A DNA stretch of 64,000 nt from Ectocarpus siliculosus. Lineage: Eukaryota > Sar > Phaeophyceae > Ectocarpales > Ectocarpaceae. The stretch lies in assembly GCA_000310025.1 (NCBI GenBank), contig FN648340.1:191135-255134 (forward strand), written 5' to 3'. The stretch's first letter is position 1; every line of letters starts with the position of its first letter. The notes below the pieces were generated by a model. It was given only the letters and a program-made list of their open reading frames with translations. It was not told the DNA's origin and searched no databases. A program made the translations under genes and the position numbers. This document shows, piece after piece, positions 1 through 64,000 of this stretch.

Positions 1-126
1 TCGAAGGCAAAGTACCGCAGGAGGGGATGGTAGAGAGGAGCTCTTCTGTGTGACCACGGGTTGGAGTAAACGGCACTACTAGTGCTGTGAGCGCTGATTT
101 GAAGTGAAGACCAAAAAAAAAAAAAA
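1..126 (+). repeat. SINE-like retroposon, copy 1 (cut by window edge)
   Basis: Bases 1-112 match the inverse of 9544-9651 at high identity, and both copies end in a poly-A tract at the same point (A run near 113-126 here). Shared body plus tail is the signature of short retroposons. The 5' end lies outside the window. Confidence 0.6.
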
Positions 127-269
127 TCCCGAAAAAGGCAATGAAGAAATCTTGTCCGAATTTCGATACTTTAATCAAAATCAAAATGTGATCGAAATCG
201 ATACTTTAATCAAGTACTTGTATAATTTAGTATTTTCCTCCTTCGAGACAAGTTCCGACAGGCCCAGAG

Positions 270-3200
270 CTAGCTACTATTGTCGGTGGGCCGCAGCAAG
301 GTGTCGAAGTCGATGTGCGGCTCGTAGTGAGAGACGGCAAGCCGCACTCGTACTTCATCCTCCTTGTGAAGCTTCGGTGTGTAGCTGCAGGGTGGAACAA
401 AGAAACAGACAGCAGCAGGATACAGCACCAAGCGAGGGAGGTCAAAGACATTTAAATGACTCTTAAGCCAGGCCTACGATATGATGCGAGGTCGAAGGCA
501 TGGGGAGCAATGACAACAAACATTCCTGAACTCTCTCTCTCCTCAGGTGTTCGTTGGATTATTCAAAGCTCGATTGCTCCACAACCTAGAGGCTGCCAAC
601 GCCGACCGACGCGTGCAAGCAAGTAAAGCTCTCGACGAGGTCTTTCCAAAGGTACCCGTCTTGACGTTGGCAGCCTGTTTGTGGTGGAGCAATCGAGTTG
701 CTTCAAACATCGACCGCACACCTACCTGCGCATTCGCCCGCACGTTTTTTGTTCACAGAAAATAGAACGAGAAGAACGAAGAAGAATGAGAGCACCATCA
801 TTCTCCTCGCTGCTGACAAAACACCTTTATCCTTCTCTTTCGAGGAGAAACAATGCGTCTATCTCTCTTCCTCTCTACGCTTCCTGAGGTGAAAAACAAG
901 ATCGAGGATCCATCTGTTGACTACGGTGAGTGGGCATTGTGTCCTTGGTAGCGAGTGCAGATGTGTCCTTGGTACGTAGATTATTTGACATTTGTAGGGT
1001 CCACGGACGCTTGATAGTCTAGACCATCACCGCGGACGACGTCCACGTCGGTCCGTGGACAATTTCCTGGGTCATGACTCGTGCGACTCAAATCCCAGGG
1101 ACCGCCTTCGGTAGGACGTTTTTTTTAATCTATGATACAGTTTGGGGGGTGTCCCTATCCTATCCCTAACCCCAACCCAACCCAATCCCGTACCCCGTAC
1201 AAAAACAAAGCTTCATATTCATGCGAAGGCTATTAAAATCCCAGAAAAAGGGATCGCAACCAACCTGTCTGAACTGCTGTTGATTATGCACAACAAGAGG
1301 AATCTGCGCGTCTACCTGGTTCGTACTGTCGACTATTAGTCCGCCCGGAGCACAAGCAATCCTGACTATGGCCGATGGTGCCCTATTCACGGCATCGAAC
1401 ACTGATCGCATCCAACGCTGATCGAAAGTAAGTCGTAAATGTGCAACTATTCTCGCCTTCGTATCCGATCCATGGTGTCAAAAGTAGAGAGGTTGCTGAC
1501 GATGACCGGGATGTCGTGAATCTTAAGGAGTTCCTCCACGTAGTCCATCGGTCGGAGATCTAGACCCGTCAGCACCATGGCCCCGCCAAAGCTGTGCCCA
1601 CGCTGTTTATCAACATTATCACGTCCCGGAGGCACGTGCAGCAGAGTCCGCAAATAAGAAAGCTCAGTTCGGGGCCACGCGTGCCGGGGCCAGGCTCAAG
1701 CTCTTGTTTCATCGCCACCATCGAGCGCAGGTTGTCACCGTAAGGGTGCGAAGGTTGGCACAAGTGTGCGATCGCCCTTCAAAACGTTCAAGACTGGCTT
1801 CGCCATCGGACAGGTGTGATGTCTCCGTGCCTGCGCCGTATCTCTCCGGCCCCTCTCTGCCAAATCGAACTAAACGTCGCACTGGCACCATCCCTGCACG
1901 CCATCTTAGATACCGACTAATCATCCAATGCCTTCCCGATAATGTTGTGTTCGATACTTGAAACATTTGTCATGTACAACAAGGCGCTCGGAGTGAGTCC
2001 GGACTTGGCACCAAAAAACATGTACTACTTCTACAGCATTTGCGAGATACAGTACCTCTTTGGAGTTTCGTGCGTGAGCCAGAAACCCGAGCACGATGTC
2101 GTCCCTGGTACAGTGAGTCACCACCAAAGGGTTTGGTGGGGCACATTCCAGCTTCTCGAGGAAAACGTGCAGGTCTGCGGTGATGGTGCAAAAAAAAAAG
2201 AAAAGAACGTCCCGTCATCACGAGATGCGGGAAACAAGCAACAAAGATAACCACGAGGGAACGAAAAACGCAAGCTCCCGTCCGTAATCAGGAGATGCGG
2301 AAAGAATAAATGACACAGAAGAACCAGGAGAGGACGAACAAAAGAGCACAAGACATCACGAGATGCGGCGGCGGCGGCGGTGCATACATACCGCTGTCCG
2401 ACTGAACGCACAACCAACAGACGACGTGGAAGCAAACAAGTACAAGAAAAAAACATCGTACCGCCAGAGGTTTTGTACCCAAGAGAATGGCGAAGATAAA
2501 TATTCGCGCACCAGTGGCCGCTAGATGCGTGTGCTTGATGCTGTAGTGAGGTTGTCTCCTGTTCTCGAACCCCGCCAAGAGCTTCGTCTTGAAGATCTTT
2601 TCCAGATCGATCAACGACGGTCGTGCGAGGTACGACTCATCGGGCACAACACCCAGGAGGGGGACATCCCAGCTGCGCAGCGAAAAACGCGGCAACAACC
2701 CAGCAAGGGTGTTAGTTCCTTACGACATCGGGAGGGGGGCATCCCAGCTGCGCAGCGGAAACACGACAACAATCCAGGAAGAGGTCAGTTCCAGGAGGGG
2801 GGCATCCCAGCTGCGCAGCGAGAAACGCGGCAACAACCCATCATAGGTGTTAAATAGTTGCGCACGACAGGCTCACATATAGTATGGTATGTTATTCTGT
2901 TGAGTTCTGTGACGCTTCCACAACCCTGCCCGACACTGGCAATCCCTCCACAAAACACACCGGTTCGAAAGATAGTTCAGGCCGAGATGAGGAGACGCTA
3001 GCACACGCTTACTACCTTACACGACGAGTGAAACAAGGAATTCCCCATTGTGGACGATCATCTACAAGACCCTTGAAAAGACAACGGGTTTGGGGCTTCA
3101 AACATGCAGACGGACTGAATGACAAGAGAGAGCAAATGTGCTGCCAGTCAAGTTCGTTCCTCGATTGCGTTCCCGTCCGGAATATCCGTCACGTAAGCGC

Positions 3201-6200
3201 CACATCTCCTCTAATATAGCACACAGTGCGGGCCCGCAGTCTCGAAACAACGCTTAGAGAAACGGAGATTCAGATTTTCACGAAAAAACAAATCGCTGCG
3301 TCTTAGATCCACAGCTTAGCCTGAGGATCTTACTCCATTGTAAACTCAATACGATAGCCTGTACTTGACGGTGGTGACGAAATAAGAATTTGAACCTAGA
3401 TCAGACTTTCCCGTTTCTGCGGGCCCGCACTGCTGTATGTCTCCCACCCCCCTCAACCTCTAGTTTACCATGTCCGGAAGCGTCAAGGAGACCCGAGGAG
3501 ACAGCAAGAAGTCTTCGAAACACCTCTACAGCATAAAAAAACGAAGCATCATGGCAACAATACAAAGTAATCCTACCCGAGGCACGTAGTAAGAGTCATG
3601 GAACGAGATAATACTAGGTGTAGAGCTTCAAAACGTTTCGGCTTCGGGTAGTTAAAATGCAGCCGACGCAAGCCCGGGGCCATGGTTCTCGGGCCGGGTG
3701 GCAGTGCCTGGGCCATCGGCACACTGCCCGATTGTCCGGGTGCCCGCCCGGTCCCCAGCGCCCGCGCCGTAGGCGCCAAAACGCGCCCGGCACTGGCTCT
3801 TACTATGGGGGCGCCGTCCCGAACCGAAAAAACCTCCTCCTTTTTTCCGGGGCCACTTTCCCGAACAAAAAACAAAGCCTGCACTCGATGACGTGCTCAA
3901 CCTTCAACCTAGCGCACACAACGCAGCGAACACAGTACCCACCCACATCGTCCCAAGTATCGCACAAAAGTGAAAACATGTCGAGCTAGCTCTCTCGACA
4001 CAAATAGAAATAGTATACGGCAACGGGCAATAGTCGTCTGCCGGCGCATCCTCTTCCGTCCCTCTTCAGGCTACGGCGGGGTGAAGCTCCTCCTGGAGGG
4101 GGGGGGGGGTCGACGAACCCCACCGCGCCCCAGCAATCGCTTGTTGGATTTCTGGGGCGCCGTGGATTCGCCGACAGCCCCCCCCCCAGGAGGCGCTGCA
4201 CGAAGCCGTAGGCAGAGGAAGGGTGGGGCAGGAGGCAGCAGCGGTGGAAGCAGCAGGGGGGGGATGGAGCATGGCTGGCAGCTTGGGCGGGGGCTGTTGT
4301 GTCGATGATGATGCGCCGGTAGACGATTTTCCCCTTGTCGAGAGGTCAAGATGTTTGCACTTTTGCAGTAAATTTACTTTAGAACATCCTTGAGCAAGAC
4401 TAACGTACTTCCCAAACGCATGGACTAGCAACGACGACAACAGCAGTAGCGAGAATGATGGAGACAGCTTCACCGAGCAATCGTAGTACGTTCGACATAG
4501 GCATCGGTTATACACATACCTCTTGAGCAGCTTGCCGAAGTACTCCTTGACCATTTGAAGCTTGCCGGGAACAACCTGAGAGACAAGAGAAACAGAGAAG
4601 AGAGTTTTTCATGGTGTGAGAGTCATTGCGCTGAAAGGACATCGTTCCTCAGACAAGGAGAGTCGACGAAGGTCGTGTGTGGCGTTGAAACGCTTCGCAT
4701 CCAAACAACGTGGAAGGCTGTCTGTGTCAAGAGCCGATAGTTGTAGGCATATGCACACGCTTTCCTTCTTCCTGTGCCTCTTTGGTACCCAATGGTTCAC
4801 CCAACCAACCTGAGCCACCTCACAACCCTCTTCCATCCCCCACTCACCATCATCACGAATCCCTCACTCAAGCTGAATATCGCTAACCTATCACATCAAG
4901 AATCCCTCTCCGCCCCTCCCCTGAAGAGAAATAAATCCGCCCCTCAGTCCTTGCTGCTGAAGTTGAAACTCGCTCAAGCCATCACACCGCGACCCCGGCG
5001 CGCGCTCGCGCCCAGAATCACCGCAAAAGACATTTTCCCGCGTCACGAGAGAGACCAGCTTGATACCTTGTTAAGCACGACCCCTCGAACCTTGATGCCG
5101 TACTTCTCGCAGATCCCTCTGTTGAGCTCCAGCTCGTCGTATGCGGACCCCAGCCCACCGTTGGCGACCAAGATCATGTCAGCGTTCAGCGCCTTCGCCA
5201 CCTGAGGTTCCAAGACAGCGGCAGGCAATCACGTTAAGAATAGCGCGTAACGGTATTGAAATGGAGGTCAGTTGATGATGGTGACGATAACGCGTTGGGT
5301 GCGTTCGTCACCTCGTGTCCAAGACAGTGGCAATCGCGTTCAAATTGTAGCGGTATCAAATGTAATCTGATGATGACATTGACGATGACGATGATGACAG
5401 GGGCATGCGCAACCTCGGGGCTGACGGCTCGAGAACTCTTCCCTTGCAGTTAGAAAAGGTCAATACAGCACCCAAAAAAAACATATCATATTGTAGATAT
5501 CGTAGATACCGTGGGAGAAGAACGACAAGATCAGTGGCGAAGCTTAGATTCTGATCGGGGTGGTAGGCGGCGCCAATCACCCGACATCTCAGAGTACCCT
5601 TGCCCCCTAGACATTTTTTTTTTTTTCTTAATATGACACAACGAATCCATCTCTATCATAGAAAAGAGTCTGAGACAGATTAGCAATGAATTCATAGCGT
5701 CAGAAAGTACCTGTATGTCTATGATTTCCCAGACAGCATATAGGGACATCTCCCCTGTGGGTAACAGGCTCAACAAAACAGTTTGGTAGCTGTCTTGTGT
5801 GTCTCATACCACTCTGTTCGGGAATATAGTACCGATTTGGCTGTCCGGCAATATAGTACCGATTTGTAGTTTGGGGTGTTCGACACGTTTTTTTAGCATA
5901 CTTTCCTTTGCGGTATGCTCGGACAAGGTAGAGTGTACGAAATAAACTCATAAACAGGGGATGGATAAGTTTCATCCCCCCATCTGAGACAAAATTCCCC
6001 GCATGTGGATCTCCCGAGACAACGGGCAGTAGGTCCCGTTTTTCTCTCGTACGGGCTCAAAAAGATTTGTTTCATGTTTTTTTTTTTGCTTTGTAATCTT
6101 GACAGCTTATGCTACCTGTAAACCCATACATTCAAGTACTTCGGTTGCTTCTTTGCTGTCAACCGGTGAAAATACTTTTTTTTGGAAAAGTGAGCAACTT

Positions 6201-9200
6201 GAGAGGGCAAAGTCAGAGGGAAGATGGGAAAAAAAAAAAAATCGGGAAAAAAAAAACGTTGCCCGGAGTGAGATTCGAACTCACGACCTTCTAATTCTAA
6301 GGCGTTTTTGCTAACCATAGCACTGACCCCAAATCGGTACTATATTCCCGAACAGAGTGGGGACATCTCCCCTGTGGGCAACAGGCTCAACAAAACAGTT
6401 TGGTAGCTGTCTTGTGTGTCTCATATATGTTAACAAGTTGTCAACGTCCCGAGTGTGAGCGAGTGACCATGTGACCAAGTCGAGGAAGGCCCGAAGCTTA
6501 ATTTATCCCGCACACACGCGACCTTCTTGGCACGTGTCTTTGATACTGCGTCGCTCGTCAGACCCTGACCTACTTCTAGCAAGAGGGAGGCGTTTCGCAA
6601 AAAAAAAAAACACGAAGAAAAAAACCAAAAAAATCATGGCACGCCAGGTTTCGATCCTGGGTCCTCGAGGTTATGAGCCTCGCACGCTACCTCTGCGCCA
6701 CGTGCCACGTGCTGTTAGGCGGTTACATTTCTGCGGGCTAATCGAGGTCATCTATAAACAATTACTAGTCCGTCTCAAGAAAAACTGTGTCGTTGTACCC
6801 TGACTGCTGGGCTTCAGAACGTCCCCTTGACGACGCCAGTCTTGGCACAGGAACGTTTTCGTCGACATCACGAAAAAAAAAAAAAAACGGGATCGAAAGG
6901 CAGCAAGCGTGTCGCTCGGAACTTCACCACCGACGGCACTAGATAGACAGCCCCAGCTTTTTTACCAGAGAGCCCCCAGCCCGCTTTGTCGTGCGCGGTT
7001 CACTGAAACAGTTCATCGCTAGGCAATACGACAATCCGGTTGAGGGGACTGTTGGAAAAAAAATAAAAGCTCTGTTGAAACGTGGCAAAAACAAAAAACC
7101 CTTCGTACGCATACGTTGCAGATACTGGCAGCGATACCCAGCGGAAGAGGCACTGTGTTATGATGGAAATATTGGCTTACTTGAGCACCACTTAGGCTCA
7201 CTGTCACCACTGCCTTTTGTTTCCCTTCTTCTTGGTCTGGGTTCCATCGTTCTTGCAAGTGTCCGCACTCCTTGCAGCAAGAGCCCGTACCGGTGTCAGA
7301 CGTCCTCATGACCATTCCTCTTCCAGAAATGGAAGGAGTCCTCGCCTTCGTATCGATGTTGTAAGCAATGGCTGTCTTTTTGAGTCACTCTCGAGGGAGT
7401 CGTCCTTGCAGTGCTGTTCCCGGATGAACTGGGACTTCTTTGGAAGAGCGTCAAGAAGCAGAGACTCGGACACCTCATCAGAGATCGCCTCCCCCATACC
7501 CTCGAGGCAGGCGGTCGGTGTTCGAGCGTATAGGGGAGGCGATCTCTGATGAGGTGTACGAGTCCTTGCTTCTTAACGTTCTTCCAAAGAAGTCCCAGTT
7601 CATCCGGGAACGACACTGCGAGGACGACTCCCTCGACATAGAGGGTCACTCAAAAAGACAGCCGTTGCTTACAACACCGATACGAAGGCGAGGACTCCTT
7701 CCATTTCTGGACGAGGGATGGCCATGACGACGTCTGACACCGGCACGGGCTCTTGCTGCAAGGAGTGCGGGCACGGCAAGAACGATGGAACCCAGACCAA
7801 GAAGAAGGGAAACAAAAGGCAGTGGTGACGGTCAACCCAAGTGGTGCTCGTGCCACAGAACCAACACGCACGGCGACGACGAGAGAGTGCCATTCAACAG
7901 AAAGAGCCCCGGGGACTGGCTGCCAACCTAGCGCTGCTACAGCCTTCCAACAACGTCGGGAGCGCCCACCTGGCACAACACCAGGGATCCGAGCCATCCA
8001 CTTTGGGGTTCTCCTTCAGCACTATGGGGGAGTCTCTGGCCGAGGCTTCGGCGAACACATCAAAGGACGAGTTACCTTCCACGGAAAAGCAGGACCATCA
8101 TCTACCTGGCGGCTTTTTCGCCGCGTGTTGACTCTACATCATTCCGCAAATCAACGTTGCATCGTACGATTCGTCTCTGGGGGAGTTACGGTGGCTACCT
8201 TCATCAAACGGGATTCTACATCTTGGGCCATCACCGAGAACGAGATCGTACATCTTCAACGTCATCGTTCACGATGAACATCTTCAAGAATTCACACCGT
8301 TATCATTAGTTAGAAATATGGTGTTTGTGTGTTTGCTGTCTGTTATTTGTGTGAATCAGGGTACTATTCAGTTGTTAACTTCTCGAATTCGCATCATCGC
8401 GGGTTGAATAGTCACCTAGGGTAGGTTGAAATAATACTCTAGTACTTTGGTTTTTGCAGGAAAACAACGACAGTACTCTGCAAGCGCATACAAGCACATT
8501 CGCTATGTACCTTAGTGGTTGATGCATCTAATTCATTATTTGTTGCTTTTGCGGTAACTGTCAATGCAACTTTCATTGAGGGGGAGTGATATGGAAATAT
8601 TGGCGTACGTCCTGTACTAGTCAATGTTCAGTAGTATTTTTTTCTACATCATACCTCGTAGATATCGTATGTTTCGGTTCATAGGTAACGCATCTGTATT
8701 CGGGGCAAATAGTGCTGTAGCACCTTCTCTGCTAGAGGGATCGCGTATCGCTTACTCTCACATGGACTGTGGCTTTTAGTTTTCCTGGACATCTCTAGGA
8801 ACTGCCGTCTTCTGGACTACTGCGTTCTCTGTGGATCTATGTGTCTGTGCGTCTTGGCCAATTTAGCAATTTAGCGCCAGTTTTCAACATATCTTCACGT
8901 CTCTACACACTACAAGAAGTATACGCCTACTTCTGGTCTCCAACCACTTGCGGTGAGAGGTACAGCCTTACCCACGTGTCAGGGGTATCTCAGACTGAGG
9001 TGAGGAATATATATAGAGAGCACACATCGAGAGAACGGGGGAAAACCACCATAACTATTATAACTCGATCTGCGTTCCCGTGGCATGTAGCCATGATGCG
9101 AAGATGGCGCCTTGTTGCGCGTGTCACAGCGGTTACCTGTCTGCCACTACGCGGATATCACTCGAGGTCATCGAAAAAACTTTCAACAACATTGTCCTCA

Positions 9201-12200
9201 CGGCAAACTTTCACTGAGTGTTGGGTCGCATTTGCATATCGCTCGCGCTAGCCAAAAGTAAACAAAAACTGAGGACAAAAATAAAGACGAAACCATCCTC
9301 CTGCCGTCATCCCCGCACTTTAGATTACCCGTGGGACAATATCGTGCAACATGGTCAGTACCTGCGCGTTATTGAGGTCTACGACGCTCCCCACTGCCGT
9401 GTGTCCTGTACCCTCCAGAACCACCACATCGCTCTCGTCCATCACGTTCTGATTGAAAAAAAAGGGAGTACGAAGAAGAAAAAGTGAAAATATACGAAAA
9501 CATTCTGTTCGCATGGTGTCGAATCGTTTTTTTTTTTTTTTTTGTCTTCGCTTCAAATCAGCGCTTACGGCACTAGTGCCGTTTACTCCAACCGGTGGCA
9601 ACACAGAAGAGCCCCTCTCTCCCCTCGCTTCCTGCGGTACTTTGCCTTCGATTTTTAATGCGAGAAGAGTTCAGCACTCTTTTCCCTCTGTGTACGTGTA
9701 CACACGAACTAGCGCTATCCACTAGGCCAGGAACGGAAGCGAGAGAAAAACTCACTTTGCAAGAAAAGCTCGCTTACGCCGGGATTCGAACCCCTGACCT
9801 GACCTCTAGAGGGTTTCGAAGATACCAACCAGACCACCGGGGCGACCGGCAAAAAAATACTCCCACCGGGGTTCGAACCCGGGACCTCGGCTTTATCAGA
9901 GCCGCGCTCTGCCAACGGAGCTCTGGGGGCTGTTGGGGCACATCCATTCGACCATGGCGTTTCTGAAAAGAACATCGTGGTCTGTTAATACCTCGGAGGA
10001 GCTCTTATCTGATGTCACGTCACCATTTGTTGCGTGCCCCAGCCACCCGACAATTAAACAGCGTTTACAAACAAGAGGGCATCGATAGTCGTTGGATTGA
10101 CACAACTCACACCCGAGACCTGCGAAACATCAAAGTTGTATTCCATGGATGGCAGCAGTGCCCTACGATGTCTTGATCAAACGAAGCATATTGGTGGTGG
10201 TAGGCAAAGCCTTTTTTTTTTTTAATATTTATTGTGTGTCACGGCTGCGTGCATTGTCGAAAACCCCAACAACAGAGCATCACACGGGTTGAGCCGACAA
10301 ACTCCGCACACCAATGCAACAGCACAGCCATGCCCGAGCATCATGCTCGATGCAGCATAATTCTATTCTTGGAATATTTTCACTTAAATCGTTGTAATTA
10401 TCAGGCGCTCCGGCGCAATTCATTTGGGATGGGAATTTGTAAAATGGGTTTTACCAGCACTGTCATTTCTGGTGTCACAACGAAATTCACCGTGGTTTCA
10501 TCGAGCTGTGACACAACTGTACCTGGGACAGATGATGCAAAACCCACTTTTCTCGACCTGACAAAAGATTCGTGTCTTCATATCCTAACTCACTCCTCAA
10601 GCCTTCTACAAGAGACGAAAATCGTACTTTTCCCTTGGTATCCATGAGCAGAACCCAAAGAACACAGTAGTAGAACTCGCAATCCACGCCCTGTGCTGTA
10701 GCGGTGCCGACCCCAGAAGACCATAACCAACAGAATACAGCACTAGAGGAACTCGCGATCCGCGCTCTACGTCGTGGCCGTGCACGTTTCGACCTCCCTT
10801 GCGTGGTGGTGTCCTCAATGACACCTATGTACCTGGAACGCTGTGTGCACGTCTTTGAGCTGGTCCCCGGCCGTGATCTTGCCGTCGATGTAGTCCCTCG
10901 TATAGCCGGCCGGGATCAGCACCGGACTCATGTCCTCGTACCGACACTTGAGATCGAAAAACTCCTTCATCAAGCTCACATCCTGATCGGTAAATGGTTA
11001 TTTATTTGTCAGTCTCGCGCGGTGAATTTCGCGTTTGGTGGCTTTCATTCGTTTCAAGAGCACAGTTACAGTTTAGTAGAAAGCTTGGGCTCGATGGGCT
11101 AACAGGGTAAGATAAAGAAGAGGAAACGGTTCTGTGGCCAAACGTTAAGTTACACATGGTACGACAGCGTTTCTAACCCGAGTGGTCTGCCGTCGTTGTG
11201 CGAGTTATCGCACCCCCGCCACACCGACCGTCATCGGGCTCGTGTGGACTCTTCAGCTGCGGCGGTTACGGGTCCGTTCGATGGGCTATTGGTCAAGTAA
11301 GGTTTGCAAGTCACATTTCCTGCCTCCACTTGTGGGTAGACTGCCGTTTATTCTCGATACAAAGCGTGGACCGTGCTCATTGGCTACCCTAGCCAGCACT
11401 GTAACCGGTGGGAAATGGTATGAACTTCTTGGTGTGAGATCGCACGAACTCTCTGAAGAGTAAGGGTTTATTGCTTCCACGAACCTCATCAAGCGGTATT
11501 CAACAATATCTACTTTGTAGCAAGGCCGAGGAACAGGTCGTCGCATGAAAAACGCTGAGATAACACCTTTGCCTCAGCCACAACAGCTGCTGAGGAGCAG
11601 CAGAAGACAGCTCTCACGATAAGCTATAACAGCTGGTCGGGCTCATGTCCAGAACGTAGGACAGTAACGAGGCGCAGGGGGAGTCCAGTGGAATGCCTCG
11701 TCTTTGTGTGTATGTTATTTTCGTCCTATCTAACTGTTTTGGAGACAGTCCTCTCATTTTTCGTGGTTAACGGGTTAAATGGGTAATTCGCCGGAAATAT
11801 GCCTGTTTTGGCTCGGGGTTGCGAAACAAGACCCGTTGCTCACAAACAGCAAGATCACGGGTAAACCGCGAATCCGCTTGAATTTCAATGCTTGCAGCCA
11901 CCACTGGCGAAGCGAGTACAGTCGGGTCGCCGCGTCGCCGCCATCGTCGCATGTCTTTGATGATGAAGACGGGGACCATGAGGGTAAGCGTTCTCCCGCG
12001 GACCCTGACCACACACCCGTTGGTCGGAATCTCACGTTGATGGAGGTTCCTCTCCTTTACGGGGAAGGACAACTTCGACCAAATTTGCAACTAACACCAA
12101 GGCCTACGCAGGGCTCCACGGCTTGGAAATCATGTATAAGGACATCGATCCAGGTTGGGGCCGACAACAGAGAGCCTCTAATCGCCGAGTGGAACATCGC

Positions 12201-14077
12201 CCATGATGTTCGACAGGCAGCTGGCCGACCTGGGTGTGTTCTGTCTCAAGCTCTTGCAAAGTCACGAATCTACGAAGCCATTAAGTTCCGCCGCAGTTCT
12301 TCTCCGGGAAGGCATTGGGAGGGGATCATCACGACATTTTCGACCTACTGGCAGTTGAGAAATTTGAATGAAGACAGTATGCTACTGCGATGTCGGCAAA
12401 ACTGATATTCGTTTTCAGAAAACGAGACGGACCATCTCCACGGGGTCATCAGCTTTGCCGAAAACGAAGTAGTACATAGCGCCGTCATGCAGCGTCTCCT
12501 CTGCCCGTTTGTCTGTGGTCGTGATGATCCCCTCCCAACAACTTGTCGGAGATGGACTGCAGCAGGACCTAGCTTCGTCGATGCTCGATAGCAAGATTTT
12601 GATAGAACACGCCCAGGCCGCCAGTTGCCTGTCGTGCGTCTTGGGGGCGATACTCCCTTGGCAATAAGTGACTCCCTGTTAATGCCATCGCTCCAACTCC
12701 CATGTCAGGATTGATGCAATAAAGGGTGGCTGCAAAGCCGTGAAGCTTTGCATAGGCCCTGGCGTTTGCTACAAATTGGCCGAAGTTGTCGTTTCCCATT
12801 TAACGAGAGGCACCCCCGTCGTAGCACCGAAGTTAAGATGTCGCCCTAGCAGACAGTGGGGCGTGTGGTCAGCTTCCGTGGGAGCACGCTACTAACCCAT
12901 GCGGTTCTCGCCTTCATCGGCGACGGTGTCCGACGTTGTCGATGACGCGGCTTACTCGCTTCACCAGTGGTGTCTGGCGCCTGCTGCGCCGGACTCCCCC
13001 GTGCTGCAGGAACTACTGTTTGGGGTGAGATCGTTCACAACTAAGACGATGCGTTCTTTCCTGAGACTCTTGTATTCTTCCATGATTTGAGCCTTCTCTA
13101 CCTCTTAACGTAATATTTCGTAATCGCGGGCCCGTATTGTACAAGGCACAAAAGCTGCTGCTAGTTTTCTTCTCTCGCCTTATCGACAAGCACGCCGCCC
13201 GCTGTCCGCTCGTGCTGCTGTCCTACGGGTTTGATGAACCCCACGTTCTTAAAGCGCTTCTTGAGCCCGGAGATCAAGCCCAGGCTGACCGTGGTCTTGC
13301 CCACGTGCTGCCTGATTTGTTGTTGTTGTTGTTGGCGGTGTTAATGGCTTGTGTGTTAGCGACTCTAACCCGGTAGCCGAATGATGTGAGAGTGGAGCCC
13401 CCCGGGGGCTCGAAGCATTAGACTATTATATAGTCCGGGCTACAGCAGTAGTAGTTTTTTGGCTTTTTGTTGCTGATTTTGTCCGGCACTTACTTGTAGA
13501 CTACAGCAGAAACTACATTGTGCACTTTGAAGTACTTTTAGCATGCCGCACAACAAGGGCAAAAACAGGTTTCGCGTGATTGTGCTCATTTACGGATGAT
13601 ACAAGGGGCTACCCAGCAAAAGCAAACCCTCGAAGCAACCGTGTACAGCCAGGATACATGTATTGTACCCACCGCTGTACACAGCCGACACAGACCGGCA
13701 ACCGGAGCTGCAAAAAATCCAAGGAGCAGGATCAGCAGCAGTTACATGTACATTTTTTCGATAGAGCGTTTTGTCATCCTCCTTATGGAGACAGCAGCTG
13801 CAAAGACACCCGCAAGGGGGCTGATCCTGACAGCTGAACGCGTGCATACAAGCCATGCTTGCTTTCCAAAAGGATACGGTCATGGACGCCGCTACAGCAG
13901 GGTAGACTGCGGTGTACAGCAGTAGACATGACTTGCATTACATGTACCGAGTTTCAACCAACACCTTCAACTGGCTCTCTCAAACTCCAAACTCTGGTTC
14001 GAGAGGTCAGACATGGTCGTCAGTCACCCTCACCTGGTCGCTGCAACGAACAGCACCTTTTTACCGGCATTGTTCAT
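270..14077 (-). CDS. BioD-like P-loop + DRTGG domain protein (phosphotransacetylase N-terminal-like), 10 exons, 381 aa
   Basis: Exons, 5' to 3' on the minus strand: 14077-14034, 13311-13179, 10982-10833, 9448-9362, 5201-5067, 4575-4520, 2672-2512, 2174-2056, 1602-1457, 384-270. They sum to 1146 nt and every junction is phase-consistent. The start ATG has an in-frame TAG directly upstream. A P-loop variant, ATRQHVGKTT, lies at residues 13-22, followed by FIKPVGQQH (40-48), MSPVLIPAGYTRDYIDGKI (78-96), VVVLEGTGHTAVGS (117-130) and GGLGSAYDELELNR (153-166). These are the hallmark blocks of the BioD-like AAA_26 fold fused to a DRTGG domain (about 205-345; THCTRDDIVLGFLAHAR, GGAMVLTG). In bacterial phosphotransacetylase this pair precedes the catalytic PTA domain, which is absent here: the last exon ends in EPHIDFDTLL and a stop. 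The catalytic role is therefore unknown; a nucleotide-binding regulatory protein is plausible. Two introns use GC donors (after 13179 and 1457). Reading through the second would end the protein four codons later. Confidence 0.88.
565..710. repeat. Imperfect hairpin in intron 9 of the DRTGG-domain gene
   Basis: CGATTGCTCCACAACC and GGCTGCCAACG near 567-601 reappear inverted near 672-710 (CGTTGGCAGCC, GTGGAGCAATCG). The unpaired centre is about 70 bases. No coding signal was seen on either strand. Confidence 0.6.
2655..2845 (-). repeat. Three tandem copies covering the 3' splice site of exon 7
   Basis: A block of about 47 bases containing the acceptor CTGCGCAG and the first 15 or so bases of exon 7 of the DRTGG-domain gene occurs at about 2655, 2728 and 2796. 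The CAGCTGCGCAG cores begin at 2670, 2745 and 2808. The copy at 2672 is the true exon edge because it alone continues into the conserved coding sequence. Confidence 0.8.
3650..4310. other. GC-rich intronic stretch, no gene seen
   Basis: Within intron 6 of the minus-strand gene, 3650-3790 and 4070-4310 are far richer in G and C than their surroundings, with homopolymer G and C runs near 4098 and 4180. Open frames here have no recognisable motifs. Confidence 0.5.
5743..6425. mobile_element. Inverted-repeat element (5809-6360) bounded by 66-bp direct repeats
   Basis: A 32-bp inverted repeat (5809-5840 and 6329-6360) brackets about 490 bp that includes the degenerate tRNA-like sequence. Directly outside lie 66-bp direct repeats (5743-5808 and 6360-6425) with a single mismatch. 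A partial second copy of the inverted repeat lies at 5841-5866. No transposase is encoded, so this is a non-autonomous element or an insertion-coupled duplication. Confidence 0.65.
6261..6331 (-). pseudogene. Degenerate tRNA-like sequence inside an inverted-repeat element
   Basis: A perfect T arm (GTGAG TTCGAAT CTCAC) and a D-arm-like GCTATGGTTAGC are present. The acceptor arms do not pair and the anticodon arm (GCCTT/AAGGT) leaves an 8-base loop. A T10 run follows. It abuts the right terminal inverted repeat of the 5809-6360 element. Confidence 0.4.
6636..6707 (-). tRNA. Initiator-type tRNA-Met (CAT)
   Basis: A full cloverleaf reads on the minus strand: a 7-bp acceptor stem (TGGCACG with CGTGCCA), a D stem GCGC/GCGT, a 5-bp anticodon stem CGAGG/CCTCG around loop CTCATAA, and a 5-bp T stem CCAGG/CCTGG around loop ATCGAAA. 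The A54 T-loop and the segment GTGGCGCAG are eukaryotic initiator hallmarks. A run of seven T follows two bases after the discriminator and can act as a Pol III terminator. The gene lies inside intron 4 of the DRTGG-domain gene, on the same strand. Confidence 0.88.
7160..9050 (+). mobile_element. Ty1/copia-like LTR retroelement fossil (broken, internally deleted)
   Basis: A polypurine tract (8578-8586) is followed at 8587 by TGATATGGAAATATTGGC, a copia-style LTR start. Just upstream (8486-8512) YKHIRYVP resembles the end of copia RNase H. A second LTR-start-like segment lies at about 7161. A Cys-His-rich, possibly gag-derived segment occupies about 7720-8290. A TATA-like stretch lies near 9006-9015. 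The 3' LTR boundary is not resolved. Most of pol is missing; the element is old and broken. Confidence 0.45.
7183..7849. repeat. Foldback palindrome 1
   Basis: Arms 7183-7499 and 7528-7849 are inverted copies at roughly 90% identity around a 28-base centre. Both arms keep the same small frame (for example LPKKSQFIRE, RRRGLLPFL) and a Cys-rich SDTGTGSCCKECGH segment. It sits in intron 4 of the DRTGG-domain gene and overlaps the LTR-element fossil. Confidence 0.8.
9527..9745 (-). repeat. SINE-like retroposon, copy 2, with A-box head
   Basis: The minus strand carries the same body as bases 1-112 followed by a 17-base poly-A (T run at 9527-9543). About 70 bases upstream of the conserved body, a perfect Pol III A box (TGGCCTAGTGG, 9719-9729) suggests a tRNA-derived head. 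No convincing B box was found. It lies in intron 3 of the DRTGG-domain gene, just downstream of the two tRNA-like sequences. Confidence 0.55.
9772..9848 (-). pseudogene. Degenerate tRNA-like sequence directly downstream of the Ile(GAT)-type gene
   Basis: A D-arm-like segment (GGTGGTCTGGTTGG) and a T-arm-like GGGGTTCGAATCCC are in the right order and spacing. The acceptor halves do not pair, the outer T stem is mismatched, and the best anticodon loop would read CTA. It starts a few bases after the terminator of the Ile-type gene, so a dicistronic origin is possible. Confidence 0.45.
9858..9930 (-). tRNA. tRNA-Ile (GAT)-like gene
   Basis: On the minus strand: D stem GCTC/GAGC, anticodon stem CGGCT/AGCCG with loop CTGATAA (anticodon GAT), T stem CCGGG/CCCGG with loop TTCGAAC. 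The acceptor GCCCCCA pairs with TGGGAGT apart from one C-A mismatch and one G-T wobble. A T7 run just downstream can serve as Pol III terminator. GAT is unusual for nuclear tRNA-Ile, where AAT is normal, so it may be organelle-derived, decaying, or retroposon-related. It lies in intron 3 of the DRTGG-domain gene. Confidence 0.65.
11780..12800. repeat. Two diverged copies of one sequence in inverted orientation
   Basis: Plus-strand 12060-12335 and minus-strand 12790-12520 share alignable stretches (CGACAGGCA, then GGAGGGGATCATCACGAC) over about 250 bases, at roughly 75-80% by eye. The minus copy keeps an open frame (FGQFVANARAYAKLHGF, ATLYCINPDMGVGAM). The plus copy does not keep that frame. 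Family unknown; probably a decayed mobile element in intron 2 of the DRTGG-domain gene. Confidence 0.5.
12811..12897 (+). pseudogene. Possible 5S rRNA-like relic
   Basis: CACCGAAGTTAAG followed at about the right distance by GTGTGGTCAGCTTCCGTGGGA recalls the internal control region and loop E/helix V part of 5S rRNA. The 5' third is not recognisable. It could be a fragment of a 5S-derived retroposon or chance. Confidence 0.3.
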
Positions 14078-14413
14078 CTATGTCAACGGAGAAACGGCAG
14101 CGCAGCAGTGCCTGTTGAATCGGCGCGTGCACGAGAGGGATACCCAGCACCCCGGACCCGTCAGACAGGACTATACGGACCGCCTGCGCATAGGAGGTGT
14201 AAGAAAATGCATCCGCGGCGCCCCTTCTCGATTCAGAGAGTTGTGCCACACACAGCAGTCTGTCCGTTGCTGTTGTCTTCTGTACTTGCTGCAGCGGAGA
14301 GCCGAGCGTATAGCCCGACCTCTCTGGAAAATACTGCTGTGCTGACGTCCAGAGGAGGCGACGAAAACCACGACGTTGAAGACGAGCGCTGCTCAGGCTG
14401 CTGACCCATCTCC
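14078..14413. promoter_or_regulatory. Bidirectional promoter interval between the DRTGG-domain gene and NCAPD3
   Basis: Only 336 bp separate the two divergent start codons (minus-strand ATG at 14077, plus-strand ATG at 14414), so both promoters and 5' UTRs must lie here or reach into the neighbouring first exons. No TATA box stands out. Open frames here on both strands show no recognisable domain and are treated as chance. Confidence 0.6.
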
Positions 14414-17400
14414 ATGGGATCTTTGATCGATCAGACGGAGGCCGCTCTCGCCAGAGTGCTGAGCTTGTGCAGCAGCGGTCCCGTCGGGGAGCAGGACGTA
14501 GATGCTCTCCAACGCCATGATGAGGCAGCACTGGCGTTGCTTGATATCAACGACGATGATGCCATCAAGGTGGGGGGGTTGTGATGGAAGAGATGTGGAG
14601 CAAACAAACGCAACGTGCACCGACAGCAGTAGCATGTCCCCGAAGATTTGTGAAGGGCGTGTGTCTCTTTCAATCGCCCGCAGGCAGAGGGTCACAAGGC
14701 AACACAATGCAACCTTCTAAAGCTGAAAGCACCTCACAGAATAGAGCTTGATGGACGGCCGTGTTGGGTCTCAGGTTCTGTACCGCTCTTTGTCGGAACA
14801 TAGTGGAAGTCCGTACAGCGCTCTCTCTTCAAAACTTGACAACTTGACAAAATTGCACAATTGCCGTTGGTGCTTTTTCTTCGAACCCCCATTTTCGCTG
14901 CGGAGCCAGCAAATTTCCCGGCAGAGACTACAATGAGGTAATCACCAACGTGACCAACACTTGCCACAACGCCCACGACCGTCGACAGCACTTTGCCTAC
15001 TTCTGATGTGGTTTTATACACACAACACCCCTTTTGAAAGTTACAGAACATGACAACAGAGGAAGCGACCCGTGTTCACCCGCTTGAAGCTCATGTTGTA
15101 CAGCACACGCTTGTTCCAATTCTCACAGCAGCAGTTTGTTTGATGCAACTCCGGTATTGTACGCGTAGTACGAGTGTCGTCTCAGCTGCTCAAGTATGTG
15201 CACACTATCATGGTTCTGAGCTTGCAAGGCAGCAGGAATTGTGCTACACCGAGAGGTTATCTTTGACGGGGGTGCCAGGCACTAGCGTTGCTTCTGCTGC
15301 TCGGCAACGGCAACGGCAACAGCTGCGGTTTGTTCGTAAACTCGGTAGTTTTTTTTTTGTCCATGAAGCGGTCACAGCCCTATCACATCACTGAGTTGTA
15401 GCTACGTTCGGGTTTCCATATGTGTGGAGAGGCGACGATCCAGAATCACGCAGAAGAGCGTTCTCCCGAGATCCATGCTGCGCGTCTCTCTACGGCCCTC
15501 GAAAAAAACACCACACTATTTTGGTGTATCACAAGGACGCGCGCTCTCAGAACCACCGTCACCAACCCAGGTATTAATAGTTGATTCCACGGTTTCGAAC
15601 ATCCGAAGGGTTCGAAGATGGATGCCTTTACGGTTCTGGGGCGACCCAAGCGGTAGCAGCTACCACTGTTGTGTGTGAACAATGCTGTGAATCTTGGCTT
15701 CCAGAGCTATCGGTAGCTGAGCAACCAAGGGTCTACGTAAGAACCGGGCGGCACCCAATCAACTTCCCGTCTACAGGCAAACGCGATTCTCCGTGTGGTG
15801 CACTCTCTCAACAAGCCCACCGCTGCCGCCGATGTTTTGTCTCAGGCGCTTGGGCCGTGGATCAAGTGCCTGGAGGCATGGTCCCGGAAGACCAATGCCG
15901 CCCAAGGGGGAGAGGAAGGACCCTGGACTACCGTTACCCAACCCTGCACGGCCGTCCTCTCGAGAGCCGACCCCTCGTCGGAGACGCCGCCGCCGCCCCC
16001 TGGAACTCCCCCCCTCGCCGCCCACAAGGCTCTAACCGTCATCCTTTTCCGGGTGATGCTCCTAGGGGAGGAAACGGAGGGGTCCCCCCACCGCAACCCC
16101 TCCCCGGCGGCGTGGGCGGCCGCTCGCGCCTACCTCCTCATGCTCTCGCTCCCCGGCGCAGCGCCGTACGGCGTGCTGCAGTCCGCGGTGCTGGGAATGG
16201 TGCTCACCAACCTCCGCTCCTGGTGCCGCAACTCCGGCGTCTACCGTCCCGGAGGGGGGGGGGCTCCGGGAGTGGAAGGGGGCGGGGTGGGGAGGAAGAA
16301 GGGCCCCCAGAAGCGCAGGCGGGGGAAAGACGCCGAGGAAGGCGAGGATGGCGACAGCAGTGACGGCGGCGACGAGGCGGGGCCCCGCGGAGTGGGGCGG
16401 TGCGCGGCCGGGGGTGGTGGGAGATGGTCTGGCGGAGAGGTGCTCGCGTGTCTTGAGCTGCTCAAGTCCTGCCTCGCTTGCGTGCCGCTGGAGTCCCACC
16501 AGGTTAGGTGCTGGTGCTTCGCATTGGTTGGGCGACTTCCAGCCCTGTTGTTGAAGGTGGTCGACGCTTTGAAATCATCGCTCTTTGGTTCTACGTGCCC
16601 ACAATTTAGACCTTTGCCAATGGTGCACTGAAGGTAGACCGTCGGGGGGAACAGGAAGCGGCATACACCCCTTACTGCCGTTCCGCGCTATTCCGTTGAC
16701 GACAAATGAATTATATTGGCCTTTGGGCTGTTGAATTAAGAGGACCTTTGCTCGATACGGAAAATTTTTCAATAAGAAGGTTTCAGACGTGATTGCACTC
16801 TTTGAAACAGTACCCGTCCTTTTCGTAGATTTGTCCTGTAGTCGATGGTTTCTTGGCCAAACGCTCAAGAGTGTTCATGGAACAGCTCCTGGCCAGAAAT
16901 GTGTTGCGAACATTCTATTTCGGCAGCAGACCGACTTTATCGGGGCCCTCTGCTTTTCGTTTGATCGTTTTGGCAGAAGAAATTGCTTGCATTACACCGC
17001 CCTGACAAATCATCTTCGAGAGCGGGGAAATACCGCCTCTCCCTGGTTAGTTCACGCCAGGTTGTTGAGGAAAAATTCCAGTCGTTTGGGGGTCGCCGGA
17101 AGGTTCATTAACCCCGCGGAACATATCTACACAGAGGCGAAAATCATGGCAAGAGTTCTCCCTTGAACGACAAGCATGTGAGCATCCTCCCCTTAGGGAG
17201 CGAGCATGTAATTACCCTCCTCTCCCCGCCTGCCCTCGTGCTCACTTGTTTTCGTTATTTTAGGAATTGGTGGTTAAGCTTAGCGAGGTTCTGGTCGGTG
17301 TGTCGGTCGTCGCCGCCATCGAGGGGCCTGCCTCCCTGGCCGACCTGGCCTCGGCAAGCATGGTCGGCCTCGTGACTGGGGCTTCGGGCCACACGGAGGT

Positions 17401-18281
17401 CGTCCAAGGAGTCGTGCTGCAGGCGCTGATGCCGGTGATCCTCATGACTACGGGAAAAGCAGACGTTCCCCCGAGGTAAGCGAAACTCAATCGGTTTATA
17501 ACCCGAACCCTTGGTACTTCGGTTTGGCTTGCTTCCTCTAGAGAAAAGTTCACTAATAAATCCGTTGGTGGTTGGGCGCTCTGCGTAGTTCGTTGGGCGT
17601 ACAATTGTACAGATTTCGGAGGTAATCAAGTTGTCAGTCTTTTCTTCGTTGGGTGCTTTGATACTGGGCAACACAAGATTCGATGACGGAATGTCCCATC
17701 GATGGCCACGTCTAACCTAATGTCGTGCCTCCTGCTACTTGGCGACCCTCTCAGGAGCCGGGATTGCGTCAAGGCTCACAACAGCGCCATCGACACCGCC
17801 AAGGCAATCGCCGCTGCTCTCAGAAACGCCGCCACGAAAAACGGCTACAAAACCCGGGGGGGGACGCCAAGCACCCCCGGGCAATCCACCGACGTGCTTT
17901 CCGAAGGCGGCCTAGCATCGCAATCGCCCTCGGCCACGACTCCGGCGGGAGGGGGGGATGATACCTCCGCGTCCCCTACCGGGGATGATTCGAGTGTATC
18001 CCCTGGTGGAGGGCCTGTTGTGGTGGTCGGGAAGAAAGGAGACGGTGATGGGCAAACCGGCACTGGCGGAGATGGTGGCAAACCCGTCTTGACCCTGTTG
18101 CAGCATCTGTGCGTGTCTTCGCCCGAGCGGGCGGAGGGCAGGGCGAGGCTCGCGGAAGGGTTGGCGGCGTTGCTGCCGGAGCTGGAGGAGCCCGACCGTG
18201 TTCGCTTCGTGGTTTTCCTGGCCAAGGTGTGCTGCTGCTGCTGCTGCTGTTATTATTGTTGTTGTTGTTGGTGGTGTGTTG

Positions 18282-18322
<41 letters not shown>

Positions 18323-21300
18323 AAGTTATTGTTGCTGGGGCTGTTGTTGTTTTTGGTGGTGTTACTGCCGTCTTTATGCTCTTCTTCGTCGTTGTTGTTT
18401 TTAAGTTTTTTATTTTTGCGAATATGAATCAACTGCAGATACTGCTGCTGTTAGGAGTGGGCGGGTGTCTCGCTTGTCTCCACGGGACGGCAGTTGTAGT
18501 TGAAATCAGTTGATTGCGCATTGGTTGTTTCCCGCAGCTCAAGAACTAGTTGCTGCCCGCAAACGGTGCTCTCGAAGTTAGCGTTGGTAAAGCTGGCTAT
18601 TCATGACCACCACACCAACCTAATCGAGTCTCGTCGTCGACGACTACTACAACCGGAACCCTTCCCCGACTCGTACACGAAACCAGCTTTCGCGCAGCGC
18701 CAAGATCGTGCACCGCGGGTTCTCCGTAGAACTGTCGTCTCGCCTTCTCACGGAGGACTGGCCTTGGGCTACCGACGACAGCAGTAGCGCCGATGGCAGC
18801 GGTGAAGGAGCGGCTGTTTCGACGCCGCGCGCTAACGGGGATGCCGACGGCCCGTCCCCGTGTTTGACGGATGGAGGCGGTAGGACGATGCTCGATCTGG
18901 TGGTTGCAAGGGCGGCAGACACGGCTCCGACGGTTAGGTGAGGACGAGGAAACTGAAAAGCTGTTCAGAATAATTAGTTTTGTTTCTGGCGATGTACTTC
19001 TCGACTTTCTTCTTTTTGTCGAGTACGAGTACGGCCATTTTTGTGCGCTGTTTAATGTACTGTGTTTTTTGACGATGTATTCCCTATTATGATTTTGATT
19101 TTTTGTCGAGGACGAGTGCGGCCCTTGTAGTGAAGTACATCGGGATCGACTCTTGCTTCATTCTGATGGCGTGCGTGTGATCATCTTTGACTGCGGTTGA
19201 CGTTCCACGAAGAACAGCTGCATCATCACGGAATCCCTCCAGCACCCTCGGTCGCTTGACGTTTTACTCAACACTTGCACATGCCTCCTTCTTTCAGCGT
19301 TTTTTTTTTCAATATCTTTGGCTGTGTGTGGTTGACAGGTCGAAAGCGGCGTCGACTCTCTCAGAAGTCCTCTCGGGAATCCAGGGGCGCCGCAGCGGGT
19401 ACAAGGGGGGGGCGTTCCAACAGGCGGTGATGGAGGCGTGCGGGTGGGGGGAAGCGGGGATGGAACGGCGTCACGACGGGCCTCTGCTCGAGACCATCCG
19501 TACCAGAGTCGAGGTGTGTATGAATTTGCATTTTTATATCGTTTTGTTTCAAGCTGACAGCAGTGTTGATGCCACGTTCGATTTATTTTGGATTTCATTG
19601 TGGGTACCACGATACTGCTGTCCTAGTTTGTGTTGTTACGATATTTTTTCGTATTTTTTTTTCAGCAGAAAACTCGCACATACAAGAACCCTAGATTCGT
19701 TCGATAGCTGTGACCCTCTGCACGCTATTCCTCACTTGTTTCCTCGCGGCGAAATACGCCGACCCTGTTTGTGTCCGTCTTCAACCCTTCGTCAACGTAG
19801 ACGAGTCAGTTGTGAACAAAGGAGGACATCGTCCTCGGTAGATGTTCGGCAGATGGGGACCTTGGAAGACGGTGAGCTCCATATTGTCTCGTCGTCGACC
19901 CCACTACTGTGAAAAAAGAAGAAATCAATCGTTCTCGGCAGACGTTGGGGAGATGAGGACCTTTTGTAAAACGTCACCTCCACATATGTATTCAACCGCG
20001 GGCTCTTTTCGATTTTTTTTTGGATCGTCAACAACAGGACGAAAAGGCGAACGTTCGGAGGAATGCGGTGCCGGCGCTGGAGGCTATCCTTAAGCTTTCT
20101 CCTGCCTTTTCGGGCGGTCGGGCATCCGCGGACGGCGGTGAGGCTGCGATCGGGAAGGAGCACGAGGCCGACTTCGAGCTCCTGCAGGAGAGGTGCAACG
20201 ACATGTCGCTCTCCACCCGCAAGGTAATAACAGGACTGGTTTACGCCAGCAGCTGCTTTGGACGGGCAGACAACGCACACCTGGAGGCACGGCGGGGTGT
20301 TTGCGTAGGATACCACACCCCCTGGACCTATTTTTAAATCTGGGTTGCTCCACGACGAAGAGTGCGCCAGGATCGAATTATGCTTGTGCGGAACGCTTGC
20401 TTTCTCGACGAAACGGCTCCAGCGCCGCCGCTCTTGGCACCGTCATCTTGTTTTTGTGGCACACTATTCGAGATTTTAGACTTGGTTCAGGGGATGTGGT
20501 ATCTTGCGTATGCAACCTGCGAAGATGTACTGCTGTATGATGCAGCGGTGGCCGCTAGGCGTACAAACGCACGCGTACCGTATGTATGCAGTGTCAAGCT
20601 GTGTTGGTTGTTCGATCCTTTGCTGATTGCATTGATTTGGCGCAGTTGTTCGTGCCGTCGACGTCGCCTAGGCGTGAGCGCATGTCGCATACTTCCACGC
20701 ACGCACGAAGGCGTACTAAGGCTGTGCGTGACCTTAACCTGACCACCCCTGCCTGTTTTCCTGCTTCAAAACGGCCATTGCCCTAGTCTCACCAACAACC
20801 TGCACCGTATCCATTCATGTACATTGGCAACCTGTCGAACATTTCAGGCGGCCATGGGGGCACTATCTTCGCTTCTCATGCTGAGGCCGTCGGACGAGTC
20901 GCTACAGAAGGCCTGGGTGTCGTCCGTTCTTCCACTCGCGGGGGACCCCGAGCAAACCTGTCAGGTACAACACTACCTTATACTGCTGTAGTACTACGCA
21001 AGATAACACACTCACGTTAGATAGCACCCCCCGTCCCCCATACAAGACCTGCACCCAGCGGTGTTAATTTTACGAGTGACTAGGAGCCCAACACGTAAAC
21101 CTGCTCTCTGATCAAGTAATAGGGCGACTAATGCACCGCAATACCGCATCCTCTGACGGAACAATGTACCGGGTGCTTGCTTCATGGAAGCCATAATATT
21201 GCAGAATGGCGGGGTACTGACAATAGTTGCGTTGGGTGCTTGGCTACCGACCGATACACGCACGAGGTTTTTCGAGTAATCTACGATCGATAGTAGAGGA

Positions 21301-24300
21301 TTTGCACATGACAGCTGGTCCATAACCTGCTGCTTCTACAACGACTATTCCACAGATTCTATTCCTCGGCCACTACAAACCAGTATGATTCGATCAGTTA
21401 CCCGGATCATGCTTGGGTCCCCTCAGAGCCCCCCCCCTACACTAGCTCTACCTGCCTACTTGCCGATGATGTGGTACTCTTTCCTGTTGGATATCTGAAC
21501 CGGCAGCAGTTGGACCGCGTTTCCTGTCCGATCTTTCCGTCAGGCCGGTTTATTGTCGGTAACCCCTCCTGCCCACGCTCTTGCTCAAGCTGCTTTTCTT
21601 CATTACCTCGCTGTTCGTTGTCACTACTGATATATTGTCCTCCCCCTAGCGCGATCGCCTCTCTTCTGAACAAACTCATTGGTCAACCATGTTTTTTTGT
21701 TTCTTCTCTTTGTCAGAACCGATTGGTCGAGATCGTCCGGACGGTATTGATCGACCGTGTGGTGGAATGGCACAAAACAGAAGCCGACACGGGAAAGAAT
21801 AAGGGCAAGGGGGGCAGCAGCAGCAGCAGCAGCAGGCCTACCAGGGGTGTGAGCACCAGTGTTAACGATGATGGTGGGGCGGGAGAAGAACGGGCTGGGG
21901 CGGCGGCGGGAGAGACTAACGCCGGAGGGGTTTCCAGTGTGTGGCCGCTGCTGGCTAAGGCTGGGCAGGGGGGAGCCCACAAGTGTCTCAAGAAGGTGAG
22001 GGGTGGGGGCTACGTGCATGCATACTGTATGGTGGTGGGGTTGGTCTTGCTTTCGATTCCTCATTGTGTTTGCATGCTTTTTATTCTGTAATATCTGGGC
22101 CTCAGTTCTAATCCTATCTCACACTATTGACGCCCTCTCTCTGTCTTATTACTCAATATGCGTGTCTTATGGCCTACCTGTACCTTGACAGGAACAGTTT
22201 TTGGAAAGGCTGCTGTGTTGTTTTGTTCAGGCGGTGTTCGGGGCTTTCGACAGGGTAATTTGGTGCTGACGCTGCGATACACGCATACTAGTCGTTATTT
22301 TTCGAACATGGACCTATTGTTTCGAGATGGTTTACATGGCTTCTGCCATTTTCACTTCCATGTGGTGAAAACTGTTAAATGCGTGGTTGTTTTTTTAATC
22401 GCGATTTATCCTGCATCTCATGATTGGCTCTGGCCGTTGCTATTTTGCGGAGAGAGTGTCGGCCAGAGCGCTGCACATGCTAAAAATAGGTTGACCCGAG
22501 CCGTATACTATTAGCAATACAATACGAAGAGTTTGGGCTTCTTGATAACGAACGCGTTTGCACTTAAAGGTAGCAGCGTTGGTGTCGAAAGTGGTGCACT
22601 TTAACATAGGGTTGATACGCATCAAAGCTGCATTTTGCGGAGATCACGTCCGTAAAGGGTACCATCTCGCCACCGATTGTCGAGGATGATTGACCCCCTA
22701 TTTTCTTCCCATGGTTGTCGACACGTTTCTAAGGATCGGTTACTACTTTGAATGAGTCCGCAATAATCCTACAGTGCCCTTCCAAGCTTTGCCTGAAAGC
22801 CATATTTCCACGATACAGCAGTATTTGAAAACATGCTGGCGACCACAGAAAGAAAGGCCGCGTACCTACCCATTTGTCCTGTATTTTTATCAGGCGGTGT
22901 CGACGCTGATGCAGCAGAATGGCTCCACGGGATTCAAGGCTGCACCTATCCTGAGGGCTCTTCGTGCAGCTGCCGTCATGGCCCTCCCGCCCAAAACATC
23001 GCAAGATTCAGTAGCAGCAGCAGCAGCAGCAGCAGACGTCGCGACCGGTGTCGATGTTGGTGGAGAGCAGAACGACCAGGAGGGCGCGAAGGAGGTACAG
23101 AAGGAGGTATGTGCGATTAGGATGCGAGAGGATGGACCAATCACAATCGACCATCGGTTGTATGTGATCCGTTTGCGTTGTACGCAGGAGTGCGTTCGTT
23201 TTCTTGTCATGTCATTCCTCTTATTCTACAAGTGTGCCTTCAAACCAAACAATGTCTGGGCTTGGTCTGTTATGTTGTTCGCCCTGCTCTGTTGAAGTTT
23301 GACGTTTTTGTGATTGAAACGAGTTTGCAAGGCCACATGGAGAAGGAACCGATGTTCGGCTGGACCGAAACAAGCGCTTCTTGGGTTAACAGGTAGTATT
23401 GTAACATCATTTTTTTTTGCGGCATGCTTCTAGTACTTTTATCAGGCTGATAAAGTTTCTTCCCGCAGATGAAACATTCAAGTCGTCTCATCCTCTGAAT
23501 AGTGTCGGGCGCTCGGTGTAAGGCCGGCCAATTCTCTTGGCACTATGTGGCCTTGTAAATGGGGTACCTTACGTACTGTAGGCCACTTCCACTCCCATGA
23601 GGCTGCAGCACACTGCAATAGTTTCACAGCCAGCTGCCGTTCTGTTCTTTGCCCTTACCCTCTTCTCTTGGCGTGTTTCCAGGAGAGCTGGACGGTGGAA
23701 GACATGCGGCTCATCTCTCTCGCGGAGAAACTGCCTCGAGCGTCCCTCACCACGATCCGGAGGGGAACGTGGGTGCTGTTGGAGGCGTTCCTTGACCGGG
23801 CCCCTTCCGCAGGAGACAGGTAACAACTTGCTCTTCACCAAGTGTTCAGCATCGATGTCTTTGTTTTAGTGTCGTTGCCGCAGACTTAATAAACTGTGAG
23901 TTTTTTTTTTTGAAACAGAAGAATTAGGAACATAGACCAACCGCAGGTGGTACGTTTTTTTTTTTTTGTTCTTCGTTTGTCAATAATCCTTATGTGTGTG
24001 CATGTATATCCATACCGACAAACGATGGAACATTACTCCGAGAGAAGTGGGTCATTCCAAGACGGAAGTGGGGCACCACCCAAAACTACCTGGGTGTTAC
24101 TCTATGTAGCGAGCCCGAAAGGAAATCATGACCCTCGCTTGATTGTGCCGGTTTCACGCAGTTCGGGGAAGGAGCAGCAGCAGCAGCACTTCGACATGGA
24201 CCCTATGTTCGTGGTGCGGTGCTGGAATCGCATCAGGGTTCACATCCTGGAGGAGGCGTTGTCAGGTGAATTGCAATGGTACCGTCCTTTGCCGCTTCGT

Positions 24301-27300
24301 GATCCCCTTTGGTTCTTCCCTGCGGCCTGCAGTGTCCCGTTCGTTCGTTTTATCGACGGCCAACTTATTCTTGCACGCTATTTCATGATGAGTTAACTGG
24401 CCCTCAGCTGGAAAGCCATAACGTCAGTAGCGATATGTATTTTCACTATGTGCCTTCTCCATCCAGTAGCTTTCCCAGGGTTTTTCCATTAAGGAGGCGT
24501 GTTGGATAAAGCATGAAATCGGGGGAGTTGGGTTAGGATTAGAGTTAGGGATAGGGTCTACGTACCCCCTCCCAATTCTAATTCCTCACTAAATAACTTG
24601 ACTTCTCGCGAAGGCAGACCTATCCATCCCTGTGTTACGCCGCACGTTATCGACACTTCACCCGTGGCACGAAACGCTCCCACCACCAGGACCCGGGGAC
24701 GCTAACGTTTCATCCCCTGGTTCCGGGGAGGCGTTCGAGGCGGACGGGCGGCGAGTTCTCGGCGTCCTCGCCCGTCTTGCTGGGTCCGTGCCGCCGGACG
24801 TGGCCATGCCGCTAGCCGAAAGCCTGCTGGAGATGCTGCAGGACCTGGTGGCCACCCCGGAGACCTCGGCCGCTTTGGTGGCGGCCCTGCACATGCTCTG
24901 CTTCGCTCAGGTTAGTCAGTTTCAGCGATCTACTTTTTTCGGTTGTCTCCGCTCTAAGTGAGAGTGGACCTTGTCAGACCACTATTCCGTCGAAAATCGA
25001 AAATCGAAAATCGAAAATGTCACTGATTGGACAGAGCTCCAGTGTTCCGCCGCCGGTTTTTCATTTTTCGTTTTTTCGATCTGGGGGTAAGTGTTCCGAA
25101 TATTCTCCGATATGGTAAAATCAAAAGCGAGCACGAACAGACTCGAAATCGAAAATCGAAAATCGAAAATGCCAACAGGAACATCAAGCTGGCTGCCACA
25201 CCCTCACAGAATCGTACTTCATGCCTCCATTTCGATACTCGTCTAGCCACCTACAGACCGACCGCTTGGCGATGCGAGCAAGAGCTTGACAGAACGCTGA
25301 CATCGAGCAGAGCACGGTATACTTTCTTTGAGCGAGATCTTCTCGAAGTTGAGAGAGAGAGAGTCATCGCCGTGAAATTATTTCTTTGTAAACGCAGTTC
25401 AACGGCAGCTATTTTGGCTTTCCTACATCAGCACGCACCATTCAATCACTCATTGCTCGCTGAGTTCGAAGCGTGTCGATGCGAGACAAAGACCCCCCAA
25501 CCCGCCTGATCATGGCCGTTGTTCGGAGCTATCGTTCGCGGTCTTGGATGCCGTGTGGCTCTCATGGTCATGGTTTGAATAAATACAACTGGCATGTACG
25601 GGCCTTGTTGGCCTCTTCCAGGTTGATTTTCGATTTCGATTCCCCGCCTGCGCTGTGTAGAGCCAACCCGAAATCGAAAATCAAAATCTAAACTCGATTT
25701 CGATTTTCGATGCAACATTTTTTTGACAAGGTCCACGCTGAGAAGTCCATCGATGCGCAAATGAAGGAAGGCTTCGCCAGGACATGATTAGAGACTATGC
25801 TATGCAAAGTATGATGATTTGGGGGGGGGGGTCCTTCTTGCCTGGGAAGTCGACCGACCGTCCGTACTGCCCGATGACGGTTTACAAGCCTTTCGGCGTA
25901 TTACCTTCCTGACGTATCAGCCGGGGTCACACAAGAGGAAGATCACACAGGAGCTTTTTTTTATTGTTATTACCCCGCATTTCACTCTGTGGTGCTTCCC
26001 TTCGTTTTTCTCGCGAGGAGGATTCAGCCGCCCCCTCGTCGACGAGATTGACCACTAGACGACCACTACTGTACCATGAGAGTGAAAACCAGAAATCCTA
26101 TGCAGCCGTACCCGTGCAACCGTGCTTGATCGCCTGCCATACATATACGTGTCGCTACATCTCCTCTTGTCTGATTCAGGCCACGACAGAAGAAGCTGGG
26201 GCGGCCATGTGCAACGAATGGGCCAACTCCGCGCTCACCAAGTTCGAGCAGCTGCTGGACGTGTTCGTGTACCAGGGGAGCGAGGCTCTACGAGACCACA
26301 GCGGCGCCCGGTGGGGAATTTTACTTGGAAATTTCTTCGAAAAAATGTTTCGGGTTGGCGGGAAAATTCTTTGCTGTCGGCGTGGCCGCCTTGCTGCTAT
26401 TTTCGGTTTACATATTATGGTTCGCCTGCAAGTGGAGTGCAAGGAGCGCTAGACGCGGGTGTGACCATGTGTTGTCAATATTCGGGTACCGTCAATATTC
26501 GGGTACCGTATGTTAAGCGAGTGATGGCACCGCCACGTCCGTCACCATGTGTATCGTCGCCGTTAACTGCAACCGGAACAGGGCTTGCGGATTCGACATG
26601 GCCATCCTGGTGGAGCGGCTTATCTTTGCCGTCGGCGAGGTAGCCCTGGTTGGCTTCACCAGCAAGGTGATTGTTGGTCTTATGTATGTACATACCGTTA
26701 AGCATTGGTGCACTCAATGGCATGGACATGGTGCTATCGTTAAGCATTGATGCACACTCACGACATGGACATAGTGCTACCGTTAAGCATTGATGCACTC
26801 ACGATATGGGCATGGTGGTGGTCAGTGTCACGGGCAAGATGATAAAAAAAGTGGCAAATCAACAAATCATGCCATGAATGCGCTCACGACACGGTTCTCG
26901 TTGACTCCACGGGGAAGCTGATCATCGGTCTTGCCGGGAAATTCTACAAGTATCATGCCATTGATGCGCTCACGATGTGCTTCCCGTTGATTCCACAGGG
27001 ATGGAAGGCGATTGGTTGCTGTGTTACTGTTATGGTCCATCTTGCCGAAATCAAAACAAGTGGTTTCTCTCTCTATGTACGTGTCTGTCTGTCTGTCTTC
27101 CGTCCTCGCCACCAGGAGGACGCAGCAGGACCCTCCGATCCACAGGCTCCGGGCGCCGGCAAGAAGTCGGCCGAGATCACTGCACGCCCCACAGCGTCTC
27201 CGCGCCTCGTTGAGCTTGTTCAGGTATCTATTGTACAGGCTGTGACACCGTATCTGACTACCTCGAGAATGGTTGAAATCATGTTGACTAAATCGGGGTG

Positions 27301-30300
27301 CAGCTAAATTCGAGTTGGTAATGCTGCTGGATTCGGATTGTTTTTGTCCTTCTCGCCCGCTAGTGGGGGTGTTGATGTGTCGACGATGTCCCTCGGTTTT
27401 GACGATGCTTCGCGATGTTTTGCGGCAGAGCATGGACGAGTTGTTGTTGGCGTTTTATCGTTACATGTATGGCTGTAAGAACAAAGCCAAGTTTATTGCT
27501 AGGCGGTGTTTCACCGGATTTTTTGTTCGGTGCGTTAGTCCCGTATACGTGCCGCCTTCCTGTCTACACAAACATTTCTCCTTGCCTTGCCGATACGGAG
27601 GATATAGGTTGCTTCTGGTAATATCTTCTCGTGTCTCATGTCTTCTACTGCTGAACGCATTCCACGTTGTAGCGCATTAACGTGGGCGTCGTATGTCGTA
27701 GATCGTCGCCTTCTGCGTTTGGACCGACGGACGGGTCTGACTCTTTCTTTTCTCTATGATGTCCATGTTTCGGCGGGCCTTTAATCCGGACACCCAGGTA
27801 CTGCTCCCGCCGCGCCTTCCGACGTCCGCACACGGAGTGGAGGAAGGGGAGGAGGGGCCAGAGACTCCTTCGCCCGTCAGGGCTTTGGCGTTCGTCACCC
27901 TAGGTAAGTGGTATACCGTATACCGTATACTGTACACTACACAAGATAACACCCCCCCCCCGACGGTACTAACATGTTGGCTTCGAAAAGTGGTACCTTG
28001 TGTTTGCCCATTGCTTGATCTGAGAGTAACTGCTACAATCGGTTTTGGGCTCATGTTGCCTGCAACCATGTTAACATTATGGTTGTGGTGTGTGCTATCT
28101 TCTGTGGGGGTGTTGATATCTTGTGTTGTGTTGTGTTGATGTCTCGTGTTTCATTCGCCTATTACGACGCAATACGTACCCTAACGGGCAAAGTTATTGC
28201 TTTGGTTTCTATGCATAGAAATATTTACCGTCGTGTAGAAGAGCGCCGTGCTTGTTGAGGTTATTCAGTCTGGGCAGTGTTTAGGAGACCCAAGTTTTTG
28301 GTCTTGCATTCCTTACATACTTGTACTCGTTGAGTCTTTTTCCGGGTGGACTTGAGCTCTCGTGAGTAATGATGTGCTCTACTTTTCTGTGCATGGCATA
28401 ATAGATCCACGTGCACCTGACTGGACCAGAAACCTGAGGCTAAGGCAGTAATGGCTTGCTTACATGTACATGGCTCTTTCGTACTTTAGACGAAGATGCG
28501 CCACACCCATCAGCAAAGGCCAATGCGACCGTTGATCGAAGGGAAACATCAATAGCACCGGCATCGCCATCATCACAAACAACACCACGGAACACAACGG
28601 CGAAACACCAGCAACAGCACAAGCTTGCGACACCTGTCGCCTACCGACCAAGGACCAAACGTTTACAATGCAACCCTAAAGCTGCCGTCGTGAACCCGTC
28701 CCCCAGGCAAGCTGTGCCTCCGGGACAAGGCCTTGGCGAAGCGCAGCGTGAACCTCTTCGTGAGGGAGTTGGACACGGCAGCGGCCCCCGCCGTCCGGAG
28801 TAATGCCCTCGTCGTCCTTGGCGACCTCTGCGTCAGGTGGGACGGCGACCGAATGACCCGCTCGCTACTGCCTGCTGCCGCACTTTTTGTTTTTTTCTGC
28901 CCTCGCGTACCTGTCTACTTCTGTCTGCTGGGTTGCCCGCAACATTTGTTTGCGCCTCTTTATCTGGTCTTGTACAGTCTCTGTCTACCGTTTTTTTTTG
29001 CAGCATGGTAAAACAGCAGTGGTTGTGACGCTGTTATCTGTTTCGCAGTTTCCAACCACAATATCCGCCACGGAAAAGTACGATATGCATATGTGTTTTG
29101 TTCGCCCTGCGCTTGTTGGTCTCCTGTCCTTCGCTTCTTACGCTAATTGTTTTTGGTTGATCATTGTCTCCTCCTGTCGATGAGCGGTGTCTTGGTGTGT
29201 TGGGTCGGTGGTGTACAATAGTGCACTTCGACTGTTAGCCTTAGTTGTTTGCGTTGTGGTATATTATTTCGTACGGACACGGCAGGCATGGTTTGTAGAC
29301 AGTACGACAGCAACAACAGGTTCCTCGAGCGTGTAGTCCTTCTCTGTGTTATTTTCCGCGGATTCGATTGTCCGGGCGAGCTACGCTATTTACGAACGGT
29401 CATGTGTTGACCCAAAGCAGGCAGAGTTGCAGAAAATGTGATTGACTTCAAAGCAAGACTTGGGTAGGCCGTTTGAGGTAGTAATGTCCCGTTTTACGTA
29501 GAAGGGATGTGCCCAAGTCGTTGCCGTGATGGCCTGTGTTCTCCTGACGAAACCGCTGTCCTGCAAACGCCTTGTACGGCGATGTACACGCGACACCAGG
29601 TACACGGCCATGGTAGACCGACACGTGGCAGCCATGGCCGCCTGTCTCCAGGACCCCCACCCCCTGGTCAGGAGACACGCCATCCTCCTCATTAGCCAGC
29701 TCCTGCTGCAGGTATCTCTTTGGTGTTGATGGGGCGATATCGAGCCTTTCAGACAGAGAACAGCGTCGAGTATGTCTCCATGTTTTTTGCGATATAGATT
29801 TTGTTTTTGTAGGCGTACATGCCGTGTCAGTGATATCATTCAGTCGACCCGTGGCTGTGAATGATGTCGACCCGTTTTACTCACAGACACAGATACTAAG
29901 TGGTGGTTTTGCAGTTTTCCGGTTTTACCGTTCGCATATTCATGAGTGCCGTACACAGCCACTCACCACCACTCGCTCTCGTTCTGAGGTTTCGAGGGCC
30001 TTTGAGTTCACAACCACAAGCAGTCTTCTTTGCGCAAGAGTATCATACCACACTGCCTTGCCTTAGTTCGCAGCGTCGCCGTGCGTCTGTTTTAGAAACT
30101 ATCCCAAACCCCTTTCGCGGCAGATGTAGCGCTTGCGACATGCATGTGTCGCTCAGCAAACCCAAGTCGACTGGAGGCAGGAAGTCCCGACCCTATGTGT
30201 GTTTCTTCTGCCGGACCGACATCGGCCCTGGTGTCCAGTACTTCCGGGTCCCGGATCCCACCGGAAAAATGAACGATGACAATACCCGAAAGGTGTGTCT

Positions 30301-33300
30301 TGTCCTGACAAAATAAAAGCAGGACAAGACTTCTGGGTGTTATCATCGTTCATGTTACCGGTGGGATCCGGGATCCGGAAGTACTGGACACCAGGGCCGA
30401 TGTCGGTCCGGCAGAAGAAACACACAAAGGGTCGGGACTTCCTGCCTCCAGTCGACTTGGGTTTGCTAAGCGACACATGCATGTCGCACGCGTTACATCT
30501 GCCGCGAAAGGGATTTGGGATGGATTCTAAAACAGACGCACGGCGACGCTGCGAACTAAGGCAAGGCAGTGTGGTATGATACTCTTGCGCAAAGAAGACT
30601 GCTTGTGGTTGTGAACTCAAAGGCCCTCGAAACCTCAGAACGAGAGCGAGTGGTGGTGAGTGGCTGCGTACGGCACTCATGAATATGCGAACGGTAAAAG
30701 CGGAAAATTGCACCACCACCACTTAGTATCTGTGTCTGTGAGTAAAACGGGTCGATATCATCAATGGCTCGCACACGACTCACATGTAAAATCGTGTGGG
30801 CCCATCTCACAAACGTCCCAACGATGCTACGAGAGCCATCGCCCGGCGTCGACGCGACGATACAAACTCTACTACGGCAGGACTACGTGAAGTGGAGGGG
30901 GCTTCTTCTGTACCGTTTCCTGGCCACACTGGTGGACTCCGATGCCTCTGTCAGGGATCTGGGAGCGTTTACGCTCACCCGTCCGCTCATCACCAAGGTG
31001 TGTCGTCGCTGCTGGATGCTACTATACTGGGATGTTCTTGTCCTCGCTGCTGTAGCGCTCTTGGTATGGTTTTGGTGTCTTGATAGAAAATAGCCGTTGT
31101 CTAAATAGAAAGCAGCCGTTGTATGCACACTGGTGGAAGAGTGCTCGCTGGTATTATCGGGTATCATGCTGGACACCACAGCAACTGTTCTCGTTCTCTT
31201 GGCAGGTCAGACTACATGTAGTTGCATAATGGACTAGGGTGCTCTCTGTTCACCATTGTGTTGTCGCAACGTGTGACCCCCCTCCACAGCTGAACACCTA
31301 CTAAGTACTATGCCATGCGCATCCTGCTCGAGCGGTTAAGCGCAACAAAAACACAGTCGAAATGGGGCGGCGCAACATCCTCTCTGATCAGAACAGTGCA
31401 GAGCGGTGAGATGCTGTGGTGGATCGGGTGGAACCACGTGATAAAACAACACAAATGTAGCGTGGTCTTTTTCGCGCCTGTAAGCACTCCATCCGAACAT
31501 CGTCGCTGCTGAACCCTAGCTTGACAATTTCAGCAACCCCTTTCTTGCACGGCCTCTCCCACCCCCCTCCCATCGGGTGCCCTGCTTCTTCAGACTCCCG
31601 GCCTCTTCGCTCAAAACTTCGTGGAAACTCTGTTCGTCCTCAACAACTACTCGGAGCACCCGTGCTACGCGGCGGCGGCGGCGGGCCGTGCAGACGCCGG
31701 GGGCGGGGTGACCATGGACGGCATTGATCTGGGAGGGGATAATCCGGCACAGGTGAGGAGCTACGAGTGATGATCTTGGGGTCGTTTTCGACGTGTAAAC
31801 GAAAGGATTAATACGAGGTCGGAGTGAAGCGGGAGCAATATGTCGTATTTTTTTTTTTGCTGTGTTATGCAGAGGCGCAGGGGCGGCCGTGAGCTATTGT
31901 ATACGTGGAATCTTACCGTGCCCCTGTCCCACGCCGCGGTAGACACGCAACATTGCAATATCCATTTGCTCCAAATTGTGGACAGATTGACAGGGCCTAT
32001 TCCAACCTCGTATGATGGGCCGATGTTCCAATACCAAAGTCCTAAGGCCAGCAACCAACCTGTGTGGGACCATAGAGCACCTTGCGACCGGCTTTTCCCA
32101 CGACCAACCGGCCGACTGCTCAACCCTTACACCCTAACACAAACCTCAAGAGTGGCACTTCAACGCTACGACCCTTGATGCTCACTGTATGATCCGGCAG
32201 ATCCGCAGGCGCATCTCGGTGTACTCGACGATGCTAGAACACATGTCGGACGAGCAGAAGATTACCGTCACTGCGAAGCTCGCCCAAGAGGTACTCTCCG
32301 CCGTCATCGACGGCGGCCTCCCATTGGCCAATAGCACCGGTTCCGCCGCATCTAATTCCGCCGCGTTTGCGAACGGGAACAAGAACGGCGGGGGCGCGGA
32401 AGCGCGCAAGAAGGCGTCGTCGGTGGTGAAGGATGCCCTGACGATCATGGCATCCGCCGGGATCAGGGTGGGGGGGAGAGGGGGTGCGGCTGCGGCTACA
32501 GAAGCAGACGATGGCTCAGGTAAGGCAAGGAGAAGCAACTCATGATCAATTTGTGTTTTTGTGGCGTTCATACAGAGCGTCTTTATGAAACAACTACTGT
32601 ACTGTGTTCTTTTGTTGTTTTCCGGACAAGGGTGTGAAACATTCCAGTGCTATTAGAAGCGCTGTAGCACTGGTCTCTCTCTCGCGTTGTTATTGGACAA
32701 ACCTGCGGCAGACAAGCCAGTCAATCAAGCAAAGATATACGACTTACTTACATAAGAGATTCGTGTTTTTCGTTGAATTTGATCCACAGCTCGAATCGCC
32801 AAGATCTTCCCACTGTAACCCATGAAGCAGCAGAGTTGATGAAAATCACGCACACCAACGAACTCTCGGAGCACGCACACCAACTTCTCCTTCCTCTGGC
32901 AGGAATACACAACAACAGTGCCTGTAATCTGCGACCGTCCCGACAATGCGACGCTGGTATTCACCACCTGATCCCCACACTTGCCCCTGTCTCACGGTGC
33001 AATGCTTTGCTTTTTTTGCTCCTCCATACCCCGTGGGCGTGGCAGAGGATATGGGGTCCCAGCAGTCGGGGGCCGGTGGATTGGCCGCGGCGAAGAGGAC
33101 GCTGCTTTCCAAGGCAAGTGATATGATGTAGGAGATGTACCACGTTGCGTGGGACGGGATGGATCGAATGAACTGCATTACCGCGTAATTTTACACAAGA
33201 TAAACATGCCCCGGTGATAACAGTGGCTTCTAATATACTGAGGTCCAGGTGTGGTATTGTGGGTGTGGGTGGTATCACTTGATCTGAGAGTATGTTTGTT

Positions 33301-36300
33301 GTTAGGGTTTGTGTTGACTCGAGAAAATGCCGCCACAGGGTGTGTATTTCTGTGGGTGCTATCCTATGCCGGTGAGAAGTTTCGAGTCGTCGTACCATAC
33401 GGTGGCCTACCTTCGCGGTCACTTTCGCCCCTGTGACCAGTCAACAAGTCCAATTTGTTTCTCGATCTACGTATTGTCCCTTTGGTCATGATCGATACGG
33501 ATACGATTATGATGTTCAACCCGTCTCACAGGTTGCCCTGAAGCACCTCATGGAGAAGGTGGTGCCAATCCTGACGGCCCTCAAGCACGTCCTCGAGAGG
33601 GCACACTCGCCGCTCCTCCGAGAGATCATGTCCTACTTCGGCGAGCTCTTCAGGTAAGTAAAAATCCCGTCACAATATCATACAGACACGCGTCGCCCCA
33701 AAGAGGTGGTGTGTGTATGTAGTCCAGAAGGTGCGGATTTGATTTTCACGGATTTTGGACCATAACGTTTGTAACCTATCTGGTATTTATTCCCTGTTGG
33801 TTTTCCAATTGCTCGAAATAGCGAGGGACGTGAAAAATATGAGAGATGGCGCAATCGGCATTCTGAACATGTTCATGGTCGTTTTTCACAACATCATCCA
33901 CTTGAAGTCTTCATGTTCCTTCTGTCGTGGTTGCCCCTACTGTTATGATGATTGCTGTCGTTGAACATGGCTTCTGTTCCGAAATCGTCGGCTGTAGGTA
34001 TAGCTGGTGCTTGTGATGGCATCGTTTGCGGCCGCTGCGCTCGAGCCGCAAGGACGGTGCTGAAGATGTCCTCGAAGCCATATTGTTGGAGTTGATCGCA
34101 GCGGTTTGTGGCTGCAGATCACATCTCCTTCGGCATTCTAGACTGTATAAGCGCTCTCGCGCAGCAGCAGCCGCAGTGAGGAGGTGCAGGATGCTGTCAC
34201 AAGGTGGTTGCACGTCGTTTTGCTTGCATGTACCTCTCCTGGCTCCCATCTCTTGTTTTTTCCTGTTTCCCATGGAATGTTTTCACTTCCAGGAGTCACA
34301 AAGAGGAAGTTAAGGCTGTCCTGGCTTCTGAGCCGGGACTAGTCGACGAGATTGACTTCGATCTCCGGAGATTTGAGAAGGAGGAGTACGAGAGGAGGCA
34401 GAAGGTCAAGGTGCAGTAAATGATGACCGCACCAACGACAGCAATACCAACAACAACGCCAACGTTAGATCAGTGCCAAATGACAGCACCAGCGATAGCA
34501 ATACCAACAATGATCAGCGAAGTGGTTACAGAACAGTATCAACGACAACAGCAGTATCAACAGTATCAGCTGCCAACAACATCAACGGTACCATCCAGTG
34601 CCAGCAACAGCGATGATATCGGTGGCATCATTGAAGCAAGAAGTAGGCTTGATTCAGTGAGGCTCGGGCGAAAAAATATAGCAATCGGCCAGCCGCCTGC
34701 TGCCCAATCGAGTCTCACCTCAAGGCACACCTACCAAGGCTGCAAACCCGTACCTGGTACTCAACAACACGATGATACTGTACATAGCGGACGAAGGTCT
34801 TGTCGTTAGTATTGAAGGGAAGCCGGAGAGTGAAGTGCCGAATGTTATATATGCCCTACTGAGAGATATGTTCCAACACACCAAGGAGACTTATCGTCAA
34901 GAATCTGAAGACAATGGTCAGTCTTGAACTAGCGGCAGCATTCCGTAGGCTTGAACCTCGAGTATCATGCACAAATCAGCAAGCCCCCGCCCGAACGTTG
35001 TCTCTTCAGGAGGCTGCCGCTATTGCAGCGGTGGCAGTGGCGGCTTCCGGTGCTGGCAGTGGCATGGGCCCTCCGAGGACTCCGAGCAACAGGAGGCGTT
35101 CTTCGATGGGAGGTGGTGGTGCCAGCGGGAGGCGGGGTTCATTTGCCGGGCAGAGCATGAGGTATTCCACCGTCACCGTTTTCTGTGTTGTTGTTGTTGT
35201 TGTTCGTCGATCCCTGCTCTGGCTATTGTTGCAGGCTCGGTTTGGGTGGTGCAAGTATCCTAAAGTTCAGTGTTTGGGAGCACCGTTCTGAGACCTCTTC
35301 TCAGGCTCGGTTCGGTTGTGCATGTATCCCAAAGCTCAGTGTTTGGGGGTGCACTTTGGAGTATATATGTTTGGACTATCCGGAGCAGCGGTTACCCCGC
35401 TTGGTTAAACGTTTCATGTCTCCGAGCTGTCAAGCGGTACATGGAGCAGGTAGCCGCACAAACACTCCAGGGACACCCACAGTGTGCCTGGTGGAGGACG
35501 TCCCCTCTTCATGATAACTCCTACGGCCGCCTGTACGGAAAAAACTCCCTACATCAACGCGGTTTGAGTACCCCACGGTGCCCGTGTACAGCGCCGTCCA
35601 CAGACTAACATTACCAAGCCATTCTGTACCTCGTAGCGGCGGTCCCTCTGAATAGCGGCGGTCGATTCGCCGGGCACAAACAGGCGTTGACTTGAGGACC
35701 CCCCATTGCTGTGCCACCCTTGTGCCTAAACTGTTCCACCGTCGCAGGGACGCGTGTACACCTATGGCGGCGGTCCAGAAGTCGGCCCGCAAGACTCCCT
35801 TCCAAAACCTAGGCGCTTGCTCAGCGGTTAAGCTCAAGGCCTCAACGCCGGGAGCTTCATCCATGTTCAGCCCCGTAAGGCCGGGGGGTGGGGGCCGGGG
35901 CAGTCGACCCAAGGTATGGTAGACTGAGATTGTGTGTCGGATATTGGTTCTCGTCGATGTTTTTGTTGTTGTTGTTGTTGGTTTGGTGTTATTATGCTGG
36001 TTTGGTGATATTATCGTTGTTGTGCAACCGAACATGATGGTACCTATGAAAGCATTTGCGCATCATGACCTAGGTTTGGTCGCCCACTTTTTCTCCCAGT
36101 GGTGCTGTCGGGTCGGTGTTGAGGTTGTTGAGCCCGCTGTTGTTTATCGCGATTGGGTAGACAATGTCATCTGCAGAATCAAGGCGGCTTGGGGACGGTT
36201 CAAACTGCTCCTGCTTGAGATCGTCGTTTTTTCGCTTCTCGGATGTACGTCAAATGTTCAACTTTTTTGCCTAACTTGTGCCTACGGAATTTCAGATTTC

Positions 36301-38741
36301 TTTTTGGGGTTGGCCTGCTGTTGCTTGTTCGATGCCTTTTGATGTAAGTTCATGGGGATTTGTACATGTCTCACGGGTTGCCGACAAAGGGTTCGTAGAA
36401 CGAGGCGATCAGTGTGTACAGGATGTTAATTTATCTTTTTGTCCCACTCCACGTGATACCTCCAAAAAGAGTGCAACCCTACAAGCGGAATCGTCTGTGT
36501 GTGCACGTGAACCCGCTGACGCGAGTGCTGCTCCCGCCGGTTGTTTCTCGATGCAGTACCCCTCTTGTTGTTCTGTCTGGCCGTCATTCCGTTCCGTTTT
36601 ATGACCCCCGTTTCCGTACGGTGCACCCTTCTCGTTGGTGTATCTGCGCTCATTTCGTTTCGTTTGATGAACTCCTCTTCCGTACCGTGTACCGTATACA
36701 TCTATCTGTTCATGTCGCGCTTTGCGTCCGCCTCCAGACACCTGTCCAGCTTCGCACTCCTCGCCAAGCCGTGGCTGCCGCCCTCGGCAACTCCCCAATG
36801 GACACGGACACGAGTCCCGTCCCCATCAGGAACATGCTCAGTGACCGGACGGTGAGCATCCTTACTAGTAATGTAAACACCCGCGTTAATGGGCTCGGGA
36901 TGGCACGCGGCATTGCGTTGGACGTAACAAATCGGGCCGTTATGTTGCAGCGTGTCCATTCGGCTGCTTCGCTGCTCTTGTCCGTCTTCGATTTGAGCGT
37001 GTACCTCCGGCTGCATCTCTGCCTTTCCGTCCGCCGCGGCTTCCGCTCGATCTGTTCAAGCCGATGTCGCGTTCCATCTTCACCCCGTCAAAGTGGCTTT
37101 TTCCCGGATACGATCCATGTTTTCGCGCCGTCAAAAACAGATTAGTCGTCACCACCAGAGGCAGCTGAGAAATAGGTAGGGTTAGCTGGTAGCAAACGAA
37201 CACAACAGCGAAGACTTGGCGTCGCTCCAGCATGCACCCCGCTTGCGCTGTCCAGGCAGACACACGACTTCCGGAGAGGGCATTGAGCTTCGAAACTATC
37301 CCGCGTGATCATGCCTCAACTTCTTCCTTTTTCGTCCCGTCGTATGCATACATGCGCGTACATACTTCGGACGTGGTTACATGTACCACAGGCGAACGAC
37401 GGGTCTTCAGGTCCATCCAGAGGCAGGAGTGAGGGTGTGGGCGGGGCGGACATTGAGCTGGCCTCTCCCGTTAACCCGCACCCGGCCAAGAAGCGTCGGT
37501 GGGCGGTGTCGGTTCCGCTACCCACAGAGGGGGAAGATGGGGATTCTGGCGAAGAGGTGTGCTGTTGTTGGTTGCGTTTTGGTGTTTTTCCCGTTATTAT
37601 GTGTTGTTTGTCATTATCGTTCCGGTGACCGGTGTAGTGGTAAAAGGGGAGGCGTTGAATCTGACCTCTTGACTCTAGGTTGCTGATACCGTGGGCCGTA
37701 CCGATCCGGACGGCTTCCCGCAGTGACCAGTGACCAGGTAATTCGACAGAGACCATGAAATGTGGTACGGAAGCCTCTAGGATACGTGAGTAGTCCCTCT
37801 TGGGCTGTCTCTGCATGAACATGGAATCGAATCATACATTCATAACCCCATAACGCAAGAGGGAACCAACCAACGCAGGTCTTATACACTTCAACAGCAG
37901 TGAACACAAGTACAGCGTCTGGCAAGGCCATTCGCGTTGACTGACTTCAAGTGTTGGTGTGATTATGGGAAAGGGGGAGGCACAGCTCGTGAAATATAGC
38001 AACGATGCTCGTGCACTGCAGCACTATGGCCTGGGCGGAACATCACCCGTAACGTTTGAATGCTGCCATTCTGTGTGCCCGATCTAGTGACAATGTTGGC
38101 CGTCTCGATGTTGGCATCGGTACATCGCTCCATCACAGGAGTTCGACGGCGGCGGCGTTTCCACCATGCGGGGGGGCACGGCATCTACCCGTCGGGACGA
38201 GGAAGAATCGGACAATGAAAAAGGTGCGGAGGCGGGGGTCGGAGGGAAGGAAAACAACCCCTTGTCCACCAACAGAAATCCCTCTTCCGATGGAAACTCT
38301 GGTGATTTGAAGAGGAGCGGCAAGGGCAAGACTGCCACCAAGAGCGCGAAAGGTCCCATTGTCTCTTCGGGAGCATCTGGAGGGAAGGGTGGGGGGGAAA
38401 AGGCGTCCGTCTGTGTGGTTGAACAAGGCGCCGGGAAGGCAAAATCCGGTTCTAGGAATCGTGCCAAGCAGGAGGTGAGTGTGTTGGTGGTAGCGGTGGC
38501 GGTTGGTGGACGTACAGGTGTTTACAGACTTGGCCATCCACGCATGACTGTGAAATACTCCGTTTTCTTGACCTTGAAGAGCAGTTGTTGATTTGCGGCT
38601 GCTTGTTCCCTCGCGCCGTTGTCACGCGGTTTCACACCTGCTGATCAATTGGCGTTTCAGGCCAAGGTCGCCCCTTCCAACACCGCATCCGCGACAAAGC
38701 TACGGCCGGTGCGTCGGTCATCACGTGCTGCCCGAGGATGA
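14414..38741 (+). CDS. NCAPD3: Condensin II complex subunit D3 (CAP-D3), 31 exons, 1967 aa
   Basis: HEAT-repeat subunit of condensin II, which compacts chromosomes in the nucleus. Exons: 14414-14569, 15777-16502, 17264-17475, 17755-18226, 18687-18937, 19339-19513, 20038-20223, 20848-20964, 21717-21995, 22894-23106, 23683-23819, 24162-24265, 24618-24910, 26180-26310, 26582-26666, 27116-27223, 27798-27903, 28707-28836, 29600-29711, 30881-30997, 31594-31752, 32201-32519, 33046-33113, 33532-33653, 34293-34404, 35010-35161, 35748-35913, 36738-36851, 37392-37556, 38139-38474, 38661-38741. The sum is 5904 nt with all phases compatible. Blocks collinear with human NCAPD3 (from memory): SRSAKIVHRGF, DEKANVRRNAVPALEAIL (665-682), SLQKAWVSSVLPL, VRALAFVTLGKLCL (Cnd1 region, from about 1240), DYVKWRGLLLYRFLATL (about 1332), FVETLFVLNNYSEH. 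The C-terminal ~340 residues are low complexity with SP/TP sites (RTPSNRR, RKTPF, STPGASSMFSP, RTPRQA) and a basic PAKKRRW, as expected for CDK-regulated tails. Exons 9, 10 and 12 carry polySer, polyAla and polyGln runs. Least certain: exon 1, the starts of exons 17 and 28, and the 3' exons. The intron after exon 23 has a GC donor. Confidence 0.93.
18227..18686 (+). repeat. CTG/TTG trinucleotide tract in NCAPD3 intron 4
   Basis: Immediately after the donor at 18226, CTG and TTG triplets run from 18229 to about 18345, with about 15 uninterrupted CTG units around 18279-18322. The open leucine-rich frame here is an artefact of the repeat, because exon 5 joins exon 4 in phase. Confidence 0.85.
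24964..25738. mobile_element. MITE-like element in NCAPD3 intron 13
   Basis: Perfect 13-bp terminal inverted repeats (GTGGACCTTGTCA at 24964 and its complement at 25724-25736) enclose about 750 bp without a transposase. Arrays of CGAAAAT lie just inside both ends (24991-25019, 25143-25170, 25670-25710). TGAGA precedes the left end and follows the right end two bases out, a candidate target-site duplication. Confidence 0.65.
26474..27000 (+). repeat. Short tandem repeats around NCAPD3 exon 15
   Basis: A 17-bp unit is doubled at 26474-26507, just before exon 15. In the next intron a 42-43-bp unit (GTTAAGCATTG at 26697, 26739 and 26782) is followed by two related blocks about 87 bp apart (26868, 26955). 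Confidence 0.7.
29866..30757. repeat. Foldback palindrome 2 in NCAPD3 intron 19
   Basis: Arms 29866-30307 and 30320-30757 are nearly perfect inverted copies around a 12-base loop. Each arm encodes about 138 residues on its own strand with a CxxC...CxxC pair (GRCSACDM and VCFFCRTDIGPGVQYFR). Differences between arms are mostly single substitutions, so the frame is shared. The motif recalls a zinc ribbon but I do not recognise the family. Confidence 0.85.
35232..35370 (+). repeat. 70-bp tandem duplication in NCAPD3 intron 26
   Basis: CAGGCTCGGTT begins at 35232 and again at 35302, and similarity continues for about 65 bases in each copy. It lies between exons 26 and 27. Confidence 0.7.
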
Positions 38742-41700
38742 AGGCCCACACGTTCAACATTTTCAAGATCGCGAGGACGCAGGATCGAAAAAGGGGCTGG
38801 CGCTCTTGTGACACTGGGCACTTCCCAACCGGAGGGATGTAGAACATTTGTCGGTGTCGCTTGGAGGATTGAAGGTAACCGGTAGATGAGGCAGGCTCGG
38901 AAACGGCTGGTGCCTTCGGGGATATCCGGATGGGGTTCGGAGATAGCCGAATATCAGTAGCGATATGTGATGCGGGAGGGGGGGTGCCGCACAGTTAGAA
39001 AGTTGGTCCCGAGGGCGTTTTTTTTTGCTGTCTCGCCTTGATTCGAGGTTGTTGTTTTGGGGCTGGTTGCTTGGGGTGGTGACGAGAGTAGGCTTGTTGC
39101 AAAGTTCTTCTTCGTCCCGCAAAATAATTAATTGGAGCTCGTGAATATGAGGGTGAGCCGCATTCTGCTTGTAACCGGTTGGGTTGCGTTGTTACAGGGG
39201 GCGCTCGCGCGGCACCAACCGCAACCCTGTTCTTGGGAGCGTCAGAATGTTCGACGCACGTATTTGTATATGTTACCGACCGCGTAAAGATGGTAATGTC
39301 TGATTAGTTTTTCTAGCTGGAAGGAGCTCTCAGGGATATTAAATTGGGTATGCATAGCCTTGCCGTGATTTATTTTCTGATATTGGTGTTGGTATTAAGC
39401 AGGCTGGCAAGTGAACAAGATGTCGTGCTCATGGGTAAGCCGTACAAGTGAAGACTGTTTCGAGGGAACACAGGTTAGATGCGTGAAAACGAAAGCTACG
39501 GCCTACCTAGGTACGAGAAGATGAGCACCACTCAAGAGCGGCACCGGACGAAACACGAGCCCTCACTTGCTGGTCGTGGAATTGTCCACAGCAGACTTGG
39601 TTGACGGGGCAGACATTTCTTTGGTGTGGCGTGCAAGTACGAGAGACGGGTCGGAAGGGTCTCCAGAACATAATTTATGGGTTTTCTACTGTATCCAGAC
39701 ACGAGTTGTTGCACCAACGAAGGAGGGCCTGCCAGCGACCATGAACGTGGATATGGAATACATGCAAAACAAAGGTGTATGAAATGATTGGTTCATACAA
39801 GCCGTACTCAATTATGGGCAGGTAGATGCACTGCCGGCATGCTAGATGTGGAGGAAGAAGACGTTGCGGCACTGAAACAAACTCTCTTCGTGTTTGGCAA
39901 AACAGGAGAAAATATGTTACTTGTTCCTGTCGGAAAGCGGAGGGTAAATCAATGCTCGTGTGGGCCTGACAGATGCATTGCTCCGGAGGGGTAAGAATAT
40001 GGAAATATACAGCAGTAGGGTAAGGAGTTCAATCCTCTTCATGTAGTTGTGAGGGTTGACAATAGGCAAATGCAAGACAATAAGGGAACCAAGCGGTTGT
40101 AGCAGCAGAAGGTTATTGCCAGCCGGACTGAAGGCTGGCGTCTGGAGATTTTCCTTTCTTGGAAAGGCGAGGATCTGATTGGCCAAGGCGATCGGGGGGT
40201 GTTTACGTTGCATGGATTTTCTCAGTGGCGGGAAGGCCGCGGTTGCTGTATGAAATGTCGACGTGTCAATATACTTGGGTCTGGCCAACGCACGAACGAT
40301 CATTTCTTTGTTATCTCCCAGCATTTCTTCGGCCTTACGGGGTGCGCATACATGTTGCCTGCCTCAAATGACGGGGGGGCATTCTTCGAGGAAGAAAAAT
40401 ACGACTTTCTCGAAGTATTGAACAAATGCCCAACAACTGACAGTTCGCCAATTGTTTGGCACGTTTCGGACTTCTCGCTGTGGTCCAGAACAACATGTCG
40501 TTGCACAATGGGGCAAGCGTGCCGAATGCATGAAATTCGACAGTGTCCGGCCAATACGAAGAAAGCAACAAGGCTCCCGTAACTGCGCATGGAGACCCAC
40601 GAAAAAAAGTTGCCGGTCAACCTCGCAAGCTTGTAGGTTATGGTGCGCTCAACAGCCTTTCGTATAGCATGCCGTTTAAGCATCGAGACTTCTTTGATTA
40701 CGGGGAGAGCAAACGAAACACCTAGAGGGATATCTCACAGGAACTACGTGGACCAAAATGTAGAAATTATAGTGTTGACACCCTCGGCCACTTCGGTAAA
40801 CAGAGAAACTTCCCTACGCACGGCGATCGGGAAAAAAAGAGCTCATCATGCTGCTCATCGCCAAAAGCAACAAACAATACTTCATAGCACCTCTTTCAGA
40901 CACCCCCGGACGAGTGCCTCTACCTCAAGTTTGTGAACAGACCAGCTCGTTGGCACTCATCTGTAGCCAGAGTGAAGCCGTGCGTTGGTAAACTGACGAC
41001 ACCATGCGTCCAGACAACGCCACATAGCACACACCAACCCCTCTCTCCCACTGTCCAGGCTGTGGATCGCCTCAGAACTCGAAACGCCGGCCCGCTCAGC
41101 GGCAGCATGCCATTTTTTTTACGGTATTTTGCAGCAAATGTCACGTTGCCTTACGATTCCAACACTTGTTCTTGTTGAAGCTCTCCACAATACGCGAGTG
41201 GACTAACAAAGAGTAACACCAACCCTAACACAGTTCACGACAACGACCCGCCTCGCCCTCAGTGTTTTTCACATGTATGTTGGGTCAGCCTAGCTTCTAA
41301 CCCACCCGTCACAGCCAGGCACCACGAGGTACACACAATAATTGTACAATATAATGGCTTGTCGAGCATCACTTTGCGGCCACTACTGACACAATCAGCA
41401 ACATGACATGCCCGGTGACACGCTTGAAAACAGAAACAAACGCGACTTCAACCCCGACGTGTTTTCAACCTCAGACAAATAACCACAAGAAAGAACACAA
41501 AAACAACCAGTTCATATCTGAGGTACGCAGGGTAACACGCTCAATATCTTGCGCAAATATGCACCGCTTGCTGTGATCATCAAGTCCCCTTCCTCCACGT
41601 CTGAATTTTGAACGATGAGGTAAAACCATTAAAATCGTGTTCGCTTGCCTTGATGGCACGTTTACCCTGAGTTCACCCTTTTTGCTGCCTACCGCACACA

Positions 41701-42004
41701 TAGTTGTCCATCGTCGGTGTACGGCAATTCACAACGTCTCGAAGGGTCGGTGCCAGGAAACAGATCGATCCAGCACGATGTCTACCCAACGAATCTTTCC
41801 ACGATGTTTGCACTGCTGCCCGCCACGCAGTACATGCCGCTTTCGAGCGTGTCGTCGCACGAAAAAGGAAGTCATGCAGTGGAGGGGATCGTCAACTCGA
41901 CGTGATTGGGTATCATTGAGTCCCTCGCTGATAACCGCGGGCTCGCCTTGCATGGAGACCACAACTGTACCCAATCCCGTACCCGTCTCCCCGTCCATGC
42001 CTTC
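38742..42004. other. Intergenic: 3' flank of NCAPD3 and 3' flank of FNIP unit 1
   Basis: No supported gene. The stretch 40180-41720 is alignable to 44570-46150 and partly to 54370-55400 (for example CACTGTCCAGGCTGTGG near 41048 and 45464). It is therefore the downstream flank duplicated with each FNIP unit, and its reading frames are not conserved between copies. 38742-40150 shows nothing recognisable. Confidence 0.6.
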
Positions 42005-42096
42005 TGTTGAGAAGCACGATGACCACTAGACTACTAGTCAGCCGAAGCACGATGACCACTAGACCGAGTAGTCTAGTGGTCATCGTGCTTCTCAAC
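42005..42096. repeat. Hairpin with doubled left arm
   Basis: GAAGCACGATGACCACTAGAC occurs twice in direct order (from 42011 and 42044) and once inverted (to about 42093). It lies at the left edge of the block duplicated across the N gap. Confidence 0.8.
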
Positions 42097-42590
42097 ACCT
42101 TCCCCGTTCTCCATACATGACCGAAAGCAGGGCCCGCACAACCGGGTACGTGCCCCTCGACAGATGTCAATGCAGACCACGTCCTTCACGAGTCACACAT
42201 TGATTGTAAGGAGGCCGGCCATACCATCCCGACGATAGACTGACTGGTTGAATTCGCGCCCAAACGAAAGCAGCTACAGGGAGGCCGGCCACGTGATATC
42301 GGTGATGGGCTGGTTGGATTTGTCACTAAGCGCTAGCTACTGCAGGAAGGCCGGTCACGCGACTCCGACGATGGGTTGGTTGGATTTGTCACCAAACGCT
42401 AGCTGCTGCAGGAAGGCCGGCCACGCGACTCCGACGATAGGTTGGTTGAAATTATCCTCAAAAGATAGCTGCTGCAGGAAGGCCGGCCAGATGACCCCGA
42501 CGATGGGTTGGTTGAAAAACAATCCAAACGATAGCCGCTGCAGGGAGACAGCCCACACCGCTCCGACGATGGGTTGGTTGACTTCGGATC

Positions 42591-42690
42591 NNNNNNNNNN
42601 NNNNNNNNNNNNNNNNNNNNNNNNNNNNNNNNNNNNNNNNNNNNNNNNNNNNNNNNNNNNNNNNNNNNNNNNNNNNNNNNNNNNNNNNNN
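42591..42690. other. Assembly gap (100 N)
   Basis: Exactly 100 undetermined bases, a conventional scaffold spacer, interrupt a 66-bp repeat array. Confidence 0.99.
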
Positions 42691-42866
42691 ACTTTCTTTG
42701 CGCCCGATGTATGAGGAGAAAGAGTCTATGAGATTTCGCAAAGCAAGCCGATGTACCTCTTGTACCGATGCAATTTCCGGGCAAGACAGCGCTGATCACA
42801 GGGATGGCAACCCTGGGGGGACGTGTTCGTGGCTGCAAAGCTACATCGGACACGGGCATTGACTTT

Positions 42867-42926
42867 TGTTGAGAAGCACGATGACCACTAGACCGAGTAG
42901 TCTAGTGGTCATCCTGCTTCTCAACA
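42867..42926. repeat. 27-bp-arm hairpin
   Basis: Arms 42867-42893 and 42900-42926 pair with one mismatch around loop CGAGTA. It is the counterpart of the 42005-42096 structure at the start of the right-hand duplicate. Confidence 0.85.
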
Positions 42927-45900
42927 CCTTCCCCGTTCTCCATACATGACCGAAAGCAGGGCCCGCACAACCGGGTACGTGCCCCTCGACAGATGTCAAT
43001 GCAGACCACGTCCTTCACGAGTCACACATTGATTGTAAGGAGGCCGGCCATACCATCCCGACGATAGACTGACTGGTTGAATTCGCGCCCAAACGAAAGC
43101 AGCTACAGGGAGGCCGGCCACGTGATATCGGTGATGGGCTGGTTGGATTTGTCACTAAGCGCTAGCTACTGCAGGAAGGCCGGTCACGCGACTCCGACGA
43201 TGGGTTGGTTGGATTTGTCACCAAACGCTAGCTGCTGCAGGAAGGCCGGCCACGCGACTCCGACGATAGGTTGGTTGAAATTATCCTCAAAAGATAGCTG
43301 CTGCAGGAAGGCCGGCCAGATGACCCCGACGATGGGTTGGTTGAAATACAATCCAAACGATAGCCGCTGCAGGGAGACAGCCCACACCGCTCCGACGATG
43401 GGTTGGTTGACTTCGGATCGAAACACTAGCTGCTGCAGGGAGGCCGGCCACCACGGCTCCGACGATGGGCTGGTTGAAGTCGGATCGAAACGATAGCTGG
43501 TGCAGGGAGGCCGGCCACATGGCTCCGACGACAGGCTGGTTGAACTCAGGACCAAACGATAGCTACTCGGCGGCCGGCCACACGGCTCCAACGATGGGCT
43601 GGTTGAAAATAAATCCAAACGATAGCCGCTGTAGGGAGACAGGCCACACCGCTCCGACGATGGGTTGGTTGAATGAACCACCAAACGATAGCCGCTGCAG
43701 TGCGGCCGGCCACACCACTCCGACGAACGATCGGCTGGTTGAATAAACCATTAAACGATAGCTGTCGCAGGGACACCGGCCATGAAACTGAGTTCACGGA
43801 CCTGTCCGAAGAAAACGACAACCGTCTGAGCTTTTGAAACCAACCCACGCGCCCTCTAGGCTTGCCGCGAGATGAAAGTTCCGTTGACCGACGATTTTCT
43901 GACCCTGGGTGCAGCTCAGTGGTAGGTCTCGGCAGTAGAATCTCCATCGGAAGTGCCCACGTCCAACCAAAAGCCAGCACAGCCGGGACCAGACTCATGA
44001 TGCAAACTTCTCGACAGCGCTTTTGTCGGGTGTGGTGTTTGATTTGCGGGGAGACCACAAGCTAGGAGGCGCTTGTCGATCGATGCGCACGTGCAAGGTC
44101 GGGACACTTCTGCACGCCCCACAAAACTCCAGCGACACAAGCTGTAGCTCCAGCGTAGATGCATACCAACGCTTGTCCTGTCCATCGCAAGCCTGGTTCA
44201 ACGCGACCATGAAGGCGTCCAGGCAGTCCACCCGCCCTGCGATACATATGAGGACGGTAGATATACACGTAGGAATGCACCAACAAAAGGTTGTGGAACT
44301 TGGGACTGTTTCTTGCCGCGCGAATGAGTTGAGTGAGTGAAGTCAGAGACAAGGAAGACGGGAGGAGAGGAGGTGGGTCGGCCGAGTCGATACTAACAAA
44401 ATCTTCCAAAAAGCAGCCTTTTATCATCATACGCAACTGTACCCGGGGATTTGAGCAACAACTGGCCATGTCTGTTCATGTTCCAGACCCCTCCATTGAG
44501 CATGAGTTGGAATGGGCATTCGTACCATCCGGTGAGCCATTCTACAAGCGTGTTTGCAAGAAAAAATATTCGTCGGGTGTCTCGGAGCAATCATTCACCG
44601 AACGATTGAAACTGATCCCAGAGCAGTTCTCGCTCTTTTACGGGGTGCGCGCGCATGTTGCCTGCCTCGAGTGACGGGGGGAACGTTCTGCGAAGGAAAA
44701 TATGAAAAAAGTATACATAGAATAGTCCGAGTCCATGTAGGAAGTAGCTGCCCACCATTGATTGGCACGTTTCGAACTTCTCGCACTGACTGGTTGAGAA
44801 TACCTATACCTTCGTAGGATGGTAAGCGTGCCGTTTCACACGATGGCGTATAAGCTTTCCCACTCTTTCTTCTTTTTCTCATGCGATGTGTAGTGATATC
44901 AAACGGAATCATGCCAGACATCACGGCAAACGCGATAGGCGCCAGTGTAATTGAACAGAGACTCGTGAAAGAATGCTGTAGGACAACCTCGGGAGCCGGT
45001 AGATTCATTGGTGTACTCAACCGCCTTTCGCTAAACATGCCGGTCGAGCATCGAACCTTCTTTGATTGCAGGCCGAGCAAAAGACAGAGACGTCTAAGTG
45101 ATAGGAGTATGCACAAGCCTTACGGGAACATCGAAAATCACTGGGCAGGACATGGCGTTGAAACCCCCGGCGAACGATGTACTGCTCGAGAGAGAAATGC
45201 TCCCACCCACGGCGATCAGGAGAAAATGAGCTCATCCTGCTGCCCATAAAAAAACATCGAATGGAAGAATAGTGAGCATCCCTATATCAGACAACCCCAG
45301 ACCAAAGCTTCTACGCCAAGTTTCTGAACGAACCAGCTGGTTGGGATTCACGCGTAAAAAGCAAATTCATCCAGTTGGGCAATAACGACAACACAACGTC
45401 TGGAGATCGTTGGAACAAGAGTACGCAAGCACTACCACGCAGCGCTGGTCTCCCACCCCACACTGTCCAGGCTGTGGCTCGCCCCATGATTCGAAGCGCC
45501 GACTAATTCAACGGTAGGATATCGAGATAGAAGGCATTCTGGAACAGCGACTACAGTGCGTTGCCTTTCGATTCCAACCGTTTCTCTTGTTGGAACCCTC
45601 CATAAAAACGCGAGCGGATACACCACGTGGTAGCAATGACGAAAAAACGACAACGACCCACAGCTCCTCACTGTTTTCGTATATTTTGGGTCAACCTAGC
45701 TTCAAACCATTGGATACGTCTCGTCGGACAGGCGTTCAATCGTCCATTCTCATTTCGTATCATTTGGCGGTCGCTAGACGTACCCAGCAACCTTACAAAA
45801 GTCCAGTGATATGCTTGAAAGACAGAAACGCGCCTTCAATCCCCCCCCCCCCACCCTCTGACGCGTTTTGTCCCTTAGAGAAACAACCACGAGAAGCGAC

Positions 45901-46419
45901 ACAGAAACCCAGTTTATCTGGGGTGTACAGGGCACCACCGCGATCTACAACGTGCGGTGCAACGTGCAGCTTACGACAACCACCTCTTGTAGAAAGCACA
46001 CCTTTCCTACCGGGGTCGTTAAAGCTGCGTGCGCTTGCCTTGTTGATGTTCTACCTTGAGGTATCCCTCTTCCCGTACACCACACACATACTCGTCGGTG
46101 AATGGCAATTCCCAATGTCTGGAAGGCTCGGCGCCAGGAAACTGATCTATCTGGCACAACGGCTAAACAAGTAATCATGCGATGTGTGCACAGTTGGCCC
46201 CCAAGCAGCGGCTTTCGAGCATGTCGTGGCACAAAGGGAAGAAGTCGTGAAAGGGAGGAATCACAAACTCGACACCATTGGGCACCATAGGCTTCTCCGA
46301 TAACAGCGGTGGGCATGGAGAAAAAACGAAAATGGACCTCGTCGTGTTCGTAACCACTGTCCTGTTCGCCTGGCCGCAACCAGGACCCACACAACCTGGG
46401 GCGTGTGCGTCGATACCTG

Positions 46420-48123
46420 TCATAGTAGACTAAGTCCACCACGAGTCGCAACGCGTAAAGATGCCGGCCATTCTACTGTAGCTAAGCATTGTTTGAAACA
46501 GGATTGCCCATATGCATTCCCGAATGATAGCCATTGCAGCGAGGCCGGCCACGCGGCCCCAACAATAGGCTGGTCGAATTCTAAACCAAACGCTAGCCGC
46601 TTCAGGGAGAATGGCCACAAAACGTCCGTGATGGGCTGGTTAAAGTCATCTCCAAACGATAGCTGCTGCAGTGAGGCCGGCCACACGACGCCGATGATGG
46701 GCTGGTTGAAGACACGTCCAAACGACAGCTGCTGCAGTGAGTTCGGCCACACGATTCCGACGACGGGCTGGTTGAAGATACATCCAAAGGATAGCTGCCG
46801 CAGGGAAGCTGACCACACGACTCCGACGATTGGCTGGTTGAATGTTGCCCCAAATGATAGCTGCTGCAGGGAGGCCGGCCACACAACACCGATGATGGGC
46901 TGGTTGAATTCGTATCCAAACGATAGCCGTTGCAGGGAGGCCGGCCACACAACACCGATGATTGGCTGGTTAAACTCAACCCCAAACGATACCTGCTGCA
47001 GGGAGGCCGGCCACATGGCTTCGACGATGGGCTGATTGAAGGAAAATCCAAACGATAGCTGCTTTATGGAGACCGTCCACACGACCTCGGCGATGGGCTG
47101 GTTGAATTCTGAACTAAACGACAGCCGTTGAAGGGAGGTCGGCCACACGACCCCGATAATGGGCTGGTCGAAGTGAAACCCAAATGATAGCAGTTGCAGG
47201 GAGGCCGGCCACACAGCTCCGACGATGGGCTGGTTGAAGTAACGACCAAACGATAGCTGCTGCAGGGAGGCTGGCCAAACGCCCCCGACAATGGTCTGGT
47301 CAAATTGATCCCCAAATGACAGCTGCTGCAGGGAGGCCGGCCAAACGGCTCCGACGATGGGCTGGTTGAAGCAATGTCCAAATGATAGCTGCTTCAGGGA
47401 GACCGGCCAAACGACTTCGACGATGGGCTGGTCGAAGTTATCCCCAAACGAGAGTTGCTGCAGGAAGACCGGCCACGCAACTCCGACGATGGCCTGCGTG
47501 AAAGTATCTCCAAACGATAGCTGCCGCAAGGAGGCAGGCCACGATGCTAGGTTCACCGGCATATCCAAATTAAAGACCAGCCGTTTGAGCTTTTGAGGCC
47601 AAACCATACATGCTAGGCTTGCTGCAGATGAAGGTCCCGCTAGCTGTCGGCAGTCTGATTCTGACCACAGTCCAATGGCAGACTTCTCTATCAGCACCTC
47701 CATTGGAAGTGCCCACGCCAAACCAAAAGCTTGCACAGCCGGCACGCGACTCGACATGAAAACCCCTCGATGGCGCTTGCTGGGTGTGGTATGATATTCG
47801 CGAGGAATCCACAAGCTAGGAGGCGTTTGTCGATGAACACGCACGTGCAAAGTCTGCACACTTCTGCATGCCCCGCAAAATCCCAGCGACCCAAGCTGGA
47901 GCTCCCGCGTAGACGCATACCAACGCTTTCCTGGTCCTTCGCAAGCCTGGTTCAATGCGACAATGAAGGCGTCCAGGCACTTGCTCCTCCCTGTGATATT
48001 GGATGGAAAATAAACATGTAGGAACGCACACAAAACGTCATGTGAGCCTTGGGTTAGTGTCGTGCTGCGCGACTGAGTGGATAAAGACGGACACGAGAAA
48101 GAAGGCAGGAGAGTAAGTAGGTT
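46420..48123 (-). CDS. FNIP-repeat protein, unit 2 (open; main exon, 567 codons)
   Basis: A single open frame runs from an apparent 3' splice site (TTGCAG before 48123) to a stop at 46420. No ATG occurs in frame before residue ~132, so a short upstream exon probably supplies the start. Residues ~50-180 are a unique leader (CLDAFIVALNQACEG, CGACRSVQTLHVRV, AFGLAWALPMEV). Then about 16 units of exactly 22 residues follow, each F-[ND]-Q-P-I ... W-P-x-S-L-x-x-L-S-F-G, matching the FNIP repeat of Dictyostelium and giant-virus proteins, a leucine-rich-repeat-like solenoid. A role in protein binding is inferred. No kinase, F-box, signal peptide or membrane segment is visible. The C-terminus is WPASLRVATRGG. 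Confidence 0.75.
   Translation of the reverse strand, partial: NLLTLLPSFSCPSLSTQSRSTTLTQGSHDVLCAFLHVYFPSNITGRSKCLDAFIVALNQACEGPGKRWYASTRELQLGSLGFCGACRSVQTLHVRVHRQTPPSLWIPREYHTTPSKRHRGVFMSSRVPAVQAFGLAWALPMEVLIEKSAIGLWSESDCRQLAGPSSAASLACMVWPQKLKRLVFNLDMPVNLASWPASLRQLSFGDTFTQAIVGVAWPVFLQQLSFGDNFDQPIVEVVWPVSLKQLSFGHCFNQPIVGAVWPASLQQLSFGDQFDQTIVGGVWPASLQQLSFGRYFNQPIVGAVWPASLQLLSFGFHFDQPIIGVVWPTSLQRLSFSSEFNQPIAEVVWTVSIKQLSFGFSFNQPIVEAMWPASLQQVSFGVEFNQPIIGVVWPASLQRLSFGYEFNQPIIGVVWPASLQQLSFGATFNQPIVGVVWSASLRQLSFGCIFNQPVVGIVWPNSLQQLSFGRVFNQPIIGVVWPASLQQLSFGDDFNQPITDVLWPFSLKRLAFGLEFDQPIVGAAWPASLQWLSFGNAYGQSCFKQCLATVEWPASLRVATRGGLSLL
46520..47560 (-). repeat. 66-bp tandem array of FNIP unit 2
   Basis: GGGCTGGTT recurs on the plus strand every 66 bases (for example 46633 and 46699), with in-phase variation confined to the same codons. 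The hypervariable positions are the two residues before F-N-Q-P and the two after P-I. Confidence 0.9.
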
Positions 48124-48199
48124 CTGCAAGTCAACCAATAATCAGAAGCTGCCAAAGTGTGCACGCGTCCGTGTGCCTGATATACTTGCGTATTGTCGT

Positions 48200-49870
48200 G
48201 TGCCGTTTAGTGCATTGCGACCCATATGATGGTATGCGCTTCCGTTGGGACGTGGTGACCAAAGATGGATGCACGGGAAAGGCACTACACGACTGACAAC
48301 GCCGAAACAAAGAGAAGGCAGATGATAAAAGATGAATCGTGATGTCAAATTGACACCGCTGCGATGAGACGACACTCAAAGGTAGAGCATCTATGCATAC
48401 CACGGCAAAATTAGTCTCTGCCCAAAGACAGAAAAAAATCGCTGGAACCCACTTTTTGGGTTTGCTGGGAATATGTTTGCGATATGGACAACCGTGAGCC
48501 ACATCTTTTTCTCGCAAACAGTCAAAGAATAAGCTGAGGAGCAGCGAAGCTGCAACTTTCTTCCCCCTTCAACCCAGGGGAAAAACAAAGGTCCAAATAT
48601 CGATATAGGCCTCTTACAACTCGTGCAGGGTGCCCTCCGCCGAATATACGCGAGGCCAAATTGGCCCTCCTTTTCGACCAGAACAAGATCTATGGACCAC
48701 CGATTGACCTTCTGTTGCCTTTTCACGAGGAAGTATAATAGTACACCATTCGTCACCTCTTGGTCGCGCTATTTGATACCAACTTGGTCGAGTATCCCGG
48801 GACAGAACGATGCAGCCCCGGGAGTTGTCAAGTAAGGGGCAATATAAAGCGAATATTCCACACGCACCATTCAAACCTGGAGAAACAGAGGTAGCACTCA
48901 GCGAAAATAAGTAACTCAACACTGCGCTGGGAAGAGCGAGACAGAAAGGGAAATCACAGCATCAACAGCAGACCTGCTGCCCTCTCTATGGCAACACAAC
49001 GTAGATCTCCAGGATGCGCTCTTCTTGCTGTTGGGATATCTCATGATGATGGGTGAAATAAGACCGATTGGAGTATTGTTGCTGATGCTGCTGCAGCAAC
49101 GGCAGCAGAGAGTGAAGGCGAGGCGTTAGTGTTGTTGATGCAGTCGGTACAGAGACTCAGAACAGTCGTTACGGTGTCCCTCGCCGGACAATAAATTGTA
49201 GGGCGGGGGGGTGCGAGAAGCAAACAAACGACGCCCTCCAGCAAAAGCGTAACAAGAGACATGAGACTGGATTAATGATACGAGATGGTACACGCGAGAA
49301 ATCGGTTGGGGCTCAGTTGATTGCGCTGTGTTCCTGTCCCTTTCCAAGTGAATGCGCGTCCGCCACCACATATATTGTTCATTTATGACGGCGTGTGTGC
49401 GTGTTCCTCACCCGTCGGTGGATATTGGGGTGAAGCGGATGCGCCAGTCGTGAACATGCTTCCTGATGAATCTTCATCGGGGGCATGACAGGAGACCCAT
49501 GATTTCGTCGGAACAAGGCCCATCTGTTTTTTTTTTTTTTTTCATGCTTGTACTGTAGACTACATTGTACAGCTGGCTCTACTGCTGTAGTACTCTGTAG
49601 CATTGGTCAATCGTCAGAGCGGGCGGACAGCACGAAGAGAATACGCTTTTCAGCTCGATCCCCGTCTTCCCAACCTCGCAACCTCAACCTCAACATGTTG
49701 AAATTGGTCTCCCGCCTGCCCCATCCCTCACCTGGGGCCGCGCATGCCGGAACGAGATGCCGGCGAACATGAGGAATGTACAGCAAAAAGAGCAGGATAC
49801 CACAACTATTACTGCTGTATACATGCACACTACCCAGCCCATGTCTTGCCTGTACTGCTGCAGTTTCAAT
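48200..49870. other. Region upstream of FNIP unit 2, no gene recognised
   Basis: Several open frames of 60-120 codons exist on the minus strand (for example 48391-48756) but none has a recognisable domain or a counterpart upstream of the other FNIP units. A missing first exon of unit 2 should lie here. A 16-base T run sits near 49526. Confidence 0.4.
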
Positions 49871-49872
49871 TG

Positions 49873-50170
49873 CGAATCCCCTCTCTTTGTTGCAGCCTCA
49901 ATCCAACCCAATCCCGCTCACCTTCGGTATTCATGGCAGCCGGTGTTCACCAACAAGCAGTGTGCATCCGAGCGTCTAGTGCGCATAGAGCACGAGCAGA
50001 CGGCGGAGCCCCCAAGCAAAGGTCCCGGTTCGCGACCGCAAGAACCGGTTCCTACAGTTGTTGTTGTTGTTGTTGTCTTCACATTAAAAACCGTTCCGAT
50101 CTCTCTCTACCCAGTACCTTCGTATGTCCGTACTGATCCAACACTCGACGCGGTCGATTCCCGTGGTCAC
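49873..50170 (+). repeat. Interspersed repeat family A/B, copy 1
   Basis: 49873-50050 (CCTCAATCCAACCCAA ... CGGTTCGCGACCG) matches 59720-59930. 50055-50170, starting with a TTG run and GTCTTCACATTAAAAA, matches 59125-59240. An A/G-rich tract follows in both places (50400-50560; 59262-59480). Confidence 0.65.
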
Positions 50171-50720
50171 AGGTTAACTTACCCTAAAAAGGTACACTCA
50201 CATAAACTGGCCCCGAGGGGTCCGCAAGCAATAGAAATCAACGACAGATATTCTGGGATCCTCCACTCCCTTTTCGCGCTATGCGAGGTATCAACTGAGA
50301 CTAGCAGTCACTATCTATCATGGGCCGGAGAGAAAGAGGTACACCCCCTTGGTTCAATCTTGGTACTTCACAACGCAAGCAGAGACAAGGCCATCTGGCA
50401 CAGAAAAAGAGAGAAAAAAGAGAGAGAAAAAAAATGAAAAAAAAGAAAAAATAAGGAGAAAAAATAAAAATGGAAACCGTAAGGAGAAGAGAAAATAAAT
50501 GAAAATAAAATGAAAAAGGGCGAGGACAAAGAGGGACCAGGCCGAAAATAACAGGAAGTATGAGGCAGAACAAGGCACACGGTGGAGAGACCACTAACGA
50601 ACAAGCAAACACGCAAACATGGCCACCAACCAGCGATACATTGTAATGGTACGAAATCACTACAACTGGGGGGTTGGTGCAATGGTGCAGCGTTGGGGGG
50701 GGGAATTGGCGAAAAGAAAT

Positions 50721-51590
50721 TCAATCTGGCACGTGTCGTGCCACTCGGTCCGTCTCTTCTCGTTTGCTTTCTTCCCTGGCCGTCTCGTCCGTCTCCTGCC
50801 CCCCTCCCGCCCCATTGGTTGTTGGCTTGTGGTTTCGTTTGAGCGCTCGTTGTCGGCTGGCCTCTTCTTCCTTCTCGTGCCAGGAGGTCATGAACCTCTC
50901 AGCTCCCTGCAGCACCGCCGCATGCCAGGGTACTCCCCCCTCCACCTTCGCGGCTTCCGCCCACCTTAACTTCGGTGCCGTGTCTTTCGGTACGGGAATT
51001 CCGAGACAACTTGGGTCGGTTTTCGTAGATCCGTGGTCGGCCCCGAATGCCTTCAGGTCGTCGAGCACACACTTCGGCCAGTTCTGTTCCTGTCCCCCCC
51101 TACGTGGCTTCTCCCCCCCCGCCAGCTCGCCGAGCATCAGTCGTTTCGGGAGTCGCCCGTCCGGCTGCCTTGCCAGTGCTCCCGCGAACAGTAGGCGTCG
51201 TTGTCGGATCGTGGCTTCAACGCTCTGGCATTCGACCCTCTTCAGCGTCTGGGCGTACGAGAGCTGCCGGTAGGTGTCTTTCTTGCGCTTGTACCCGATA
51301 ACTCGAAGGAGCAGTCGGTGGTGTGTCGACCGCAGCGTCTGATAGTGGCCGCTGAGTGGTGACCATGTCATGCAGCCGTACAGCAGTGCCTCCATCGCCT
51401 CCGCCTGGAGGAGGCGGATCTTGAGTCGGAATGGCGCTTTCGGTCTGTCGAAGAGCTCCTGGCCACAGTACATGGTTCTCCGACCTGGCCCGACGGCCGA
51501 CGGCCCCCCTGCCCCTTACCCCTGCCCCCGCTCCCCCATGCCCGTGGTTCGTGCTGGACCTGATCTTCTTGATCTGGCATTGTGGCATCG
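50721..51590 (-). mobile_element. LINE fragment, 3' end of reverse transcriptase ORF
   Basis: A 250-codon open frame (51473-50721) contains LLQAEAMEALLYGCMTW, HHRLLLRVIGYKR, SYAQTLKRVECQSVE and RQRRLLFAGALAR. This is the characteristic post-RT region of RTE/Jockey-type non-LTR retrotransposons. The RT core and endonuclease are missing, so the copy is 5'-truncated. It lies outside the host genes. Confidence 0.8.
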
Positions 51591-51729
51591 CTGATCGTCG
51601 ACTCGCCGACTTGCCGGCTCGCCGACTCGCTTGCTGCCTCTCTCTGTTCTACCCGTGTGTATTATCCAGCTGGCGTCACCAACGGGTTGGCACCAGACTC
51701 GCTACGGGCGTATGGAATGGCTAGATCTG

Positions 51730-52290
51730 ACGTGTTTGCAAGTGCGCAATGTGCATCACGCCTTGTATCCTCCGCACTTCCTACCGAGACCCTTTGCAGT
51801 ATCGCCCCCTTTCAATCGCAGACCCTCCTTGCCCGCGAGAGGTTTGACGACACCGGTCGGTGCCCTCATGCTGCTTCTATTGCACAAGGTGATGTTGTTG
51901 GTCGTCCGGTAGGAGTATAATTCAAAGGGCAAAACCGCCAGTCCTGGTCTGCTATTATTTATTAAGGAAGTGGCGCTCCTACCTCATCGCGTGGTTTCCA
52001 CCGGCACCCCCCCGCATGTTCGCTTTGTCCGCAGAAGCGGCGGCTTCAAGTCGCCGGTGGTGGCGCTAGTGACGGCGGTGGCGGTGGAAGTAGCGGAGGA
52101 AAAAATCACGTGAACTGCAATTGCCGGTCGGTTGGCATGTCGCTTCTGGTATCCCACGCGGACAACCACGACGACGTTCAAGGATGATCGGCGTCGCAGG
52201 GCACACCATCCAGGGGAGCATGGCCTTGCTCGATGTCTAAACATGAACTCTCCTGGTGGTGCTTGGAATATGACGAGGTCCCGAATCTCA
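51730..52290 (+). repeat. Interspersed repeat family C, copy 1
   Basis: It aligns with 63560-64000 along most of its length (AGGAAGT.CGCTCC, then TCGCTTC, CTTGCTCGATRT, GGTGGYGCTTGGAA, CCGAATCTCACC at the end) and with 52640-52890 over the middle. No coding potential is evident. Confidence 0.65.
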
Positions 52291-52639
52291 CCAACACGAG
52301 GTGCATTGACCAGACCTATGCTTCCTGTAGGCGGACTGTATAGTATGTTACACGTGATAATCTTGATCCTAACCTCGCGCTCGCATACGCCTGGCGTGCA
52401 CCGCACAAAGATTCGCATGATCACTACGTTTCGGCATGGGTGGACTGCTTTCCACAATATTCGCGAGCAGGGGTTGGGTGGGGGGCACCATGCTAGGGTC
52501 TGTTGATACATTCCAACGACACTGACAGAGAGAGGGAGACTTGAGTGGAATCTGCGAATAATTACTAGTGTTCCTCTTCGAGCCGTGTGGTTAGCTTCGT
52601 TAGTGAATGGCTATTGATGTTCAAGAAGAGACCCGCAGG

Positions 52640-52890
52640 AAACATTAACATTCAGGAAGTATCGCTCCGTACCCATCACTTTTTTTCCACGCACACCTCC
52701 CCCTCACCTCGCCTTGATTGTTTTTCCCGTCCGCAGAAGGAGAAGACGGCTACAAGTGGCCGGTGGCAGTGCTGGCGACAAAAATAGCGAAAAAAGAGCG
52801 TTGCCTGATCTGAAATTGCTAACTCGCTGGCGTGGCACTTCTGGCATACCACGGGTACGTGGTACACCCCGACGAGGGCGCTGGAGCGAG
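52640..52890 (+). repeat. Interspersed repeat family C, copy 2 (partial)
   Basis: It shares AGGAAGTATCGCTCCGT, a TCCGCAGAAG block and a TGGCGTGGCACTTCTGG block with the copies at 51730 and 63560, and is diverged and shorter. Confidence 0.55.
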
Positions 52891-52999
52891 CAGTTAGGGC
52901 AGAGCAGCGCTCAGGCGCGAGTGGTGAGTGTGGCCTTTCTCTCTAGAAGTGTGTTGTTGTTGAGACAGTCGTGCCTGTTCAAGACTACAGTAACAGCGA

Positions 53000-54350
53000 C
53001 CATTTGCTGGCAAGGAGCATGTGCGGGCTCTAGCGGTCGAGTTGGCGGTGCTGGCTTAATTCCAACATGTGCGCCATGGGTTTTGGACAGAATGACTTCA
53101 CCATTCTCACCGAAAAATGCATACTCGTTGAAGAGCATAGTTTCTCTGTCTTCTGCTGTTTGTTCCAGATTTTCATTCTTTTGGACGCTAAGCACAACAA
53201 AGGTCTGGCATGATGTGACTGTCAAACACAAAAAACTGCTGCAGCAGGAGTCGTCATGGGGAATATTACAAAGGCGAGCAACCTGCTAAACAGAGTAGTC
53301 CGGAGTAGGATCTCAATGCGGGTGTAATCGATGGTCGGTTGCCGTAAGTATGCAGGTCTAGGCATGGATCGGCGACACGGCGCGGGTCAGGATCTTGGCT
53401 CAAGGTGTACAGAAAAAAATCGGGTTGAGGTATGTAATTGATGTTTGTTTGCACAGGTATTTTATTCGCTTCGCACAGAGTCCCGGATGGGGTGGGCGGT
53501 ATTTGTAGCGGGAGATTGCTGTACCACGGGAGCTTGTATCATTGGCTCCAATGCTGTTCTTTGGCACCGTAATGTGCTATTGGAGTTTTGGCAGGGGGGT
53601 GCGTTCTAAACACCCCATGTCGCCGCTGTTATTTCTTCAGAATCGCACAGATCGGAATCATCGCACGGGGTGTGCGTTATTTTGTCGGGTCAGGAAATGT
53701 TTTTTTCCGGATAGGTAACGGAATCTTGGCACGTACCGGCGTCGGACCATCGGGCAGCACATGGTGTTGACGCCCTCGGTGGTTTTTTCAAACGAGAACA
53801 ATGTTCCTACTGGCGGCCATCGGGGAGTGAATCAACGTATGCTGCCCACCGTAACCATCAATTGAGAGTGCCATATCTCTCTCACAAACCCTCGAGAAAC
53901 GCCCCCACCCCAAATTTCAGCGGACCGTCGTATACACTCTCCACCGTTGGAAAATTTTTGCGGTCGCCGGTTTTAAACAATTTTTTGGGTTGTACATAGT
54001 TGGAGGTAGGCACGGATCCAAATGACCTAGCAGGTTTAGCCCTCAGTCTACACCACGACGCTGAGCCTAACAGGCCTAACTCACCCCTAATCCCTACTAA
54101 CCCTAGCCGTAGCCCACACCCCGATGTTTTGGTTGGTGTGCATAGTGGGTAGGCCTAGATCGCTGTGCCGAGCTACTGGAGCGCGCTTCGTGCCCGCCCA
54201 ACTCTAGCGTAGTTACGCCTCGCGAATTTGAGCACAAACCAGCTGATCGACCGCTGTATGCATAGAAAGAAAAAATCGTCAAGATTGAGGCCATTCGTTG
54301 GCTAGAACACGACACGACAACTCCTAGAAAACCCTGCAGCAATCGTACGA
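53000..54350. other. No gene seen
   Basis: Short open frames only. AT/GC composition is mixed, with a few A-rich spots. I see no repeat family, RNA gene or domain signal. Confidence 0.4.
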
Positions 54351-54729
54351 GCAACCGCGCACTCTTGGTGAAACACCTTTGGTGAAAGACGGTCGCCCCT
54401 GTCCCGCACTGTCCAGAGTGTCATTCACCTCAGAGATAGAAACGACTTATAACCGCTTCTTTGCAACAAATCTTATGTTGCCTGACGAATCCGAAGCTTG
54501 TTCTTGTTGCCGCTCTGCGAGAAAACGCGAACGGTCCAACCGCAAGTAACACCCGCCCAAACACAACCCACGACAACGATAGAAAGACACGACAGACAAC
54601 GACCTGCCTCCTCCCCGACATATTTCGATAGCTTTTTTGAGTCTAGCTTCAAATCCTTCGTTACAGCCTGGCATCATCGAGGTGACATGAATCTAAAGAC
54701 AATGAATGTCTCATCGGAGAGACCTTGTT

Positions 54730-55064
54730 CGCTCTGATGGCGTGGCGTACACCATACTTCTGTCGCTAGACACAACCATCAACATGATACACGCGCGGTG
54801 TCATGCTTGAAAATAGAAACGCGCCTTCAACGTCCTCGCCCTCACGCACACGCCCGCTGGTCCGCTTTGTCCCAAAGACAAAAACTACATACCTTGTTCA
54901 TTCTCATGGCGTGGTTTGCACCACACTTCTGTCGCTAGATACAACCATCAACATGATACATGCCCAGTGTAACGCTGAGAAACAGAAAAGCGCCTTCAAC
55001 GTCCTCGCCCTCACGCACACGCCCGCTGTTCCGCTTCGTCCTTCAGAAAAAGCAAACACAAGAA
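54730..55064 (+). repeat. 169-bp tandem duplication
   Basis: CGCCTTCAACGTCCTCGCC starts at 54822 and again at 54991, and similarity extends on both sides (CTTCTGTCGCTAGA, AACCATCAACATGATACA). It is in the flank downstream of FNIP unit 3. Confidence 0.8.
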
Positions 55065-55751
55065 ACGGCACACAACCTCAAGTCCCTCCGTAGCATATAC
55101 TGGGCAGCGCGGTCTACATGCTGAGCTACAACCCAACACACGGCGGCCATCACCTTGAAGAATGCATACCCCTCCCAAGCAAACGTCTGAGGTGGAATGA
55201 CCGGGGGCATGAGTGATAACAGCTGGGTTCGCTTTCACTCATGGCGCGTGTACCCTCAGTTAACCCTGACGCCTCCCACACTGCATCTCTTCTCCATCTC
55301 AGCCTCGAAGGCTTCGTGCCAGCAAAATGATCTTTCCAACACAACGCCTAGCCGAGCAGTCCTCCGCGACGTTGTACTGCTACCTGCCAAGTAACTGATA
55401 CTGCTTTCGAGCGTGTCGTGAAACAAAGGGCACAAGTTGTGAGGTGGTGGGGGTCGCCAACCCGACACGATTGGGCATCATCTCCTTGCTGACAACGGTG
55501 GCCTTGCCTTGCATGGAGATCAAAATTGTGCCTCATCCGTCTTCCTAACCATTCCTTCCCTGTTCTACCTTGCCCAAAGCAAACACGCGCAACCGGGGAG
55601 CGTTCCTCGACAATTTTCATAACAGACCATACTACTGTACGTCCGTCTGGAATCACTCTTCGTAACGCAGTAGGCCATACATCACTTCGGCCAACGATTC
55701 GCCAACCCCATTCCCGAATCATAGATGCTGCAGTGAGGGCGGCCACACGGC

Positions 55752-57119
55752 TCAGACGAAATCTCCAAACCATATATGTTGCAGGGAGGCCGGCCAAACG
55801 ACTTCGACGATCGGCTGGTTGAAGTCATAACTCAACGATATCTCTTGCAGGGAGGACGGCCACACGACTCCGACGATGGGCTGGTTGAAGCAATAGCCGA
55901 ACGTTAGCTTCTGCAGGGAGGCCGGCCACACGACGTCAGCGACGGGCTGGTTGAATTCTGTACTAAATGATAGCTGCCGCAAGGAGACCGGCCACACGAC
56001 TCCAACAATGGGCTGATTGAAGCAATAACTAAGCCATAGCCGCTGCAGGGAGGCCGGCCACACGATTCCGACGATGGGCTGGTTGAAGAAATAACCAAAC
56101 GATAGCTGCTGAAGGGATGCAGGCCAAACGGCTCCGACGATGGGCTGGTCGAATCCATCCCCAAACGATAGCTGCTGCAGGGATGCAGGCCAAACGGCTC
56201 CGACGACGGGCTGGTTGAAGCCATCCCCAAACGATAGCTGCTGCAGGGAGGCCGGCCACATGACTTGGGCAATGGGCTGGTTGAAGTCAACTCCAAATGA
56301 TAGCTGCTACAGGGCGACCGGCCACACGACCTCGGCGATCGGCTGATCAAAGTCGTTCCCGAACGATAGCTGCTGCAGGGAGGCCGGCCACATGACTTGG
56401 GCAATGGGCTGGTTGAAGACAACTCCAAATGATAGCTGCTGCAGGGCGACCGGCCACACGACCTCGGCGATCGGCTGGTTAAAGTCGTTCCCGAACGATA
56501 GCTGCTGCAGGGAGACCGGCCACGACGCCGTGTTCACGCGCATATTCGAAGAAAATGCCAAGGACTTCAGGCTTTGAGGTCAGACCATCGATTATAGGCT
56601 TGCTGAAGATGACGGTGGCGTTCGCCGACGATATTTGGATCCTGACCGCAGCTCGAGCGCAGAACTCTGCAGCACAACCTCCATCGGAAGTGCCCAAGTC
56701 CAACCAAAAGCCAGTACAGCCGGCACACGACTCGAGATGTAAACCTCTCGACAGCGCTTGTTGGGTGTGGGGTGTGATTTGCGGGGAGACCACAAGCTAA
56801 GGGGCGTTTGCCGATCGACACGCACGTGCAAGGTCGGGACACTTCTGCACGCCCCGCAAAACGCCATCGACACAAGCTGTAGCTCCAGTGTAGACGCATA
56901 CCAACGCATATCCTGTCCATCGCAAGCCTGGTTCAATGCGACGAGGAAGGCGTCCAGGCACTCGCTCCCTCCTGAGATAGTGAATGGCAGATGTACAGAC
57001 ATGTAGGATGCAACCACCTGTGTTGAAGGTCTTGGGACAGTTTCTTGCCGCGCGATTGGGTGGTGCAAATTGGAGTCAGGGTAGAAGGAAGGAGAGATTG
57101 TCCTTGCCGTTGCCAACAA
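55752..57119 (-). pseudogene. FNIP-repeat gene, unit 3 (decayed)
   Basis: The leader (CLDAFLVALNQACDG, CGACRSVPTLHVRV, AFGWTWALPMEV) and about 11 units of 22 residues are collinear with the intact unit. Two stops lie in the leader-array linker (TAA at 56592-56594, TGA at 56580-56582). One stop (CAG to TAG) lies in the array near 56308. The frame is otherwise maintained, so decay looks recent. Splicing out the linker stops is conceivable, but the array stop would remain. Confidence 0.7.
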
Positions 57120-57199
57120 TATCTGCTAGTAAAGCCCATGGTCATCAAACAACCTGTGATCGAGCACCTAATCTTGTCTGTTCACCCTTCATTCCAACT

Positions 57200-58200
57200 G
57201 TTGGGGCGGGTAAACGTACCACTTAGTAGGCAGGAAGACTCAAGAAAAATATTGTCATCGGGATTCTGCAAGACGCGTGAAGAATCAGTCATTTGGGTTC
57301 TTCGGTTACAGCATTGATGAAGCGAGCATTTTGCATGCAAGTGGCCTTGCGCACGCAAGTAGGGCCACCTCGATTGAAACCGCGCTCTTGAAACATAACC
57401 GGCTTGAGCATGTCAGACCCTTCCCTATTCCCGATGATGCTGGTTCAACAAGTCTATCAACTCCGTCACTCGGTTCGTGTCTGCGTCGGGAAGGATGACC
57501 TGTGTCTCAAATGCCGAACAGCTGCTGATCCCAGCTTGTGTCCAAGCGTGCTTCCTCCAGGCATTACACTCTGACAAAGGATCGCTCTGGACACAGTCAG
57601 TTGTGTCCGTGGGTTTAGTGTGCATTTCTCGGGGCAGGGCAGCCATGGGCCTCGCTTTGGCCATAAAAAAGGGCATCTTTCAAATCAAGTGTTTTGCGAG
57701 TGTGCCTCCTCCAGTGGGTGTGGGAAGCGGAGCCCTGCCAACTACAGCAGTAGAAGACTCTGGAATTTTTGTTGTGTGTCTTGATTGGCAGCCTTTTCTG
57801 TCTTCCTGATAAATCTACAAGGGACTGCTCTACACATTGCAACACACCCGCATCTACGCTAAGAGGCGGTCCAAAACCACTAATAGCGTGCGCATCTTCC
57901 TACGTCGGTGCGAAGAAGATGACTCTTGTTTTCTTGCGGCAGTGCAACACACCACAGGCGGTAAACCACTGGTTGCCCATGTGCTTCGCTCCAGGTTAGT
58001 CGAAGGCTGACCACCAACAGACACAAAACAGGACAACACCTCCGCGTCCGAAGCTGATGCAACCCGCGAAACGGTAAACAAAGAGAGAGGTTCACGTGAC
58101 CATTTGATTGTGCGCAGTAGTGTTTTTCGGTTCAGAAAATGGACCTCCTCGCAGCTCAACGCTTAGTGGCCAAGTCCATGCCCCGTTTTCCTGTCGCGCC
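57200..58200. other. No gene recognised
   Basis: A minus-strand frame near 57676-57425 (ILPDADTNRVTELIDLLNQ) looks protein-like in composition, but I recognise no family and no supporting exons. It may be an isolated exon or a decayed element. Confidence 0.3.
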
Positions 58201-58212
58201 CTTCACGCTTTC

Positions 58213-58915
58213 AAGGGCGCACTGGGGATCGCAGTTTTCCTCTTCAAAAATCCAGGAAACGCCTGCATATCTCAGTTTTTCAAAGTCTAACTCCAGTACG
58301 AAACTTCAATCGCAAATTAATCGTCCGCGCACCCCGCTCGTGTACAATGTTAGTATCTGAGATTGTAGCCCTTGCGATACACTGCAGACTAGCGGTCCGC
58401 GATTTTCCAAATGATCGTTCTATCATGGAGATCGGTCAGCTACAAGCAGGATTGTTGAAGCTGCTGTGCGGTCCGATTTTGAAACGCTTCAAGCACTTTG
58501 CTTCTGGCTAGACCTACATATACATCACCGCAGGCATGCAAATCGACTGTGGCGACGAGAAGAACATGTGAGGGAAGAGCTGCGCTGAAGTTCGCGGCCC
58601 CACAGACTCACATTGGCGCTGATTCGCCGCTGCTGTATGCTTGAAGCGTTTCAAAATCGGACCGTACAGCAGCTTCAACAATCCTGCTTGTACCTCACCG
58701 ATCTCGATGATAGAACGATCGTTTGGAAAATCGCGGACCGCTAGTCTGCAGTGTATCGCAAGGGCTACCATCTCAGATACTAACATTGTAGCGGGGTGCG
58801 CGGACGATTAATTTGCGATTGAAGTTTCGTACTGGAGTTAGACTTCGGAAAACTGAGATGTGCAGGCGTTTCCTGGATTTTTGAAGAGGAAAACTGCGAT
58901 CCCCAGTGCGCCCTT
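58213..58915. repeat. Foldback palindrome 3
   Basis: Arms 58213-58495 and 58638-58915 are inverted copies at about 93% identity with a 142-base centre. Both arms keep a small frame beginning MLVSE, with IHCRLAVRDFPNDRSI and GPILKRFKH. Function unknown. Confidence 0.85.
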
Positions 58916-59104
58916 AAATCAAGACAGAATAGTTACACGGATTTGATGTCACCGTCCGACATGTCAAACCACTATCATTTGACCTTCTGGAAACATGACG
59001 CATAGGACGGGGGTCGATTACCGGTAGTCGATTTCGTGCCACCAAACGAAGCAACGGAATTATTCAACAAGACAGGGACAAAACACCTGGACGAGGGGGG
59101 GGAG

Positions 59105-59930
59105 TGGGATACACAGGGTACGGTGGTTGTTGTTGTTGTTGTCTTCACATTAAAAAACCGTTCCGGTCTCCACTCAGTACCTTCTAATGCCCGTACTGGT
59201 CCAACTGACGCGGACGCGCCGTGGTCACAAGCCAACTGCCCCCCGTAGGAGGGGGGTACACCTTTCAAAAAAATAAAGAAAAGAAAAAATGGACACCAGA
59301 AAATTCCTCCAAGGCGCGATTTGTTATCCAACCGAAAATAGATCAACAGTAAGGAAAACCATAATCGGGATAAAGAGACGGTCGACGACCCCGGTTAAAT
59401 GGATGGAATAACGAAAGGCAAAGAAAGAAAGAAAAGAAAGAGAGAAAAAAAGAAAGAACAGAGAGAAAGACAACAACAGAAATAACAAATAACGGCAGAT
59501 AGACAGGTCCCCCCTCCAACGCTCCAGTCTACCCGAACAACACGAAGTATGGGCCACTACTAACGCGACACCAAACAGATACTTGCCAACTTCCGACGAC
59601 ACAACATCACTTCGGGGGCACTGCGAGGTGCGGCAGGAGAAACTTGAGCGCTGTACTGCTTTAGCAGTCTAGGTATGCTGCATGCATATCGTATAAAATG
59701 TACAATAGTTTCATTTGCAAATTCCCTATCTTCCGTTGCAGCCTCAACCTTACCCAACCCCCCTCACCTTCGGTAGCCATGGCAATCCCTGTTCGCCAAT
59801 CCGAATCACCACAGCAAATGTGGGTGTGGGGGCGCTGGGCGCTGGGCGCTGGTGAGTAGCAGACGGCGGAACCCTTTTTAAATACCGGTTCGCGACCGGA
59901 AGAACTAGTTCCGTCGGTGAACTGGTTCCA
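59105..59930 (+). repeat. Interspersed repeat family A/B, copy 2
   Basis: Block B (59105-59240) and block A (59720-59930) match those at 50055 and 49873 but are in the opposite order, separated by an A/G-rich stretch at 59262-59480. Confidence 0.6.
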
Positions 59931-59946
59931 TCGGTCCAGGCTCGCC

Positions 59947-59995
59947 ATCGCTCATCGCTCATCGCTCATCGCTCATCGCTCATCGCTCATCGCTC
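59947..59995 (+). repeat. Heptamer microsatellite (ATCGCTC)x7
   Basis: Seven perfect copies, immediately after repeat block A. Confidence 0.97.
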
Positions 59996-59999
59996 ACGG

Positions 60000-62540
60000 T
60001 TATCGCCGATTCGTTCGCTGTCTCTCTGCCTCGGTGTCTCCCGCCTCCCGTCTATCGGATGTTATATGTATCACCCAGCTGATACCATCAGTCGGCTAAC
60101 GGCGTGGCGTGGCTGCGGTACACCGCGGCCGTATGCTCATTTTTTTCGCCACCTCTCGTCGAGGTTCTAGATAGTCGAGGTACAGGCATGAGCACAAAAT
60201 TTACGCTCCTGATCCGGCCGATCAGCCCGTGGTGAGCTGAGTTGTTGCTATCTTGCCGCCGGTGGGTTGAAAGTAGCCGCCGGGTTCGTCTGCCGTTGCT
60301 GGTTCGGCGGCTGCCATAGGTCCGGTGGCGGCAGCAGTCAATCAACAGAGCTACGGGTAACAATTATTTCGAAATTTAGTTGACCACCGTCTGTTCCGTC
60401 TGTGTAGCTACTTGTAGACCTCGGGCCGGGACTGCGGTCTTAGGTGCTGCAGCAGCAGTAAAGTCAGTCTCTCTCGCACAGATGGGGGGTGAATTTTGCC
60501 ACATATGACGCAATACTGGCAGCCAATCTTGAATTTAACCGCTTCGAAAACGACCGAAAGAGTGCCCATCAGACCAGCAGACCCCGTTGAAACAAACCGA
60601 GTACCGCAACTCACTGTGTGTTGTCGCTCGGTCCTACCTCCACGACCGTCCCCCGCAGTCTACCTCCACTCACAATTTTAAACCAGGCACAAGGAGCAGG
60701 ACATGCGTGAGGGCAAGCTCGGATCTACCAATGGGACTGCTGTGCTCTCGAGGGCTGCAACTGCGGTCCGAAAAATGTGCACGGCTGGGTCCAAACCGTC
60801 CAAAGTTTTGACTATGGACCCACTTGCCGCCGCAGACCCTATTCTGAGCCCGCCGCAAACCCTATCTGCTGCCGCCGCAGACGGTATCTGCTCAACTGGG
60901 GATCTACAGTCTACAGCAATAGTAGTTTCTGCCACAACAAATATTAGACGGACCGCAGTCAGGGAACCAGGGCCCGTGGCGGCGCAAATGTCTGTGTGAA
61001 ATTCTGACTTGATTCCAGGTTTGCGGAGCTCTGAGCCTGATTGTAAACCCTTAGGGTATGGCTCACGGCCTCGGCGTACCAGTCCGCACGTCGCTGCTCT
61101 ACGATGTCCCCTACGGATTTTGCCTTTCAGATCGGGGCTCCGGAAGCAAGAGTTGCTCGTGTCCGTTTGTTAGACTCTTCATCGCCTTGGATTTAGAGTA
61201 GAGCCGGTTCGCCCTTGTCAGCAGCCCCGGTAAACGGTGAGGTGAAATCCGGACATGCTCATACTGGCTTTGCACGATGCAATGCCATATAGCAGTGGGA
61301 CATATTTACCGTGAATGGAACTGGCTTGACGTATTACCGTACGACACACTCGGCCAGTTGGGCCAGACACGTTGCGTGGAGCAAAAACGCTTGTTCGACC
61401 ACAGCAATGGTAGACCGGAAGGACTACCTAACCATCCGCAGACCTGACTTTGTTTCTAGACTACAGTTGTGCGGGTTCTCCATGTTATATGGGAAATTCC
61501 TGGGGTTTCTTGAGCTCGTCTCCGTGGGCGTGCCTACGAAGGAAGTGGACTTGCCTCGCTCTGCAACAAACTTGGTCGACGCATTCCATCTTGCTCAGGT
61601 GGTCCAAATTTTTCGTTTTTGAAGAGGTTTGTCGACTTTCTCGTGGACTTGAGGGTCGATAGGTAAGGTAGAATGCTCTCTCACACGCGTTCGTTGTGTG
61701 TTGTATCAGTAGCCGCAGAATGCACCCGCCTCCCCGCCTACCTTGCCCCTCAATCGTAATAAGGTGTGCAATGTAGGCGTCCTCCTGGGAGACAGCGGAG
61801 GCGATACCACAAGTTCTTATGGTCTAGTACATGTTTCCGGTGCGACTATCTTACGCTGGACAGCCTGCTGCTGACGCTATACTGACGTGCACGCTACATC
61901 CTTTGCTGGCTGCGTAACCCGGACGGGCATACTTTCAACAAGCTTCTCGATAGTTCCCCAAAAGAAAAGATATAATTTAGAGCAACATCATGTTGTACTT
62001 TCAGCCCTCCACCTAGTTCCCCGTAGCCACTTCTTACTGTGGTAGGTGCGGATGCATATACGTACACGGTTTTGGGCGCTGCGCTCCCCCGCTTTATATG
62101 AAGCGATTCCAAGGCAGCAATGGTTTCTCTGAAAATGGGTGTAGGATGTTGTTAAAATGAAGGTAGGCACCGATGGCAGTTAAAGTTTCCGTGAAGGTGG
62201 AGTTCCCATGATGGAGGTTCGTGTGTGATTTAAGGAGATGTAAAGGTCCATTATTTGTTTCCCATCGCCGTGCCCAGTACCTCTCCATTATCTGATACAC
62301 ATCCAGAGCTCAGAAGTGCAAAAAATAGGCAAAATTGTCGGCTGAACTGCGAATGAAGAAAGGATGCTCGGGCGGGGGAGTCGTCGAAGAGATGGCGGCG
62401 AGACATGGAGTCGAAGACTACAGAAGGAGTGCGACGGAGTGGGAGGAGTGGGCCGGGGTAGCCATCGAGAGTGGGGGTAGAAAGGAGTGTATTTTCGTAT
62501 TTTCCGGACCTTTAGGAGGGAGTATCGGAACCGGAGCACA
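60000..62540. other. No gene recognised
   Basis: A 103-codon plus-strand frame (61311-61622; SMLYGKFLGFLELVSVGV) is the longest here. It has no recognised domain and no clear splice partners. Otherwise only short frames. Confidence 0.35.
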
Positions 62541-62556
62541 CAACACCGTTGCCAGA

Positions 62557-63350
62557 GTCGGAACAAACAACAGACCATTCCGACGCGAGAGCGGTGAAGA
62601 GAGAAGGCAAAAAGTTAAAGACAACGTGGATACACACACACACACACACACACCGAGAGGAGAGAGAGAGAGAATACGGTACCAAGGTGGTGATAGGAGG
62701 TGAGTGCACACCGTGTGAAGGTGTTCGAAGAAAAAAAAAATGTACAGCAGTAGCACACGGAATCGGAACAAACAACAGACCATTACGACGCGAGAGCGGT
62801 CAAGAGAGAAAGAAAATGAAAAGAGAATGTGGATAGACAGACCGTCATAGACATGGAGAGACGGAGGAACGGAGGAGAAGGAGGCACACACAGAGAGGGC
62901 CGTACTTCGAGTGGAATGCGTGGTATGATGGAACAGAGAGGGGTGACAGCAGCCGGCGAGAGAGATAAACGCGGAAGATAAAAGTGGAAAGTCCACCAAA
63001 GTGCCAAATTTCCAGAGGAAACGCTGCTCTGTGAGAGCCCGCAGTACCGCACGGCATCGGCACAAACAACAGACCATTCCGACGCGAGAGCGGTCAAGAG
63101 AGAAGGCGAAAATGAAAAGAGAATGTGGATAGACAGACCGTCAGAGACATATAGAGACGGAGGAACGGAGGAGAAGGAGGCATACACAGAGGAGAGGGCC
63201 GTACTTCGAGTGGAATGCGTGGTATGATGGTACAGAGCGGGGTGACAGCAGCAGGCGAGAGAGATAAAAGCGGAAGACAAAAGTGGAAAGTCCACCAAAG
63301 TGCCAAATTTCCAGAGGAAATGCTGCTCTGTGAGAGCCCGAGAAGACCGG
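62557..63350 (+). repeat. Tandem repeat, about 2.7 copies of a ~295-bp unit
   Basis: ACAAACAACAGACCATT occurs at 62563, 62768 and 63062. The second and third units are highly similar for about 290 bases; the first is shortened and holds a CA dinucleotide run near 62633-62652. Confidence 0.85.
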
Positions 63351-63559
63351 GATAGAGCGCTCACAGAAGCCGAAAGAGGCGAAATGAAGCGTTCTCAGAT
63401 AAAACTTAAATTGTAAGAAGACTAATTCTGTCGGGCTTTCAATTAGTAGATGTTCGGTGTTGCTGTTGTTGTGCTTGTAAAGAAAGGTGCATTATCCACT
63501 CACCTCGAACCTCTCACATGCATGTCTTGTCGAGCTTCTTGCCGTTGCCTGCCCCTCTC

Positions 63560-64000
63560 AAACCCAGACTTTCCGTGCACGTGAGAGGTGTGCTGGCACT
63601 GGTCGATCCTCATGTTGCTTCTACTGCACGTCAAATTGTGTTGCTTGTCGTTCGTGCAGGTGTGGTTCACACGGCATCAGTAACCATAACCCTGGCTCTA
63701 TGGCCTGCACCTCTTTCTCCAGGAAGTAACGCTCCGTCACTCTTTCTCTACCCGCACCTACCTCCCTGCTCAGCTTCATGTTGATCCGGCGAAGATAAAA
63801 GTGGGTGAAGGGGGCATTGCCCGATCTGCATTTGTCGCTTCGGTGACTGTGTGTGTTACTATCCTACGTGGAGAAGGAACACCCCGACGATGCGCGAGGC
63901 ATCCAGAGGAGAAAAGCTTTGCTCGATATGTTGACAGGATGTGTAGTCCTCCCTACTGGTGGCGCTTGGAAATAAATATGAACAGGCTCCGAATCTCACC
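63560..64000 (+). repeat. Interspersed repeat family C, copy 3 (runs off window)
   Basis: It matches 51780-52290, including CTCATGTTGCTTCTACTGCAC near the start and CCGAATCTCACC at the last bases. Confidence 0.65.

What the first reader, a model, noticed from the sequence alone, without database searches (positions are those of the whole stretch)
40180..57119. FNIP-repeat gene family: one open gene between two decayed siblings
Three minus-strand units share leader, 66-bp array and downstream flank. Repeat number and order differ between units, and the variable residues sit at fixed positions in each 22-residue unit, as expected of a recombining recognition solenoid. This recalls the shuffled repeat receptors proposed for brown algal immunity, but with FNIP rather than LRR or TPR units, and may be an undescribed diversifying family.
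Basis: partly seen in the sequence, partly recalled or inferred. Interest (0 to 1): 0.75.

Follow-up and report, generated by a model that had tools for sequence, protein, structure and literature searches.

The report
Algal repeat proteins with two hypervariable residues
A seaweed-like genome carries more than a hundred related genes for coil-shaped repeat proteins in which just two amino acids per repeat change very fast, as would be expected if each protein recognises a different partner.

Summary
One open FNIP-repeat gene (46420-47991, minus; 15 repeats and a cap) lies between two decayed relatives that share leader, 66-bp array and flanks. One detail is an artefact: part of unit 1 is duplicated across an N gap.

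The leader matches 119 loci in this genome; 74 of 119 are open for 300 aa or more. FNIP expansions in brown algae, and high variability of positions 8-9 in CroV and Dictyostelium, are in print, so the family is not new.

What my searches did not find in print is direct evidence of selection on those two residues. In the young paralogs L045/L046, positions 8-9 differ at 0.37 per nonsynonymous site, against 0.095 synonymous and 0.041 nonsynonymous elsewhere in the same repeats. An independent six-repeat duplication agrees. Some changes replace nearly the whole box; three such boxes are unique in the assembly.

Best reading: a germline-diversified recognition family, fed by point mutation, short exchanges between repeats and repeat gain/loss, under selection for new surfaces. 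An immune role is inferred. Targeted mutagenesis of the box is possible but not shown. Arrays are not exon-shuffled; ROC-COR and NB-ARC were not found at these loci.

The parts
46420..47991 (-). Open FNIP gene, last coding exon: leader, 15 repeats, degenerate last repeat, C-terminal cap, stop
47530..47991 (-). Conserved leader (CLDAF...NQAC...RWYAST.ELQL), 154 residues, no Pfam match
46540..47529 (-). Array of 15 in-register 22-residue FNIP/FGxxFN repeats; the 15 residue pairs at positions 8-9 are all different
46423..46539 (-). Degenerate last repeat and C-terminal cap WPASLRVATRGGLSLL, like the cap in other open members
47991..47992 (-). Putative 3' splice site AG before the leader, present in 21 of 22 loci aligned (not L047); first exon not found
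45647..46450 (-). Downstream flank (reaching into the end of the cap) shared in pieces with units 1 and 3 and with other family loci
55785..56972 (-). Unit 3, decayed: leader from 56972, array to about 55785, several stops
43032..44237 (-). Unit 1, decayed: leader from 44237 with a stop after 80 residues; repeats in three frames
42051..42690 (.). Gap of 100 N (42591-42690) preceded by a near-identical second copy of 42880-43419: probable assembly redundancy

Best explanation
The unit is one member of a large, germline-diversified family of FNIP (FGxxFN) leucine-rich-repeat proteins in what is most likely a brown alga. Shown: a conserved leader and C-terminal cap enclose a single-exon array (6 to 21 repeats counted in the sampled open arrays, some cut by the fetched stretch); framework residues are conserved; [quoted passage not shown] Inferred: these residues form a modular binding surface and selection favours new surfaces. 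New variants are supplied by point mutation in the box, short exchanges between repeats, and gain or loss of repeats; failed copies decay, as units 1 and 3 have. The most likely role is recognition of diverse or fast-changing partners, such as viruses or microbes. How binding is signalled is not known.
For: Family: 127 leader matches from 141 candidates, merged to 119 loci on 40 contigs; 74 of 119 open for at least 300 aa without a stop in the leader match. Fold: profile match to Crov588 (E 1.9e-215) and Crov539 (6.7e-73) in the PDB; the AlphaFold2 model's best Foldseek hit is 6nyr, E 7e-15. Variability: 3.83/3.96 bits at positions 8/9, 2.54 or less elsewhere, in 326 repeats. Selection: L045 against L046, 18 in-register repeats, positions 8-9 Nd/N 32.0/86.6; elsewhere (codon 7 left out) Sd/S 22.8/241.1 and Nd/N 32.2/784.9 (Fisher on rounded counts 4.6e-8 and 5e-18); upstream noncoding 23 of 706. 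Independent case: L037 six-repeat duplication, box 8 of 42 against flank 12 of 354, p 4e-4, all five changed codons 8-9 nonsynonymous. Exchange: the box of L046 repeat 12 has a twin in L042 repeat 9 over 25 identical bases. Leader constraint: median dN/dS 0.46 in the 263 leader pairs (of 24 leaders) with dS 0.2-1.5.
Against: Only one young paralog cluster and one internal duplication were compared in register. L042-L045 is weak against synonymous change (p 0.039). The three young pairs show no purifying selection on the leader (dN/dS 0.8-1.1). There is no expression, protein or ligand evidence, no first exon, and no domain that would signal. Three swapped boxes have no twin in the assembly in this sequence context, which short exchange alone does not explain.
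Confidence: 0.6

Rival explanations
1. Targeted mutagenesis: a dedicated process rewrites a box of about 7 bases (third base of Gly7 plus codons 8-9) while sparing the flanks; selection then sorts the products.
For: In L045-L046 the synonymous third base of Gly7 changed in 5 of 15 repeats against 16 of 251 other unchanged-residue codons (p 0.003), and transitions:transversions in the box are 14:22 against 42:23 in upstream, downstream and leader (p 0.02). Box changes are overdispersed (variance 4.11 against 1.57) and all six substitution classes occur. Three swapped boxes are unique genome-wide in this context.
Against: Rests on one paralog cluster with a handful of events. In the L037 duplication Gly7-3 changed in 0 of 6. 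Several boxes differ by single substitutions, and some have twins elsewhere. Box base composition is skewed at a wobble base (codon 8 third base T in 154 of 288), which random synthesis would not give.
Confidence: 0.15
2. Positive selection on ordinary point mutations alone; no special exchange or mutator.
For: Strong nonsynonymous excess at positions 8-9; several boxes differ by one base.
Against: Co-change of the synonymous Gly7-3, shifted transition:transversion ratio, and near-whole box replacement with unchanged flanks. Array synonymous divergence (0.095) exceeds leader dS (0.028), which points to exchange.
Confidence: 0.15
3. Relic of giant-virus or virophage FNIP genes, drifting after endogenisation, without a host function.
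For: FNIP genes are abundant in giant viruses (PMC9525666) and an FNIP pseudogene sits beside viral genes in Ectocarpus (PMC2373305 passages); 45 of 119 loci here fail the open-frame criterion.
Against: 74 of 119 loci keep long open frames, leader median dN/dS is 0.46, and fast change is confined to two residues. Leader and repeats found no confirmed relative in viral contigs; that collection may lack such viruses.
Confidence: 0.07
4. Structural or adhesive repeat family whose loop residues are merely unconstrained.
For: No ligand or signalling domain is known.
Against: Neutral loss of constraint gives nonsynonymous rates equal to synonymous; here 0.37 against 0.095.
Confidence: 0.03

Closest known systems
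CroV FGxxFN/FNIP proteins (Crov588, Crov539; PF05725)
   Same: Same 22-residue repeat, consensus most like the Crov539 class (FNQPI...WP); positions 8-9 reported as most variable (PMC9525666)
   Different: Here a conserved 154-residue leader of unknown fold and a SLRSVTR.G.SLL-type cap; selection at 8-9 measured on young paralogs
FNIP expansions of Saccharina and Ectocarpus
   Same: Probably the same kind of family; 121 proteins in S. japonica (PMC4421812), 104 sequences from Ectocarpus (printed 'Endocarpus', PMC9525666)
   Different: In the passages read I saw counts, kinship and repeat consensus, no leader, decay or selection analysis; kinship by leader not tested (no such sequences here)
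Brown-algal LRR-ROCO and NB-ARC-TPR candidate receptors
   Same: Large families with diversifying solenoids proposed as immune receptors
   Different: Those shuffle repeat-bearing exons and carry ROC-COR or NB-ARC (PMC11378527 passages); here the array is one exon and neither domain was found
Virophage FNIP genes EV1/EV2 of Cafeteria
   Same: The FNIP gene is the main difference between otherwise near-identical genomes (PMC10945749 passages)
   Different: Viral, single gene; mechanism of change not analysed in the passages seen
TAL effector repeat-variable diresidues (recalled)
   Same: Works like: two variable residues per otherwise constant repeat
   Different: Different fold; no evidence of a code or of nucleic-acid binding here

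Membership tests
FNIP / FGxxFN repeat family (PF05725) | Tandem 22-residue LxxLxFGxxFN...P repeats scoring over the curated cut-off | tested here: met
   230.4 bits against cut-off 21, 10 stretches
FNIP / FGxxFN repeat family (PF05725) | LRR-type solenoid | tested here: met
   By model only: ten-residue blocks of the array have pLDDT 59-89, pTM 0.63; best Foldseek hit 6nyr; leader mostly below 50
Mimivirid F-box-FNIP proteins | N-terminal F-box | tested here: inconclusive
   no F-box match in the open exon; the first exon is unknown
Brown-algal LRR-ROCO candidate receptors | ROC-COR domains | tested here: not met
   one COR-A match in the genome (C17:274385), not at a family locus
Brown-algal LRR-ROCO / NB-ARC-TPR receptors | Shuffled repeat-bearing exons | tested here: not met
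   arrays of up to 21 repeats in one uninterrupted frame
[quoted passage not shown]
   27 matches, none within 15 kb of a leader match (coordinates compared by eye)
Diversity-generating retroelement target | Variation confined to template adenines | tested here: inconclusive
   seven adjacent variable bases, all six pair classes, no uniform A excess; two independently randomised adenine sites could also give all classes
Diversity-generating retroelement target | Template repeat and dedicated reverse transcriptase nearby | not tested
   not searched

The most novel reading that the evidence does not exclude
A eukaryotic genome runs a sequence-specific diversification process that rewrites a bounded box of about 7 bases in each FNIP repeat, giving a combinatorial two-residues-per-repeat receptor repertoire without exon shuffling.
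Probability: 0.13. Interest if true: 0.93.

Novelty: new variant of a known kind. Interest (0 to 1): 0.6.

Why it matters
FNIP proteins are numerous in amoebae, giant viruses, virophages and brown algae, but their function is open. A family in which fast change is confined to two residues per repeat is what a repertoire of binding surfaces should look like, and it gives a ready readout: strain resequencing and ligand capture can be aimed at known residues. It would be a candidate recognition repertoire in brown algae beside the ROCO and NB-ARC-TPR genes, built by a different route.

Tried and rejected
All-pairs test: among repeat pairs with near-identical flanks, the synonymous Gly7-3 covaried with the box (for example 36 of 53 pairs outside the C6 cluster). 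I rejected it as evidence, because flanks are so constrained that unrelated repeats can look near-identical; only in-register paralogs are used. Intact-cassette circulation: identical codon 8-9 pairs on diverged flanks were not in excess (72 against 71.6 expected), while identical 7-mers were (43 against 22.4); left open.

First exon: upstream homology among loci looks noncoding, with stops in all frames. In 9 of 31 loci an in-frame ATG lies upstream before a stop, in 22 none. L047 is an exception: it lacks the AG at that place and its frame runs on upstream for 538 codons without a Pfam match over cut-off; unexplained.

Leader fold: the model from three window sequences has mean pLDDT 31, unusable. 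Viral relatives: four scans confirmed none; the scan used a wrongly spaced pattern and is void. A broad paper search on targeted hypermutation in eukaryotes (listing only) gave nothing on this family.

Unit 1 second array: rejected as a real duplication.

Full report
What is there. The window is G000:C49:191135-255134 of a 189-Mb unnamed assembly. It is most likely a brown alga: for the EsV_1_7_cys family 150 of 150 scored candidates match (880 candidates), and from recall that family is expanded in brown algae. The open unit is a frame of 572 aa (46420-48138, minus). Its conserved part starts at 47991, directly after an AG present in 21 of 22 loci aligned there (L047 lacks it), and 22 of 31 loci have no in-frame ATG upstream before a stop. 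A first exon therefore probably lies upstream; I did not find it. The exon holds a 154-residue leader, 15 canonical repeats, a degenerate last repeat and a cap.

Neighbours. Units 1 and 3 share leader, array and downstream flank and are decayed. Part of unit 1 appears twice around a 100-N gap, with 2 differences in 530 bases between 42061-42590 and its copy. One of the two differences falls in the second base of codon 9 of a repeat. If the copies are two alleles, that is a hint; it is one base.

Family. The leader finds 127 matches from 141 candidates at E 0.001 or less, merged by me to 119 loci on 40 contigs; 74 of 119 have an open frame of at least 300 aa and no stop inside the leader match; 39 neighbouring pairs lie within 50 kb. 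PF05725 gives 137 matches from 150 scored of 1539 candidates. The pattern TTTGG-N7-TTCAACCAGCC occurs 197 times; its reversed control 0 times. Counted repeats in sampled open arrays run from 6 to 21, partly limited by the fetched stretch. I fetched only part of the family: the repeat statistics rest on 24 loci that gave repeats, later 8 more loci, of which L035 gave none.

Where the variation is. In 326 repeats, positions 8 and 9 reach 3.83 and 3.96 bits; the next highest is 2.54. [quoted passage not shown] So that pattern as such is known.

Selection. Three paralogs on C6 (L042, L045, L046) are young: upstream noncoding differs at 22-26 of 706-712 sites and leader dS is 0.016-0.041. Their repeats largely stay in register. 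Between L045 and L046, positions 8-9 show 32.0/86.6 nonsynonymous, against 22.8/241.1 synonymous and 32.2/784.9 nonsynonymous elsewhere, codon 7 left out (on rounded counts p 4.6e-8 and 5e-18). Other variable positions (2, 3, 5, 15, 16, 18, 21) show 13.2/287.4, so the effect is confined to two residues. L042-L046 agrees (23.0/56.3 against 18.0/159.3); L042-L045 is weaker (10.5/56.3 against 12.5/159.7, p 0.039). These three pairs share history and are not independent. An independent case is L037, where six repeats are duplicated inside one gene: box 8 of 42, flank 12 of 354, p 4e-4, and all five changed codons at positions 8-9 are nonsynonymous.

How the box changes. Some boxes differ by one or two bases. 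Others are replaced almost entirely while the flank is nearly unchanged: one repeat position reads AGTGCGC, TTGTATC and GTATTCC in the three paralogs. In L045-L046 the synonymous third base of Gly7 changes in 5 of 15 repeats against 16 of 251 other codons with unchanged residue (p 0.003), transition:transversion is 14:22 in the box against 42:23 in upstream, downstream and leader (p 0.02), and box changes are overdispersed (4.11 against 1.57). This favours block changes over single substitutions alone. It does not tell templated from untemplated change. For templates: exact twins in other repeats exist for several boxes (L046 repeats 12, 14, 18 and 19), and array synonymous divergence (0.095) exceeds leader dS (0.028). 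Against: ACCTCGC, TTGTATC and AGTGCGC each occur once in the assembly in this context; of the three codon-swapped controls two occur 0 times and one once, at a place that is no leader locus, so uniqueness alone says little. In L037 Gly7-3 changed in 0 of 6. No test here was corrected for multiple looks.

Function. The array matches the solved Crov588 and Crov539 by profile and by model. The leader has no Pfam match and no usable model. Its median dN/dS of 0.46 over 263 pairs of 24 leaders speaks for constraint, though the young pairs are near 1. Recognition of varied partners is the best inference; that it serves immunity is a further step without direct evidence.

Known or new. Brown-algal FNIP expansions are in print (PMC4421812, PMC9525666; passages read, and the Discussion of the second), as is an FNIP pseudogene beside viral genes in Ectocarpus (PMC2373305, passages). 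In the held library, searches for FNIP and related terms listed no paper whose title or abstract start showed a selection analysis or a conserved leader in this family; I read passages of five papers, no whole text. The 2012 exon-shuffling paper is not held. The ROCO paper's main text does not mention FNIP. The array is not exon-shuffled, and COR (1 match) and NB-ARC (27 matches) lie elsewhere.

Verdict. Observation confirmed; interpretation partly right. A new variant of a known kind, with a well-supported selective focus on two residues per repeat and an open question about how the box is rewritten.

Noticed in passing
42051-42690: Near-identical sequence on both sides of an N gap; one of two differences in 530 bases lies in a hypervariable codon, so the copies may be alleles.
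   Followed up: partly
54722-55041: 169-bp unit in 1.9 copies in the downstream flank of unit 3; Tandem Repeats Finder lists none in the flank of unit 2.
   Followed up: no
50721-51473: 250-aa minus-strand frame that looks (from recall) like the C-terminal part of a non-LTR retrotransposon protein; no Pfam match.
   Followed up: no
62747-63340: 299-bp unit in two copies, 93% matching.
   Followed up: no
L042/L045/L046 (C6 3.12-3.17 Mb): One repeat has a longer loop, and most of that loop differs between the three paralogs.
   Followed up: partly
L047:1399-3012: Frame of the FNIP gene runs on upstream for 538 codons, and the AG seen in the other aligned loci is missing there; no domain match.
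   Followed up: partly
46420-48138: PF11158 (DUF2938) scores over its cut-off on the FNIP array; probably a composition-driven match.
   Followed up: no
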